DNA of 64,000 bases from Marinospirillum alkaliphilum DSM 21637 (GCF_900119735.1 NZ_FPJW01000007.1:124001-188000), one strand, 5' to 3'. Positions 1 through 64,000 are shown, counted from the stretch's first letter. Numbers and translations are program-made. The notes: generated by a model not told the origin, from the letters alone.

Positions 1-114
1 TGTGCACAGGCCGCAGACTTTTTAGGGCTACCCTTGCCGACCTGGAGTTTGACCGGTTATCTGCTACTGGGCAGCCTGGCCATCTACAGCCTGCTGTCAC
101 GCAAAACCCAGTGA
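1..114 (+). CDS. dsbB: Disulfide bond formation protein B, C-terminal fragment (partial)
   Basis: An open frame runs from the window edge to the TGA at 112-114 and gives 37 residues. They start at a Cys, pass through FLGLPLP and a Trp, and end in one hydrophobic segment and a short basic tail. DsbB, the inner-membrane quinone reductase that reoxidises DsbA, has this pattern after its second periplasmic Cys pair: a Cys, then a FLGL-P-W stretch and the last membrane helix. The assignment rests on this short match only. A dsbA gene lies at 19917-20528, not adjacent. The 5' part is outside the window. Confidence 0.55.
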   Translation, partial: CAQAADFLGLPLPTWSLTGYLLLGSLAIYSLLSRKTQ

Positions 115-183
115 AAAGGTTGACGGATCAGTGACCAGACACCCAGGCGGTTGAGCTGACAACAAACTTCTCGATCCAGGCTT

Positions 184-1377
184 TCAAGCCTTGCGATCCA
201 ACCTGGAAAAACGTCTGACGGACTGCGTTTTGGATTCATGACCCGGCGCCTTGTTCAGACTGGTTTGTAATAACCGATAAAAACTCTCACTGATCTGCTC
301 CCAACCCTGCCCCTGCATTCCTTGGGTGGCACGATGCCCCATTGCCAGCAGCTGCTGATCATTAACTGCCAGCGCCACACTGCGAGCCACAAACAAGATG
401 TCGCGCTGCGTTGACTGACAAGGGATCAGGCAGCCATTTTCCTGATCCCGGATCAACTCACTGGCTGCTGCCCGATCAAAAGCAACCACCGGCAAACCGG
501 AAGCCAGGGCTTCACCCACCACATTGCCCCAGGTCTCTGTCAGACTCGGAAATAAAAACAGATCCATGCAGGCATAGTGACGGGCCAGGGATTCACCCCT
601 TTGATTACCCACCAGCAACACATCCGGGCAAGCCTTACGCACCTCCAGCATCCAGGGACCATCACCCACCAATAACAACCTAGCATCAGACCGCTGTGCA
701 CGAATGGCTGCAAAAGCCTGCAGCAACAATGGCAGGTTTTTTTCGGCTGCCACACGTCCGACATAACCCACCAGCAACTGCTCAGGCCGCACACCCAGTT
801 GCTCACGCAAGTCATTACAACGTCTGGTCGGAGAAAACAAGCGGGTATCCACCCCTCGGCCCAGCACCTGCACCCGCTGATAACCTTCTGCCTGCAATAG
901 TTGTTGCTGTTGTCGGCAGGGCGTTAAGGTCAGGTTGGACGCATTGTGGAACCAGCGTAAATAACGCCGCGCCAAGCCCTTTAACCATCCCAGCCGATAG
1001 TGCTGCAGATACTGCTCAAAATTGGTGTGGTAACCACTGATGACAGGGATGCCATGACGCCTTGCATAAGACAGCGCATGCCAACCCAAAGGACCTTCAG
1101 TTGCAATATAAAATGCATCCGGTGGTGTCAGTTGCCACTGCTGCAACACCCGCTCCGGCAAGCGCCAGCCAAAACGCAGCTGCGGGTAACCCGGCAAGGA
1201 ATGTCCGGCAGCCTGCCAATATTGCAATCGCTCTGCAGCAACACCGGCACCGTGGCCGGGGCATACCAGATCCACCTGCACGCCATGGCGCAGCACACCA
1301 CGACTCAAGTGGTCGAGTGTCAAAGCAACTCCGTTTACATCGGGAACAAAGGTTTCGGTTACCAGGGCCAGGCGCAT
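184..1377 (-). CDS. Glycosyltransferase family 4 protein
   Basis: This 397-residue protein has the two-lobed GT-B layout of cytoplasmic GT4 enzymes. The N-terminal lobe begins with a TETFVPDVNGV motif typical of mannosyl- and glucosyltransferases that act on lipids or phosphatidylinositol mannosides. The C-terminal lobe has VGYVGRVAAEKN, LLLVGDGP and the E-x7-E signature in ETWGNVVGEALASG, which binds the nucleotide sugar. The acceptor and donor sugar cannot be read from the sequence. It is convergent with the dsbB fragment and divergent from the ornithine-lipid synthase gene, so a role in envelope glycolipids is an inference from position. Confidence 0.85.
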   Translation of the reverse strand: MRLALVTETFVPDVNGVALTLDHLSRGVLRHGVQVDLVCPGHGAGVAAERLQYWQAAGHSLPGYPQLRFGWRLPERVLQQWQLTPPDAFYIATEGPLGWHALSYARRHGIPVISGYHTNFEQYLQHYRLGWLKGLARRYLRWFHNASNLTLTPCRQQQQLLQAEGYQRVQVLGRGVDTRLFSPTRRCNDLREQLGVRPEQLLVGYVGRVAAEKNLPLLLQAFAAIRAQRSDARLLLVGDGPWMLEVRKACPDVLLVGNQRGESLARHYACMDLFLFPSLTETWGNVVGEALASGLPVVAFDRAAASELIRDQENGCLIPCQSTQRDILFVARSVALAVNDQQLLAMGHRATQGMQGQGWEQISESFYRLLQTSLNKAPGHESKTQSVRRFSRLDRKA

Positions 1378-1462
1378 GGCGTCACATCATCCATCAACAG
1401 GAAACATCCATGCAGACTGTCAGCCCTGTATGACATTTCTGAGGCGAGGTGTTGAAGCTTGT

Positions 1463-1483
1463 GTGACGTCATCCGGGTGTCAC
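1463..1483. promoter_or_regulatory. Inverted repeat upstream of the acyltransferase gene
   Basis: GTGAC at 1463-1467 and GTCAC at 1479-1483 form an inverted repeat separated by 11 bases, and the palindrome TGACGTCA overlaps the left arm. It sits about 60 bases before the ATG at 1545 in the 167-base gap between two divergent genes. This could be an operator, but the arms are short and no clear promoter pairs with it. It does not match the direct-repeat form of a Pho box. Confidence 0.25.
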
Positions 1484-1544
1484 GCTTTTGCCATGCTGGC
1501 GTCATGACAGGAGCCTAGCCTGCGGCAAACAACGGAGGTGCACC

Positions 1545-3260
1545 ATGATTGATGTTGAACAACTGACTCGTAACAAATACCCGGCTCTGGATCGCAAACC
1601 TGCCATCATTCGCCAACCGCTGCTCTCCCTGCTGAAAAACCTGTTCCACGAAAGTGAAATCAACCGTTTTCTGGATGCTCATGGTCAACTGGGCCCTTTT
1701 GAATTTGTGGATCGGGTGTTGGAGCACTTCCAGTTCAGCTACCTGGTTTCAGCAAGGGACAAGGAACGTATCCCTGCTGAAGGGCGGGTGGTGATTGTGG
1801 CCAATCATCCGCTGGGCACTCTGGATGGCCTGGTGTTACTGAAACTGATTGGCGAGGTTCGCCCTGATGTGCGAATAGTGACCAACGATCTGTTGTGGCA
1901 GTTTGAGCCACTACGCCCACTGTTGCTGCCGGTGGATATTCTCGGCCAGAAAAGTTACCGCCAGTCACTGCAACAGGTGACTGAAGCCCTGATGCAGGAG
2001 CAGGCAGTGATCGTGTTTCCAGCCGGGGAAGTTTCCCGCATCACACCAACCGGCATACGTGATAGTGAGTGGCACAAGGGATTTATGCACTTTGCCCGCA
2101 AAACCAACAGCCCCTTGTTACCCATCCATTTAGGTTGCCACAACTCGGCACTGTTTTATTCACTGTCCCTGCTGTATCGCCCCTTGGGTGGCTTGATGCT
2201 GGTGAAGGAAATGTTCCGTCAGCAAGCCAGGGATTTGCCGGTCAGAATTGGCGACCTGATTCCACTGGAAAGTTTTGACCAACCCGGGCTGCCATTAAAA
2301 ACCTGCATCCGCCTGTTAAAAAAGCAGGTGTATCGACTGCCCACCCATAAAAAGTCGCTGTTTGCGACCGCACGCGCCATCGCCCGCCCGGAGCCACCGC
2401 TGAAATTACGTGAGGAGTTACAGCAGGCAGAGTACCTGGGACGCACCGCCGATGGTTACACCATTCATCTGGCCCACTACCGTAAAGATTCAGCGCTGCT
2501 GCGTGAAATTGGTCGCTTGAGAGAGCTGACTTTCCGTCGAGCCGGTGAAGGTACCGGTGAAAAACGTGATCTGGACAGGCATGATCGGGATTACCGGCAA
2601 CTGGTGTTATGGAGTGAAGAAAACCTGGAAATTGTTGGTGCATACCGCCTGGCAGAATGCGGACCCTTATTACAGCAGAAAGGGCTGGAATCCTTGTATT
2701 CCGCCAGCCTGTTTAACCATCAGCCAGAACTCTTGCCAAAACTGGCCGAGGCCGTTGAATTGGGTCGCAGCTTTGTGCAGCCTCGCTACTGGGGCAAACG
2801 CAGCCTTGATTACCTCTGGCAAGGCATTGGTGCCTATCTGCGCAGTCGCCCTCACATCCGCTGGATGCTGGGACCGGTCTCCATCTCCAATGCCCTGCCA
2901 CCCGCAGCGCGGGATTTACTGGTGATTTTCTACCGTTATTATTATGGCCAGACCAGTCATCTGGCATCAGCCAAGGCACCTTATCTGGTCAGTGATGCTG
3001 GTCGTACCGAGGCGATGGAGCTGTTTGGTTTCAAATGCGCCCGCACAGACTTCATGGCACTGAAACAACGCCTGGCCTGTTATGGTGTCACCGTGCCAAC
3101 CCTTTACAAACACTACACCGAACTCTGCGAGCCAGGTGGTGTGCACTTCCTGGACTTCAGTGTGGATGCAGCGTTTAACTACTGCATTGACGGACTGGTG
3201 CTGGTTGAAGTGGATCAGATCAAACAGAAAAAACGCGATCGTTACCTGACCGCGCTGTGA
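1545..3260 (+). CDS. olsF: Bifunctional ornithine-lipid synthase (fused acyltransferases, OlsF type)
   Basis: The 571-residue product joins two acyltransferase modules. The N-terminal half is a PlsC/LPLAT-type domain with NHPLGTLD at residues 87-94 and FPAGE at 157-161. The C-terminal half (about 300-560) resembles the OlsB/hemolysin-type GNAT acyltransferases, with an ELGRSFV stretch. In OlsF proteins the C-terminal part N-acylates ornithine and the N-terminal part O-acylates the lyso-lipid, giving the phosphorus-free membrane ornithine lipid. I chose the ATG at 1545 because GGAGGTG lies 4 bases upstream; an in-frame ATG at 1488 has no ribosome site. A related fused acyltransferase of unknown substrate is the main alternative. 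Confidence 0.75.
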   Translation: MIDVEQLTRNKYPALDRKPAIIRQPLLSLLKNLFHESEINRFLDAHGQLGPFEFVDRVLEHFQFSYLVSARDKERIPAEGRVVIVANHPLGTLDGLVLLKLIGEVRPDVRIVTNDLLWQFEPLRPLLLPVDILGQKSYRQSLQQVTEALMQEQAVIVFPAGEVSRITPTGIRDSEWHKGFMHFARKTNSPLLPIHLGCHNSALFYSLSLLYRPLGGLMLVKEMFRQQARDLPVRIGDLIPLESFDQPGLPLKTCIRLLKKQVYRLPTHKKSLFATARAIARPEPPLKLREELQQAEYLGRTADGYTIHLAHYRKDSALLREIGRLRELTFRRAGEGTGEKRDLDRHDRDYRQLVLWSEENLEIVGAYRLAECGPLLQQKGLESLYSASLFNHQPELLPKLAEAVELGRSFVQPRYWGKRSLDYLWQGIGAYLRSRPHIRWMLGPVSISNALPPAARDLLVIFYRYYYGQTSHLASAKAPYLVSDAGRTEAMELFGFKCARTDFMALKQRLACYGVTVPTLYKHYTELCEPGGVHFLDFSVDAAFNYCIDGLVLVEVDQIKQKKRDRYLTAL

Positions 3261-3265
3261 AACGG

Positions 3266-4216
3266 CTAGAGATCCAGCAACAACACACCACCCTCAGCCC
3301 TCGAAATACAAGGCAACATCCAACCCTCATCGCGATCATCCTGGGGCAGGAGTTGATCGCGGTGATCCACCTCACCTTCCAGCACCTTGACCCGACAGGC
3401 ACCACACATGCCTTTCGGGCAATTGCGCGGCAGGTGAATACCCTGCTGCGCCAATACATCCCAAAGCGTCATGGAAGGTGGTACTTCCAGCTCCAGCCCT
3501 GAAAGCTGCAACTTCACTCTGAACGAAGGATTGGTTAACAACTCGGGGGCAGTATCAAAATGTTCTCGGTGAATACAAGCGGTCGGCAAATGTTCAGCAG
3601 CCTGCTGTTCAACCCAGTCCATGAACCCTGCCGGACCACAAACATACAGATGGGTATTTTCCGGTGCTGCAGCACAGGTTGCTGCCAGATTCAAAGGTGA
3701 CAGGCCTGGATCATCATCCAGATGCAGGTGAAAAAAAGGCGCTAAAGGTGAGTTCAGAATCTGGCTGGCAAAAGGAGCACGATCCGCACTGCGACTGCAC
3801 AAATGCAGCTCAAAGGAGCGGCCCAGCGCCAACAGGCGCCAGGCCATGGTCAGCATGGGTGTGATGCCAATGCCACCGCCAATCAACAGGCTGTGGGATG
3901 CATCCTCCCGCAGGGGAAAAACATTACGCGGCTCACCAATGCGCAACAGCATGCCTTTTTGTAACTGGTCATGCAGTGCACGGGATACACCACGGCTATT
4001 CGGCGCTTTTAATACCCCCAGCAGGTAACGATGGCTTTCAGCCGGATCATTGGCCAGTGAATACTGACGCACCTGCCCACCCCCCAGATGCACATCAATA
4101 TGAGCCCCAGCGGTGAAAGGGGGCAAGAGCTCATCTTCCGCCGCCAGTTCAATGGCAACAGTATCGGTTGCAATGGGATATTTGTCGGTCACGCGAACCA
4201 GCAGTTGTCGGGCCAT
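3266..4216 (-). CDS. PDR/VanB-family ferredoxin oxidoreductase (flavin, NAD(P), 2Fe-2S)
   Basis: This 316-residue protein has the domain order of phthalate dioxygenase reductase and vanillate demethylase reductase. A flavin-binding barrel carries RQYSLAND. A nucleotide-binding domain carries LLIGGGIGITPML. A C-terminal plant-type ferredoxin domain has the cluster ligands in NCPKGMCGAC and the final Cys in LPCISR. Such enzymes pass electrons from NAD(P)H to a Rieske oxygenase. No oxygenase gene is nearby, so the partner is unknown. It ends only 6 bases from the convergent acyltransferase gene, which leaves no room for a separate terminator. Confidence 0.88.
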   Translation of the reverse strand: MARQLLVRVTDKYPIATDTVAIELAAEDELLPPFTAGAHIDVHLGGGQVRQYSLANDPAESHRYLLGVLKAPNSRGVSRALHDQLQKGMLLRIGEPRNVFPLREDASHSLLIGGGIGITPMLTMAWRLLALGRSFELHLCSRSADRAPFASQILNSPLAPFFHLHLDDDPGLSPLNLAATCAAAPENTHLYVCGPAGFMDWVEQQAAEHLPTACIHREHFDTAPELLTNPSFRVKLQLSGLELEVPPSMTLWDVLAQQGIHLPRNCPKGMCGACRVKVLEGEVDHRDQLLPQDDRDEGWMLPCISRAEGGVLLLDL

Positions 4217-4372
4217 GCTGCACCTGTCTGTTTTCAGAGGATGCAGTCATTCAAGCGAAATGTGTGCCAGTCCTTAACAATCAGAAAAACGCTTTTTAAT
4301 CATGCCATTACATCAAGAAAGCAACGGAGCCACTTGTGCCTTTGCAACATTTTGTCGGTTTCTGATCATGAT

Positions 4373-5833
4373 TCACCGCCAATAAAGCTCTTCCAGAATC
4401 ACCGCCGGTACCGGGGCGTGCAACCAGCTACCCTGGAGATTTTTTTTGCGTATCGCCTGTTGAGGCTTGATGTGCAGAAACACCTGGGCCGCATCTTCGG
4501 CCAGCAGCTTCTGGGCCTGTTGCAACAACTGGTTGCGCTGCTGCTCATCCACAGCCTGCTCTATTTTCTGCCAAAGCTGGTTAAATGCCGGGTTCCGGTA
4601 ATTAAAGTAATAATCATCCCGGGCATAAATATCCATATCAAAAGGCTCAACATGGGCAATCACTGTCAGATCATAATCCCTTTGAAGAAATACCTGTTCC
4701 AGCCAGGTTGACCAGTCCATTCTGATCAATTCAATGTCTATCCCTACCTGCTCCAGGGCATCCGCCAGCAACAGACTGCTTTCTCTGGCATACAAGGGTG
4801 GTGGCACCATCATGCGCAGTTGCAAACCTTCGGCATAGCCCGCCTGCTGTAACAGGACACGGGCTTGTTGTCGATCATGAGGATACAGATCACTCAGGTC
4901 GACATAGGCAGGGTGCCGGGGTGAAAAGTGACTGCCAATTAACGGTGGACTGGTCTGCGGGTAAATGGATAACAGCGCCTGGCGATCCACGGCATGAGTC
5001 AAGGCACGTCTGACCCTCACATCTTGCAAAGCCGGATGTGCGTGATTTAACACCAGCAACACCTGCCCCTCACTCAGACCATCCTGCATCACATAGTCCG
5101 TCCGTTCCGATAACTGCACGTTGGCGGACAGCGCACTGACATTGGGATAAAGATCGATACGGCCTTCCAGCAATCCGGCTTCCAGTTCCAATCGATTGGA
5201 GGTGAAGGTGAAGAGTGCGTCATGAATACTCGGTAAAACGCCCCAGTAATTACGAAATACACTAACCCTTAATCCGACCTCATCCCAGGATACAAAGTGA
5301 TAAGGCCCAGTTCCTACCGGGTGCTGATGATTCTGTGCAGCGGTTTCAGGGTGTACCATCACGGCGGCTGACAGACCCAAACGAAAAGGCAGCAGGCCAT
5401 CCGGATGGTGCAAGTGCAGCCTCAGGCGTGAAGCATTGATACTTTCCACTTCACGAATACTGCCAAACAGGTGGCGCTGCGGGTTACCTGCGGCAGGGTC
5501 CAGCATACGCCGGATACTCCAGGCAGCCACTTCAGCATTAAAACTGCGCAGATCATGGAATACCACCCCTGGCTGCAGCTCAAAGGTCCAGCTCAGCCCA
5601 TCCTCAGCAACCTGCCAACGATGCGCCAGATTGGGTTGCACCTGCCCATCCCGGTCTATCCGGGTGAGTCCCTGAAAGATATTGTTGTAGGTGGCCTCAG
5701 CCAGGGTTGCAGCGGGGGTGCGGGTCGGGTCCAGGTGAGGTGGACGCAGATGCAGCTCGACTCGTAATGGCTCTGCCATCAATTCAACGGACAGCAACAA
5801 ACACCATAACAGCAATAAAACGCCCCTGTTCAT
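4373..5833 (-). CDS. Periplasmic solute-binding protein, SBP_bac_5 (oligopeptide/DppA) type, orphan
   Basis: The 486-residue product begins with a signal peptide (about residues 1-20, ending LMA-E) and continues as a class C extracellular solute-binding protein: LDPTRTPAATLAEATYNNI near the N terminus, then RVRRALTHAVDR and a long C-terminal lobe. The family binds oligopeptides, dipeptides, nickel or related ligands. No permease or ATPase gene is adjacent. Its ATG overlaps the stop of the diguanylate cyclase gene by four bases (ATGA), which implies translational coupling. That context suggests it may be a ligand sensor for the cyclase rather than a transport subunit; this is an inference. Confidence 0.85.
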   Translation of the reverse strand: MNRGVLLLLWCLLLSVELMAEPLRVELHLRPPHLDPTRTPAATLAEATYNNIFQGLTRIDRDGQVQPNLAHRWQVAEDGLSWTFELQPGVVFHDLRSFNAEVAAWSIRRMLDPAAGNPQRHLFGSIREVESINASRLRLHLHHPDGLLPFRLGLSAAVMVHPETAAQNHQHPVGTGPYHFVSWDEVGLRVSVFRNYWGVLPSIHDALFTFTSNRLELEAGLLEGRIDLYPNVSALSANVQLSERTDYVMQDGLSEGQVLLVLNHAHPALQDVRVRRALTHAVDRQALLSIYPQTSPPLIGSHFSPRHPAYVDLSDLYPHDRQQARVLLQQAGYAEGLQLRMMVPPPLYARESSLLLADALEQVGIDIELIRMDWSTWLEQVFLQRDYDLTVIAHVEPFDMDIYARDDYYFNYRNPAFNQLWQKIEQAVDEQQRNQLLQQAQKLLAEDAAQVFLHIKPQQAIRKKNLQGSWLHAPVPAVILEELYWR

Positions 5834-7209
5834 GCTTGCCCCTCCTGGCATTCAGCCATTGCTGCAACCACACGATTACGACCACTTGCTTTGGCCTGAT
5901 AAAGGGCCTGGTCAGCCCGCTTCATGCAACCACTCAGATCACCAACACCACAGGCGGCCACACCAAAACTGGCCGTGATGGTCAGCAGCTGGCCACCCAA
6001 TTCAAAAGGCAGCCGTTCAATTTGCTGACGCACCTGCTCCAGATGCCTGACAACACCATCCAGCGGTGTATCGGGAAACAACATCGCAAACTCTTCACCA
6101 CCATAACGGGCCAACAGCACCTGATCTGGCAAAGCTTCCTGAAGGCGGCTGGCAAAACCAATGATCACCTGATCACCGGCATCATGGCCAAAACGATCAT
6201 TCACCTGCTTGAAGTGGTCAATATCCACCATCACGGCACAGACCTGATGTTTACCAACATCCCTTTCCAGACGCTCCAGATCCCGCTCAAACTGATGGCG
6301 GTTCGACAGGCGTGTCAGGGCATCATGGGTGGCCATAAACTCCAGCTCACGGTTCATCGACAGGATGCGCGCTTCATGCAGGTTGATCTTGTCGACATAA
6401 CGCTGAATTGACTGGGCCATCCAGGTGATTTCATCACGCCCACCCACCGGAATGTCGGCGGGCAACAAACGATCCTGACTGAGGGCTTTTTGCAACGCCA
6501 CCACCCGGCGCACCACGGAGCGGTTGATATAAAAAACCGTGGTCAGCATCAGCAACAGCGCGATGACCGCCGCCACCAGCAAAAGGCCTTCGCGGGTGGC
6601 AATGGCACTGTTAACCTGCTGTACCGAGTCCTGTATTTCCGAGCGAATGGCACTGACATGAAAACCCACTGCCACACTCAACTCTGTAGCCAGTCGGCGG
6701 TTTTCCCGTAATAACTCACCAATTTCTGCTTCAATCAGCTGCAGTGACTGAAGCCGATCCGGATCTGAAGATTCACCATGAAACACATCAGCACGCAAAT
6801 TGATTCGCTGTGCAACCAGTTGGTCAACCTTGGTCAGATTATCAATCAGTTGATCACGAACCTGATAAATACGTGCAAAGGCTTCACCACCATCCAGATT
6901 TGATTCCAGCTCCGCCACCATCCGCCCGATCCACTCCTTGCGATCAGCAATTTCAAACATCGCACGACGGCGATTAAAATGATTTTCTGCCTGCAGCAAG
7001 AGCGCACTGCTACCCATCAGGCCTTCGGTCTGCTGCACCAGGCGAGTCGCAGTCAACAGGGTGTTGATCTGCTGTTGGGACAGGTGGGTGATGGTGTTGC
7101 GGTACTGGGAGAAAGAAAAGAGCGCCAGCAAAATGGCAGCCAGACTCACTGCTGTGGTCAACAGTGTCAGCAACAGGGTTCTACCAGTCAGGCCTGGGCT
7201 TTTCCTCAT
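5830..7209 (-). CDS. Membrane-bound diguanylate cyclase with periplasmic helical sensor
   Basis: The 459-residue protein has a membrane helix at about 10-33, a mostly helical periplasmic region (35-205), a second helix at 208-228, a HAMP-like linker to about 280 and a C-terminal GGDEF domain. The active-site loop is GGEEF at 370-374, so cyclic-di-GMP synthesis is expected. The RxxD inhibitory site that normally precedes it is replaced by P-D-Q-V, so product inhibition there is unlikely. The periplasmic part (LVQQTEGL, then RR and DR-W positions) recalls the sensor bundle of TorS-type receptors, which work with a binding protein. The downstream binding-protein gene overlaps it by four bases. 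Confidence 0.9.
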   Translation of the reverse strand: MRKSPGLTGRTLLLTLLTTAVSLAAILLALFSFSQYRNTITHLSQQQINTLLTATRLVQQTEGLMGSSALLLQAENHFNRRRAMFEIADRKEWIGRMVAELESNLDGGEAFARIYQVRDQLIDNLTKVDQLVAQRINLRADVFHGESSDPDRLQSLQLIEAEIGELLRENRRLATELSVAVGFHVSAIRSEIQDSVQQVNSAIATREGLLLVAAVIALLLMLTTVFYINRSVVRRVVALQKALSQDRLLPADIPVGGRDEITWMAQSIQRYVDKINLHEARILSMNRELEFMATHDALTRLSNRHQFERDLERLERDVGKHQVCAVMVDIDHFKQVNDRFGHDAGDQVIIGFASRLQEALPDQVLLARYGGEEFAMLFPDTPLDGVVRHLEQVRQQIERLPFELGGQLLTITASFGVAACGVGDLSGCMKRADQALYQAKASGRNRVVAAMAECQEGQA

Positions 7210-7368
7210 TCCATTAAGTCTCTTTTACTGACTTGCCCTGGTGCCGGAGCACAAGAGGCTGTGTTTTGTTTTTATTGTATTTTCACTGAATCAAATAACC
7301 ATAGCAGAAATCTGTGATTCTCAACCAAATGTTTAGTCTTGTAGCGTTTAGCTTAAACCAGAACGGCC

Positions 7369-7400
7369 AACCCCCTGTCAGATTTGATTGACAGAGGGTT
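7369..7400 (-). terminator. Stem-loop downstream of tsdA
   Basis: AACCCCCTGTCA at 7369-7380 pairs with TGACAGAGGGTT at 7389-7400 with one mismatch and an 8-base loop. It lies 26 bases beyond the tsdA stop, in the 216-base gap before the cyclase gene. No U-run follows the stem on the minus strand, so it may be an RNA-end-protecting hairpin rather than a strong intrinsic terminator. Confidence 0.4.
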
Positions 7401-7425
7401 GCATCCGACCAGATAAATGGACTGT

Positions 7426-8424
7426 TCACTGCGGTGTGAAGGTACGCGCTCTCAGCACTTCAGGTTTCAGGATGGGTTTTTCACCCGTGTTGCGATGATC
7501 ACCCAGAAGGCGCCCCTGCTGTTCCGTGCCATAAAAGCCGTGTTTGTGAAAAGATTCCAGATAACGTGCACGTGTCGCTCTGACATCACCTTCATAACGT
7601 GGGTCCTGCGGTCTTTCATGACTGTTGATGTATACCGCAATATCCCAGGCATCCTGCACACTCATGGTATAAGGCTGCCCCAGCGGCATATTGTGGTGAA
7701 TGAATCCCGCCAGGGTGAAGTTGCGAATGATTCCGGCCCCCCAGTTATAAGACAGGTCACCCCAGACGGCCGGAAAATGAGTCTCACCCTTGACCCGCAT
7801 GCCACTGCCATCACTGCTGTGGCAAATGGCACAGTTATTTTCATAAAGTGCATGCCCCCGCTCATGGGAAGGCTCCTGCGACGGCTGGTCTATCGGATAA
7901 CCACGACCATAATAGTCACCCAACTGATAAATCGGCACCCCCTTGGCCAGCCACTGGTGATAAGCAGCCAGCGCCACCATGTCATCACTGCCGTACTCTG
8001 GCGGAATGCCATTCATGGAGTAGCTGAAACAACCGGCAATACGCTCTTCCAGATTATTGACATGGTCATTTTTGGGGCGGTAATTGGGTAGTACAACCGC
8101 TGCAGGCCATACCGGTGAAGCAAAAGGCATCCTTCCTTCACCCATGTGGCAGGAACTGCAGTTCATATCATTAAAAACGTTTTTGCCACGCAGTTGCTGA
8201 GTATTCATGAACAGGTCATGACCACGGCGAATCACCCGCTTCAACTCAGGGTGCATGCGAGCTGCTTCCAGATCATCCATGGTGGGTGGTGTATGCAGCA
8301 GCTGGCCTTCTCTGGGCTGCGGCGGGTTAACCGGGAAACGCAGTTGCTGCTCAGCCTGTACCGGCAGAATCACGCAGCTGGCCAGCATGCCGACCAGCAG
8401 CCATTGGAATCGATTGGTTTTCAT
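7426..8424 (-). CDS. tsdA: Dihaem thiosulfate dehydrogenase / tetrathionate reductase cytochrome TsdA
   Basis: TsdA interconverts thiosulfate and tetrathionate in the periplasm. The 332-residue product has a signal peptide ending near residue 24 (VQA-E), a first c-type haem site CSSCH at 89-93 and a second CAICH at 198-202. Cys132 in the GCFSYSMNG motif matches the unusual axial Cys ligand of haem 1 in characterised TsdA enzymes. Met residues for haem 2 are present near MPLGQPYTM. It lies 13 bases after the dihaem cytochrome gene tsdB and downstream of a TtrSR-like sensor pair, so reduction of tetrathionate in vivo is plausible. The direction of the reaction is not decided by sequence. Confidence 0.87.
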   Translation of the reverse strand: MKTNRFQWLLVGMLASCVILPVQAEQQLRFPVNPPQPREGQLLHTPPTMDDLEAARMHPELKRVIRRGHDLFMNTQQLRGKNVFNDMNCSSCHMGEGRMPFASPVWPAAVVLPNYRPKNDHVNNLEERIAGCFSYSMNGIPPEYGSDDMVALAAYHQWLAKGVPIYQLGDYYGRGYPIDQPSQEPSHERGHALYENNCAICHSSDGSGMRVKGETHFPAVWGDLSYNWGAGIIRNFTLAGFIHHNMPLGQPYTMSVQDAWDIAVYINSHERPQDPRYEGDVRATRARYLESFHKHGFYGTEQQGRLLGDHRNTGEKPILKPEVLRARTFTPQ

Positions 8425-8437
8425 GGCGCTTCTCCGT

Positions 8438-9076
8438 TTATTGGGCAGGCAAGGTGGATAACCAGGCAGCCACTGCCCGGATATCCTGCTCAGTCATGCG
8501 CTCGGCAATGGCCAGCATCAGGTGCTGCGGATCGTTGTCGCGCTTGCCCTGCTTCCAGTCCAGCAGTTGCCGTTCAATGTATCCGGCATGTTGACCGGCA
8601 ATCCCGGGGAAGTTGGAACCGGCACCCTGGCTGGCCGGGCCATGGCAACTGCCACAAGGAACGATGTAGCGCTCCCAGTCACCCTGTTCAACCAGTCGCT
8701 GTCCCAGTTTCAGCAAATCAGCTGCGGCATCCTTGCCACCCTGGCCGGGTGTAGCGGGCAGTTGACTGTAATAAACAGAGACATCCTTCAACTGCTGATC
8801 GGTGAGCATGGCAGCAAAAGGCATCATGCTGGCGTTGGTGCGACGACCTTCACGAAAGTCGACCAGTTGTCGATACATGTATCCGGCATCCATTGCCGCC
8901 AGACGCGGCCAGGATTCACCGCCGGGGATGTGCATACCACTGCCATCGGCCTGATGACAGGCAGCACAAACCGCTGCTGCAGTCCTGCCTCGTTCAGCAT
9001 CGCCTTCGATGCCGGCAAACAGTGGCATGCTGAGCAGCAGGCTCATCATCAATAAAGTTTTTCTTGGGGTTTTCAT
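8438..9076 (-). CDS. tsdB: Dihaem cytochrome c (c4-like), TsdB-type electron partner
   Basis: The 212-residue product has a signal peptide (about 1-22) and two c-type haem motifs, CAACH at 37-41 and CGSCH at 141-145, in a cytochrome c4-like tandem fold. In organisms with tsdBA, TsdB carries electrons to or from TsdA. I chose the ATG at 9076 because AAGGGA lies about 7 bases upstream; an earlier in-frame start at 9136 adds a basic, non-secretory extension. The gene is 93 bases downstream of the response regulator gene, and that gap contains a triple direct repeat. Confidence 0.82.
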   Translation of the reverse strand: MKTPRKTLLMMSLLLSMPLFAGIEGDAERGRTAAAVCAACHQADGSGMHIPGGESWPRLAAMDAGYMYRQLVDFREGRRTNASMMPFAAMLTDQQLKDVSVYYSQLPATPGQGGKDAAADLLKLGQRLVEQGDWERYIVPCGSCHGPASQGAGSNFPGIAGQHAGYIERQLLDWKQGKRDNDPQHLMLAIAERMTEQDIRAVAAWLSTLPAQ

Positions 9077-9133
9077 AGGCTGTCCCTTCTTCCTTTTTCT
9101 GCTGAATGCAGACAGGAGCAACCTTAATGTTTG

Positions 9134-9160
9134 CAAGGTATTCGCGGTATCAGCAGTATC
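9134..9160 (-). promoter_or_regulatory. Three tandem 9-bp repeats upstream of tsdB
   Basis: On the minus strand three consecutive 9-mers read GATACTGCT, GATACCGCG and AATACCTTG, sharing an [A/G]ATAC core at an exact 9-base period. They lie between the response-regulator gene and tsdB, 58-84 bases before the tsdB ATG. Their position suggests binding sites for the adjacent TtrR-like regulator. No convincing -35/-10 pair is seen, so this is inferred from spacing alone. Confidence 0.35.
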
Positions 9161-9169
9161 CTCACACCA

Positions 9170-9793
9170 CTAAAGGATTTCCCTACCCGTTCGCACCAGC
9201 AGATGGATCAGCTCAGGCACCGAGGTAACAGAAAGCTTTTTCATCAGGTTGTGGCGATGCACATCAACTGTTTTTGGGCTGATGCCCAGATGGTCAGCAA
9301 TCAGCTTGGCCGGGAGCCCCTGCACCAGGCACTCCATGACCTCCTGCTCTCTGGATGTGAGGGTTGCCAGCTGCTGTTTGCTGTGCTGTTGCTGATGCAA
9401 CTGCTTCAGTCGGGTTTGATGCAGCGCCACGGCTTGCTGAAGTGCATCAATCAGATGCTGGTCATTAAAGGGTTTTTCAAAAAAGTCACAGGCACCATCC
9501 TTCATGGCTTTCACCGCCATCCCCACATCAGCATGGCCACTCATCAGAATCACTGGTGGTGCTGCCGGATCCTGCTGCAGGGTACGCTGCAACTCCAGTC
9601 CACTCTGACCCGGCATGCGCACATCCAGCAAAACACATCCCGGCTGGCCACTTTGCCACTGAGCCAGAAAGTCCGCTCCATCACTGCACAGGCAGACGGT
9701 CAGACCCACAGTGCCCAGTAACCAGGCCAGGGACTCCCTGACCTGCTGATCATCATCCACAATCCAGACCTTTGCTGCAGTGGCATCAGTCAT
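9170..9793 (-). CDS. ttrR: LuxR/FixJ-family response regulator, TtrR-like
   Basis: The 207-residue protein has an N-terminal receiver domain with acidic residues in VDDD (12-15) and phospho-acceptor Asp57 in LLDVRMPG. A C-terminal LuxR helix-turn-helix (about 140-200) contains LTSREQEVMECL and GISPKTVDVHRHNLMKKL. It overlaps the end of the sensor kinase gene by 8 bases, so the two form a pair. I chose the ATG at 9793 because GGGGAG lies 7 bases upstream; an ATG at 9808 is poorly spaced. The likely targets are the tsdBA genes just downstream. Confidence 0.83.
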   Translation of the reverse strand: MTDATAAKVWIVDDDQQVRESLAWLLGTVGLTVCLCSDGADFLAQWQSGQPGCVLLDVRMPGQSGLELQRTLQQDPAAPPVILMSGHADVGMAVKAMKDGACDFFEKPFNDQHLIDALQQAVALHQTRLKQLHQQQHSKQQLATLTSREQEVMECLVQGLPAKLIADHLGISPKTVDVHRHNLMKKLSVTSVPELIHLLVRTGREIL

Positions 9794-11576
9794 TTTTGTG
9801 CTCCCCATCCTCTCGCTTCATCCCGGCGAATGCATCCGCAGGCCACTGAATCCTTGCGCAGCAGCCTTCCATCTCACGGTTAAACAGAAACAACTGGCCA
9901 CCCATCTGCTCGATCAGGTTAAGACAGAGGCTCAAACCCAGTCCCATGCCACTCGCCTTGGTGGTGAAAAAAGGCTCAAACAGTCGCTGTTGCACTTCCA
10001 TGTTCAGCCCTTCTCCATGGTCTTCAACATCCAGTTGAATATTGCCTTCAGCCGTCAGGCGACTGCTGAGCAGCAAGGTTCGCCGGGCAGCAGTCAACTG
10101 AGTCATGGCATCCACCGCATTGGCTAACAGATTGATCAGCACCTGCAAAAGCTCAACGCGGCTAACCTGTATCAGGGGCAGCGCACCACACAACTGCCAA
10201 TCAACCTTTACCTCGGTCTGACGCAGGCGACCTTCCATGAGTTCGATGGCTTCACAAAACACCTGATCCGGATCCAGCCACTCGGATTGCGGGACTTCCT
10301 TGCGTAAAAACCCTCGCAGATGACGAATGATTTCTGCTGCCCGCTCACCCTGGGCAGCCATGTGCCGTGCAGCATCATGCAGCTGCTGCTGAATGGCGTC
10401 TGCAGGCAGCTTTTGCAACAAGCGCTGACTGCCTTGTGCATAATTCACTATGGCTGTCAGCGGCTGGTTCAGCTCATGTGCCAGACCGGTCGCCAACTCA
10501 CCCATCAACGAAAAGCGGGAAAGGTGGGTCAGCTCCTGCTGACGCTCCCGGGATTGCTGCATGGCCAGCTGCAACTCGGCAGTCCGCCGGCGAATCAACA
10601 CCTGCACCCGCAGATAATGTGCCAAACCGGCAACAAACAATATCACCAGGAACAACAGGAAATAGCGGTAGGTATGGATCAGCGCCAACAATGAATGACC
10701 TGAAAACCCGGCATAAGGGCCAAGACGCAGGCGTGCAAACAGAGTATGAACAGGCTGGTAAGACAAGGGCGCTGACCATTCCGGCAAACCCTGTTCGGAA
10801 TGGGTCTGCAAGAGCGCCACCACCACTTGCCGTAAAAGGTCCGGTGGCTGGATACCAACACTCAGAAACGGCCAGTCAGGATAAAGATCGCTGGACAGCT
10901 GGCAAGGGTAGCCATCAACCTTTTGCGGCTCCAGCACCCGCCACCAGTCAGCATCCAGACGCCCTTCAGCTATCAGTGTTTCCGGCAGGCAACTGCGCAG
11001 TACCACTGCATCCACTTCACCGGATTGCAGCAAGAGCAACAGCTGTTCCATCGGGTAACCGGTGAATAACCACTCACCAATATGCTGCTCGGCATTCAGG
11101 CCCCGCTGCTCCAGCTGGTCACGAATCAGTTGATAACCACCAAAAGCCTGAGGAGAAACTGCAGCCACTCGTCGCTGCCTTAAATCCTGCCATCCATGGA
11201 TGGCAGCATCCCGGCGAACCAGCACCACCGACCCGACAGCCTGGTGGGGAGGATCAAACAAGGGGTTGAGCAGAGTGGCAAGAGGAGCCAGGGGATAATC
11301 ACGACTGAGTTCAACATAATGACCGGGGTTGGTGATCACAAAATCCAGCTGCCCAACTGCCAGTGCCTGCTGCAAGGCAGACAGATCCAGCATTTGCAGG
11401 TGCAACTGATAACCCGACAACCCCTGCTGCAAAGCGTCCAGGGTCGGCTGCCAGGACTCCAGTCCATCAGGTGCATCTCGCCAATCCAGCACACCCAGAT
11501 ACAAATCCCTGGCCTGCAACCCAACAGATAACAACAACAGCATCAAGGCAACCAGACCAACCGAAGTCCGTTTCAT
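9786..11576 (-). CDS. ttrS: Sensor histidine kinase with PhnD-like periplasmic domain, TtrS-like
   Basis: The 596-residue protein starts with a signal peptide or signal anchor. A periplasmic phosphonate-binding-protein-like domain follows (about 22-280, including FVITNPGHY and DLYPDWPF). One membrane helix lies near 305-325, then a HisKA domain with the phospho-acceptor in GLAHELNQPLTA and a HATPase domain with NLLANAVDAM and GMGLGLSL. This layout is that of TtrS tetrathionate sensors. The ATG at 11576 is preceded by GGGAG; the longer frame from 11615 is less likely. Its position upstream of ttrR and tsdBA supports sensing of tetrathionate or a related sulfur compound. Confidence 0.8.
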   Translation of the reverse strand: MKRTSVGLVALMLLLLSVGLQARDLYLGVLDWRDAPDGLESWQPTLDALQQGLSGYQLHLQMLDLSALQQALAVGQLDFVITNPGHYVELSRDYPLAPLATLLNPLFDPPHQAVGSVVLVRRDAAIHGWQDLRQRRVAAVSPQAFGGYQLIRDQLEQRGLNAEQHIGEWLFTGYPMEQLLLLLQSGEVDAVVLRSCLPETLIAEGRLDADWWRVLEPQKVDGYPCQLSSDLYPDWPFLSVGIQPPDLLRQVVVALLQTHSEQGLPEWSAPLSYQPVHTLFARLRLGPYAGFSGHSLLALIHTYRYFLLFLVILFVAGLAHYLRVQVLIRRRTAELQLAMQQSRERQQELTHLSRFSLMGELATGLAHELNQPLTAIVNYAQGSQRLLQKLPADAIQQQLHDAARHMAAQGERAAEIIRHLRGFLRKEVPQSEWLDPDQVFCEAIELMEGRLRQTEVKVDWQLCGALPLIQVSRVELLQVLINLLANAVDAMTQLTAARRTLLLSSRLTAEGNIQLDVEDHGEGLNMEVQQRLFEPFFTTKASGMGLGLSLCLNLIEQMGGQLFLFNREMEGCCARIQWPADAFAGMKREDGEHKND

Positions 11577-11692
11577 GCTTCTCCCGTTACAATACCAACT
11601 TACAGAAAAAAACAAAGTGATGCGAGACTTGCACCAACACCCTATGGAAGATGGGGCTGCATTCCACCCGCACCCAGAAACTGGAGGTCAGT

Positions 11693-12271
11693 TTGAAAGG
11701 ATCACTCTATCGGAATCTGCTGATATTCACCACTTTACTCATGGTCGGTTGTGCGACCACCCACCCGCTGGGCATCAAGGATGGCGACTGGCAGCAGATG
11801 AGCCAGCAACAGCAACATGAAGCCCGCATGCAGCAGGCCCGACTGGATGAAATTGAACGACAACGGCGTGCTGATCAGGCCGAAGCCCGACGCCTGCAGG
11901 AGCTGGCCCACCAGGCAGAGCTGGAACGCATCCGCCAGAATCCACGTTTTGGTGACATCATCCAGTGCAGTGTCAGCAATGGCCAGACCTACACCAGCAG
12001 TGATTGGCACCCGGCCCAGCCCATGGCATTTGAGCTGGTGCGCGGTGAAACACGGGAAGTGTTGTTTCCACGTGCCGACCGACCGACACAACAATCGCGT
12101 GGCACGGCCAGTTTTGATGGCCTGACCGTGAAAATCTGTCGTCCGGTGGAGCGTGATTGTTCGGTGATGGCAGGGACCGAAAGTGAATACCGTCGCGGCA
12201 AAACCCAGTCCATCCGTTCTGCTCGACTGATCAGGGGTGAGCTGCGCTGCCAGTTTCCCCGCGGTTATTAA
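11693..12271 (+). CDS. Putative outer-membrane or periplasmic lipoprotein with coiled coil
   Basis: From a TTG at 11693 the product has 192 residues: a short basic N terminus, a hydrophobic stretch and a lipobox LMVGC, so it should be lipid-modified at that Cys. A Gln/Glu/Arg-rich coiled coil follows (MQQARLDEIERQRR and beyond), then a C-terminal domain with four Cys that could form disulfides. I chose TTG because GGAGG lies 5 bases upstream; an ATG at 11651 adds 14 residues without a ribosome site. I do not recognise the family. It is divergent from ttrS with no proven link. Confidence 0.65.
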   Translation: MKGSLYRNLLIFTTLLMVGCATTHPLGIKDGDWQQMSQQQQHEARMQQARLDEIERQRRADQAEARRLQELAHQAELERIRQNPRFGDIIQCSVSNGQTYTSSDWHPAQPMAFELVRGETREVLFPRADRPTQQSRGTASFDGLTVKICRPVERDCSVMAGTESEYRRGKTQSIRSARLIRGELRCQFPRGY

Positions 12272-12286
12272 AGCAACTGACAGTAA

Positions 12287-12317
12287 CAGAAAAGGCCGGA
12301 TCATCCGGCCTTTTCTG
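12287..12317. terminator. Bidirectional intrinsic terminator
   Basis: The arms CAGAAAAGGCCGGA (12287-12300) and TCCGGCCTTTTCTG (12304-12317) pair perfectly around a 3-base loop. The A-run on one side and T-run on the other make it usable from both strands. It lies between the convergent lipoprotein and symporter genes, 15 bases from each stop. Confidence 0.85.
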
Positions 12318-12332
12318 TATTTCAGACACGCC

Positions 12333-13679
12333 TCAGAGGTTGGCGAAAAACACCACCAATACGCCAATCGGTGCAATGTAACGGGCAATCAGATTCCACA
12401 GGCTGAAGTCGTAAATATCCAGCCCCAGTTCCTGACGCACCTGCTCCTTGTCCAGACACCAGGCCACAAACAGGATCACACCCAAGCCGGTCAGTGGCAG
12501 CAGGAACTTACTGGTCAGGGTATCCAGCAGATCAAAAATACCCAGCCCCAGCAGGGTGAAGTCACTCAGCACATTAAAGGACAGCAGCGCCAGAATACCC
12601 AGCGCCCAGGCAGCCACACCGGAAACCAGGGTGGCGCCCATGCGGCTTAAGGGTGTGCGCTCTTCAACAAACTCCACCACTGGCTCCAGCAGAGAAATGG
12701 CTGATGCGATAGCGGCAAAGGTCAGCAGCACAAAAAACGCCACACCCACCAGCCAACCAGCTGTGATGTTGCCAAATGCCACCGGCAGGGTGACAAAAAT
12801 CAGGCCGGGGCCCTGACCCAGATCCAGGCCATTGGCAAATACAATCGGGAAAATGGCCAGACCGGCCGCCAGTGCAATCACTGTATCCATGATCACCACA
12901 GTACGGGCTGACTGCAGCAGGCTGACATCTTCACCCAGGTAAGAGCCGTAAGCCATCATGATGCCCATGCCCAGTGACAGGGTGAAAAAGGCATGGCCCA
13001 GTGCTGCCAGAACAATACCACCATTCAATTGTGACCAGTCAGGTTTGAACATGAATGCCAGTGCATCCATGAAACCGCCGGTGGTCATGCCGTAAATCAC
13101 CAGCAACACCAGCAGCACACCCAGTGCAGGCATCAGGGTGCGGGCAGCCGCTTCCAGACCACCGGTGACACCACGGGCCACAATGCCGATGGTGATCAGC
13201 ATGAACAGGCTGTGCCAGAAAATCAGCAGTCCGGGGCTGGCCAGCAGACCACCGAAAATGGCGCCAATGCCATCACCGTCCTGACCACTGAAGTTGCCGG
13301 TCACAGCATCCTTGATGTAGGCCAGCGACCAGCCACCGATCACACTGTAGAAGGACAGAATCAGGAAAGCCGCCAGCACACCACCCAGACCAACCAGTAC
13401 CCAGACGCGACTGCGATGATTATCTGCAGCCAGTTGCTGCATGGTGTGGATGGGGTTTTTCTGGCCACGACGGCCCAGCAGCCATTCACCGACCAGAATC
13501 GGCAGACCGATCAGAAAAATACAGGCCAGATAGATCAGCACAAAAGCAGCACCGCCACTGTCGCCGACCATGTAGGGAAACTTCCAGATATTACCGAGAC
13601 CCACCGCCGAGCCTGTGGCGGCGAGCACAAAACCCATGCGGGACGACCACTGGGCATGCACCTTGTTTGCAGTTGTCAT
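12333..13679 (-). CDS. Sodium-dependent transporter, neurotransmitter:sodium symporter (SNF) family
   Basis: The 448-residue inner-membrane protein has the NSS signature GSAVGLGNIWKFPY in its first helix and 11-12 hydrophobic segments. Family members such as LeuT and MhsT couple uptake of amino acids to sodium ions. The length is that of bacterial MhsT/TnaT-type members with 11 helices. The ATG at 13679 has GAGG about 8 bases upstream and starts immediately before the conserved region; a frame from 13766 adds 29 unlikely residues. The substrate is not predictable here. The sodium dependence fits a saline habitat. Confidence 0.88.
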   Translation of the reverse strand: MTTANKVHAQWSSRMGFVLAATGSAVGLGNIWKFPYMVGDSGGAAFVLIYLACIFLIGLPILVGEWLLGRRGQKNPIHTMQQLAADNHRSRVWVLVGLGGVLAAFLILSFYSVIGGWSLAYIKDAVTGNFSGQDGDGIGAIFGGLLASPGLLIFWHSLFMLITIGIVARGVTGGLEAAARTLMPALGVLLVLLVIYGMTTGGFMDALAFMFKPDWSQLNGGIVLAALGHAFFTLSLGMGIMMAYGSYLGEDVSLLQSARTVVIMDTVIALAAGLAIFPIVFANGLDLGQGPGLIFVTLPVAFGNITAGWLVGVAFFVLLTFAAIASAISLLEPVVEFVEERTPLSRMGATLVSGVAAWALGILALLSFNVLSDFTLLGLGIFDLLDTLTSKFLLPLTGLGVILFVAWCLDKEQVRQELGLDIYDFSLWNLIARYIAPIGVLVVFFANL

Positions 13680-14035
13680 GTAAAAAACCTCAAGACCCCG
13701 TTTCTTATTGATTTCAGGCCTGCTGATCCACCACCACTGACTGGATCCAACACAGACAGAAACCAACAGAAAACATCAGTTGCCTCCGGGGTTTGAGACA
13801 ACAGAAGGTCTGGCAGGATCACTGCTGCAAACAGTCAGCGGTACCAGCGGATAAACCGGCACCTGCAACTTTCCGGCTGATCGATCTGACCGGTTGGAAA
13901 GTAATGGCGGGCATTTTGCCCCAAACAGGCGTTCGGGTCACCTGAAACGGCGTTGAAAAGACGACTTTCCCTGTAACCCTCTGGTAAACTTGGTTCCATT
14001 ATTTTATTGATCCCGTTTTCCGGAGTAACCGATTC
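13680..14035. other. Divergent intergenic region with candidate argH promoter
   Basis: This 356-base gap separates the divergent symporter and argH genes. I see no gene in it. An extended -10 (TG at 13982-13983, TAAACT at 13985-13990) lies about 45 bases before the argH ATG, with only a weak -35 (CGACTT at 13962-13967). No clear arginine-repressor box or terminator is visible. Confidence 0.35.
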
Positions 14036-15463
14036 ATGACGCAGCCCAGCGCCCCTGAGCAGAACCCTGCCACTGAAACCGAAAAGCCCTGGGGAGGGCG
14101 CTTCAGCGAACCAACCGATGCCTTTGTGGAAGGCTTCACCGCCTCGGTTAATTTTGACAAGCGCCTCTATCATCACGACATTGAAGGCTCCATTGCCCAT
14201 GCCACCATGCTGGCCAAGGTTGGTGTGCTGACCGAAATGGAGCGGGATGCCATCGTGCAGGGCCTGAAGGACATCCGCGCCGAGATTGAACGTGGCGAAT
14301 TCCAGTGGTCAGTGAAACTGGAAGATGTTCACATGAACATTGAGTCCGCCCTGACCGCCCGCATCGGCATCACCGGTAAAAAACTCCACACCGGCCGCTC
14401 ACGCAACGACCAGGTGGCCACCGATGTGCGCCTGTACCTGCGTGATGAAATTGACACCATTGCTGCCGAATTGACGCGTCTGCAAACCGGTCTGATTGAT
14501 CTGGCCAGCCGTGAAGCCGATACCATCATGCCAGGGTTCACTCACCTGCAGACCGCCCAGCCAGTCACCTTTGGTCATCATCTGCTGGCCTGGAATGAAA
14601 TGCTGCAGCGGGATTACGAGCGATTGATCGACAGCCGCAAGCGGGTCAACATCCTGCCGCTGGGCGCTGCCGCACTGGCGGGCACCACCTACCCGATTGA
14701 CCGGCTGATGACGGCCGAATTACTGGGTTTTGAGCGCCCCACCGAAAACTCACTGGACTCCGTCTCCGACCGGGACTTTGCCATCGAATTCTGCAGCTTT
14801 GCCAGCCTGCTGCTGATGCACCTGTCACGCATGAGTGAGGAACTGGTGTTATGGACCAGCTCCCAGTTCAACTTCATCAACCTGCCGGACCGCTTCTGCA
14901 CCGGCAGCTCCATCATGCCGCAGAAAAAAAACCCGGATGTGCCTGAGTTGGTGCGTGGCAAGAGCGGACGGGTGTATGGCCACCTGATGAGCCTGCTGAC
15001 CCTGATGAAGTCCCAGCCACTGGCTTACAACAAGGACAACCAGGAAGATAAAGAGCCACTGTTTGATGCCATCGACACCGTTAAAGGCTGCCTGCGTGCC
15101 TTTGCCGACATGGTGCCAGCCATTGAACCACGCCGTGAAGTGATGCACGAAGCAGCCCGCCGTGGTTTTGCCACCGCCACCGATCTGGCTGATTATCTGG
15201 TGCGCAAGGGTGTGCCTTTCCGGGATGCCCATGAAATTGTCGGCAAGTCAGTGGCCTTTGGTGTGGCGGAGAACCGCGATCTGGCTGACATGACACTGGC
15301 GGAACTGCAGCAGTTTTCAGACATCATCGGTGCCGATGTGTTTGAGGTACTGACGCTGGAAGGCTCGGTTGCGGCCCGTAACCACCTGGGCGGCACCGCA
15401 CCGGAGCAGGTGCGTGCTGCTGCAGTGCGCGCCCGCAACCTGTTGCGTCAGCGTGCAGGTTAA
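14036..15463 (+). CDS. argH: Argininosuccinate lyase
   Basis: ArgH splits argininosuccinate into arginine and fumarate, the last step of arginine synthesis. The 475-residue product carries the fumarase/aspartase superfamily signature [12 protein letters not shown] with its mobile catalytic Ser, plus [17 protein letters not shown] and [16 protein letters not shown]. The N terminus [12 protein letters not shown] is typical and the length is usual. The gene heads a compact run with lptM, lysA and dapF, a common gammaproteobacterial arrangement; carAB at the far end of the window supplies the same pathway. Confidence 0.97.
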
Positions 15464-15467
15464 AACC

Positions 15468-15581
15468 ATGCGACTGCTGCCACTGTTTTTGCTGTTGCTG
15501 CTTCTGGCTGCCTGCGGCCAGAAGGGTGACCTTTACCTGCCGCCTGCGGCCAGTCTTCCAACCCCTGATGCACGAGTCTGA
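15468..15581 (+). CDS. lptM: Small LPS-assembly lipoprotein LptM (YifL)
   Basis: This 37-residue protein has a Leu-rich signal segment, lipobox LAAC and the hallmark CGQKGDLYLPP that follows the lipidated Cys. In E. coli LptM (YifL) binds the LptDE translocon and helps its oxidative maturation. The position between argH and lysA is the conserved neighbourhood of this family. Its ATG is 4 bases after the argH stop, and lysA begins 5 bases after its own stop, so the three are probably translated from one transcript. Confidence 0.88.
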   Translation: MRLLPLFLLLLLLAACGQKGDLYLPPAASLPTPDARV

Positions 15582-15586
15582 TCACC

Positions 15587-16840
15587 ATGGATTTTTTCAA
15601 TTACAACAATGGCCAACTCTTTGCTGAAGACCTGAGCGTCAAAGAACTGGCTGAAGCCTTCGGCACCCCGCTTTATGTGTATTCCCGCGCCACCCTGGAG
15701 CGACATTACCGTGCTTATGCTGACCCGCTGGCCAATCAGCCGCATCTGATCTGTTATGCCGTGAAGGCCAACTCCAACCTGGGTGTGCTGAATGTGCTGG
15801 CACGCATGGGTGCCGGTTTTGACATCGTTTCTGCCGGTGAACTGGAGCGGGTGCTGGCTGCCGGTGGTGATCCGGCCCGAGTGGTATTTTCCGGTGTTGG
15901 CAAACAGGTTGGTGAAATCCGCCGCGCCCTATCCGTTGGCATCAAGTGTTTTAATGTCGAGTCCATTCCCGAGCTGCAGCGCATTGACTGCATCGCTGAG
16001 GAAATGGGGCTGCGGGCACCGGTTTCCATCCGGGTGAATCCAGATGTTGATCCCAAAACCCACCCCTATATTTCCACCGGTTTAAAAGCCAACAAGTTTG
16101 GTATCGGTTTTGAGCTGGCGCGTGAAGTTTATCGCCAGGCAGCAGCCATGCAGCACATTGAAGTGGTTGGTGTCGACTGCCACATCGGCTCACAGATCAC
16201 CCAGATTGACCCTTTCCTGGATGCCCTGGATCGGCTGCTGGTGCTGATCGATCAACTGGCAGAAGACGGCATTCACATCCGCCACCTGGATCTGGGTGGC
16301 GGCCTAGGTGTGCGTTACAACGATGAAACGCCGCCCCTGCCAACCACCTATATTGAAGCCCTGCGTCAGAAACTGGGCAACCGTCAGTTTGAGCTGGTAT
16401 TTGAGCCCGGCCGCGCCATTGCCGCCAACGCCGGCATTCTGGTCACCCGGGTGGAATACCTGAAAGAAGGCCAGGAAAAGCACTTTGCCATTGTTGATGC
16501 CGCCATGAACGACCTGCTGCGCCCGGCACTCTACAATGCCTGGCAGGCCATCATTCCGGTCACTGAACACCCCGATGGCACCACACGCAGTTGGGATATT
16601 GTCGGGCCGGTCTGTGAAACCGGAGACTTTCTCGGCAAGGATCGTGAGTTGACTCTCAAACCCGGTGACCTGCTGGCTGTACGCTCTGCCGGTGCCTATG
16701 GTTTTGCCATGGCCTCCAACTACAACAGCCGCAATCGCCCCGCTGAAGTGATGGTGGATGGCAGTGAGCGTTACCTGGTGCGCCAGCGCGAAAGTTACGA
16801 ACAACAGATGGCAGGTGAATTCACCCTGCCGGGTCAGTGA
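15587..16840 (+). CDS. lysA: Diaminopimelate decarboxylase
   Basis: LysA decarboxylates meso-diaminopimelate to L-lysine using pyridoxal phosphate. The 417-residue fold-type III enzyme has the PLP-binding Lys60 in CYAVKANSN, the phosphate-binding GGGLGVRY and the dimer-interface motif CETGDFLG that contributes an active-site Cys. Length and N terminus match the family. It is followed 9 bases later by dapF, which makes its substrate, so the pair commits the pathway branch to lysine and peptidoglycan. Confidence 0.97.
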   Translation: MDFFNYNNGQLFAEDLSVKELAEAFGTPLYVYSRATLERHYRAYADPLANQPHLICYAVKANSNLGVLNVLARMGAGFDIVSAGELERVLAAGGDPARVVFSGVGKQVGEIRRALSVGIKCFNVESIPELQRIDCIAEEMGLRAPVSIRVNPDVDPKTHPYISTGLKANKFGIGFELAREVYRQAAAMQHIEVVGVDCHIGSQITQIDPFLDALDRLLVLIDQLAEDGIHIRHLDLGGGLGVRYNDETPPLPTTYIEALRQKLGNRQFELVFEPGRAIAANAGILVTRVEYLKEGQEKHFAIVDAAMNDLLRPALYNAWQAIIPVTEHPDGTTRSWDIVGPVCETGDFLGKDRELTLKPGDLLAVRSAGAYGFAMASNYNSRNRPAEVMVDGSERYLVRQRESYEQQMAGEFTLPGQ

Positions 16841-16849
16841 GGGTTATCC

Positions 16850-17680
16850 ATGCTGCTTCATTTCACCAAGATGCATGGGCTGGGCAATGACTTCATGGTG
16901 CTGGATCTGATCAGCCAGAAGGTTCGCCTGCGGCCGGAACAGATCCGTCGATTGGCCGACCGGCATTTTGGTGTTGGTTTTGATCAGTTGCTGACGGTTG
17001 AGGTGCCCACCACCCCGGATGCCGACTTCCGTTACCGGATTTACAACGCGGATGGCTCGGAAGTGGAAAACTGCGGCAATGGTGCCCGCTGTTTTGCCGT
17101 GTTTGTCCATGATCGCAAACTAACCAATAAAAATCGCCTGCAGGTCGAAACGGCCGGCGGCCCACTGATCCTGCTGATCAATGACAAGGGACTGGTAACC
17201 GTCGACATGGGTGTACCGCGACTACAGCCAGACCTGATCCCCTTTGCAGCAGAACATCAGGCCATCAGCTATCCACTGGAAGTAGCCGGACAGTCTCTGG
17301 AAGTGGGCGCGGTTTCCATGGGTAATCCCCATGCGGTACTTCGGATTGATGATGTTGCCCATGCACCGGTGGCCGAGTTAGGCCCGCAAATTGAAAACCA
17401 CCCTCGCTTTCCAAAACGGGTTAATGCCGGCTTCCTGCAGGTGGTCTCCCGTAATCAGGGGCGCTTGCGCGTTTTTGAGCGGGGTGTTGGTGAAACCCTG
17501 GCCTGTGGCACTGGTGCCTGCGCCGCCATGGTTTATGGTCGGCTGCAAGGCTGGTTTGACTCGCGTGTGGAGATGCAGCTGCCCGGCGGTCATCTGCAAC
17601 TGGAATGGCAGGGCGAAGGTCACCCGGTGATGATGACCGGCCCGGCCCAGAAGGTTTTTGAAGGACATCTGCATTTATGA
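16850..17680 (+). CDS. dapF: Diaminopimelate epimerase
   Basis: DapF converts LL- to meso-diaminopimelate, needed for both lysine and the peptidoglycan cross-bridge. The 276-residue product has the two catalytic cysteines of this cofactor-free racemase in ENCGNGARC (Cys75) and [11 protein letters not shown]. The start [15 protein letters not shown] is canonical. The stop overlaps the start of the DUF484 gene (ATGA), which indicates translational coupling. Confidence 0.97.
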
Positions 17681-18366
17681 ACAGAGCAGACAAGGCGCTG
17701 GCATCCACCGACACAGCACTGGAAGCGGAACAGATTGAAAGCTGGCTGGCAGATCACCCAGACTTTTTTCTGGGTCGTGAACAGCTGCTGTGCAACATGC
17801 AACTGGAGCATGCCTGTGGTGACAGTGAGTCCTTGCTGCTGTATCAGTTGCAACTGCTGCGTCAGAATCTGAAAGATCAACAACAGCGCTACCAGCAGTT
17901 GCTCAACAATGCCCGTGACAATGAAAAACGTTTAAAAAGGGTAGAGCGCCTGCTGGTTAAACTGGTGGAGGCCAACAACACTGAAGAGCTGGTCAGCCTG
18001 CTGCAGGAACAACTGCAGCAGGACTTTGATATTCCACGCATCCAGCTCTGGAGTTATACCAACCTCAGCAGCCTGCCGCGTGCCAGTGAACAACAGCAAC
18101 AGCAGCAACTGGATCTGCTGGGCCAGCACCAGGCCCGCAGCCTGACCCTGGAGCCAGGCGTAACCAGCCTGCTGGGCCTGGATGGCATGACCAGCGGCTC
18201 AGCCATCCTTTGCCGCCTCAGCCACACTCGCACCCTGGGCCTGTTGGTACTGGCACACCCATCAGTACAGCATTTTCGCCAGCAGGACACCCTCTTTGTA
18301 GAACACCTCTGCGCGGTGATCAGTCGTCTGCTATCGAGGGATCGGCTGGGATTTCGTCCTGACTGA
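17677..18366 (+). CDS. DUF484 family protein (GAF-like)
   Basis: This 229-residue soluble protein matches the DUF484 family found after dapF in many gammaproteobacteria. It opens with a helical segment ([15 protein letters not shown]), a coiled coil (about 60-95), then a GAF-like domain. A run of glutamines ([11 protein letters not shown]) lies in the linker. The function is unknown; in other genomes the next gene is usually xerC, which is absent here. Its 3' end overlaps the convergent engB gene by 47 bases. Confidence 0.85.
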
Positions 18367-19051
18367 CGTCAGGCACTTCCACCTGCAGCTCCAGCCAGTC
18401 ATCCAGCACTCGCCAGGCCTCTGCCATGCCTTCCTGTTTCAAGGAAGAAAACAACTGCACAGTAAACTGGCCATTCAACAGTTTTAATTCATTCCGCACC
18501 GTCTGCAACTGCTGAGCAGCCGGCCCCCGCTTGAGTTTGTCGGACTTGGTCAGCAGGATATGCACTGGCAGATTACGACTGGCCGCCACTTCCATCAGCT
18601 GATGATCAAACTCCGTCAGGGGATGGCGTACATCCATCATCACCACCACGCCACACAAACACTGGCGCTGACTGACATAATCGCCCAGGTGTCTGCCCCA
18701 CTCCCGACGCATCGCCTCAGGCACCTTGGCATAACCATAACCGGGTAAATCCACCAAGCGGCGCTGCTCATCAATCTGAAAAAAATTGATCAACTGGGTT
18801 CGCCCAGGGGTTTTACTGGTTCGGGCCAGGCGTGAAGAGGTGAGGCAATTCAGCGCACTGGACTTACCGGCATTGGAACGACCGGCAAAAGCGATCTCCC
18901 AGCCCTCATCCGGCGGACATTGCGCCAGCGTCTGGGCGCTGATTAAAAAGCTGGCCGCCGCATAGTGCTTAGGCTGGGGCATCACGGGTGGGCGTGAAGC
19001 CGGTTGATAAATAATTTTCTGCTGGGGCTTTTTTTTCTTAACCGGGCGCAT
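18320..19051 (-). CDS. engB: Ribosome-biogenesis GTP-binding protein EngB (YihA/YsxC)
   Basis: EngB is an essential GTPase needed for large ribosomal subunit assembly and, through that, for division. The 243-residue product carries G1 [12 protein letters not shown], the G2 region [15 protein letters not shown]3 [11 protein letters not shown] and G4 TKSDKL. A Lys/Pro-rich N-terminal extension of about 30 residues and an acidic C-terminal tail make it longer than the usual 200-210 residues. It is convergent with the DUF484 gene and divergent from the cytochrome c4 gene, an arrangement seen in pseudomonads. Confidence 0.95.
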
Positions 19052-19124
19052 GGGGAACCATCAAACAGGGGAATTAAACAAAAGGGATTAGAGCTGCGGC
19101 ATTCCAGTTGACGCAAGCCTTAGC

Positions 19125-19163
19125 TATAATGCGGAAACTTTTTGTGGTGATCAGTTTATCACC
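19125..19163 (+). promoter_or_regulatory. Cytochrome c4 promoter element and leader inverted repeat
   Basis: A perfect -10 TATAAT is at 19125-19130 with only a weak -35 (TTCCAG at 19102-19107, 17-base spacer). About 16 bases further on, GGTGAT (19146-19151) and ATCACC (19158-19163) form a perfect inverted repeat with a 6-base loop, inside the predicted 5' leader. It could be an operator or an RNA hairpin. The cytochrome start codon is at 19245. Confidence 0.45.
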
Positions 19164-19244
19164 CGACGTCCACAGGCGCGATGCTGGTGCCGGTCAACGG
19201 ACGACAGATTTTCAAGACTAGCCAATGATGAGACTGGATGAACG

Positions 19245-19859
19245 ATGAAAAAACTACTGTTAGGTCTGACCCTCACTGTCGGTATCACCGGCCTGGTTCA
19301 CGCAGCTGGCGACCCTGTTGCCGGTGAGCAGAAAGCTGCTGTTTGTGCTGCCTGCCATGGCGCCAATGGCGTCAGCATGGTTCCCAACTGGCCAAACCTG
19401 GCCGGACAGGGCTTTAACTATCTGGTTAAACAGACCATTGATATCCGCGATGGCCGCCGCGCAGTACCAGAAATGGTGGGCATTGTTGACAACCTGAGCG
19501 ATCAGGACATTCGTGACATTGCTGCCTTCTATCGCCAGCAGCCTGCCAACCTGGGTCAGGCTGATCCTGCCCTGGCTGAGCGTGGCCGCGACCTGTACCG
19601 CGCTGGTGATCTGGCCAAAGGCATTCCAGCCTGCACCGCCTGCCACCTGCCCAACGGTGGCGGTAACGGCCCGGCAGCCTTCCCGGCTGTATCCGGTCAG
19701 CACCCGACCTACGCTGTTAATCAGTTGAAAGCCTTCCGCAATGGTACTCGTGACAACGACCCCAATGCCATGATGCGTCTGATTGCTGAAAAAATGAGTG
19801 ACGCAGAAATGGAAGCTGTTGCTTCTTATATGTATGGCCTGCACGGAACCAACCGCTAA
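19245..19859 (+). CDS. Cytochrome c4 (dihaem)
   Basis: The 204-residue product has a signal peptide cleaved after VHA (residue 20) and two c-type haem motifs, CAACH at 34-38 and CTACH at 130-134, in duplicated domains. Cytochrome c4 shuttles electrons in the periplasm, often from the bc1 complex to cbb3 or other oxidases. It could also serve as a partner for the TsdBA cytochromes 10 kb away; that is speculative. A strong terminator follows and dsbA is next, a neighbourhood common in pseudomonads and relatives. Confidence 0.93.
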   Translation: MKKLLLGLTLTVGITGLVHAAGDPVAGEQKAAVCAACHGANGVSMVPNWPNLAGQGFNYLVKQTIDIRDGRRAVPEMVGIVDNLSDQDIRDIAAFYRQQPANLGQADPALAERGRDLYRAGDLAKGIPACTACHLPNGGGNGPAAFPAVSGQHPTYAVNQLKAFRNGTRDNDPNAMMRLIAEKMSDAEMEAVASYMYGLHGTNR

Positions 19860-19871
19860 GCGGTGAATCAG

Positions 19872-19895
19872 AAAAGGGGCGTAAAGCCCCTTTTT
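19872..19895 (+). terminator. Intrinsic terminator after cytochrome c4
   Basis: AAAAGGGGC (19872-19880) pairs with GCCCCTTTT (19886-19894) around a GTAAA loop and continues into a T-rich run. It lies 13 bases past the cytochrome stop and just before the dsbA ribosome site, so dsbA either reads through it or has its own start. Confidence 0.85.
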
Positions 19896-19916
19896 GCTTT
19901 TTGGAGAAAACACCCC

Positions 19917-20528
19917 ATGACCCGGCTTTTTCGAACCCTGCTGCTGGTTCTGCTACTTACCAGCACAACCCTGCTTGCCCAAAGTTACCGTACCCTGAAT
20001 GAGCGTGTACCCACTCAGGTTGCATCTGGCAAAATCGAAGTCACATCCATTTTTTCTTATACCTGTCCCTTCTGTTATCAGCTGGAACCGCAACTGGAAG
20101 CCTGGGCTGCCAAATTGCCTGCTGATGTAGAAGTTGTGCACCTGCCGGCAGCTTTTAACAGCCAGTGGGAGCATCTGGCACGCGGTTATTACATCATGGA
20201 TGCGCTGGACATCACCGAGCAGGCTCACATGGCCCTGTTTGATGAAATCCACCAGAAACAAAACAACCTGGGCAGTGTTCGTGCCATGGCTCAATTTTTT
20301 GAGCGTTATGGTGTGAAGGCAGAAGACACCGAGCGCCTTTACAGGAGTTTTGGGGTGGAAAGCCGCCTGCGCCAGGACACCGCTCGCCTGCGTGGTTATC
20401 GGGTAACCGGTGTACCGGCACTGGTGATTGATGGTCGTTATGTGATTGATGGTCAATCAGCGGGCAGCCTGCCCAACATGCTCAAGGTGGCCGACCAGGT
20501 GATTGAACAGGTTCGCGCCAGCCGTTAA
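19917..20528 (+). CDS. dsbA: Thiol:disulfide interchange protein DsbA
   Basis: DsbA introduces disulfide bonds in the periplasm. The 203-residue product has a signal peptide (about 1-22) and a thioredoxin fold. Its redox motif is CPFC at residues 50-53, in SYTCPFCY. The usual DsbA motif is CPHC, so the dipeptide that sets the redox potential is altered. The cis-Pro loop GVPALVID is present. The ATG at 19917 is preceded by GGAG; an upstream in-frame start would run through the terminator hairpin. Periplasmic cytochromes c and DsbB depend on this pathway. Confidence 0.93.
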   Translation: MTRLFRTLLLVLLLTSTTLLAQSYRTLNERVPTQVASGKIEVTSIFSYTCPFCYQLEPQLEAWAAKLPADVEVVHLPAAFNSQWEHLARGYYIMDALDITEQAHMALFDEIHQKQNNLGSVRAMAQFFERYGVKAEDTERLYRSFGVESRLRQDTARLRGYRVTGVPALVIDGRYVIDGQSAGSLPNMLKVADQVIEQVRASR

Positions 20529-20536
20529 CACCCCCC

Positions 20537-20986
20537 TCAGCATCCGGCCAGCCCTGCCAGCCCGAGCACCACCGCATAACGCAGGGCTTTGCCAGCACCC
20601 ACCAGCAACAAAAAAGTTAACCAATGCACACGCAACACACCCGCCACCAAGGTTAACGGATCACCTACCACTGGCAACCAGGCCAGAAACAGGGACCACT
20701 TGCCCCAGCGTGCAAACCAGCGCTCTGCTTTAAGGCGTTGATGGGGCTTTACCGGAAACCAGCGGCGGGTTTCATAATGCAGCAACCAGCGCCCCATCCC
20801 CCAGTTCACAAAAGAACCAAGGGTGTTACTGACACTGGCCGTCAGCCACAATGCCCACAACACCTGACCACTGCATGACTGGGCCACAACCAGTGCTTCG
20901 GAACCACCCGGCAGCAGGGTTGCCGATAAAAAACCCACCAGAAAGACCCATAACAGGCCTTGTTCTCCAGAAAATGCTTCAGACAC
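20537..20986 (-). CDS. yqaA: YqaA/DedA-like membrane protein
   Basis: The product has about 149 residues with 3-4 hydrophobic segments and the motif GFLSATLLPGGSEALVVA, characteristic of YqaA proteins in the SNARE-associated (DedA) superfamily. These are inner-membrane proteins thought to move or flip lipids; YqaA itself is poorly characterised. I chose the GTG at 20986 because it puts the conserved motif at the normal distance from the start; a frame from a TTG at 21088 adds 34 residues without a ribosome site. It is convergent with dsbA, with 8 bases between the stops. Confidence 0.83.
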   Translation of the reverse strand: MSEAFSGEQGLLWVFLVGFLSATLLPGGSEALVVAQSCSGQVLWALWLTASVSNTLGSFVNWGMGRWLLHYETRRWFPVKPHQRLKAERWFARWGKWSLFLAWLPVVGDPLTLVAGVLRVHWLTFLLLVGAGKALRYAVVLGLAGLAGC

Positions 20987-21145
20987 TTGAAAAAACCTGT
21001 AAAAGACCGTAAAAACTAGCAATCGTTGCAGGGAATCATACAGAAGGGCATCAAGGGATGGCAGAGGGTTACAGCTTGAAACGGACAAACGAGCATATAA
21101 ACACTATTATGAGTATCCAACCCTCAGGCACACAGTGGTCTTGCT

Positions 21146-22069
21146 GTGAATATATCAGACGATAATCATGGACAAAGCGCTTCCCAGAGTGGAAGGGCAC
21201 AGAATGAACAGGAATCCTGGGCTAACAATCAGAAAACCCATTCTGAAGAAGCCAAGGAAAGTCGTGCTGCCCGAGAAAAGGAACGCCTGCTGTGGGAAGA
21301 AGAAGAGCGGCTGAAAAAAATCGAAGAGCGAGAGCGGGTAGAAAAAGAGCGCCTTGAAGCAGAGCGCCGCGCCCTTTACGCCGAACTTGAAGGGCTGGAT
21401 TACGACCTGCTGTCTCTGGTTGACTACCCCACCGATCACGAACTTTATGCCGCCAAACGTGCGCGCACCCTCTGGTTTATTGCACTGGGTTCAGCCCTGT
21501 TCCTGTTTTTAGCCAGCCTGCTCAGCCTGACCAGCCCCTGGGTAGGTGGCATTGCCGGTGGTATTGCCTTTGTGCTCTGGTTAACCCATGGTGCGGGCAT
21601 GATGTCCTATTTCCCGTCACTGAACCGTTATCCCAATCTGGTCACTCAACGCAAACGCCTGAAGCGCGATCTGATCGAATACATCCGCAACCTGGAGGGT
21701 CGTCAGGGTTACATGCACCGCATTTATCCACTGGTTCAGTTTAATCCGCGTCTGGGTGCCCGTAAATTCAAACGCCTGGCACTGATGTCCAAAGAGCACA
21801 CCCTGTTAGCCAACCTGCGCACCCTGCAGGATACCCGTGCTTACCATGAATACATGGTGGAAGCCCTGCGTGGTTATCAGGAGTTGCTGCAACAGGAAAA
21901 AGAAGACAAGTTCGTGGAATCCATGGATTTTGATCCCGAGTTGCTGGAAGAAAAAGCCCAGCAACAGGCCCAGAAAGACAATACTGCTGCTCCTGCTGAA
22001 CAAAAGGAGTCACCAAAAGCAGCACAGGAACCAGATCCCACCCTTTTCACTCCTCGCGACCAGGGTTAG
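21146..22069 (+). CDS. Uncharacterised coiled-coil protein with two membrane helices
   Basis: I do not recognise a family. The 307-residue product has a Gln/Ser-rich N terminus and a highly charged coiled coil (about 38-80, Glu/Arg/Lys heptads). Two adjacent membrane helices follow (about 110-130 and 133-152), then a basic region and a second coiled coil. It ends in an acidic, Ala/Gln/Pro-rich tail. Both termini should face the cytoplasm. The start is a GTG without an obvious ribosome site, and its true N terminus is uncertain. It sits between yqaA and a chalcone-isomerase-like gene; neither suggests a role. Confidence 0.72.
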   Translation: MNISDDNHGQSASQSGRAQNEQESWANNQKTHSEEAKESRAAREKERLLWEEEERLKKIEERERVEKERLEAERRALYAELEGLDYDLLSLVDYPTDHELYAAKRARTLWFIALGSALFLFLASLLSLTSPWVGGIAGGIAFVLWLTHGAGMMSYFPSLNRYPNLVTQRKRLKRDLIEYIRNLEGRQGYMHRIYPLVQFNPRLGARKFKRLALMSKEHTLLANLRTLQDTRAYHEYMVEALRGYQELLQQEKEDKFVESMDFDPELLEEKAQQQAQKDNTAAPAEQKESPKAAQEPDPTLFTPRDQG

Positions 22070-22152
22070 AGGCCACCCCGGCACTTTCTGCCCCTTCAGC
22101 GGTCTGTAACAACGGAAGCCTTACAACACAACTGATCCTGAGGAGTCGTTGT

Positions 22153-22731
22153 ATGCACTGGTTGAATAAAATCCCATACTTCACCGTTTCATTGTTTCTG
22201 GCTGCCTGGCTGGTTTTGGCAGCCACTTCTGCCCAGGCTTCAGTCAAGATTGAAGGGGTCAGCTTTGCCAGTCAGCTGAATACCTCTCCCACTTTGCAGC
22301 TGCAGGGTTATGGGTTGCTGCGTTACCGCTGGGTCATCAAGGCTTATGTGGCTGCCTTTTATCAGACCGATACCAGCCTGGCTGCTGAAGACATGAGTGG
22401 TGGCAAACACCTGGAAATTGAATACTTCCACGCCATTAAAGCCGGCGGTTTTGCCAAGGCCACAAGGGACGGTGTCAGAAGCAATACCGATCAGGCCACC
22501 TATGCTGCCATCGAAGCCGACCTGGAAGCTTTTCTTGAGCTTTACCAGGACGTACAACCCGGTGATCGTTATGCCCTGACCTGGTTTCCCGATCAGGGCA
22601 TTAGCCTGAATCTGAATGGTGAAGCGCTGGGGCGTTTCAGTGATGAACGACTGGCACGTGCCCTGTTTGCCATTTGGCTGGGTGAAAACCCCGGAGATGA
22701 GCGATTAAAACAGGCATTGCTGGGTGGTTAA
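22153..22731 (+). CDS. Chalcone isomerase-like secreted protein
   Basis: The 192-residue protein has a signal peptide (cleavage near residue 29, AQA-S) and the bacterial chalcone-isomerase-like domain, with GVSF near the start, GYGLLRYRWVIKAYVAAFY and IEYFHAIK. Members adopt the plant chalcone isomerase fold, but no flavonoid pathway is expected here and the function in bacteria is unknown; fatty-acid binding has been proposed for related folds. GAGGAG lies about 8 bases before the ATG. It stands alone between the coiled-coil protein gene and the convergent nhaP2. Confidence 0.83.
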   Translation: MHWLNKIPYFTVSLFLAAWLVLAATSAQASVKIEGVSFASQLNTSPTLQLQGYGLLRYRWVIKAYVAAFYQTDTSLAAEDMSGGKHLEIEYFHAIKAGGFAKATRDGVRSNTDQATYAAIEADLEAFLELYQDVQPGDRYALTWFPDQGISLNLNGEALGRFSDERLARALFAIWLGENPGDERLKQALLGG

Positions 22732-22802
22732 TCACGCACGACCCCACTCAGTTAAGCACATCACCACAAAACCAGCAGCTAGCCTGTTCAGGTGCCAGAG
22801 AA

Positions 22803-24512
22803 TCAAAGCGGCTTTAAACCCACCTGGGTGATGTGGTCACCATCCACAGCCACCACCACCCAGCGAATGCCGTGCCACTCCATCTGGTCACCCACCACCG
22901 GGTGGCCACCAAAACGCCGCGTCAACAGCTCACCCAGGGTCAGACTGGCCTGATCAGGACTGATGGTCAGACCATAAAGATCGGCAACATCCTTCAGCGG
23001 CGCATCACCAGACAGGGTGAAATCGCCAAAAAAACTGCGCGCCTTTTCCTTGCTGGGCTGGGGTTCTTCATTAAACATCTTGCTGAACACCGGCAGATCT
23101 GCTTCCCGCCCGATAATACAAAGCTGGTCACCCTGTTGCAGCCGTGTACTGCCCGACGGGTGAATCAACTGATGATCTCGGAACAAGGCACCGATCCTGG
23201 CTCCTGAAGGAAAGCGTAAACGCCTGAGCTCCACGCCATCCAGGGTTTCACTTTTCACCGAATAAACAAACACCTCATAGTCATCCTCGGCAAACACACC
23301 CAGCAGACTACGGCGCTTTGGCATAAATTCAGCGGGGACTTCAACCTTTAACCGTTTGGCGGCCCAGGGCAGACTGGTGCCTTGTATCAGCAGAGAAATC
23401 AGCACCACAAAAAAGGCGATATTAAAATAGAGCCCGGCATCCTCAACCCCGGCTATCACCGGAAAAATGGCCAGTACAATGGGCACCGCACCCCGCAGTC
23501 CCACCCAGGAAATAAAAGCCAGTTCACGCCAGTTGAAACTGAAAAAGGGCTTCAGACAGATCAATACCGCCAGTGGACGAGCGATCAGAATCATACCCAG
23601 CGCCAGCAACGTGGCGGGCAAGGCGGTGGCCAGCATCTCATGGGGAGTGACCAACAGTCCCAGAATCAAAAACAGGCCGATCTGGCTTAACCAGGCCAGA
23701 CCATCATGCACCGGCAGTATGTGTTGCAACTTGGCCGAACGGCTATTACCAATCATCAGGCCAGCCAGATAAATCGCCAGAAAACCACTACCCCCCAACA
23801 GGTTGGTGGTGGCAAACAATCCCAGCCCGGCACCGGTTACCAACAAGGGATACAGGCCCGTTGGTAACTGGAGTTTTTTCAGTACCCAGGCAAACAACCA
23901 GCCACCAGCAAGTCCCAGTGGTAGCCCAATACCAAACTGCTTCACAAACATCAGCAGGGCACTGAGTGGATCAGCCACCTCCTGAGTCAACAGGGTGATC
24001 AGGGTAATGGTCAGGAAAATGGCCATCGGGTCGTTGGTGCCGGATTCAATTTCCAGCGTGGCACTGACCCGCTCGTTCAGGTGCACACCCTTGCCACCCA
24101 GCATCGAAAAAACTGCCGCAGCATCGGTTGAACCTACAATGGCACCAACCAGCAATCCCTGCAAAAGGGTCAGATCAAAAATCCACATCGCCAGCAGCCC
24201 GGTCAGGCCACTGGTAACCACCACACCCAGAGTGGCCAGCGACAGGGCCGGTCTCAAACCCACCCGGAAGGTTTTCATCTGGGTGCGCATGCCACCGTCC
24301 AGCAGGATCACTGCCAGGGCCAGATGGCCAATCACATATGCAGCTTCAAAGCTGGCAAAGTCCAGCCCGATACCATCTTCTCCGGCCAGCATGCCTACGC
24401 CCAGAAACAGCAGCAGCAGCGGCATGCCCACTCGTGCTGAAATAACACTGGCAACAATGCTCAGGCACAACAGCAGGGAAGCAATCAGAAAAATGCTATT
24501 CAGGTTATCCAC
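22803..24512 (-). CDS. nhaP2: Potassium/proton antiporter, NhaP2 (CvrA) type
   Basis: The 569-residue protein has a CPA1-type membrane domain of about 12 helices with the ion-site motifs GSTDAAAVFS and SGTNDPMAIFL. A cytoplasmic RCK_C (TrkA-C) domain (about 400-470) and a CorC/HlyC-type C-terminal domain follow. NhaP2 exchanges K+ for H+ and protects against excess potassium, particularly at low osmolarity. The GTG at 24512 is the likely start. It is 52 bases downstream of the ectoine-uptake operon on the same strand, so a shared osmotic role is plausible. Confidence 0.92.
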   Translation of the reverse strand: MDNLNSIFLIASLLLCLSIVASVISARVGMPLLLLFLGVGMLAGEDGIGLDFASFEAAYVIGHLALAVILLDGGMRTQMKTFRVGLRPALSLATLGVVVTSGLTGLLAMWIFDLTLLQGLLVGAIVGSTDAAAVFSMLGGKGVHLNERVSATLEIESGTNDPMAIFLTITLITLLTQEVADPLSALLMFVKQFGIGLPLGLAGGWLFAWVLKKLQLPTGLYPLLVTGAGLGLFATTNLLGGSGFLAIYLAGLMIGNSRSAKLQHILPVHDGLAWLSQIGLFLILGLLVTPHEMLATALPATLLALGMILIARPLAVLICLKPFFSFNWRELAFISWVGLRGAVPIVLAIFPVIAGVEDAGLYFNIAFFVVLISLLIQGTSLPWAAKRLKVEVPAEFMPKRRSLLGVFAEDDYEVFVYSVKSETLDGVELRRLRFPSGARIGALFRDHQLIHPSGSTRLQQGDQLCIIGREADLPVFSKMFNEEPQPSKEKARSFFGDFTLSGDAPLKDVADLYGLTISPDQASLTLGELLTRRFGGHPVVGDQMEWHGIRWVVVAVDGDHITQVGLKPL

Positions 24513-24564
24513 AGGTGCAGGGCATCCGGATGATCAGCGGTTCAGCCATTGTGCCATATTTTCT

Positions 24565-25005
24565 TCAGACCACCAGCGTCGGGCATTTTGCGCGGCTGGC
24601 CACCCGTTGGGAGACACTGCCAAGAAAATAACCTTCGACATCACCGTTGGTGCCTCGTGAACCCACCACGATCAGATCCACTTCCTTTTTTTCGGCAAAA
24701 CGCACAATCATTTTTGACGGGCGACCACCTTTCACAAAGGCACGCACCTTGCTGGCACCCTTGTTTTTTGCCTGCGCTTTTGCCTGCTCTGCCACCTCGG
24801 TGGCATATTCCCGCAAGGCATCATCCGGGATTTGAACATTGTCCGGTCGCACCATCGACAGGGATGCCTCAAACAGACTGTGATGCTTGTATACACACAA
24901 CACCAGAATTTCCGCATCCGTCAGCTTCTGCAACTCAACCGCCTTTTCGAGCGCATTGAGTGCTCCCTCCGATCCATCCACAGCCACCAGGATACGCTTG
25001 AACAT
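24565..25005 (-). CDS. teaD: Universal stress protein TeaD, regulator of the ectoine TRAP transporter
   Basis: The 146-residue UspA-family protein begins [15 protein letters not shown] and carries the nucleotide-binding loop VVGSRGTNG followed by a GS, so ATP binding is expected. In Halomonas elongata the equivalent gene, teaD, follows teaABC; its ATP-binding product down-modulates ectoine uptake. Here it starts 14 bases after teaC in the same order, which is the main basis for the name. Transporter-linked Usp genes also exist for other TRAP systems. Confidence 0.85.
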
Positions 25006-25019
25006 CGACCACTCCTCGA

Positions 25020-26303
25020 TTACCTGAAAGCCAGATCACGCAGGAACAATGCAATCTGTGGAAAGATGATAATCAGCGCCGCTGCCAGTACCAGCATCAA
25101 TACAAAGGGTGGTGTGCCGCGTATCACCTCCCAGTAGGGGCGCTTGAATATGGCAATGGCGGTGAAAATGTCACAACCAAAAGGTGGTGTGGCCGAACCG
25201 ATAGCCACCATCAGGGTGATCAATACACCCACCAGTACCGGATCAAGTCCGGTTCCGGCAATGGCTGGCGCAAAAATCGGGGTCAGTACCAGAATCACCA
25301 CAATCGGATCCACAAACATGCAAGCAATGAAAAAGGCGACCGCTATGGCAATTAACACACCGGTTGGACCTGCCTCATTAATTCCCAGCCCGCCTAATAT
25401 CGCCTGTGGAATCTGTGCAAAGGAAATGATCCAGGAAAAGCCGTTGCCCACCGCCACCAGAATGAACACCACTGCGGTGATCAAGCCGGTGGACTTGGCA
25501 ATGCGATAGATATCCATCAGTTTCAGTGAACGGAAAACAATGAACTCCAGCACCACGGCATACAACACACAGGCAGCAGCCGCTTCCGTCGGGCTGAACA
25601 CGCCACCATAAATACCACCAACAATGATCACCGGAAAACCCAGTGGCCAGAGCGCCTGCTGCACGGCTGTGAGCCGCTCCTTCCAGCTGGCTTTTGGTTC
25701 GGTGGGCACCTTGTTGATGATGGCATAGGCAATGCAATAGGCCGAAAACATCGCCAGAATCAGCAGTCCCGGACCAATCCCGGCAATAAACAACTCGCCG
25801 ATGGATGTACCCGAGATCACCCCGTAGATGATCATGCCGATGCTGGGTGGAATCAGAAAAGCAATATCACTGGCATTGATGATCAACGCCAGGGTGAAGG
25901 AGTCCTTGTAACCGGCCTTCAACATGCGTGGACGCAAGGGTGAACCCACTGCCACCACGGTCGCCTGGGTGGATCCCGAGACGGCACCAAACAAGGTGCA
26001 AGAGGTAGCGGTACTGACCGCCAGACCACCCTTGATATGACCAATAAATGCCATCACCATATTGATCAGTCGACTGGCTGACTGCCCACGGGTCATGATG
26101 TCGGCTGCAAGAATGAACATCGGTACTGCAATCAGGGCCGCCGGTCGGATGCCTCCCATCATCTGCTGGATGAAGGTGTTCATCTGACCAAAGCCGTCAA
26201 ACATCATGTAGAAGCCGATCAGTGCTGCCACAATCAGCGGAATCATCATCGGAAAGCCCAGCAACAGCAGCACTACCATGGCCACCAGCATCAGTGTCAT
26301 CAT
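25020..26303 (-). CDS. teaC: TRAP transporter large permease (ectoine-type TeaC)
   Basis: The 427-residue DctM-type protein has about 12-13 membrane segments and the family motif [22 protein letters not shown]-like region, which marks the transport subunit. In TRAP systems it moves substrate with sodium. The start is 3 bases downstream of the teaB stop. Order (binding protein, small permease, large permease, Usp) and the close TeaA match point to ectoine and hydroxyectoine as substrates. Confidence 0.92.
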
Positions 26304-26306
26304 GAC

Positions 26307-26882
26307 TCAGACCTCCTGCTCGCTGTCTTCATAACCGTCCAGCACGTGGGTGGACAGATAAACATCCCGGGACAGGATGTTTTTCACCCCGGTCATGAAG
26401 TACTGCACTCCGGTGACAATAAACCCCAGTGGCACCCACAGGTACATCAGGTACACCGGAATGCTCAGTGCAGGCAAGACTCGCCCGGTGCCATGAACAC
26501 TCTGGATGTAACCGATCGCAAACCAGCAGAGAAAAAACATCACTGCCGAAGTGAAAAAGGCAATCGTGATCATCAGGTAACGTCGTACTTCCACCGGCAA
26601 GGCATCATAAAGGGCCGACATACGGATGTGCCGACCATGGCGTGCGGCATAACCGATACCGGCAAAGGTGATCATCACAATCAGGATGCGATTGATTTCC
26701 TCGGCAAAAAAAAGGCTTTCGCCAAACACAAACCGTCCCACCACATTGGCGATGGTATTGAGTGCCATCAGCAGTACACCCAGCGCCAGAATCACCGCCT
26801 CGGTCTTGCTGATGGCCGTATCAACAATGCCCAGCAAACCCGGCAGCGCCGACCGGTGTGCGGCAGGCAAATCATCCTTCAT
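26307..26882 (-). CDS. teaB: TRAP transporter small permease (ectoine-type TeaB)
   Basis: The 191-residue DctQ-type membrane protein has four predicted helices and the characteristic [18 protein letters not shown] segment in its second helix. DctQ subunits bind DctM and are essential for assembly of the transport unit. It lies 55 bases after teaA and 3 bases before teaC. The C-terminal cytoplasmic tail is acidic ([10 protein letters not shown]). Confidence 0.9.
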
Positions 26883-26937
26883 CAGGCAGTTTCCTCATTC
26901 GGCGGCCATCCCTGGCCAGGCAAATCACTCCATCAGA

Positions 26938-27996
26938 TCACTCACCAACCACTGCTTCCAGGTCAGCCTTGAACTGCTCCAGCAGGGCTGCACCGCGCTC
27001 ACCCGTCATTTCAATGAAGCGGGCTTCCACCTGAGGGGCTCGATCCATAAAAGCCTGACGTTCTTCCGCAGTCAGGCGTGTCACTGTCACCTGATCACTG
27101 GCTTCAAGGATTTTTTCCAGCATCCGGTCACCCAGACCCGGTACATACTCGGTGATGTAATCAAAGGCATGGGCCGTGGCATCACGCACCAGTTGCTGAT
27201 CTTCAGCAGACAGACCGTTGAAGAACGCCTGATTGGCCATCATGGCCGTGGTGAACTGACCATGACCGGTGAAAATCAGGTTGGGCGATACTTCATACAA
27301 ACCACCGGACTGAATCCAGAAGATCGGGTTTTCCTGCCCCTGGATGATGTTGGTTTGCAAGCCACCATAAACCTCACCCCAGGCCAGTGGAGTGGGGGTG
27401 GCACCAAAGGCCCGATAGGTTTCAGCCAGCAACGGGTTGGTCATTGTGCGAATGTTCTTGCCACGAAAATCTTCCGGGCTGCGCACCGGTGTATCCGCAG
27501 TCACCACCATTTCCCCTTCCGGATACATGGTTAATAACTCCAGCCCCTGCTCGGCATAAAGCTCAGTGAACATCTCGTTGATGGCTACACTGGAACGGAA
27601 AAACTCAACAATCTGCTCATCTTCAACCGGCAGCAGATAGGGGATGAAAAAAATCTGGGCTTCCGGGATCAGCGATCCGGTAAAACCGGGAGACTGGTTC
27701 ACAAACTGCAGAATGCCAGCCTGAGTCTGTTCCATGATGTCATCAGACTCACCCAGTTCACCAAAACGAAACACCTGTACCGTGTGAGGTGAGTTGGCTT
27801 CAATGTATTCCCGGAATTTCTGGGCAAACACATCCTGCACATCACCTTCAAACTCTTCATGGGCATAACGCCAGTTCTGGCCGGCAGCTCCAGCGGTTGC
27901 ACTGGCAGTTTCAGTATCCTTGTCTCCACCACAGGCTGCCAAACCTGCCAGCATGACCCCAGCCAGGGCAGTCGCCAGGACTTTTTTAAGCATCAT
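26938..27996 (-). CDS. teaA: Ectoine-binding TRAP substrate protein, lipoprotein form of TeaA
   Basis: The 352-residue DctP-family protein is very close to the H. elongata TeaA sequence as I know it, for example NWRYAHEEFEGDVQDVF, FRFGELGESDDIMEQTQ and QSPGFTGSLIPEAQIFFIPY. TeaA binds ectoine and hydroxyectoine in the periplasm. Unlike that protein, the signal ends in a lipobox (AGLAAC) and is followed by a Gly/Ala/Thr linker, so this copy should be tethered to a membrane. The ATG at 27996 has GAGGA 7 bases upstream. The gene heads the operon and is divergent from dtd. Confidence 0.92.
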   Translation of the reverse strand: MMLKKVLATALAGVMLAGLAACGGDKDTETASATAGAAGQNWRYAHEEFEGDVQDVFAQKFREYIEANSPHTVQVFRFGELGESDDIMEQTQAGILQFVNQSPGFTGSLIPEAQIFFIPYLLPVEDEQIVEFFRSSVAINEMFTELYAEQGLELLTMYPEGEMVVTADTPVRSPEDFRGKNIRTMTNPLLAETYRAFGATPTPLAWGEVYGGLQTNIIQGQENPIFWIQSGGLYEVSPNLIFTGHGQFTTAMMANQAFFNGLSAEDQQLVRDATAHAFDYITEYVPGLGDRMLEKILEASDQVTVTRLTAEERQAFMDRAPQVEARFIEMTGERGAALLEQFKADLEAVVGE

Positions 27997-28071
27997 TGGT
28001 GTATCCTCTTTTGTTGCGGTTGTGGCCGCCAAACGACCTGCCTGGCTTCAATAAAACCAGGTCCACCAATC

Positions 28072-28137
28072 AGAATGGCAAATCGAATTATTGATATCAA
28101 GGTTTTTCATTATTTTTTATTATGCATTTAATTGCAT
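28072..28137. promoter_or_regulatory. teaA-dtd divergent promoter region with two palindromes
   Basis: For teaA, TTGATA (minus strand, 28095-28100) and CATTCT (28072-28077) are separated by 17 bases; the -10 is weak. TTGATATCAA at 28091-28100 is a perfect palindrome that covers this -35. At 28122-28137 a second, 16-base near-palindrome has arms ATGCA and TGCAT. Both could bind a regulator of osmolyte uptake. The region is markedly AT-rich. Confidence 0.35.
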
Positions 28138-28158
28138 GTTTTATCTCAGGAGTCATCC

Positions 28159-28611
28159 ATGAAAGCACTGATACAAAGGGTCAGTGAAGCCAGAGTCAGC
28201 ATTGCCGGGGAAGTGGTAGGAGAGATCAATCGAGGACTGTTGGTTTTGCTTGGCGTGGAACGGCGGGATACCCAAGCGGATGCCGAATGGTTGGTGGATC
28301 GCTTGCTGCGTTACCGGATTTTTCCTGATGAAGCGGGTAAAATGAATCTGGGCCTGCAAGAGACCCGCGGCGGCTTATTGGTGGTTTCCCAGTTCACCCT
28401 CGCTGCAGATACTCGCAAAGGACTGAGGCCGGGCTTTTCCACTGCGGCAGACCCGGCTACCGGTGAGTTGCTTTATAATCATTTTTTACAACATGCCCGA
28501 CAACTGCATGACCCGGTAGCCAGTGGCCGCTTTGGTGCCGATATGCAGGTAGGATTAATTAATGATGGACCGGTGACCTTCTTGCTGGAGTCACCCCTGA
28601 CAAGTGTTTGA
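28159..28611 (+). CDS. dtd: D-aminoacyl-tRNA deacylase
   Basis: Dtd removes D-amino acids and glycine mischarged on tRNA. The 150-residue product begins [13 protein letters not shown] and contains [12 protein letters not shown] and the C-terminal [11 protein letters not shown] motif with the Gly-cisPro element used for chiral rejection. The ATG at 28159 follows an AGGAG. The SDR gene begins 13 bases after its stop and is likely cotranscribed. Confidence 0.96.
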
Positions 28612-28623
28612 GGAGCCATAACC

Positions 28624-29400
28624 TTGACTGATTCCCGACCCAGACCGGTGGCGGTGGTAACAGGTGGTGCCCAGGGCATCGGCCGCGCCATTACCGGGGC
28701 ACTGCTGCAACAAGGCTGGCAGGTGATGATTGCTGACATAGATGGCGAAGCAGGCACTGAGTGCATTCACCTGTTCGACAATCTGGGGCCGGTACTCTTT
28801 CAAACGGTTGATGTTTCACGCGAAGAACAAGTTCGCCAGCTGTTTCAGGCCACTCGTGAGCAAATGGGACCCATCAAACTGCTGATCAACAATGCGGGTA
28901 TTGCCAACCCCTTCAGTGGCCCACTGGAAGACCTGGATCTGTCCAACTGGCAGCGTTATCTGGATGTCAACCTCACCGGTGTTTTCCTCTGCTGCAAACA
29001 TGCCGCCGGTGATCTGCGTGATACCCGCGGCAGCATCATCAACCTCGGCTCCACCCGCGCCCTGCAATCTGAGCCGGATACTGAAGCCTATGCTGCCAGC
29101 AAAGGCGGTGTGTTGGCTTTGACGCACGCACTGGCCATCAGCATGGGGCCGGATGTGCGTGTCAACGCCATCAGCCCCGGCTGGATTGAAGTGGGTGAAT
29201 GGCAAAAAACCAGTTCCCGTTACCAGCCTTTTCATTCGGATGAAGACCATGAACAACACCCGGTTGGCCGTCTGGGCAAACCGGATGATGTTGCCGGACT
29301 GGTATTGTGGCTGGCATCGGATCTGGCCGGTTTTGTCACCGGCCAGAACTTTGTGGTGGATGGCGGCATGACCCGCAAGATGATCTATCAGGGTAACTGA
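28624..29400 (+). CDS. Short-chain dehydrogenase/reductase
   Basis: The 258-residue classical SDR has the NAD(P)-binding motif TGGAQGIG at its N terminus, NNAG, an active-site Ser and the catalytic YAASK. The C-terminal half has SPGWIEVG and NFVVDGGMTRKM. The Asp in MIADIDGE after the second strand favours NAD+ over NADP+. The start is a TTG with GAGGAG about 9 bases upstream, overlapping the end of dtd. The substrate is unknown. Confidence 0.88.
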   Translation: MTDSRPRPVAVVTGGAQGIGRAITGALLQQGWQVMIADIDGEAGTECIHLFDNLGPVLFQTVDVSREEQVRQLFQATREQMGPIKLLINNAGIANPFSGPLEDLDLSNWQRYLDVNLTGVFLCCKHAAGDLRDTRGSIINLGSTRALQSEPDTEAYAASKGGVLALTHALAISMGPDVRVNAISPGWIEVGEWQKTSSRYQPFHSDEDHEQHPVGRLGKPDDVAGLVLWLASDLAGFVTGQNFVVDGGMTRKMIYQGN

Positions 29401-29419
29401 TCAGAGATTGCTGACCCGC

Positions 29420-31354
29420 TTACAGCCCCAGCTCGGCGGTTTTCTGCTCCAGGGCTTCACCCGCTTCCAGCCATTCCATTTCCAGGGTTTCCAGCTGCTG
29501 CTGCAGGTTACCCTGGTCTTTCAGCAACTGCTGCAGTTCCGGCTTGCGTGCTGCATCGCTGTAAAGACTGGTGTCTCCCAGACTGGCTTCTGTTTGCTCC
29601 AGCTGTAAACGTGTGGTGTCCATCTGCTGCTCCAGCTTTTCCAGCTGTTTTTTCAAGGGTTTCAACAGCTCCCTTAAACGGGCTGCCTCCTTGCGATCCA
29701 GCTTTTTATTGCCGCTTGCAACGGCAGCAGCACTGCTTGTTGCCACTGCTGCCTGGGGCTGTTTTTCTGCCCGGCGCTGACCGGCCTGACGCTCTTTTAA
29801 CCAGCGGGCATAGTCTTCCAGATCGCCGTCAAAATCTGTCACTCGACCATCGGCCACCAACCAGTATTCATCCACCGTGTTGCTCAACAGATGGCGGTCG
29901 TGAGACACCACCAACACAGCACCTTCAAAATCCTGCAGCGCCAGAGTCAGGGCATGGCGCATTTCCAGATCCAGGTGGTTGGTCGGCTCATCCAGCAACA
30001 ACAGATTGGGTTTCTGCCAGGCAATCATCGCCAGCGCCAGCCGCGCCTTTTCACCACCGGAAAAACGCCCGACCGGCGCCAGCACTTCATCGCCCTGAAA
30101 ACCGAAACCACCCAGAAAGTTACGCAACTCCTGCTCCCGTGCATCCGGTGACAGGCGCTGCAAATGCAGCAGGGGGGTGGCCTGAACATCCAGCGCTTCC
30201 AACTGGTGCTGGGCAAAATAACCGATATAAAGATGCTCACCGGCAGTACGCTGACCACTGACCAGCGGCACATCACCCACCAGTGATTTGATCAGTGTTG
30301 ATTTACCCGCCCCGTTCGGCCCCAACAGACCAATGCGCTGGCCGGGATGCAGGGTAAAACCCACCTGACGCACTACCGCTGCCTGCTGGTAACCCAGTTC
30401 GGCATCTCGCATCACCAGCAGCGGATCAGAAGACTGGTCCGCTTCGGGGAAATCAAAATGAAAGGGTGAGTCCACATGCGCCGGTGCAATTTTTTCCATC
30501 CGCTCCAGCGCCTTGATACGGCTCTGCGCCTGCTTGGCCTTGGAGGCCTTGGCTTTAAAGCGGCGGACAAAATCCTCCATGTGAGCAATTTCACGCTGCT
30601 GCTTTTCATACATGGACTGCTGCTGCGCCAGCCGCTCGGCACGTTGCCGCTCAAACGCCGAATAACCACCGCGATACAACCATAACTGCCGATGCTCCAC
30701 ATGCAGCAAATGATCCACCACGTTGTCGATGAAGTCCCGGTCATGGGAAATCAGCAGCAGGGTACCGGGGTAACTGCGCAGCCAACCCTCCAGCCACAAG
30801 GTGGCATCCAGATCCAGGTGGTTGGTCGGCTCATCCAGCAGCAGCAAATCCGAAGGCATGAACAGGGTGCGCGCCAGATTCAGGCGAATGCGCCAGCCAC
30901 CGGAAAAGCTGTTAACCGGATTATTGAAGCTGTCTTGTGCAAATCCCAGCCCAGCCAGCAGCTGTTCGGCTTCAGCCCGTTTGGAATAACCCTGCAGCAG
31001 ATCATACTGGCCATGCAGTTCCGCCAGCCGCTGATTGTTACCCTCTGCTTCCGCCTGCAGTAACGCCTGCTCAACGGCTTTCAGCTCACCATGGCCTTCC
31101 AGCACATAATCCAGCGCTGGCTGGGTCAGTCCAGGAACCTCCTGCGCCAGGTGTGCAATACGATCATAACCGGACATTTGCAGCTCACCGGCATCCGGTG
31201 TAAGTTCACCCAGAAGCAGTTTGAACAGGGAAGACTTACCTGCACCGTTGGCACCCGTGAGGGCTACTTTCCAACCTGCATGAAGGCTGACACTGGTATT
31301 TTCCAGCAAACGCAAATCACCGCGTTGCAGGGTCAGCCCGCGAAATGTCATCAT
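29420..31354 (-). CDS. yheS: ABC-F family ATPase YheS
   Basis: The 644-residue soluble protein has two ABC nucleotide-binding domains with Walker A GANGAGKSS and GPNGAGKST, signature motifs SFSGGWRIRL and RFSGGEKARL, and Walker B LLLLDEPTNHLDL in both. The linker carries the KAKASKAKQAQSRIKALERM stretch typical of ABC-F proteins. A C-terminal coiled coil follows (about 540-640). YheS acts on the ribosome; its precise role, perhaps rescue of particular stalls, is not settled. It is divergent from the TIGR02444 gene, a pairing often seen in pseudomonads. Confidence 0.93.
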   Translation of the reverse strand: MMTFRGLTLQRGDLRLLENTSVSLHAGWKVALTGANGAGKSSLFKLLLGELTPDAGELQMSGYDRIAHLAQEVPGLTQPALDYVLEGHGELKAVEQALLQAEAEGNNQRLAELHGQYDLLQGYSKRAEAEQLLAGLGFAQDSFNNPVNSFSGGWRIRLNLARTLFMPSDLLLLDEPTNHLDLDATLWLEGWLRSYPGTLLLISHDRDFIDNVVDHLLHVEHRQLWLYRGGYSAFERQRAERLAQQQSMYEKQQREIAHMEDFVRRFKAKASKAKQAQSRIKALERMEKIAPAHVDSPFHFDFPEADQSSDPLLVMRDAELGYQQAAVVRQVGFTLHPGQRIGLLGPNGAGKSTLIKSLVGDVPLVSGQRTAGEHLYIGYFAQHQLEALDVQATPLLHLQRLSPDAREQELRNFLGGFGFQGDEVLAPVGRFSGGEKARLALAMIAWQKPNLLLLDEPTNHLDLEMRHALTLALQDFEGAVLVVSHDRHLLSNTVDEYWLVADGRVTDFDGDLEDYARWLKERQAGQRRAEKQPQAAVATSSAAAVASGNKKLDRKEAARLRELLKPLKKQLEKLEQQMDTTRLQLEQTEASLGDTSLYSDAARKPELQQLLKDQGNLQQQLETLEMEWLEAGEALEQKTAELGL

Positions 31355-31412
31355 GGTGTACTGCTCCGGATCTTTTTGCTGTTACAGAAGCACTGAATAA
31401 GGACTCAAAAAA

Positions 31413-31979
31413 ATGCTGCTGCATGATAACCCGTTCTGGCGCTTTTCGCTGAGCCTGTATCAGCTCAAGCGTATCAAGGATGCCTGCCTGCAGTTGCAGG
31501 ACGAAAGTGGCGCCAATGTTAACCTGCTGCTTTTTGCGCTGTGGGTATCCCAGCAACAGCTGCGTTTTGCCCCCGACTGGAAGCAATCCTTTCAGCAACT
31601 GGATAACTGGCATCGGGATTACACCTTGCAGTTGCGCCGCCAGCGTAATGAACTCAAGGTGCTGGCTGAAAAAGCGGATCAGCATGAAGATGGTCCACTG
31701 CACCGCATGCGTGATCACATCATGAAGGCTGAACTGCTGGCTGAACAGCAGGAACAGGCGGTGCTTTATTATTATTACCAGGAACGCCAGGGATTGCTGG
31801 ATTGTGAAAACAAGGAAGCTGCACTGATTGAAAACCTCTGCAACTGCTTTGAAGATCCTACCCAGGTGGATGATGCACCCCTGAAAGTCTTGCTGGGCGT
31901 GCTACTGGATGAGCGTGATACCGAGTTTGCCATCGTTCGCCTGCGGGAACAGCTGGAGCGACGCCATCAACGTCGTTAA
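31413..31979 (+). CDS. TIGR02444 (DUF2390) family protein
   Basis: The 188-residue protein begins NPFWRFSLSLYQLKRIKDACLQLQ with NVNLLLFALWV, which marks the TIGR02444 family of proteobacterial cytoplasmic proteins. The remainder is helical and charged. Function is unknown. It is divergent from yheS with a 58-base gap. The upstream FWRFSLSLY region and YYYYQERQG suggest several aromatic surface positions; nothing more can be read. Confidence 0.83.
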   Translation: MLLHDNPFWRFSLSLYQLKRIKDACLQLQDESGANVNLLLFALWVSQQQLRFAPDWKQSFQQLDNWHRDYTLQLRRQRNELKVLAEKADQHEDGPLHRMRDHIMKAELLAEQQEQAVLYYYYQERQGLLDCENKEAALIENLCNCFEDPTQVDDAPLKVLLGVLLDERDTEFAIVRLREQLERRHQRR

Positions 31980-32051
31980 GGAACCAAAAAACCTCAACAG
32001 CCTCTGATAACATCGAACAACATGCAATTTTGCACAACCCAAGGAGTCACC

Positions 32052-32750
32052 ATGTACAAACAACTGGGCCTGTTGGCCACTGCAGCAACTCTGAGCCTGG
32101 CGCTGGCCCTGCCTGCCACTGCTCTGGCCAACCCCTCAACAGACAAGGAACGCATTGGTTACAGCCTGGGCATTATGGTTGGTCGCCAGTTACAGCAGGA
32201 CGTGAAGGACCTGGACATCGATAGCTTCAGCGCCGCGCTGAAAGACCTTTATGCCGGTCGCGAACCCAAACTGGATGATCAGCAGATCGGCCAGGTACTG
32301 GAACAGCTGCAACAACAACTGATGGCTGAAGCCCAGCAGCAGGCTGAACGCGAGGCCGCAGAAAACCTACAGCGCGGCCAGCAGTTCCTGGCTGAAAATG
32401 CCGGCAAGGCGGGTGTACAAGTCACCGCCTCTGGCCTGCAATACAAGGTAGTGCGTGAAGGCAAGGGTAACAAGCCCAAAGCCGGCTCCACAGTCAAAGT
32501 ACACTATGAAGGCACCCTGACTGATGGCACGGTGTTCGACAGCTCTTACCGTCGTGGTGAGCCTGTCAGTTTCCGGGTCAACCAGGTAATTGCCGGTTGG
32601 CAGGAAGCACTGCAACTGATGCCGGAAGGCAGTGAGTGGATGCTTTATATTCCTGCTGAGCTGGCTTATGGTCCGGCCGGTGCCGGTGGTGCCATTGGCC
32701 CCAACGAAACCCTGGTGTTCAAAGTGGAACTGCAGGAAGTCAAAGACTAA
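32052..32750 (+). CDS. FKBP-type peptidyl-prolyl cis-trans isomerase, periplasmic (FkpA/Mip type)
   Basis: The 232-residue protein has a signal peptide ending near residue 27 (ALA-N). A helical dimerisation domain with DKERIGYSLGIMVGRQL follows, then a long connecting helix rich in Gln and Glu, and a C-terminal FKBP domain with VHYEGTLTDGTVFDSSYRRGEP and PAELAYGPAGAGG. It should catalyse prolyl isomerisation and act as a chaperone in the envelope. The ATG at 32052 is preceded by AAGGAG. An intrinsic terminator follows. Confidence 0.93.
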   Translation: MYKQLGLLATAATLSLALALPATALANPSTDKERIGYSLGIMVGRQLQQDVKDLDIDSFSAALKDLYAGREPKLDDQQIGQVLEQLQQQLMAEAQQQAEREAAENLQRGQQFLAENAGKAGVQVTASGLQYKVVREGKGNKPKAGSTVKVHYEGTLTDGTVFDSSYRRGEPVSFRVNQVIAGWQEALQLMPEGSEWMLYIPAELAYGPAGAGGAIGPNETLVFKVELQEVKD

Positions 32751-32773
32751 TTTAATCCCTGATTAAGCAGCAT

Positions 32774-32801
32774 AAAAAAACGGCCCGTAGGCCGTTTTTT
32801 T
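32774..32801. terminator. Bidirectional intrinsic terminator between FKBP gene and pnp
   Basis: A 7-base A-run and CGGCC (32774-32785) pair with GGCCG and a T-run (32790-32801) around a CGTA loop. It is symmetric and lies between two convergent genes, so it can end transcripts from either side. Confidence 0.9.
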
Positions 32802-32816
32802 AGATCCGCAAGAAAA

Positions 32817-34946
32817 TCAACCCTGGGCTTCAGCCGCAAATGCTGCTTTATCTTCCTCGGTCACTTCCTTGATCGACAGCTTCACGCGGTTACGGTTATC
32901 AATGTCGATCACCTTAACCAGCACTTCCTGACCTTCACTCAGGTAGTCCTTGACGTTTTCTACCCGCTTGTTGTCGATCTGGGAAATGTGCACCAAACCA
33001 TCCTGACCCGGCAGGAAGGTGACAAAGGCACCAAAGTCAGCCAGACGCGCAACCTTGCCCATGTAGACCTTATCAATTTCAGCACTGGCAGTCAGACCAA
33101 TGATCATGTCGATGGCGGCCTTGGCAGACAGCTGGGAATCAGCATACACCTTGATTTCACCGGAATCGTCGATATCAATGGAAGCACCGGTTTTTTCAGT
33201 GATGCTACGGATGGTGGCGCCACCCTTGCCGATCACGTCACGGATCTTGTCGGTATCAATTTTGATAGTGGTCATGGTTGGTGCATTGTCGGACAGCTCA
33301 GCACGTGCGCTTGGCAGCACCTGATTCATCTGCTCCAGGATTTCCATACGCGCCTGATTGGCCTGCTGCAGGGCAAGTTCCATGATTTCTTCGTTAATGC
33401 CTTCAATCTTGATGTCCATCTGCAGCGCAGTAACACCAGCAGCCGAACCGGCCACTTTGAAGTCCATGTCGCCCAGGTGATCTTCATCACCCAGGATGTC
33501 GGTCAGTACAGCAAAACGCTCACCTTCCTTGACCAGACCCATGGCAATACCGGCCACTGGTGCTTTCAGAGGCACACCGGCATCCATCAATGCCAGTGAA
33601 GAACCACAAACGGATGCCATGGAGCTGGAACCGTTGGACTCAGTGATTTCAGATACCACACGAATGGTGTAGGGGAATTCACTCTCAGAGGGCAGCATGG
33701 ACTGCACACCACGCTTGGCCAGACGACCATGACCAATTTCGCGGCGCTTCGGCCCCCCCATGAAACCAGCCTCACCCACCGAGAAGGGAGGGAAGTTGTA
33801 GTGGAACAGGAAGCTATCCTTGAACTCACCTTCCAGACTTTCGATGATCTGTGCATCACGGGTGGTACCCAGAGTGGCCACAACCAGTGCCTGAGTTTCA
33901 CCGCGAGTGAACAGGGCAGAACCATGCACCTTGGGCAGCACACCCACTTCGATGGTCAGCGGACGCACAGTCTTGTGGTCACGACCATCAATACGCGGCT
34001 CACCGTTCAGTACGTTGTTACGCACCACATCTTTTTCAATCTTGGCAAAGACTGACTTCACTGCATCAGCAGAAGGTGCATCTTCAGCACCCGTCGCCAG
34101 TTGCGCCACAACCGACTGACGGATTTCATCCAGACGGCCATAACGCTGCATCTTGTCAGTGATCTTGTAAGCTTCACGAATACCGGCTTCTGCCAGCGGA
34201 CGCACCAGCGCTTCTGTGCTGGTGTCACGCGGGGCTGGCTGCCAATCCCAGGCCGGTTTACCTGCTTCAGCGGTAAACTCTTTAATCGCCTGAATCACCA
34301 CCTGCATTTCATCGTGGGCAAACAGCACCGCACCCAGCATCTGGTCTTCGGTCAGCTCTTTGGCTTCCGATTCAACCATCAATACTGCAGCTTCAGTACC
34401 AGCCACCACCATGTCCAGGCGGGAGTCTTTCAGCTGTGCAGAGTTGGGGTTCAGCATGTAACCGCCAGCATCGGTGTAACCGACACGGGCAGCACCCAGC
34501 GGACCATTAAACGGCACACCAGAAATGGACAGGGCTGCTGAGGCACCAATCATGGCAGCAATGTCTGCTTCCATACCACGCTCAGCAGATACTACCGTGC
34601 AAATCACCTGCACTTCGTTCATGAAACCTTTAGGGAACAGAGGACGAATCGGGCGGTCAATCAGACGGGAAACCAGGGTTTCCTTTTCAGTCGGGCGGCC
34701 TTCACGCTTGAAGAAGCCACCGGGAATCTTGCCTACGGCGTAGGTCTTTTCCTGATAAAACACAGCCAGCGGGAAAAAGTCCTGGCCGGGGCTGACGTCT
34801 TTTTTGGCAACAGCAGTACACAGCACGCTGGTGTTATCGATGGTCACCAGTACCGCACCGGTGGCCTGACGAGCAATGCGGCCGGTTTCGAGGGTTACGG
34901 TGCTCTGACCATACTGGAAGGTTTTCTTGATTGCTACTGGAGTCAC
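32817..34946 (-). CDS. pnp: Polyribonucleotide nucleotidyltransferase (PNPase)
   Basis: PNPase degrades RNA 3' to 5' with phosphate and is part of the degradosome. The 709-residue protein has two RNase PH domains linked by a helical domain, with [23 protein letters not shown] and the second-core motif [21 protein letters not shown] domain (about 560-610) and an S1 domain (about 620-690) close the chain. I chose the GTG at 34946, which gives the normal [13 protein letters not shown] start and has AAGGAA upstream. It follows rpsO, as in most bacteria. Confidence 0.96.
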
Positions 34947-35037
34947 GGAATATTTCCTTTGATTTCGATTATTTTCGCCATTAATTAGCCCGCCTATCAT
35001 ACGCGCCTTGTTGTTGCAAACAAAGTGTTACCGCCCA

Positions 35038-35073
35038 TAAAAACAAAACCCCCGCAGCAAGCTGCGGGGGTTT
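35038..35073 (-). terminator. Intrinsic terminator between rpsO and pnp
   Basis: ACCCCCGCAG (35048-35057) pairs perfectly with CTGCGGGGGT (35062-35071) around a 4-base loop. On the minus strand a TTTTGTTTTT run follows. It lies 24 bases past the rpsO stop, as in other bacteria where partial termination sets the rpsO:pnp ratio. Confidence 0.9.
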
Positions 35074-35096
35074 GCAGGACAACTGAAGCCCTTGGA

Positions 35097-35363
35097 TCAG
35101 CGACGCAGACCCAGACGCTTGATCAGTTCAGCATAACGGCTGGTGTCTTTCTGCTTCAGGTAGTCCAGCAGTTTACGACGCTGGTTAACCTTGCGGATCA
35201 GACCACGACGGCTGTGGTGGTCTTTTTTGTTCACTTCAAAGTGACCCTGCAGGGTGTTGATGTCGTGAGTCAGCAGGGCAACCTGTACTTCCGGGGAGCC
35301 GGTGTCGTTGGCGCCACGAGCATATTCTTTAACGATTTCAGCTTTCTGTTCAGCTGTCAGCAT
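35097..35363 (-). CDS. rpsO: 30S ribosomal protein S15
   Basis: The 88-residue protein is full length. It begins [26 protein letters not shown], then [20 protein letters not shown] and ends RLGLRR, the standard S15 pattern. S15 binds 16S rRNA helices 20-22 early in assembly. The order truB-rpsO-pnp is conserved. In E. coli S15 represses its own mRNA; a matching structure here was not worked out. Confidence 0.98.
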
Positions 35364-35428
35364 GGTTATTACTCCACAGTCGCTTGAGGACAGAGGCGAG
35401 GCCGTGCGACGTTACAGCCTGCCCGATA

Positions 35429-36379
35429 TTAACCCTGAGCTGCGACACTGCGCATTTTCAGGGGTTGCAGCAACAGCTTGTCAGCTTCACTGCGCACCTG
35501 TGCCAGACCGATAAAATCTGACCCGGATGCATAAAGGCGCACATTTTCCCCGATTGCAGCCACTTCGTCCAGCAGTTTCACTGCCTGGCCTTGCAACAGC
35601 TTTTCAGCATCTGCTTCATTCAGCTGGCAGATTGGCAGGTGCCGCACCAGATGATCCACTGGCCGCATGTAAGCGAGAATGCCGGCTTCGCCCTGCTGTT
35701 CAAAAGCAGCTTCCAGAGTTGGCAGATCCACCAGTTGACTGGCATCCTCCGCCCCGGAGGCAATACGCCGCAACGAAGACAGGTAACCACCACTACCCAA
35801 GGCCCGCGCCAGGTCTTCCCCCAGCACACGAATATAAGTGCCCTTGGAGCAGTGCACCTCCAGAGTCAGGCTATCGGGTGTAAACTCCAGCAACTTCAGC
35901 TGATGCAAAACAATATCACGGGGTGGCCGTTCAACATTTTCTCCGGCACGAGCCAGCTCATAAAGCTTGCGCCCTTGATGCTTGAGTGCCGAATACATGG
36001 GTGGCACCTGTTGCTGCGGACCAGTGAAATCTGCCAGCAGCTGCTGCAGGCGCGTTTCATTCATCTCCGGTAAAGGAAAACACTCCAGCGCTTCACCTTC
36101 AGCATCACCGGTATCGCGGGTCTCACCCAGCTGAATGCGCGTCACGTAGGTTTTATCCGCATCCAGTCCCTGACTGGCAAACTTGGTCGCTTCACCAAAA
36201 CACAGTGGCAACACACCGGTAGCCAGCGGATCAAGATTCCCGGTGTGACCGGCTTTTTTGGCCTTCAAAAGCCATTTGATACGCTGCAAGGCCTGGTTAC
36301 TGGATAAACCCAGCGGCTTATCCAGCAGCAACACACCATCCACCGGTTTACGCGGGATTTTTTTCTGCGTTTTCTGCAT
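35429..36379 (-). CDS. truB: tRNA pseudouridine(55) synthase
   Basis: TruB makes pseudouridine 55 in the T-loop of tRNAs and also acts as an RNA chaperone. The 316-residue protein has GVLLLDKPLGLSSNQAL, the catalytic Asp in GHTGNLDPLATGVLP and YKW-type binding replaced by the KLYELAR segment. A C-terminal PUA-like domain is present. It starts 15 bases after rbfA. Spacing with rpsO is 65 bases. Confidence 0.96.
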   Translation of the reverse strand: MQKTQKKIPRKPVDGVLLLDKPLGLSSNQALQRIKWLLKAKKAGHTGNLDPLATGVLPLCFGEATKFASQGLDADKTYVTRIQLGETRDTGDAEGEALECFPLPEMNETRLQQLLADFTGPQQQVPPMYSALKHQGRKLYELARAGENVERPPRDIVLHQLKLLEFTPDSLTLEVHCSKGTYIRVLGEDLARALGSGGYLSSLRRIASGAEDASQLVDLPTLEAAFEQQGEAGILAYMRPVDHLVRHLPICQLNEADAEKLLQGQAVKLLDEVAAIGENVRLYASGSDFIGLAQVRSEADKLLLQPLKMRSVAAQG

Positions 36380-36394
36380 CAGTCAGCAACAACC

Positions 36395-36787
36395 TCAGTC
36401 CTTGCCATCTTCACGATGACGACTGCGATCTTCCGCCATGGCACGTTCAATCAGGCTGCTCAGCTCCTGACCACGGCGCACACTTTCATCAAAGTGAAAG
36501 CGCAACTGGGGCACCACCCTGAGTTTGATGGCCTGCCCAATGCGACTGCGTAAAAAACCGGCAGCCTGCTTCAGGATCGCCATGTTTTCGGCAATCACTT
36601 CCGGCTTGTCTTCTTTACCCAAAATGGTCACATAAACATCGGCATAACCCAGATCCTTACTGACCTTGACACCACTCACAGTAATCATGGCATCCAGACG
36701 CGGATCTTTGACCTCACGCTGGATCATCACTGCCAGCTCACGCTGCATCTGGTCACCAATGCGGTCCAGACGACTGAATTCTTTCAT
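36395..36787 (-). CDS. rbfA: 30S ribosome-binding factor A
   Basis: RbfA helps 16S rRNA 5'-end maturation and cold adaptation. The 130-residue KH-like protein begins MKEFSRLDRIGDQMQRELA and contains DPRLDAMITVSGVKVSKDL and the FHFDESV motif. I chose the ATG at 36787 because GGAGGT lies 6 bases upstream; a longer frame to 36823 runs into the inverted repeat that separates it from infB. Confidence 0.96.
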   Translation of the reverse strand: MKEFSRLDRIGDQMQRELAVMIQREVKDPRLDAMITVSGVKVSKDLGYADVYVTILGKEDKPEVIAENMAILKQAAGFLRSRIGQAIKLRVVPQLRFHFDESVRRGQELSSLIERAMAEDRSRHREDGKD

Positions 36788-36801
36788 GTAAGACCTCCAA
36801 T

Positions 36802-36845
36802 AAAACAGCCCCGATCCCGACAAGTCGGAGAACCGAGGCTGTTTT
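36802..36845. repeat. Long inverted repeat between infB and rbfA
   Basis: AAAACAGCC (36802-36810) pairs with GGCTGTTTT (36837-36845), and inside it CCGAC and GTCGG form a second hairpin, so most of the 44 bases can fold into one branched or extended stem. On the minus strand the outer stem ends in TTTTA. It may be a partial terminator or an mRNA-processing site inside the nusA-infB-rbfA operon. Confidence 0.6.
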
Positions 36846-36865
36846 GCTGCTTCAGTTGGACGCGA

Positions 36866-39502
36866 TCAGAGACTGCGCTCTACCTTGACCTTGTCAAAGA
36901 CTTCGATCTTGTCACCGACTTTAACGTCATTGTAGTTCTTCACGCCAATACCGCACTCCATGCCGTTACGAACTTCACCGGCGTCATCTTTAAAGCGGCG
37001 CAGGGACTCCAGCTCGCCTTCATAGATGACCACGTTGTCACGCAGTACACGGATTTTCTTGTTACGGTAAACCGTACCCTCAACCACCATACAGCCAGCC
37101 ACCTGACCGAACTTGGGTGAGCGGAACACATCACGCACTTCGGCAATACCCACAATTTCCTCACGGAACTCGGGTGCCAACTTGCCAACCATGGCCTGCT
37201 TGACCTGCTCAATCAGCTCATAAATGATGCTGTAATAACGCAGATCCAGCTCTTCACGCTCAACAATGGCCTTGGCTGATGCATCCGCACGGACGTTGAA
37301 ACCAATCAGGATTGCATCAGAAGCCAGCGCCAGGTTGGCGTCGGTTTCCGTAATACCACCCACACCGGAAGACACGATGTTGACCTTGACTTCGTTGGTC
37401 TCCAGGTCTTTCAGGGCACCAATAATGGCTTCCACGGAGCCACGCACATCCGACTTCAGTACGATGTTGACGCTGGCCGTCTGACCCTGCTCCATCTGGC
37501 TGAACACGTTTTCCAGCTTGGCTTTCTGCTGGCGCGCCAGTTTGACTTCGCGGTATTTGCCCTGACGGAACAAGGCGACTTCACGGGCTTTTTTCTCATC
37601 CTGAACGACGGTGAATTCATCACCAGCTTCCGGCGTGCCATCCAGACCGAGAATTTCCACCGGAATGGATGGACCGGCAGCATCGATTTGCTTGCCGTTT
37701 TCATCAATCAGGGCGCGTACCCGGCCATAGTTCAGACCGGCCAGCACAATATCGCCCTTGCGCAGCGTACCGTTCTGAACCAGAACCGTGGCAACCGAGC
37801 CACGACCACGATCCAGACGGGACTCAACAACCACACCCTTGGCGGGTGCTTCAGGCACAGCAGTCAGCTCCAGCATTTCCGACTGCAGCAATACCGCCTC
37901 CAGAAGGTCATCAACACCAGTACCCTTTTTAGCGGATACGTGAACAAAAGGTGTGTCACCACCCCAGTCTTCCGAGATGACTTCATGCTGGGACAGCTCA
38001 TTGCGGATGCGATCCGGATCAGCCCCTTCCTTATCTATCTTGTTAACTGCCACCACCAGCGGTACACCGGCAGCCTTGGCATGCTGCACAGCCTCAATGG
38101 TCTGCGGCATCACACCGTCATCGGCAGCCACCACCAGAATGACCACGTCAGTGGCTTTGGCACCCCGCGCACGCATTGCAGTGAACGCCGCGTGACCGGG
38201 GGTATCCAGGAAGGTCACCATGTTGCCACCATCAGTTTCAACGTGGTAAGCACCAATGTGTTGGGTAATACCGCCAGCTTCAGCATCAGCAACCTTGGCA
38301 CGACGAATGTAATCCAGCAGCGAGGTTTTCCCGTGGTCAACGTGACCCATTACGGTCACCACCGGAGCACGGGTAATTTCGTGACCTTCGTAGCTGATGT
38401 TATCCAGCACTTCCAGCTCAATGGCATTTTCTTTTTGCAGCTTGGGCGTGTGGCCCATTTCTTCGACTACAATCGCTGCTGTGTCCTGATCTATCACCTG
38501 GTTGATGGTGGCCATGGCCCCCATCTTGAACATCACCTTGATGACCTCAGAACCCTTGATCGCCATGCGATCAGCCAGGTCAGCCACGGTGATGCTCTCG
38601 GGAATCAGCACTTCACGCTTGATCGGTGCAGTCGGGCGCTCAAAACCATGCTCGCGTGACGGACCACCGGAACGACGACCACCCTTGCGGCGATCATCCT
38701 TGCCACCACGGCGGCTCAGGCGACCTTCTTCAAAATCATCTTCGCGGCGTGAGCCGGTTTTTTTACCACCGGCAGACTTGCGGCTACCCGGTTTGCTGGC
38801 CTTGGGCTTGTCATCTGCAACGGCAACCTTGGCCGTTTTCAGCAACACTTCAGCGGGTTCTTCCACCACGTCATCATCAACCGCAGTCACAATCGGGTTG
38901 GCACGGGCTTTACGTGCCTGTTCAGCACGGCGCTTTTCTTCCTGCTTACGACGCTCTTTTTCAGCTTCGGCCTTTTTCAGTGCTTCTTCATCCAGCACCG
39001 GCTCAACACCCTTGCTTTCCTGCTGGGCACGACGGGCAGCCTCTTCTGCTTCCAGCTCCCGGCGGGCAGCTTCTTCTGCTTCGCGGCGCGCCTGCTCAAC
39101 AGCCATGCGCTTCTGTTCAGCTTCGTTTTCCGCCTGCTTCAGGGCTTCAGCTTCAGCAGCCTTACGCGCTGCTTCTTCAGCTGCTTCCTCTGCCTTACTG
39201 GCCTGAATATCAAGTTCGCTACGCTTAACAAAAGTACGTTTTTTGCGTACTTCAACATTCACGCTTTTGCGGCCATCAGTTTTCAACTGCTGGGTCACCT
39301 TGCGGGTCATGGTGATGCGGGTCGGCTCTTCACCACCGCCGGTGGTGCGCTTCAGGAAACCCAGCAGGGTTTCCTTGTCCTGCTCGGAAACCTTCTGGTC
39401 TGAGCTTTTATGGGGCAAACCAGCCTCTTTCATCTGTTGCAGCAAACGCTCAACAGGTCGGCCAATGGCCTCAGCAAATTCTTTTACGGTGTTTTCTGCC
39501 AC
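36866..39502 (-). CDS. infB: Translation initiation factor IF-2
   Basis: IF-2 is the GTPase that brings fMet-tRNA to the 30S subunit. The 878-residue protein has an IF2-type N-terminal domain and a long charged Ala/Glu/Arg-rich region (about 100-200). A second basic linker follows. The G domain carries [17 protein letters not shown] and NKIDK, then domains II, III and the fMet-tRNA-binding C-terminal barrel. The start is a GTG at 39502 with GAGG upstream. The length is usual for gammaproteobacteria. It lies 32 bases after nusA. Confidence 0.97.
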
Positions 39503-39534
39503 TGTCCATCTCCTCTTTCGACGACGCGTCAGGC

Positions 39535-41022
39535 TCAGGCTTCGTCTTCAAACCAGTGAGCACGAGCAGCCATGATCAGCTTGCCGGCACGCTCTTCTGT
39601 CATCGCCTCGATATCCATCAGGTCATCAATGGATTGTTCAGCAAGATCATCCAGGGTGGTGATACCCATCTGGGCCAGTACTGACGCCAGAATACGATCC
39701 ATTCCTTCCAGATTCAGCAGCGCTTCATCCGGTTTGGCATCCGCCAGCGCCTCTTCAGAGGCAATTTCCAGCGTCAGCAATTCATCCTTGGCGCGGCGAC
39801 GCAGTTCATTAACCAGGTCTTCATCCAGGCCATCAACTTCCAGGAATTCTTCCAGTGGCACATAAGCCACTTCTTCCAGGCTGGTGAAACCTTCTTCAAC
39901 CAGTAGGCGGGCCAGATCATCATCCACGTCCAGATGCTGCACAAAGTACTGGATCTGGTTATCCATTTCCTGCTCTTGCTTGCCGCTGGCTTCTTCTTCG
40001 GTCATCACGTTCAGACGCCAGCCAGTCAGCTCACGAGCCAACTTGACGTTCTGGCCACCACGGCCGATGGCCTGAGCCAGGTTGTCTTCTGCCACAGCCA
40101 CATCCATCGAGTGAGCATCTTCATCAACAATGATGGAAGCCACTTCAGCAGGTGCCATGGCATTGATCACCAGCTGTGCCGGGTTATCGTCCCACAGCAC
40201 AATATCAACCCGCTCGTTACTGAGTTCCGTGGATACCGCCTGTACACGCGAACCACGCATACCCACACAAGCACCCACCGGATCAATACGGCGATCATTG
40301 GTTTTCACGGCAATTTTGGCACGTGAACCAGGATCACGTGCGGCACCACGAATTTCGATCAACTGCTCGGAAATTTCCGGCACTTCAATCTTGAACAGTT
40401 CAATCAGCATTTCCGGGCAGGTACGTGACAGCACCAACTGCGGACCGCGATTGTTCGGGTTCACTTCTTTAAGAATGGCGCGCACACGATCATTCAGGCG
40501 AAACTTTTCACCAGGGATCATTTCGTGGCGGCCCAGATAGGCTTCTGCGTTGCCACCCAGATCAATGATCAGTCCATCACGGGTGGTCTTTTTAACCACA
40601 CCGGACACCAGCTCACCCTGATGCTCCAGGTACTGACGCACCACTTCTGCCCGCTCTGCTTCGCGCACCTTCTGCACAATGACCTGCTTGGCAGTCTGTG
40701 CAGCAATGCGACCAAACTCGATGGACTCGATGGGCTCTTCCTTCACATCACCCACCACCAGGCCGTCAGCCTTGGCTTCGGATGCAGGAATCTCACAATC
40801 CGGCTCGGAAAAATCTTCATCATCAACCACCGTCCAGCGGCGGAAGCTGTCGTACTCACCGGTCTTGCGATCGATGTTAACGCGAATATCAACGCCTTCT
40901 TCCATAAAGCGCTTTTTGGTTGCACTTGCCAGTGCGGCTTCAATAGCCTCGAAAATGGTGTCCTTGGGTACGCCTTTTTCATTGGAGACGGCATCCACCA
41001 CCAGAAGGATTTCTTTACTCAT
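39535..41022 (-). CDS. nusA: Transcription termination/antitermination factor NusA
   Basis: NusA binds RNA polymerase and modulates pausing, termination and rRNA antitermination. The 495-residue protein has the N-terminal polymerase-binding domain, an S1 domain with [21 protein letters not shown] and the [15 protein letters not shown] segment of KH1. A KH2 domain with [12 protein letters not shown] and two acidic AR repeats at the C terminus follow, the form found in gammaproteobacteria. It follows rimP by 27 bases in the conserved rimP-nusA-infB order. Confidence 0.97.
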
Positions 41023-41049
41023 GCCTTGGCCTCTCGAAATCTGTCCTTG

Positions 41050-41520
41050 CTACTTTTTGTGCTTATCCAGGTCAGGTTTGACTCTTGCCTGGTCGATGGT
41101 TTCAATCGGAAAACAGTATTCTTCATCTTCAACCTGAAGGATCACTTCATCTGCTTCAACGCCTTTCAACAAACCGCTGAACTTGCGCTGTCCTTCATAA
41201 GGCAGACGTAATTTGATCTGGATCTGCTCACCTGCATAACGCTGGTATTGATCCAGACGAAACAATGGGCGATCCATCCCGGGAGATGAAACCTCCAGGG
41301 TGTACTCACCAGGAATCGGGTCTTCAACATCCATCAGGGCACTGACCTGACGGCTGACCTGGGCACAGTGATCCACCGTGATACCCTGCTCACTTTCAAT
41401 ATAGACGCGAAGCAGCAGGTTGGTACCACGACCGGTCAATTCGAGTCCCCAGAACTCAAAGCCGAGAGACTGAACAACAGGTTCAATCAGCTGTTCCAGC
41501 AACTTGTCTTTACTTGCCAC
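41050..41520 (-). CDS. rimP: Ribosome maturation factor RimP
   Basis: RimP aids maturation of the 30S subunit. The 156-residue protein has the typical LIEPVVQSLGFEFWGLEL start and the VSSPGMDRPLF motif between its two domains. I chose the GTG at 41520 because GGAG lies 8 bases upstream and the N terminus then matches the family; an in-frame ATG at 41544 is the alternative. It is the first gene of the rimP-nusA-infB-rbfA group and follows a tRNA terminator. Confidence 0.94.
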   Translation of the reverse strand: MASKDKLLEQLIEPVVQSLGFEFWGLELTGRGTNLLLRVYIESEQGITVDHCAQVSRQVSALMDVEDPIPGEYTLEVSSPGMDRPLFRLDQYQRYAGEQIQIKLRLPYEGQRKFSGLLKGVEADEVILQVEDEEYCFPIETIDQARVKPDLDKHKK

Positions 41521-41625
41521 GGAAAAGGCTCCAGCTCTCTGCATAGGCAGATCGGATGATCACAAAGGCCGGAAAACTTCGGGAATGGGCTTGGGCGCCG
41601 TTTGCGCGAAGACTTTTTCGACCTA

Positions 41626-41652
41626 ACAAAAAGCCCCTTAAAAAAGGGGCTT
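41626..41652 (-). terminator. Intrinsic terminator after tRNA-fMet
   Basis: AAGCCCCTT (41631-41639) pairs with AAGGGGCTT (41644-41652) and, on the minus strand, the stem is followed by TTTTTGTT. It lies 12 bases beyond the tRNA 3' end and separates the tRNA unit from rimP, which therefore needs its own promoter or read-through. Confidence 0.88.
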
Positions 41653-41664
41653 CTGATTAAATCT

Positions 41665-41741
<77 letters not shown>

Positions 41742-41753
41742 TCAGAGGCAGGC

Positions 41754-41782
41754 ATTGTACTGGTAGTGAGCACATTGGTCAA
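41754..41782 (-). promoter_or_regulatory. Promoter of tRNA-fMet
   Basis: On the minus strand TTGACC (41777-41782) and TACAAT (41754-41759) are separated by exactly 17 bases. The tRNA begins 12 bases after the -10. Both hexamers match the sigma-70 consensus at five of six positions. This indicates that the initiator tRNA is transcribed independently of the tRNA-Leu upstream. Confidence 0.8.
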
Positions 41783-41852
41783 CCACTACCACCAAAACAC
41801 CTGAAAACAAACTTCTCGCCGTCGCACTGCTTAATACTGCTGCGCTCAACAT

Positions 41853-41939
41853 TGGTGCCGAAGGCGGGACTCGAACCCGCACGGGCATACGCCCACTACC
41901 CCCTCAAGATAGCGTGTCTACCAATTCCACCACTTCGGC
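41853..41939 (-). tRNA. tRNA-Leu (GAG)
   Basis: The 87-base minus-strand gene has a 7-bp acceptor stem (GCCGAAG with CTTCGGC), discriminator A and encoded CCA. The anticodon loop TTGAGGG reads GAG. A long variable arm, as in class II tRNAs, and TGGTAGAC in the D arm identify it as leucine. It lies about 100 bases after secG, the usual location. Confidence 0.97.
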
Positions 41940-42041
41940 TTGCTGCTCACCTGTCAAAAACATGATTCCACACAGGCGTTTGAGGCGGGCAAATAATAGA
42001 GCTGCCAACCCGCCTTGGCAACCCCTCACTACAAAAAAAGC

Positions 42042-42383
42042 TTAGTCTTGCGGACGCGTTTCAAGTGTCGGCAGATCATCCAGCAATGGCAGACGCTCAC
42101 GCTCAAACTCTTCAATCACGTCAGCGGCGGGCAGACCCAGATCCGGGGCATGTTGCTGAGTGGCCAGATAAGCCAGCGCCATGCTGGTTGCAAAAAATGC
42201 CGCTGCCAACCAACCGGTCATGCTACCCAGGAAACCCATCGGGCCAAGACTGCCAAAAACGGTATTGGAGGCACCACCACCAAAAGAGGCACCGGCTTCA
42301 GCACCCTTGCCTTGCTGCATCAATACCAGCACCACCAAACCCACCGCCAGCAACACATGAATCATCAAAACAATACTTTGCAT
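42042..42383 (-). CDS. secG: Preprotein translocase subunit SecG
   Basis: SecG is the small accessory subunit of the SecYEG channel. The 113-residue protein has two membrane helices, at about 4-22 and 52-72, separated by the MQQGKGAEAGASFGGGASNTVFGS loop typical of the family. The C-terminal tail is acidic. It starts 5 bases after the tpiA stop. Confidence 0.95.
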   Translation of the reverse strand: MQSIVLMIHVLLAVGLVVLVLMQQGKGAEAGASFGGGASNTVFGSLGPMGFLGSMTGWLAAAFFATSMALAYLATQQHAPDLGLPAADVIEEFERERLPLLDDLPTLETRPQD

Positions 42384-42388
42384 GAACT

Positions 42389-43135
42389 TTATTCCGCTGC
42401 GTAACCTATTGCCAAAAACTGGTCGGCATCCAGGGATGCACCACCAATCAACCCGCCGTCAATATCCGTCATCGCAAACAAGGATGCGGCATTATCCGGT
42501 TTGACGCTGCCACCATAAAGCAACAGCATCGTTTCAGCCAACTGAGGACTAACCTCAGCTACAGCACTCCGCAACAAGGCATGCACGTCCTGCGCCTGCT
42601 GTGGTGTTGCCGTTAAACCTGTGCCTATGGCCCAGACTGGCTCATAAGCAAAAATCACCTGCTGCAACTGCTGCGCTGTTAAACCCTGCAAGATCGCCTG
42701 GGCCTGACGTAACACCACCTGCTCAGTCTGACCGGCCTCACGCTCTGCCAGTGTTTCACCAACACAGATCACCGGCTTCAAACCTGCTGCCAGGGCCTGC
42801 TGTGCTTTTTGCAATACCAGTGCATCTGTTTCCTGCTGGTACTGACGCCGCTCGGAGTGCCCTAACAAAACATGGCTCACACCCAGATCTGCAAGCATAG
42901 TGGCAGCCACTTCCCCGGTATAAGCACCAGACTCATTGGCAGCACAATCCTGTGCACCCAACAACACACCCGAACCCTGCAAGCTACTTGCCGCCTGCTG
43001 CAGGTAAGGAAAAGGCGGGCACACCAACATCGCTGCTGTCGGCAGACGCGCAGCCAACAACTGCTTTAACAGGGCGTCCGTCATTTCACGGCTGCCATGC
43101 ATTTTCCAGTTGCCTGCTACCAGTTTCTGTCGCAT
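42389..43135 (-). CDS. tpiA: Triosephosphate isomerase
   Basis: TpiA interconverts dihydroxyacetone phosphate and glyceraldehyde 3-phosphate. The 248-residue barrel enzyme has KLVAGNWKMHG with the catalytic Lys, LLGHSERR with the His electrophile, AYEPVWAIGTG with the catalytic Glu and YGGSVKPDN for phosphate. I chose the ATG at 43135, which gives the canonical N terminus; an ATG five codons earlier (43150) is possible. Confidence 0.96.
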   Translation of the reverse strand: MRQKLVAGNWKMHGSREMTDALLKQLLAARLPTAAMLVCPPFPYLQQAASSLQGSGVLLGAQDCAANESGAYTGEVAATMLADLGVSHVLLGHSERRQYQQETDALVLQKAQQALAAGLKPVICVGETLAEREAGQTEQVVLRQAQAILQGLTAQQLQQVIFAYEPVWAIGTGLTATPQQAQDVHALLRSAVAEVSPQLAETMLLLYGGSVKPDNAASLFAMTDIDGGLIGGASLDADQFLAIGYAAE

Positions 43136-43193
43136 CAGTTGCCTATTCATTCATGATCAAGGGCGAGGATTCTATTAAAAAACCCCTTCAAGC

Positions 43194-44534
43194 TCAACCA
43201 GCAACTGCTGCAATCACCGCAGCAATTTCTTCTGCCTGGCACTGCACTTCTGCCTCCACCTCACCTTCAACCATGACTCTCAGCAAGGGTTCTGTACCCG
43301 ACGGACGCAATAAAATACGCCCTCGGCCAGCCATACGTGCTTCAACCTCTGCCACTTTTGCAGTGACCTGAGGATGACGCAACAGAGCATCCTTGTTAGC
43401 AGCAGTACGCACATTCACCAGGCTTTGCGGCATTTTTTTCATGCCTTGCAACAACACCTCAACCTGCCCATCTGCCTCAATAACCGCCTGCAACACCTGC
43501 AACGCAGCAACAATACCATCACCTGTTGACTGCACATGACGGCACACCAGATGCCCGGAGTTTTCTCCGCCCAACAACCAGTTGCGCTGCTGCAACTCGG
43601 CCATCACATAACGATCACCCACCTTGGCGCGCACAAAAGGAATATCCCGTTCTTTTAGTGCCAACTCCAGGCCGAGGTTGGACATCAGGGTGCCCACCAC
43701 GCCACCCTGCAACTGGCCTTTGGCTTGCAGATTACAGGCCAGAATGTACAACAGATCATCACCATCCAGCAGGCGACCGGTGCGTGTCACCATCACCAGT
43801 CGATCTCCATCACCATCAAAACCTATGCCCAGATCAGCACCGATTTCCAACACCCGGGCCTGCAGCGCCAGGGGTTTGGTGGAGCCATAACCCTTGTTGA
43901 TGTTCAGTCCATCCGGTTCAGCACCGATCACGTCTACTGTTGCACCCAGCTCACTGAATACTTCCGGGGCAATGTGGTAGGTGGCACCATGGGCACAGTC
44001 CACCACCAGGTGCAAGCCCTGCAGGCTGGCACTGAATGGCAGGGTGTTTTTGCAAAACTCGATGTAACGCCCGGCTGCGTCGTTAATGCGTCGTGCCTTG
44101 CCCAGGGCTGCGGGAGAAGCAATTTCCAGTGGCTTGTCGAGCCAACTTTCAATTTCCAGCTCCACTTCATCGGGTAATTTTTCACCGTTGCGGGAAAAGA
44201 ACTTGATGCCGTTGTCTTCAAACGGATTGTGTGAGGCACTGATCACAATGCCGGCATCGGCATGAAAGGTCTGGGTTAAATAGGCAATGCCCGGTGTGGG
44301 CATGGGCCCCAGCAGATACACATCCACGCCAGCAGCAGACAGTCCGGCTTCCAGCGCCGACTCAAACATATAACCCGATAAACGGGTATCCTTACCGATC
44401 AGGATGCGCTTTTTACCCTGACGGGCAAACACCTTACCCGCCGCCCAACCCAGCTTTAACACAAAATCAGGGGTGATTGGGTGTTCACCCACACGACCAC
44501 GAATGCCATCAGTACCAAAGTATTTTCTAGTCAT
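43194..44534 (-). CDS. glmM: Phosphoglucosamine mutase
   Basis: GlmM converts glucosamine-6-phosphate to glucosamine-1-phosphate on the path to UDP-GlcNAc. The 446-residue protein starts [14 protein letters not shown] and carries the phospho-Ser loop [16 protein letters not shown], the metal loop [10 protein letters not shown] and the C-terminal phosphate site [15 protein letters not shown]. Its start overlaps the folP stop by four bases, as in E. coli. Confidence 0.97.
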
Positions 44535-45364
44535 TTTGTTATCTTGCTGTTTTGTTTTTCAACTGCCTGCCATACTCTCAAGGCATCCTTCATTCCCGCC
44601 ACAGCATGCACCCGAATCAATCGGGCACCTCGCTGCACAGCCAACAAATGAGCCGCCAGCCCGGCCGCTTCACGGTCCCCGGTTTCACGCCCGGTGAGTT
44701 CACCCAGCATACGCTTACGCGACATACCCGCCAGCACCGGGTAACCCAGGGCAACAATTTCATCCAATCTGGCCAGTAACTGCAGATTATGTGTCAGTTG
44801 TTTGGCAAAACCAAAGCCGGGATCCAACAAGATGCGCTCTGCCGTTATACCTGCCTGCTGGCATTCACTGGCTCGCAGCTGCAACCAGTCAGCAACATCC
44901 TTCACAACATCCTGATAATCCGTTTGCTGTTGCATGTTACCGGGTTCACCCCGCATGTGCATCAGGCACACCGGCAAACCACTGGCTACTGCAGCATCCA
45001 GTGCACCCGGACGGGTCAGGGATCGGACATCATTGATCAGATCCACACCTGCAGCTGCAGCTGCCTGGATCACCTGTGGACTGCTGGTGTCCACCGAGAT
45101 CAGCACGCCCGATGCAGCTTTAAGGGCTTCAATCACCGGCAACACCCGATCCAGCTCTTGCTGCTCACTGACAGGCGCCGCACCAGGGCGAGTGGATTCA
45201 CCACCAATATCAATGATATCCGCACCCTCTACCTCTAAACGCAAAGCCTGTTGCAACGCCTGATCCACCTGGGTGTAACGCCCACCATCAGAAAAGGAGT
45301 CCGGGGTAACATTTAATACACCCATGATGCGAGGTTGTTGCAGATCCAGCTTTCCGGCAAACAT
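44531..45364 (-). CDS. folP: Dihydropteroate synthase
   Basis: FolP condenses p-aminobenzoate with the pterin pyrophosphate; it is the sulfonamide target. The 277-residue barrel has the N-terminal signature [17 protein letters not shown], the second signature [14 protein letters not shown] and the C-terminal [12 protein letters not shown]. It lies between ftsH and glmM, the standard order. A terminator separates it from ftsH. Confidence 0.97.
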
Positions 45365-45432
45365 GATCTTTCACTCCGTTTTAAAACCAGGAAACCACTG
45401 CTCAACGCGATGAGTTCAGCTCAAGGACTTCC

Positions 45433-45458
45433 AAAACAAAACCCCGCCAAGGCGGGGT
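45433..45458 (-). terminator. Intrinsic terminator after ftsH
   Basis: ACCCCGCC (45441-45448) and GGCGGGGT (45451-45458) form a perfect stem with a 2-base loop. On the minus strand TTTGTTTT follows. It lies between the ftsH stop (45492) and the folP start (45364), so folP-glmM need read-through or their own promoter. Confidence 0.85.
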
Positions 45459-45491
45459 CTGCATTTGATCACACAGGTGCTGCCTGGAACA

Positions 45492-47456
45492 TCAGTGCAC
45501 CGAACCACCCAGCGGATCAGATGGCTTATTGCCAGGCTTGTGTTCATCAACCTCATCATCCAGTGCTTCTTTGCTGGACTCAGATTCGGCTTCAGCTTTA
45601 ACGCCACCTTCACCATCGTTATTCCAATCTTTAGGTGGCTCAGGGGTGCGGCCTTCCATGATCTGGTCAATCTGATGCGCATCAATGGTTTCATATTCCA
45701 TCAAGGCATCTTTCATCAGCTCCATCTTGTCACGATTTTCCTCGAGCAGACGGGTTGCCTCTTCGTAACAGGTATCCAGAATACGGCGGATCTCGGCATC
45801 CAGCATCTTGGCTGTTTCACCACTGACATTCATGTTGCCGCCACCAGCATTACCCTTGCCAAGGAAAATCTCACCTTCGTCTTCGCTGTACAAGACTGGT
45901 CCAGCGGTGTCAGACAGGCCCCATTTGGTCACCATGTTACGAGCCATTTTGGTGGCCTGCTGAATATCGTTGGACGCACCGGTGGACACACCATCCGCGC
46001 CGTAGAACATTTCTTCCGCAATCCGGCCACCATAAGCCGAGGTGATGCGGCTCAGCAGGTAACGACGACTGTAAGAAACGCGATCTTCCTCCGGCAGGAA
46101 CATGGTGACACCCAGTGCACGCCCGCGCGGAATGATGGACACCTTGTAGACCGGATCATGGCCCGGCAGCAGACGACCCAGAATGGCGTGACCCGCTTCA
46201 TGGTAAGCCGTCATGATCTTGTCTTTTTCGGTCATCACCATGGACTTGCGCTCAGCGCCCATCATGATTTTGTCCTTGGCCTTGTCGAACTCTTCCATAC
46301 CCACCAGACGCTTGTTGGTGCGGGCAGCAAACAATGCTGCCTCATTCACCAGGTTGGCCAGATCAGCACCGGAAAAGCCAGGTGTACCACGCGCAATCAC
46401 GGAAGGGTTCACATCATCCGCCAACGGCACTTTACGCATGTGGACTTTCAGAATCTGTTCACGACCACGAATATCCGGCAGCCCCACCACCACCTGGCGG
46501 TCAAAACGACCAGGGCGCAGCAGTGCAGGGTCCAGTACGTCCGGACGGTTGGTAGCGGCAATCACAATGATGCCATCATTCGGATCAAAACCATCCATCT
46601 CAACCAGCAGCTGGTTCAGGGTTTGCTCACGCTCATCGTGCCCCCCTCCCATACCGGCACCACGATGACGACCCACGGCATCAATTTCATCAATGAAGAT
46701 GATGCAGGGAGACTGCTTTTTGGCCTGCTCAAACATGTCGCGGACACGGGATGCACCCACACCCACAAACATTTCCACAAAGTCGGAACCAGAAATGGTG
46801 AAAAAGGGTACCTTGGCCTCACCGGCCACCGCTTTTGCCAGCAGGGTTTTACCGGTACCGGGACTGCCCACCATCAATACACCACGGGGAATCTTGCCAC
46901 CCAGACGCTGGAACTTGCCCGGATCACGCAGAAAGTCCACCAACTCTTTAACATCTTCTTTGGCCTCGTCACAACCTGCCACATCAGCAAAGGTGGTTTT
47001 GATCTGATCCTGGGTCAACAGGCGTGCCTTGGATTTGCCAAAACTCATCGGCCCGCCACGACCACCACCACCACCCTGCATCTGACGCATAAAGAACAGG
47101 AAAATGGCCATGATCAGCAAAATCGGGAAGCTGGCAATCAACAGGCGAGTCCACAAGCTTTGACCTTCCGGTTTACGGCCTTCGACCACCACATTGTGGG
47201 TCAGCAGGTCATCGATCAGCTTGGGGTCTTCCGCTGCTGGACGAATGGTACTGAAGCGGGTGCCATCAACACGCTCGCCATGAATATCAAAGCCGTCAAT
47301 GACAACCCTTCTCACCTGCTGCTGCTGGACTTCACGGACAAACTCGGAATAGTTGACCGAATTGGGCGTGGTCTCGACATTGAAGCTGTTAAACACCGTC
47401 AGCAGTACTGCTGCAATGACCAGCCACAGAATGAGATTTTTGGCCATATCGTTCAA
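45492..47456 (-). CDS. ftsH: ATP-dependent zinc metalloprotease FtsH
   Basis: FtsH is the membrane-bound AAA+ protease that degrades regulators such as sigma-32 and LpxC. The 654-residue protein has two membrane helices (about 7-24 and 105-122) around a periplasmic domain, then an AAA module and the zinc protease site HEAGH. The Walker A loop reads VGSPGTGKT; the normal residue at the Ser position is Pro. Walker B is IIFIDEIDA and the second region of homology is present. The start is TTG at 47456 by ribosome-site spacing, or the ATG at 47447. The C-terminal tail is acidic and variable. Confidence 0.96.
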
Positions 47457-47619
47457 GGCAATGCCCTCTTGTTGATTGCACCGGCAGCACTCACAGATAA
47501 CCTTGCCGGGCGGTAGGTCTTTGTTTCCATCTTACAGCAATTCCGTGTTGAGACCGAAAAAAAGCCGCTGATGTTTCATTTATCTTTTGTATGACAGTGA
47601 TAAGTTTCTTTCGTTGCCT

Positions 47620-48240
47620 TCAGCCTTTAAAACCGCGCGCCAACAAGTAAACCTCACGTGAGCGCGCCCTGGAGGCCTCAGGTTTGCGGGTCACCACTCG
47701 ATCAAAGCGGCTACGCAGCAGCTTCAAGTAATCCTCATAACCCTCGCCTTGAAACACCTTGGCCAGAAAGTCTCCGCCCGGCTTCAATACCTGCTCGGCC
47801 AGATCCAGCGCCAACTCCACCAGATACATGGCCCTGGGTTGATCGATGGCATTCATACCACTGAGATTGGGGGCCATATCAGAAATTACAAGGTCGGCCT
47901 GTCGCCCCTGCATGGCATCCAGCAACTGCTGCAACACCTCATCTTCCATGAAGTCCCCCTGAATGAACTGTACGTCTGGCAAGGGATCCATCGGCAAGAT
48001 GTCTGACGCCAGAATGGTGCCCTGACCACCCAGCCGTTCAGACAGCAGCTGCGACCAGCCACCCGGTGCTGAACCCAGATCGATCACTGTCATGCCGGAA
48101 CGCAGCAAACGGTCTTTATCATCAATCTCAGCCAGTTTGTAAGTGGCGCGGGAGCGATAACCATCTTTCTGGGCTTTCTGCACCCAGACATCATCCACAT
48201 GTTCTTTTAACCAGGCCGCACTGGTTTTTGATCGCGCCAC
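47620..48240 (-). CDS. rlmE: 23S rRNA (uridine-2552-2'-O)-methyltransferase
   Basis: RlmE (RrmJ/FtsJ) methylates U2552 late in 50S assembly and is heat-induced in E. coli. The 206-residue protein has the SAM-binding motif [13 protein letters not shown] and the K-D-K-E catalytic set (Lys near the N terminus, [19 protein letters not shown] and the final Glu in SREVYLL). The GTG at 48240 is preceded by GAGGT; an in-frame start at 48261 adds 7 residues. It is divergent from yhbY and upstream of ftsH. Confidence 0.94.
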
Positions 48241-48366
48241 ACACCACCTCTTTACTGCCACTGCCGGGAAAATAAACAGGCCAGGGGATGACCTCAGCCA
48301 TCCCAGCCTCTAGAATACACAGTTCAGGGATTCACCCTCAGCAAAACCCGAACCGAGAAGATTAAC

Positions 48367-48681
48367 ATGAGCCTGAAAGGCGCACAAAAGAAAGAGCTGC
48401 GTTCCATTGGACACCACCTGAACCCGGTGGTACTGGTTTCCGAAAACGGTCTGTCCGAAGGGCTGATCAAGGAAGCTGATCGCGCGCTGAATGACCACGA
48501 ACTGATCAAGATCCGCTTTTCCCTGAATGACCGCGAAGAGCGCCTGGCCATGATGAATGAACTGGCCACCAAGCTGGGAGCAGAAGTTGTGCAGACCATC
48601 GGCAAGATCGGACTGTTTTTACGCCGCGCACAAAAACCCAACCCAAAGCTCTCCAATCTGCTGCGTTTTGCGGAACACTGA
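48367..48681 (+). CDS. yhbY: CRM-domain RNA-binding protein YhbY
   Basis: YhbY binds pre-50S ribosomal particles in E. coli. The 104-residue CRM-domain protein has RSIGHHLNPVVLVSENGLSEGLIKEADRALNDHELIKI and the GKIGLFLRRA segment. Length and position, divergent from rlmE and convergent with greA, match the conserved neighbourhood. Confidence 0.94.
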   Translation: MSLKGAQKKELRSIGHHLNPVVLVSENGLSEGLIKEADRALNDHELIKIRFSLNDREERLAMMNELATKLGAEVVQTIGKIGLFLRRAQKPNPKLSNLLRFAEH

Positions 48682-48705
48682 TTCAAGCAAAAACCAGGTG
48701 ATACA

Positions 48706-48740
48706 AAAAAGCCGCCAGGCCATTCAGCCGGCGGCTTTTT
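48706..48740. terminator. Bidirectional intrinsic terminator, yhbY/greA
   Basis: AAAAAGCCGCC (48706-48716) pairs with GGCGGCTTTTT (48730-48740). It lies between the convergent yhbY and greA genes and has T-runs for both directions. Confidence 0.9.
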
Positions 48741-48755
48741 CTCTGGCATCAGCCC

Positions 48756-49235
48756 TCAATCGCCGTAGCGAACTTCGCTGATCTCATACTCCACATCCCC
48801 TTTCGGGGTTTTGATCAGCGCCACGTCACCTTCTTCCTTGCCAATCAATCCACGGGCAATCGGTGAGGTGCAGGAGATCTTGTTATCCTTCACGTCCGCC
48901 TCATCTTCACCCACAATGGTGTAGGTGACTGCTTCGTCGGTGTCCAGGTTGACCAGATCCACCGTGACACCAAACACCACCTTGCCGGTTTTTGGCAGGG
49001 TGGTGACATCAATCACCTGGGCATTGGACAGTTTGGCTTCGATTTCCTGAATCCTGCCTTCAATGAACCCTTGCTGCTCACGGGCAGCATGGTATTCAGC
49101 ATTTTCTTTCAAGTCACCGTGTTCACGCGCCTCGGCAATGGCTTCAATCACCTTGGGGCGTTCAACTGTTTTCAGCTGTTCCAGCTCCTGGCGCAGGCGT
49201 TGTTCACCCTGCACCGTCATTGGACTTTTCTGCAT
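48756..49235 (-). CDS. greA: Transcription elongation factor GreA
   Basis: GreA rescues backtracked RNA polymerase by stimulating transcript cleavage. The 159-residue protein has the N-terminal coiled coil with the acidic tip ([21 protein letters not shown]) and a C-terminal FKBP-like domain with [14 protein letters not shown]. The ATG at 49235 has AGGAGAGG upstream and begins 2 bases after the carB stop, so greA is cotranscribed with carAB. Confidence 0.97.
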
Positions 49236-49237
49236 GC

Positions 49238-52200
49238 TTATACCTCTCCTGCGTGCAGGTCCTGCAGACGCCGCACACGAATGTTCATACCGTACTCCAG
49301 TGCCTGACACAGGGCCGCAGCGCCAGCCAGCGTTGTGGTGTAGGGCACCTTGTGCTGCAGGGCCGCACGGCGAATACCGGATGAATCAGCAATGGCCTGG
49401 CGGCCTTCGGTGGTGTTGACGATGTAAGCGATTTCGTCATTCTTGACCTTGTCAACGATGTGCGGACGCCCTTCCGCCACCTTGTTGACCACTTCAGCAT
49501 CATAACCGGCAGTTTTCAGAATGGCTGCCGTTCCACTGGTAGCCACCAGACTGTATCCCAGCTTGGATAGGGATGCTGCCACTTCAACAATGCCTTGTTT
49601 GTCCGCTTCACGCACCGACAGGAAGGCCTTGCCACCGGCTTTTGGCATCTTTTCACCAGCACCCAGCTGCGCCTTCAGGAAAGCTTCAGCAAAAGTGGTG
49701 CCACTGCCCATCACTTCACCGGTGGACTTCATTTCCGGGCCGAGAATCGGGTCAACGCCCTGGAATTTGTTGAAGGGGAACACCGCTTCCTTCACGCTGA
49801 AGAAGGGCGGAATGATTTCCTGCTCAAAGCCCTGCTCCTTCAGGCTGGTGCCAGCCATGCATCGGGCCGCTACCTGCGCCAGCGAAGTACCAATGCACTT
49901 GGAGACAAAAGGCACGGTACGAGAAGCACGCGGATTGACTTCAATGATGTAGATCTCGCCATCCTGATACGCCAGCTGCACGTTCATCAAGCCGATCACA
50001 CCCAGTTCACGTGCCATCTGGGCAATCATCACCCGCATCTTGTCCTGCACTTCGGCAGACAGGGAGTAGGGCGGCAAGGAGCAAGCAGAGTCACCGGAGT
50101 GAACACCGGCCTGCTCAATGTGCTGCATGATGCCGCCAATCACCACATCCTTGCCATCACTGACAGCATCCACGTCAATTTCAATGGCTGCATTCAGGAA
50201 GTGATCCAGCAGTACCGGACTATCGTTGGACACCTTCACGGCGCTGGTCATGTAACGCTCCAGCTCGTCCGGGCCATAGACAATTTCCATGGCACGGCCG
50301 CCCAGTACATAAGAGGGGCGCACCACCAGCGGGTAACCAATCACAGCTGCCTTGGCCAGTGCTTCATCAAAACTGCGCGCAGTGGCATTCGGTGGCTGTT
50401 TGAGGCCCAGCTTTTCAATCATCTGCTGGAAGCGTTCACGATCTTCAGCACGGTCAATGGCATCCGGAGTAGTACCAATGATCGGTACACCAGCCGCTTC
50501 CAGATCACGCGCCAGCTTCAGCGGCGTCTGGCCACCAAACTGCACAATCACACCCTTTGGCTGTTCTTTGTGCACAATTTCCAATACGTCTTCCAGCGTC
50601 ACTGGCTCAAAGTAGAGACGGTCAGACGTGTCGTAATCGGTGGATACCGTTTCCGGGTTGCAGTTGACCATGATGGTTTCATAACCATCATCACGCATGG
50701 CAAATGCAGCATGCACACAGCAGTAGTCAAACTCAATGCCCTGGCCGATACGGTTCGGACCACCACCCAGCACCATGATCTTGTTGCGGGCAGAAGGTGC
50801 CGCCTCGCACTCTTCTTCATAGGTGGAGTACATGTAGGCGGTGCTGGTGGCAAATTCCGCAGCACAGGTATCCACGCGCTTGTAGGTCGGGCGTACACCC
50901 AGTTGGTGACGCAGCTTGCGGAAGCTGGCTTCGGAAATACCCATCAACTGTGCCAGGCGCGCATCAGAGAAACCCTTGCGCTTGAGGCGATAGACCTTGT
51001 CAAAATCCAGCTCACCCTGGGTGGTACGTGCCACTTCGGCTTCCAGTTGAATCAATTCCTGCAGCTGGATCAGGAACCAGTGATCCACATGGGTCAGACG
51101 ATGCACTTCTTCCAGGCTCATGCCGGTACGGAAAGCATCACCAATGAACCAGATTCGCTCGGCACCGGGGTTCTGCAGCTCACGACGCATCAGCGCCATG
51201 GATTCGTCATCAAACTTTTCCAGTTTCGGGTCCAGGCCATTCACACCCACTTCCAGTCCACGCAGAGCTTTCTGCAGGGATTCCTGAAAAGTACGACCGA
51301 TGGCCATCACCTCACCCACGGACTTCATCTGAGTGGTCAGACGGTCATTGGCCTGCGGGAACTTTTCAAAGGTGAAACGCGGAATTTTGGTGACCACGTA
51401 ATCAATCGACGGCTCAAAAGACGCCGGGGTGGCACCACCGGTGATGTCATTCTGCAGCTCGTCGAGGGTGTAACCCACCGCCAGCTTGGCGGCAATCTTG
51501 GCAATCGGAAAACCAGTGGCTTTGGAAGCCAGTGCCGAGGAACGGGACACACGGGGGTTCATTTCGATCACCACCATGCGACCGGTATCCGGGCAGATAC
51601 CAAACTGCACGTTGGAACCACCGGTTTCCACACCAATTTCACGCAACACCGCCAGAGAGGCGTCGCGCATGATCTGGTATTCCTTGTCAGTCAGCGTCTG
51701 GGCCGGTGCCACCGTGATGGAGTCACCGGTATGCACACCCATGGCATCAAAGTTTTCAATGGCACAGACAATGATGCAGTTGTCATTTTTGTCCCGCACC
51801 ACTTCCATTTCATATTCTTTCCAGCCAATCAGCGACTCATCAATCAGCAGCTCCTTGGTTGGGGACAGATCCAGGCCACGCAGGCAGATCTCTTCAAACT
51901 CTTCCTTGTTGTAGGCAATACCACCACCTGAACCACCCATGGTGAAGGAGGGGCGAATGATGCAGGGGAAACCCAGTTCCGCCTGCACTTGCCAGGCTTC
52001 TTCCATGCTGTGGGCAATGGCTGCCTTGGGACATTCCAGGCCAATCTTTTTCATCGCCTGGTCAAAACGCTCACGGTCTTCGGCCTTGTCGATGGTATCG
52101 GCGTTGGCACCAATCATTTCCACGCCGTACTTTTCCAGTACCCCGTGACGCTCCAGATCCAGCGCACAGTTCAGCGCAGTCTGGCCACCCATGGTGGGCA

Positions 52201-52459
52201 ACAGGGCATCCGGGCGTTCTTTTTCAATGATTTTTGCTACCACATCCCAGAGGATGGGTTCAATGTAGGTGGCATCAGCCATCACCGGATCGGTCATGAT
52301 GGTGGCCGGATTGGAGTTCACCAGAATGACGCGGTAACCCTCTTCCCGCAGGGCTTTACAAGCCTGGGCGCCGGAGTAGTCAAATTCACAGGCCTGACCG
52401 ATGACAATCGGACCAGCGCCCAGAATCAGTATGCTTTTAATGTCTGTACGTTTTGGCAT
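49238..52459 (-). CDS. carB: Carbamoyl-phosphate synthase large subunit
   Basis: CarB makes carbamoyl phosphate for arginine and pyrimidines from bicarbonate, ATP and ammonia delivered by CarA. The 1073-residue protein is full length. It has two homologous ATP-grasp halves, each starting with a GxGPIxIGQ-type loop ([19 protein letters not shown] and [17 protein letters not shown]), an oligomerisation domain and a C-terminal allosteric MGS-like domain. It lies 22 bases after carA and 2 bases before greA. Confidence 0.98.
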
Positions 52460-52481
52460 GACGTTCTCTGTTTCGTCGGTT

Positions 52482-53639
52482 TCAGGCGGTCTGGTTCTTG
52501 CGGGCTTGAATCAGCCGGATAAAGCGATCAAACAGGGGCGCAACATCCTGTGGACCGGGGCTGGCTTCCGGGTGACCCTGGAAGCTGAATGCCGCCTTGT
52601 CGGTGCGTTCAATGCCCTGCAGGGTGCCATCAAACAGTGATTTGTGAGTGGCACGAAGGCAACCAGGCAGCGAGCTTTCATCCACCGCAAAACCATGGTT
52701 CTGACTGGTGATCATCACCACACCAGTATCCAGATCCTGTACCGGGTGGTTGGCACCGTGGTGACCATGCGGCATTTTCACCGTCTGCGCACCTGAAGCC
52801 AGCGCCAGCAGCTGGTGACCCAGACAAATACCAAACACCGGCACGTCGGTTTCCAGAATCTCGGCAATGGCCTTGATGGCGTAATCACAGGGCTGGGGGT
52901 CGCCAGGACCGTTGGACAGGAACACACCGTCCGGATTCATCGCCAGCACTTCAGCAGCGGAAGTCTGGGCGGGTACCAGGGTGATGCGACAACCACGGCT
53001 GGCCAGCATGCGCAGGATGTTGAATTTCACACCATAGTCATAAGCCACCACGTGATAGGGCTGACTGGCTTCATCCACTGCGGCATAACCCTGACCCAGC
53101 GTCCACTCACCTTCCGTCCAGTTGCGAATTTCAGTGGTGCTGACCACCTTGGCCAGATCCATGCCTTTCAAACCGGGGAAAGCGCGGGCAGCAGCCAGTG
53201 CCACTTCGGCAGCATCGGTTGCGGCAGCAGCTTCACCGGCCAGAATGCAGCCATTCAGTGAGCCCTTGTCACGCAGGATACGGGTCAGCCGACGGGTATC
53301 GATGTCAGCAATGGCAACCAGCTTCTGCTGCTGCAGGTAGTCCTGCAATGGCATGGTACTGCGGAAGTTGCTGGCCATCAGCGGCAGATCACGGATGATC
53401 AGACCGGCAGCACCCATGGATGCAGATTCGATGTCTTCCGGATTGATACCGGTATTACCAATGTGGGGGTAGGTGAGGGTCACCAACTGGCGTGTATAGG
53501 AGGGATCAGTGAGTATTTCCTGATAACCGGTCATTGCGGTGTTGAACACCACTTCTCCGACCGTCTGGCCGTCTGCACCAATTGCGGTGCCACGGAACAC
53601 ACTGCCGTCTTCTAGGGCCAGAATAGCGGGTCTGGTCAA
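52482..53639 (-). CDS. carA: Carbamoyl-phosphate synthase small subunit
   Basis: CarA hydrolyses glutamine and passes ammonia to CarB. The 385-residue protein has the N-terminal CPSase domain ([16 protein letters not shown]) and a class I glutamine amidotransferase domain with the nucleophile in [11 protein letters not shown] and the His-Glu pair near [10 protein letters not shown]. The start is TTG, with GGGAGGAAAG upstream. A terminator-like stem-loop and a candidate leader frame precede it, which suggests attenuation control. Confidence 0.97.
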
Positions 53640-53803
53640 AACTCTTTCCTCCCATCACAGGCTGTCAGCAAGGTCGTCCGGATGACGACCGCTACCGATT
53701 TCGGGTTGCAAAAAAGCGAGATGAACTGAAGTTCATCCCGCTTTTCAGATAAATTTTCATAGAAACTGGGTGGGGAAGTCCGTGCACGCAGCCGGACATT
53801 CAT
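53636..53803 (-). CDS. Candidate carA leader reading frame
   Basis: An ATG at 53803, 5 bases after the upstream gene's stop, opens a 55-codon frame that ends in a TGA overlapping the carA TTG (TTGA). Arg codons occupy positions 4, 6 and 8. The frame runs through the terminator stem at 53706-53745, so its translation would disturb the hairpin. The ribosome site is weak, and a second ATG at 53799 opens another frame of 35 codons. In Pseudomonas carA a leader and attenuation are known; whether this frame is real is not shown. Confidence 0.3.
53706..53745 (-). terminator. Terminator or attenuator stem-loop upstream of carA
   Basis: AAAAGCG plus GATGAAC (53712-53726) pair with GTTCATC plus CGCTTTT (53731-53745) with one internal mismatch and a TGAA loop. 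On the minus strand TTTTTTGCAA follows. It ends about 67 bases before the carA start codon, far enough from the upstream gene to be either its terminator or an attenuator for carAB. Confidence 0.75.
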
Positions 53804-53808
53804 CTTCG

Positions 53809-54390
53809 TTATTTTACAACCAATGCACCAGAAACGTCCACCGCTCGCGGCGGAAAAATCCTGACCAATCCACTATCCCCCTTAAAATCAGCCACCACCC
53901 AGACCTGTTCAAAGACATGCCCTTCAGGAAGGTGCACCTGATTCAGGCGGCGAATGAAATCATCCCGCGTCCACAAGGGGTTCATATTGCGAATCACCAG
54001 CCAGACGCGCTGGGAGTGATAATCCTTCTGACCCTTGCTGGCCAGAATGCGATTCAAGGCAGTCAACAGGCGTTCATCCGGCTCAGTGGAACCCAGCTCA
54101 TTCAGGTAATGCCAGGTTTTTTCTCCCAGATCCCGCCCCAGCAACAGCATGGCCTCTGCTTCACTGCCATACAAATGGGCTATCTCCAGATCCAGCTGAT
54201 CCGGCCCGAGATAACAGGATACATCGGGCTTTTTGGGTTCGTTGTGCCAGATATGGCGAATGGGCACCTGAAAACATCCTTCATACAGCCGCATGAACAG
54301 ACGCGCCGCTTCGTGCTCCAGGCGTAACTTTTCACGCTGTGAGTCACTCAGCAGATTACCGTCTCGGCCATAGTTGATGTCTGATGTCAT
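53809..54390 (-). CDS. Uncharacterised protein, possible PD-(D/E)XK nuclease-like fold
   Basis: I do not recognise the family. The 193-residue soluble protein has no signal or membrane segment. The pattern KKPDVSCYLG (Pro55-Asp56) followed by LDLEIAHL (67-73), then VWLVIRNMNPLW and the strand VFEQVWVVADF, resembles the core of PD-(D/E)XK proteins, but the catalytic Lys expected after the Glu is replaced by Ile-Ala, so it may be inactive or unrelated. It lies 20 bases after dapB on the same strand and before the carA leader, so it is probably cotranscribed with dapB. Confidence 0.68.
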   Translation of the reverse strand: MTSDINYGRDGNLLSDSQREKLRLEHEAARLFMRLYEGCFQVPIRHIWHNEPKKPDVSCYLGPDQLDLEIAHLYGSEAEAMLLLGRDLGEKTWHYLNELGSTEPDERLLTALNRILASKGQKDYHSQRVWLVIRNMNPLWTRDDFIRRLNQVHLPEGHVFEQVWVVADFKGDSGLVRIFPPRAVDVSGALVVK

Positions 54391-54410
54391 GCACCCACCC
54401 GCCTTACCGA

Positions 54411-55232
<822 letters not shown>

Positions 55233-55254
55233 TTACAAAGAATGAATTTCTGCC

Positions 55255-55260
55255 ATTATA
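55255..55260 (-). promoter_or_regulatory. -10 element of the dapB promoter
   Basis: A perfect TATAAT on the minus strand lies 40 bases before the dapB ATG. The hexamer at the -35 distance (GGGTCG) is poor, so an activator may help. The CRP site at 55314-55335 is centred about 76 bases upstream of the likely start point, not a standard distance for this promoter. Confidence 0.5.
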
Positions 55261-55313
55261 CTTGAACTTGCCGGTGCCGACCCAGTTCAGCCCGCTTTGT
55301 TTCACAGGCAAAC

Positions 55314-55335
55314 AAATGTGACCCAGTTCACATTT
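55314..55335 (+). promoter_or_regulatory. Near-consensus CRP (Vfr) binding site
   Basis: AAATGTGA (55314-55321) and TTCACATTT (55327-55335) form a 22-base site with perfect TGTGA-N6-TCACA half-sites and matching outer AAA/TTT. It is centred at 55324.5, about 41 bases before the likely transcription start of the HD-GYP gene, the class II position where CRP contacts polymerase at -41.5. The protein that binds it is not encoded in the window. Confidence 0.85.
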
Positions 55336-55349
55336 ATTCGCCGGTGTTT

Positions 55350-55358
55350 TGCTAAGAT
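55350..55358 (+). promoter_or_regulatory. Extended -10 promoter of the HD-GYP/phosphodiesterase operon
   Basis: TG at 55350-55351, one base, then TAAGAT at 55353-55358 make an extended -10 element. No -35 hexamer is visible; the CRP site occupies that region, as expected of a class II activated promoter. The predicted start near 55365 leaves a leader of about 29 bases and an AGGGGAAG ribosome site. Confidence 0.65.
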
Positions 55359-55393
55359 GAGTTACTTTTTTACATTTCAGCAGGGGAAGTTGA

Positions 55394-57082
55394 ATGTCAT
55401 CCGAAGCCAGCCCTTCCAACAACACCGGCAACACCAACCCCAGCTATGAGCGCATCCGGCGACTGAATGCTATCGGTATCGCCCTGTCAGCACAAAGCGA
55501 CCAGACCCAACTACTGGAAATGATCCTGTCCAGTGCCCGTGAACTGACCCGCTCCGATGCCGGTACCCTCTACATGGTTGAACCGGATGGTGAATCACTG
55601 CGTTTTGTGATGGTGCAAAACGATAAACTCAACATCCATTTAGGTGGCAGCGGTGCCCCGGTAGGCAATAACTTCCCATTAATCCCCCTGCACCTGCCGG
55701 ATGGCACACCCAACGAACGCATGATTGCGGCCTGGGCGGTACTGAACAAAAAAACCGCCAATATTGCTGACGCCTACCACGAGCAGGGCTTTGACTTTTC
55801 CGGCACCCGCGCTTTTGATGCCAAAACCGGTTATCACTCCAAGTCCTTTTTAACCGTACCGCTGCGCAATCATGAAGGCGAAGTCATTGCCGCCCTTCAG
55901 CTACTGAACAAACTGAATAATAGCGGTGAGCCGGTTCCCTTTGATGAAAGTGATCAGGATATTGCCGAATCTCTCGCCTCCCAGGCGGCCATTGCCCTAA
56001 CCAACCGCCGACTGATTGATGAGCTGCGCACTCTGTTCGACAGCTTCACCCAGGTGATCGCAAGCGCAATCGACTCCAAGTCTGCCCACACCGGCGCCCA
56101 CTGTCGTCGCGTACCAGACGCCACCCTGATGCTGGCTGAAGCTGCCAGCGGCACAAATTTTCCGGGCCTGGAAGGTTTCAGCATGTCCGAAGAGGACATG
56201 TATGAATTAAAAACCGCTGCCTGGTTGCACGATTGCGGCAAGGTGGTCACCCCACACCATGTGATGGAAAAGTCGACCAAGCTGGAAACCATTGTGGACC
56301 GCATTGACTGGGTCACCGACCGTTTTGAGATCCTGCTGCGCGACCTAGAAATTGAGCGCCTGAAAGAAGAGCTGGCGGCGGCTCGTGCAGGAACCGAGCT
56401 GAACGCTGAACGCCTGGCTTTTTATGAACAGTTGCAACAACAGCTAGCCGACGACCTGTCGTTCCTGCAGAACGCCAACACCGGTGGTGAGTTCATGGCT
56501 GATGAGCATATTGCACGGGTAGAGGCACTGGGGCAACAGGGCTGGCTTGACCTGAAGGGTGAGCGGCACCGCTTGCTGAATGATGACGAAGTGATGAACC
56601 TGTCGATCCGGCGTGGCACCCTCAATCAGGAAGAAAGAAAAATCATGGAAGGCCACATGGTTCATACCTTGGCCATGCTGGAACAGCTACCCTTTCCACG
56701 CCACCTGAAGCGAGTTCCGGAATACGCTGGCGGCCACCATGAGCGCATGGACGGCAAGGGTTATCCACGCGGTCTGACCCGTGAGCAGATGTCCATTCCA
56801 GCTCGCATCATGGGTATCGCTGACGTGTTTGAAGCCCTGACCGCCCACGAGCGCCCCTACAAAAAGCCCATGCCTCTGTCTCAGGCACTCACCATCATGG
56901 GGCGCATGGTCGAAGACAACCACCTGGACCCGGATCTTTACGCGTTATTTGTTTACAAGAAAGTTTATCTTGATTACGCTAAAAAACATCTTAAGCCCGA
57001 ACAAATGGACGAGGTCGATACCAGCGCCTTGCCGGGACTGAAACTGGCCTCAATCACTCAGACACAGGCAGGGGAGCCATAA
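55394..57082 (+). CDS. GAF and HD-GYP domain phosphohydrolase (c-di-GMP phosphodiesterase candidate)
   Basis: The 562-residue cytoplasmic protein has a GAF domain (about 25-205) and an HD-GYP-type domain. The HD dyad is in AAWLHDCGKV (279-280) and the GYP motif in HHERMDGKGYPRG (448-460). Unlike standard HD-GYP domains, about 110 mostly helical residues (291-405) are inserted between them. HD-GYP domains hydrolyse cyclic-di-GMP; the residues for metal binding appear present, so activity is likely but the insertion may regulate it. The downstream cyclic-nucleotide phosphodiesterase gene starts 3 bases after the stop. Expression is probably CRP-dependent. Confidence 0.88.
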   Translation: MSSEASPSNNTGNTNPSYERIRRLNAIGIALSAQSDQTQLLEMILSSARELTRSDAGTLYMVEPDGESLRFVMVQNDKLNIHLGGSGAPVGNNFPLIPLHLPDGTPNERMIAAWAVLNKKTANIADAYHEQGFDFSGTRAFDAKTGYHSKSFLTVPLRNHEGEVIAALQLLNKLNNSGEPVPFDESDQDIAESLASQAAIALTNRRLIDELRTLFDSFTQVIASAIDSKSAHTGAHCRRVPDATLMLAEAASGTNFPGLEGFSMSEEDMYELKTAAWLHDCGKVVTPHHVMEKSTKLETIVDRIDWVTDRFEILLRDLEIERLKEELAAARAGTELNAERLAFYEQLQQQLADDLSFLQNANTGGEFMADEHIARVEALGQQGWLDLKGERHRLLNDDEVMNLSIRRGTLNQEERKIMEGHMVHTLAMLEQLPFPRHLKRVPEYAGGHHERMDGKGYPRGLTREQMSIPARIMGIADVFEALTAHERPYKKPMPLSQALTIMGRMVEDNHLDPDLYALFVYKKVYLDYAKKHLKPEQMDEVDTSALPGLKLASITQTQAGEP

Positions 57083-57084
57083 GC

Positions 57085-57855
57085 GTGAAGGTAGAAATTC
57101 TGGGTTGCAGCGGCGGCATGGGACTGGGACAGCACACCACCTGCTACCGGATCAACGAACACACCCTGATGGATGCTGGCAGCGGGCTGGGCAACCTGCC
57201 TCAGGATGAGCTGAAAAAAATTCGGCACATCCTGATCACCCATTCCCATCTGGACCACATCTGCTTTCTACCTCTGCTGATTGATAATTTATTCGAGTTT
57301 CTCAAGCAACCCATTCATGTATATGCACTGCCGGAAGTGCTCGAGATCCTCAAACAACACATCTTTAACTGGAAGATCTGGCCGGATTTTGCCACCCTGC
57401 CCAATCAGGATCACCCGGTGGTTCGCTTCCATACCGTACAAGCCTGGCAACCCGTGGTAGTTGGCGACCTGACATTTACCGCCTTCCCTGTTGAACACAT
57501 CGTGCCCACCTGCGGTTACCACGTGGTCAGTGAAACCGGACATACCCTGGCCTTCACTGGTGACACCACCTACGGCACGGCGGTGATGCAAGAGCTCAAC
57601 AAGCTGGGTCAACTGGATGTACTGATGACCGAGTGCGCCTTTCCTGACCGCCTGCTGGAACTGGCCCATGTCTCCAAACACCTGACCCCCAAACTGGTCA
57701 AAGACTTTGTAGACGCCATGGCCTACAGACCCAGACAGGTATGGCTATCTCACCTAAAGCCTAGCCAGACCCATGAAATCCGGGCGGAGCTGGAAAAGCT
57801 GGACCTGAGTACAAAGCTGGTGCTGCTACAAACCGGGCAGGTGTTTCAGCTTTAA
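57085..57855 (+). CDS. Metallo-beta-lactamase-fold 3',5'-cyclic-nucleotide phosphodiesterase
   Basis: The 256-residue protein has the MBL-fold zinc motif THSHLDH at about residues 52-58, followed by FNWKIWPDF, a GDTTYG loop with the bridging Asp and a final HLKPSQTHEI with a His. This layout is that of bacterial class II cAMP phosphodiesterases. It has no signal peptide, so it should act in the cytoplasm. The GTG at 57085 follows a GGGGAG. If it hydrolyses cAMP, the CRP site upstream would form a negative feedback loop. Substrate identity is inferred from the family. Confidence 0.75.
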   Translation: MKVEILGCSGGMGLGQHTTCYRINEHTLMDAGSGLGNLPQDELKKIRHILITHSHLDHICFLPLLIDNLFEFLKQPIHVYALPEVLEILKQHIFNWKIWPDFATLPNQDHPVVRFHTVQAWQPVVVGDLTFTAFPVEHIVPTCGYHVVSETGHTLAFTGDTTYGTAVMQELNKLGQLDVLMTECAFPDRLLELAHVSKHLTPKLVKDFVDAMAYRPRQVWLSHLKPSQTHEIRAELEKLDLSTKLVLLQTGQVFQL

Positions 57856-57865
57856 CCCAACGAAG

Positions 57866-59245
57866 TCACCAGAGCACCTCCAGCGCTTCACTCAAGCGGG
57901 TTACACCAGTGACCTGCATGCCTTCCGGCGCATCCTTGGGTACATTGCCCTTGGGTACGATGGCTCGGCGAAACCCATGCTTCGCGGCTTCTCGAATGCG
58001 CTCCTGGCCACTGGGCACCGGGCGTATTTCACCAGACAGGCCCACCTCACCAATCACCATCAAATCATGGGGTAAGGGCTGATTTTTAAGGGATGACACA
58101 ATGGCCAGTAGTGCCGCCAGGTCAGCGCCGGTTTCCAGCACCTTCACCCCACCCACCACATTCAGGAACACATCCTGGTCGCCGGTGAAAATCCCACCAT
58201 GGCGATGCAATACCGCCAGCAACAGTGACAGGCGATTATTGTCCAGCCCCACTGCGACCCGGCGCGGATTACCCAAGGGTGACTGATCAACCAACGCCTG
58301 CACTTCCACCAACAAAGGACGAGTACCTTCCCAGGTAGCCAGCACCACACTGCCTGCTGCCGGCTCTTCATCCCGCGACAGGAAAATGGCGGAAGGATTT
58401 TTCACCTCTTTCAAGCCGGTTTCCAGCATTGCAAACACACCCAGCTCATTCACTGCACCAAAACGGTTTTTCTGGCCGCGCAGGGTGCGAAAACGTGAGT
58501 CACCATCCCCCTCCAGCAACAGGGAGGCATCGATCATATGCTCCAGCACCTTGGGGCCAGCCAGCGAACCATCCTTGGTGACATGTCCAACGAGGAACAG
58601 CACGGTGTGGCTCTGCTTGGCAAAACGTGTCAGAAAGGCCGCTGACTCACGCACCTGAGCCACACCACCGGGTGCTGACTGCAGATCATCCACATGCATG
58701 GTCTGGATGGAGTCAACAATCAATACCTGCGGCTTTTCCAGCTCAGTTACCGCCAGCAAGTTCTCGACACTGGTCTCGGCCAGCATTTTCAAACCCCGGG
58801 TCGGCAGTCCCAGACGCTGGGCGCGCAAGGCCACCTGCTGCAGGGATTCCTCACCCGTGACATAGAGCACCTTTATCAGTTGTGCCAGCTTACAGGCGGT
58901 CTGCAACAGCAGGGTGGATTTGCCAGCACCAGGATGGCCACCGATCAAAATGGCCGAACCCGGCACCAGCCCACCGCCCAGTACCCGGTCAAACTCACCA
59001 AAGGTGGTCGAAAAACGTGGCAAGGCTTCCAGATTGATGTCAGAAAGATCCTGTACCGCATGGCTCAGGTTTCCGGCAAAACCCGTTCGGGTAGCAGACA
59101 AGGGTGCCGAACGCGAGGCCGCACCACTGCCCAGTCGCACCTCCTGAATGGTGTTCCATTCCTTGCAGGCAACACACTGCCCTTGCCACTTGCTGTATTC
59201 CGCACCACATTCAATACAAACATAGGCGGTTTTCTGTTTAGCCAT
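57866..59245 (-). CDS. radA: DNA repair protein RadA (Sms)
   Basis: RadA is a RecA-like ATPase that drives branch migration in recombinational repair. The 459-residue protein has the N-terminal zinc finger (CIECG and CVACKEW), Walker [13 protein letters not shown], the family motif [13 protein letters not shown] and a C-terminal Lon-protease-like domain with GLSGEIRPV. Length is normal. It is convergent with the phosphodiesterase gene (10 bases apart) and divergent from metY. Confidence 0.96.
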
Positions 59246-59330
59246 CGACCGTCACAGCCCCTTGTTGACAGTTATAAAAAGCACCTGCAGTATAACCAAA
59301 ACAAAACCCTGCTATCGAAAAGGATACACC

Positions 59331-60602
59331 ATGAAGCGCGAAACCCTTGCCCTGCACCACGCTTACCAGCCTGATAACCAGCACGCCGTGGCAGTACCCA
59401 TTCACCAGACCACTTCATTCAGTTTTGACTCAGCCCAGCACGCTGCCGACCTGTTTGACCTGAAGGTACAGGGTAACATTTACTCGCGCATCATGAATCC
59501 AACCTGTGATGTGCTGGAACAACGCATTGCGGCACTGGAAGGCGGCATTGCGGCACTGGCAGTGGCTTCTGGTATGGCGGCCATCACTTACACCATCCAG
59601 ACCCTGGCCGAAGCCGGTGACAACATCGTTTCCATCAGCGAGCTTTATGGCGGCACCTACAACCTGTTTGCTCACACCCTGCCACGCCAAGGCATTGAAG
59701 TGCGTTTTGCTGACAAGGATGATTTTGCCGCCATTGAATCCCTGATTGATGCCAAAACCAAGGCCGTGTATTGCGAATCCATCGGCAATCCTTCCGGCGG
59801 TGTTGTTGATATTGCCAGACTGGCAGAAATTGCTCATCGCCATGGTGTACCGGTCGTGGTCGATAACACGGTTGCCACCCCCTTCCTGTGGCGTCCGATT
59901 GAACAGGGCGCTGACATAGTGGTGCACGCAGCCACCAAATACATCGGCGGCCATGGCACCACCATTGGTGGTGTGATTGTTGACTCAGGAAAATTCCCCT
60001 GGGCAGAACATGCCGAGCGCTTCCCGCTGCTGAATGAACCTGATGTGTCTTACCATGGCGTCAGTTATACCCGTGACGTAGGTGCGGCAGCTTTTATCGC
60101 TCGCGCCAGAGTGGTTCCATTACGCAATATGGGTGCCTGCCTGTCCGCCCAGTCCGCATGGAATCTGCTGCAGGGTCTGGAGACTCTGGCACTGCGCATT
60201 GAGCGCATCTGTGAAAACACCCAGTAGGTGGCTGAATACCTGAAAAACCACCCACAGGTAACCTGGGTGAACTATGCCGGCCTGCCGGGCCACAAGGATC
60301 ATGCACTGGCACAGCAGTACATGGAAGGCAAGGCCTCCGGCATCCTCAGCTTTGGCATCAAGGGCGGCAAAGAGGCCGGGGTTCGTTTTTATGATGCCCT
60401 CAAGCTGTTCATTCGCTTAGTGAACATCGGTGACGCCAAAAGCTGTGCCTCCATTCCTGCATCCACCACTCATCGCCAGTTAAACGCCGAAGAGCTGAAA
60501 AGGGCTGGTGTGTCTGAAGACATGGTGCGCCTGTCAGTGGGCATTGAACACATTGATGACATTCTGGCGGATCTGGAACAGGCACTGAAAGCGGCCAACT
60601 GA
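59331..60602 (+). pseudogene. metY: O-acetylhomoserine aminocarboxypropyltransferase, interrupted by an in-frame amber codon
   Basis: The frame encodes 423 codons of a Cys/Met-metabolism PLP enzyme that makes homocysteine from O-acetylhomoserine and sulfide, with the PLP Lys region in [13 protein letters not shown]. Codon 299 (60225-60227) is TAG. Relatives have Lys or Ala at that point (CENxxKVAEYL), and AAG to TAG is a single base change. The 124 codons after the stop read on in the same frame and are intact to the normal C terminus. A restart at the GTG after the stop has no ribosome site. It may be a true inactivating mutation, a sequencing error or read-through. Confidence 0.85.
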
Positions 60603-60621
60603 TCCCTCAGTGCAACAAACC

Positions 60622-60660
60622 TGCCCTGCCGGTTTTGTGGTGACCGGCAGGGCATTTTTT
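60622..60660 (+). terminator. Intrinsic terminator after metY
   Basis: TGCCCTGCCGGT (60622-60633) pairs with ACCGGCAGGGCA (60643-60654), a perfect 12-bp stem with a 9-base loop, and TTTTTT follows. The terminator lies 20 bases beyond the metY stop. Confidence 0.92.
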
Positions 60661-60695
60661 ATGCTTGCCATGCAGGCTGCCGCACATCAGTCTGC

Positions 60696-60712
60696 AAGTG
60701 TTTAAAACACTT
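60696..60712. promoter_or_regulatory. Perfect 17-bp palindrome upstream of the peroxidase-related gene
   Basis: AAGTGTTT (60696-60703) and AAACACTT (60705-60712) are perfect inverted repeats around one base. This is the size and symmetry of a site for a TetR- or MarR-type dimer. A TATAAA element lies at 60742-60747, so the site would be near the -35 to -50 region. The candidate regulator is not in the window. Confidence 0.45.
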
Positions 60713-60781
60713 TACTGCCATCAAAGATCTGACAAAAAACCTATAAAAACAAAAAACCCGACAAGAACAAAAGGAACCCCC

Positions 60782-61375
60782 ATGACCAACCGTCTCAGCC
60801 CTTATTTTGATCTGCCCACTGAAATCAATGGTCTGCCCCAGGATATTCAGGATGCCATTCTGGCCGTACAGGAAAAAGCAGGCTTTGTGCCCAATGTGTT
60901 TTTGATGCTGGCCCACCGCCCGGCTGAGTTTCGCGCTTTTTTTGCCTACCACGATGCACTGATGGAACGTGAATCAGACACCCTGACACCGGTGGAAAAG
61001 GAAATGATTGTGGTGGCTACCAGTGCCCAGAATCGTTGCCTGTATTGTGTGGTGGCACATGGTGCGATTCTGCGCATTTACAGCAAGGATCCACTGCTGG
61101 CCGATCAGGTTGCCATCAATCACCGCACCGCGCCTGTCAGTGAACGCCACCGGGTGATGCTGGATTTTGCCCTCTACATCGGGCTTGAAGTCGGCGAACT
61201 GAATGAAAGCTGGATCGAGGAGTTGATGGCTGTTGGCTTCACCCGCGAAGACATCTGGGATATCGGGGCTATCAGTGCCTTTTTTGGACTGTCCAATCGC
61301 ATGGTGTCACTGACCGGCACACCGCCCAATCCGGAGTTTTACCTGATCGGGCGAGTGCCGAGAGAAAAGCCGTAA
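60782..61375 (+). CDS. Peroxidase-related (AhpD/CMD-like) enzyme
   Basis: The 197-residue protein belongs to the alkylhydroperoxidase D / carboxymuconolactone decarboxylase superfamily of the 'uncharacterised peroxidase-related enzyme' type. It has the redox motif CLYC followed by VVAHGA (CxxC-x3-H) in the first half. The ATG at 60782 has AAAGGAAC upstream; the longer frame from 60665 runs through the palindrome. Function is unproven, but a thiol-peroxide reductase is likely. A palindromic operator candidate lies 70 bases upstream. Confidence 0.82.
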   Translation: MTNRLSPYFDLPTEINGLPQDIQDAILAVQEKAGFVPNVFLMLAHRPAEFRAFFAYHDALMERESDTLTPVEKEMIVVATSAQNRCLYCVVAHGAILRIYSKDPLLADQVAINHRTAPVSERHRVMLDFALYIGLEVGELNESWIEELMAVGFTREDIWDIGAISAFFGLSNRMVSLTGTPPNPEFYLIGRVPREKP

Positions 61376-61387
61376 AAACACCAGGCC

Positions 61388-63418
61388 TCAGGCATCACCC
61401 TGAGGCTTTTTAACGGCTGCTTTGGGAGCTGCGGGTTTGCGTGGAGCTGGTTTTTTAGCTGCAGCAGTCGTGTTTGCTTTAGCACCACGGTTTGTTGTTG
61501 CTGGCTTTGCAGCCGCTGCTACCCGCTGTTTGAGTGGTACATGAGGTGGTGGTTCATCCTTCAGGAAGTCACCGACCGACTGCAGGAAGTCACCCAGCAG
61601 CATCTTGCTGACCACAAAAATGTGACCCACATTCTTTTCAATGGTACGGTTCAGTCCACCACGGGTCATCTGCAGGTTCTCTTCATGCCGCCCCCAGCGC
61701 TCACTGGTTTTGCAAGAGCCTACCGGTGCAATCGGATCACGCAGGCCACGGTAATCAAACAAGGCAATATCCGCCGTGTTGAGGATGTCCATGTTGACCG
61801 GCTTGCCATCCAGCTGTGGATATTTTGAAGGCAACACATAGCGCCCTTCCCAGATTTCATTATCCAGAAAAATTTTACTGATCCACTCCCTGTGAGCCTG
61901 CGCAGGGAAACGTGTGCCCGAGTTCAGCCAGTGCAGGAAAGGTGCCGCATCATCGATGGCGCCGGGGTAGTTGGCACGAGCATAAAAACCTTCTGCCACG
62001 GTATAAGCCACACCCGGCTGAATCGCATGCATACCCACCTCAATGGTCTGAGGTGGCACATTGCAACTGCCATAAAAAGTCTGCATCACTTCCGGGGTGT
62101 AATGTTCACGGATCACATCCCGCATGGGTTTGTGACCACTGTCAGCATCATCAAACAGGATCGGGGTGGTCATCAGCACCACCTGACGGATTTTCAGAAC
62201 CTGCTCTTCCAGTTCTGCCTCTTCAATCCGTCGAGCCAGATAAGGCATGAACAGTGTGCCACCCATGCAATAGGCCATCACTTCAATGGACTGCTCCGGA
62301 TGACGTTCGAGAATCATGTCCAGATATTTGTCATGCACGGTTTTGCCAAAAAAGCTCAGCCCAAGATGGCTTTGATCCGGCCCGGGATTGCCATAGTCCA
62401 CCATGTAGAGGTCGTAACCCATGGCCAACATGCCTTCCACCACCGACTTACCGGGAGCCAGATCAAAGATCTCGCAACGGTTGATCATCGGGCTGGCCAT
62501 GTAAAGGGTTTTGCCATTGGGCTCTACGCCTTCAGGGCGAGGGTAGTGACGCAGGCGAACAGAGTAGAGCTCCGAGCCGGGAACCGTTTCCCAGGAGCAG
62601 GCACCCAGACGGGCATTAGGTGATTCCAGAGCAAAACGGCGCAAATCAAAGGCATCGTGCGCCAGCAGTGCCAGCAGGCGGGACTCACACTCCTGCAGGT
62701 ACTGCTCATCCGATTCACGCTGTGTCCCTGCCGGACTGGGCTTGCGGTAAGGCTGGCGGGTTTCATCACTGAACACCTCACCAGCAATCACCTGCAGCAG
62801 TGAGCGCAACAGGTTTTTCATCGCACGCAGGCGGGTCTGACCAAAACTGTGGTACTGCCATTCCAGCTGTACCAATGCTGCCAGCTGCCCCAGCAACCAG
62901 GTCTGCCCAGCAGGTGTACGGCAGGCTTTTTCACACTGCTGACGATCAAAAGTCAGCTTGTACCCCTTGCGGGAAATATTATCGCCGCCCTGATCCAGCT
63001 CTTCGCGACTGGCTTTGACCTCACGGGTCAGACTGATCACCAGGCGCTTGATGCGAGCAGCATAAGCAGACTCAATTCGCAGATTATCAATGGCTACAGC
63101 ATCAGGATCACGCCCTGCAGCCACCGCTTCCTGCGTCGCCTTGACCAGGGGCTTGAGCCAGCCGGTGAACAACTCCTGCGGCACACCAAAAGGTGACATC
63201 CAGTCAGCCTGCTGGCGGGATATTGCCATCATGTTTTTCAGCAGTTGGCCATTCAGCCCGCTTAACCAGTTGTGGGTATCCCGAAACCCCGAAACATTAT
63301 CTGCTGGTGACAGCATGACCGCAGCATCCAGCAAATCAGCGGTCAGACGCGGTGTTGCTGGCATATTATGAATAAAACCTGACATCAGCCCGGAAAAATC
63401 ATCATTCGTGGACAACAT
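61388..63418 (-). CDS. Polyhydroxyalkanoate synthase-like protein with basic histone-H1-like tail
   Basis: The 676-residue protein has an alpha/beta-hydrolase domain with the lipase-like box AYCMGG (catalytic Cys near 384), a candidate catalytic Asp in RGLRDPIAP and the His in NVGHIFVVSK near 599, which is the PHA synthase triad. The N-terminal 280 residues do not look like class I PhaC and resemble no domain I know. The last 45 residues are Ala/Lys/Pro-rich, with PAPRKPAAPKAA repeats as in histone H1-like and PhaF proteins. The ATG at 63418 has GGAGG upstream. Substrate is unknown. Confidence 0.72.
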   Translation of the reverse strand: MLSTNDDFSGLMSGFIHNMPATPRLTADLLDAAVMLSPADNVSGFRDTHNWLSGLNGQLLKNMMAISRQQADWMSPFGVPQELFTGWLKPLVKATQEAVAAGRDPDAVAIDNLRIESAYAARIKRLVISLTREVKASREELDQGGDNISRKGYKLTFDRQQCEKACRTPAGQTWLLGQLAALVQLEWQYHSFGQTRLRAMKNLLRSLLQVIAGEVFSDETRQPYRKPSPAGTQRESDEQYLQECESRLLALLAHDAFDLRRFALESPNARLGACSWETVPGSELYSVRLRHYPRPEGVEPNGKTLYMASPMINRCEIFDLAPGKSVVEGMLAMGYDLYMVDYGNPGPDQSHLGLSFFGKTVHDKYLDMILERHPEQSIEVMAYCMGGTLFMPYLARRIEEAELEEQVLKIRQVVLMTTPILFDDADSGHKPMRDVIREHYTPEVMQTFYGSCNVPPQTIEVGMHAIQPGVAYTVAEGFYARANYPGAIDDAAPFLHWLNSGTRFPAQAHREWISKIFLDNEIWEGRYVLPSKYPQLDGKPVNMDILNTADIALFDYRGLRDPIAPVGSCKTSERWGRHEENLQMTRGGLNRTIEKNVGHIFVVSKMLLGDFLQSVGDFLKDEPPPHVPLKQRVAAAAKPATTNRGAKANTTAAAKKPAPRKPAAPKAAVKKPQGDA

Positions 63419-63493
63419 CAACGCACCTCCGGTTGTCGTTTTCTGTTACCAAACACTAGCAGACTGTTAAGCAAGGTTAAAGGGGCTCGGGGT

Positions 63494-64000
63494 TCAGCGA
63501 TGCAAACGAGCACTCAGCTCATGCACTGCATCAATCAAGGCACCGGCATGTTCCGGTGGTACGTGCTGGTTGATGCCATGACCCAGATTGAATACGTGGC
63601 CAGTACCCGGTCCATAACTGTCCAGAATACGGCCCACTTCTGCACGAATGGCTGCGGGCGGTGCAAACAGGGCGCTCGGATCAAAGTTACCCTGCAGGGC
63701 AACCCGATGCCCAACACGACGCCGCGCATCACCCAGTTCGGTGGTCCAATCCAGGCCCAGCGCATCCGTACCGGTGGCTGCAATATGTTCCAGCCACTGA
63801 CCACCACCCTTGGTGAACAGAATGACCGGCACTTTACGTCCTTCATGCTCACGAATCAGGCCATGAACAATCTGCTCCATGTAACGCAGGGAGAACTCCA
63901 GGTATGCAGGTGTTGATAGTGCGCCACCCCAGGAATCAAAAATCTGCACCGCCTGGGCTCCCGCCAGAATCTGGGCATTCAGATAAGCGGTCACCGTCTG
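63494..64000 (-). CDS. hemE: Uroporphyrinogen decarboxylase, C-terminal part (partial)
   Basis: The frame enters from the right edge and ends at 63494, giving the last 168 residues. They include FDSWGGALS, the [15 protein letters not shown] segment and [21 protein letters not shown], typical of HemE, which decarboxylates uroporphyrinogen III to coproporphyrinogen III in haem synthesis. The start codon lies beyond the window. Haem demand from the several c-type cytochromes here is a natural fit. Confidence 0.95.

Follow-up and report, generated by a model that had tools for sequence, protein, structure and literature searches.

A pair of adjoining Marinospirillum genes, predicted to encode a c-di-GMP phosphodiesterase and a cAMP phosphodiesterase, appears to be under the control of CRP, a conclusion that is well supported by the conservation of its promoter. 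The pair lies in the window analysed here, a stretch of 64,000 nucleotides of Marinospirillum alkaliphilum DSM 21637 (Table 1). In the model that we propose, and that we consider fairly likely as a whole, cAMP-CRP activates the operon, its MBL-fold enzyme destroys cAMP, and its GAF-gated HD-GYP protein lowers c-di-GMP. The initial annotation had already put forward CRP control of a bicistronic pair; this proposal gains from the conservation of site and pair within the genus, from the CRP equivalog that is encoded, and from the presence of cyclases. The initial annotation was also right about the order of the genes, GAF/HD-GYP and then MBL, even if stop and start are separated by two bases and not by three.

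Table 1. Features of the operon and of its promoter region, in positions of the window.
Feature	Position	Strand	Basis or remark
Probable -10 (TATAAT) of divergent dapB	55255..55260	-	Gap to CRP site varies between 33 and 66 bp
CRP/Vfr-type site TGTGACCCAGTTCACA	55317..55332	+	Sequence; kept in 6/8 Marinospirillum genomes
Extended -10 TGCTAAGAT	55350..55358	+	17 bp downstream of CRP site
Shine-Dalgarno AGGGGAAG of HD-GYP gene	55382..55389	+	Sequence
GAF/HD-GYP phosphodiesterase gene (predicted), 562 aa	55394..57082	+	GAF + HD_5/HD domains
GAF domain, aa 39-202	55508..55999	+	Closest to cyclic-nucleotide-binding GAFs (CyaB2, PDE5A, Lcd1, PDE10A)
HD-GYP catalytic region, aa 236-515	56099..56938	+	Motifs; PmGH ligand list (PMC4159591)
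Insert, mostly helical, ~108 aa, aa 297-404, inside HD-GYP domain	56282..56605	+	Characteristic of subfamily
Shine-Dalgarno AGGGGAG of MBL gene	57070-57076	+	Sequence
MBL-fold class II cyclic-nucleotide phosphodiesterase gene (predicted), 256 aa, GTG start	57085..57855	+	Lactamase_B_2 + PDEase_II
Metal motif H53-S-H-L-D-H58 (HXHLDH, class II signature)	57241..57258	+	Signature from PMC9293780
FNWKIWPD motif, common to yeast PDE1 (FNDLIWPD)	57364..57387	+	Alignment

The site in front of the pair is the sole perfect match to TGTGA-N6-TCACA in the window, for which a first-order Markov model gives a chance expectation of 0.12 per 64 kb. Its right half-site, AGTTCACAT, agrees with the Vfr consensus. 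The position of the extended -10 predicts a transcription start at ~55365-55366, and the centre of the site (55324.5) lies 40.5-41.5 bp upstream of it. This is the geometry of a class II CRP position, centred near -41.5 and overlapping the -35 region, and the claim of a CRP site at class II distance from an extended -10 is confirmed. One site alone proves little, because perfect sites are not above expectation genome-wide (3 seen versus ~6 expected at the composition of the window); we therefore dropped the CRP regulon as a whole as a source of evidence. The same lack of enrichment, together with an N6 that is partly conserved as well (TGTGAACnnGTTCACA), favours the alternative that the palindrome is neutral or bound by another factor, the operon being controlled otherwise.

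Comparison within the genus argues against that alternative. The HD-GYP/MBL pair, which had been expected to recur in close relatives, is present in all eight Marinospirillum genomes, with a broken HD-GYP gene in G007. G004 and G001 carry a perfect site, G005 and G006 one with a single mismatch, and G002 a weak one with two. In six of the eight genomes the site is separated from the -10 by exactly 17 bp. Across six species its arms are 80-100% identical to those of the site in the window, and TGnTAnnAT or a near-match sits at the identical distance from it (67-100% identity of the -10). The flanks are only 26-40% identical between lineages, with the exception of the close pair G005/G006 (74%). 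A spacing that stays fixed amid flanks mostly at random identity marks a genuine footprint. Since the gap to the HD-GYP -10 is constant and that to the conserved -10 of the divergent dapB varies (63, 33, 40, 54, 54, and 66 bp in the six species), the site is tied to the HD-GYP promoter. The lack of a conserved spacing to the dapB -10 also led us to reject co-control of dapB by the site.

Conservation of the site before the pair, a check that the initial annotation had suggested, thus holds for six of the eight Marinospirillum genomes; the site is degraded in the two others and absent before the pair in the relatives compared outside the genus. The most divergent congener, G003, has a poor site and lacks the -10. 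G007 has lost the site, and its HD-GYP gene carries a frameshift and a large deletion (locus L027, contig C11, oriented positions 5022-5970; roughly aa 125-346 deleted, MBL intact), a break that could be an assembly error. With up to two mismatches allowed, no site plausibly placed for a promoter was found before the pair in the relatives from Nitrincola, Idiomarinaceae, Oceanospirillum, and Halomonas. From these comparisons, the CRP site of the pair appears to be limited to Marinospirillum, and the pair to predate it.

The protein expected to bind the site is encoded as well. Genome G000 has one CRP equivalog, L163 (NF008732, 312 bits for a cut-off of 266), and it is the only one among the Crp/Fnr-like proteins found to carry a CRP-type recognition helix (CSREMSGRVL); the helices of the FNR and DNR types differ. 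Set beside the fixed spacing, this makes a neutral palindrome or one bound by a non-CRP factor very improbable in our view. On the side of cAMP synthesis, class I adenylate cyclases are absent from all 24 genomes of the family that were searched, and G000 encodes four class III adenylate cyclases. Their purine-specifying positions are occupied by Lys/Thr or Lys/Asp. Among 24 genera of the family, three have both the MBL gene and a class III cyclase, three have the cyclase only, 18 have neither, and none has MBL only. MBL is thus confined to genera with a class III cyclase (Fisher p = 0.01, a guide only because genera are not fully independent). The idea of a class III CpdA replacing or complementing MBL was dropped, since family members with and without cyclase alike have only CpdA-like matches below cut-off.

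A few other sites deserve mention. Two more perfect CRP-type sites of G004 (contig C4; L172:1001-1016 and L171:1001-1016) lie upstream of genes, which encode, respectively, an SH3 + M48 peptidase and a TPR protein. In other lineages, relatives or look-alikes of these genes directly follow the HD-MBL(-AC) genes, which hints at a common regulon; an orthologue search in the genus gave too few clear orthologues of them to judge conservation. A CRP site upstream of G004's small class III cyclase was discarded, as it is inside the preceding ORF and unconserved. In Methylovorus sp. MM2, a perfect site (TGTGAGCTACTTCACA, L080:3635-3650) occurs 115 bp upstream of adenylate cyclase-MBL genes, where it is a possible case of independent CRP control of the AC-MBL module.

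The HD-GYP protein retains the HHExxDGxGYP motif intact. H236, H279-D280, H421, H448-H449, D477, and GYP are all present. The seven metal ligands common to both HD-GYP subgroups, as listed for PmGH (PMC4159591), correspond to H236, H279, D280, H421, H448, H449, and D477, and are invariant in the alignment of homologues. The substrate Arg/Lys (R487, K490) are kept too. The eighth ligand, a carboxylate (E185 of PmGH; E/D-T-G subgroup), is replaced, across the alignment mostly by H, Y, or Q followed by T, which places the protein in the other subgroup and not outside the family. Its helical insert is kept across the whole subfamily and in a fusion protein described below. By default for an intact HD-GYP, we expect the first gene product to lower c-di-GMP.

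Another substrate is possible, namely 3'3'-cGAMP. According to this alternative, the protein hydrolyses 3'3'-cGAMP or serves mainly as a cNMP-binding adaptor, and the operon does not lower c-di-GMP. The group without E185 includes V-cGAP3, annotated as specific for 3'3'-cGAMP, which the SP(Y/H/Q)TG motif of the aligned sequences resembles, and an insert of 108 aa within the catalytic domain is unusual. The closest solved homologue is nevertheless the c-di-GMP phosphodiesterase PmGH, both by sequence (V-cGAP3 comes next) and by fold, and with the seven shared ligands, GYP, and the substrate Arg/Lys all retained we regard this alternative as unlikely. A c-di-GMP phosphodiesterase thus stays our preferred reading of the first gene. 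The best matches of its GAF domain are CyaB2, PDE5A, PDE10A, and the cAMP-bound GAF of Lcd1, and it probably senses cAMP (or cGMP). Of the NKFDE-like motif, NK..F..D is kept here; the Lys is lost in many betaproteobacteria, and PmGH shares the signature. We know of no cNMP ligand for the GAF of PmGH.

The di-metal ligands of the MBL protein (H53, H55, D57, H58, H138, D160, and H223) are all invariant in 31 homologues. It matches the Pfam profile PDEase_II (PF02112) with 42.5 bits, versus a gathering threshold of 23.7, over aa 44-108 only, and all of the 31 homologues match it at E <= 0.001. When the profile of the family was searched against the PDB, the best single stretch was with yeast PDE1 (56 bits, aa 44-225), and the match to RNase Z required two weaker stretches. 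The protein has in common with PDE1 the HLDH motif, the h-FN--iWPD and EC-P-HL-P blocks, and the terminal TH-K. By fold, the structure model (pLDDT 96) matches YhfI, PDE1, and tRNase Z, as well as Apyc1, a nuclease of cyclic nucleotides. That this is a compact bacterial 3',5'-cyclic-nucleotide phosphodiesterase of the class II type is a prediction well supported by its motifs, by the profile and fold matches, and by the gene neighbourhood.

Homology does not settle the substrate, because the motifs of the MBL fold overlap with those of tRNase Z and YhfI; that it is cAMP is what we infer. The NCBIfam profile 'cyclic nucleotide-degrading phosphodiesterase' scores far below its cut-off (45 versus 400 bits). 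The enzyme might instead cleave another phosphodiester, such as tRNA 3' ends, 2',3'-cyclic nucleotides, or linear dinucleotides like pGpG, in an operon still controlled by CRP, and there would then be no feedback on cAMP. Foldseek and profile searches match RNase Z and ELAC1 as well, NCBIfam gives matches to RNase Z, though only below cut-off, and a dinucleotide hydrolase would be plausible after an HD-GYP whose product is pGpG. The NCBIfam RNase Z equivalogs are, however, far below cut-off (57 versus 252 and 55 versus 293 bits), the class II motifs HXHLDH and FN..IWPD are retained, and the repeated genomic linkage is with adenylate cyclases, not with ribonucleases. These observations make such a substrate quite unlikely, and we retain cAMP.

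That linkage emerged when 84,980 species genomes were scanned, the MBL alignment serving as query and the best 80 loci being kept. They show the family to be spread across beta- and gammaproteobacteria. Outside the genus, 78 loci were compared: an HD-GYP gene of this subfamily is close by in 26, a CHASE2 adenylate cyclase gene in 24, and both are in 18. The gene order varies: HD-MBL in Nitrincola, Oceanospirillum, and Vreelandella; HD-MBL-cyclase in G010, G033, Idiomarina, and Aliidiomarina; cyclase-HD-MBL in Pseudidiomarina; and a cyclase convergent to MBL in G004 and G001. HD, MBL, and AC are all on one strand in L029, L030, L060, and L073. One 797-aa ORF (L194:5834-8227, G248:C12) fuses MBL, GAF, and HD-GYP, and is followed after 12 bp by a DUF3095 gene (8240-9400); such a natural fusion suggests that the two phosphodiesterases belong together. 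The genes also co-occur class-wide: in 228 other genomes, MBL is found in 24 of 36 with HD-GYP versus 56 of 192 (p = 4e-5). We conclude from these neighbourhoods that the pair is part of a wider module linked to adenylate cyclases, a point absent from the initial annotation, which also did not note the fusion or the resemblance of the GAF to those that bind cyclic nucleotides.

Two further contexts were observed. In betaproteobacteria the order is CHASE2-kinase, PP2C, FHA, CHASE2-cyclase, MBL, cNMP-binding-rhodanese, GAF-T2SSE ATPase, and HD-GYP. This gene set forms a large conserved signalling cluster (L134, L103, L111, L128, L066, and other loci), in which the kinase is a CHASE2-Ser/Thr kinase, the ATPase is GAF-MshEN-T2SSE (PilB-like), and a pilin-like gene is often nearby; we found no description of the cluster in the literature. 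In many gammaproteobacteria MBL is alone and adjoins a ypjD-like gene and ffh (gene names assigned by eye), which indicates that it also works without HD-GYP. At L061, L063, L087, L101, and similar gammaproteobacterial loci, its neighbours are ypjD-like, corC-like, and ffh-rimM-trmD genes, and neither HD-GYP nor cyclase is there.

Together, these elements suggest the following sequence of events. When cAMP rises, CRP would act at the class II, extended -10 promoter and both phosphodiesterases would be made. The HD-GYP protein would cause c-di-GMP to fall, and the MBL enzyme would hydrolyse cAMP, a negative feedback that would shut the operon off. The net outcome would be a self-limited dip in c-di-GMP. 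In this scheme we infer the binding of CRP at the site, the direction of its effect on transcription, the GAF ligand, and the pulse behaviour. Given that the GAF probably senses cAMP (or cGMP), the activity of HD-GYP would be restricted to periods of high cAMP. It is conceivable, if somewhat doubtful, that cAMP acts three times, on the operon via CRP, on HD-GYP via the GAF, and as the molecule destroyed by MBL. The operon would then work as a self-timed converter, with a pulse of cAMP as its input and a dip in c-di-GMP as its output. Links between these two second messengers are usually indirect. Here, one conserved gene neighbourhood seems to bring together the production, sensing, and breakdown of cAMP with the breakdown of c-di-GMP. 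The pair offers small, testable enzymes with which to study how, in bacteria, one second messenger is translated into a change of another, as well as a bacterial branch of class II phosphodiesterases whose genomic context is clear.

Some of these features are known from other enzymes. PmGH of Persephonella marina (4mcw; PMC4159591) has the same domain order and fold and shares seven of eight metal ligands, but the Marinospirillum HD-GYP differs by the replaced E185 carboxylate and the extra ~108-aa helical insert. Atypical class II phosphodiesterases have been proposed to include YhfI, which is grouped with Rv1339 and the CpdA of C. glutamicum (PMC9293780). The Marinospirillum MBL protein shares the MBL fold and HXHLDH with these and with yeast PDE1 (4ojv); it also has FN..IWPD in common with PDE1, but is ~110 residues shorter.

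The regulation has parallels too. In Pseudomonas aeruginosa, the CRP homologue Vfr activates cpdA at high cAMP (Fuchs et al. 2010, as cited in PMC3535393). As in our model, high cAMP leads a CRP homologue to raise the expression of a cAMP phosphodiesterase, which is a negative feedback, but CpdA is a class III metallophosphoesterase and the Marinospirillum enzyme is predicted to be an MBL-fold class II one. To our knowledge, cpdA of P. aeruginosa is not co-transcribed with an HD-GYP gene. In Shewanella putrefaciens, cAMP-CRP promotes transcription of lrbR, likewise a c-di-GMP phosphodiesterase gene. LrbR, however, is an EAL protein, CRP helps the regulator LrbA with no CRP site found, and the available part of the report mentions no cAMP phosphodiesterase partner (PMC12415220). 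Tlr0485 of Thermosynechococcus, with the same GAF + HD-GYP layout, is a c-di-GMP phosphodiesterase activated by cAMP (Enomoto et al. 2020, reviewed in PMC8846402), and Bd1971 of Bdellovibrio is directly switched on by cAMP, but is an EAL phosphodiesterase with a CRP-type sensor (PMC6717892). For neither do the available parts of these sources describe a CRP-controlled operon with a cAMP phosphodiesterase. In the open papers we found neither the joint conserved module, nor the fusion, nor a class II-type enzyme in such a module. Each element therefore has a precedent (Vfr-CpdA, CRP-LrbR, Tlr0485, Bd1971), and it is their conserved combination that appears to be new.
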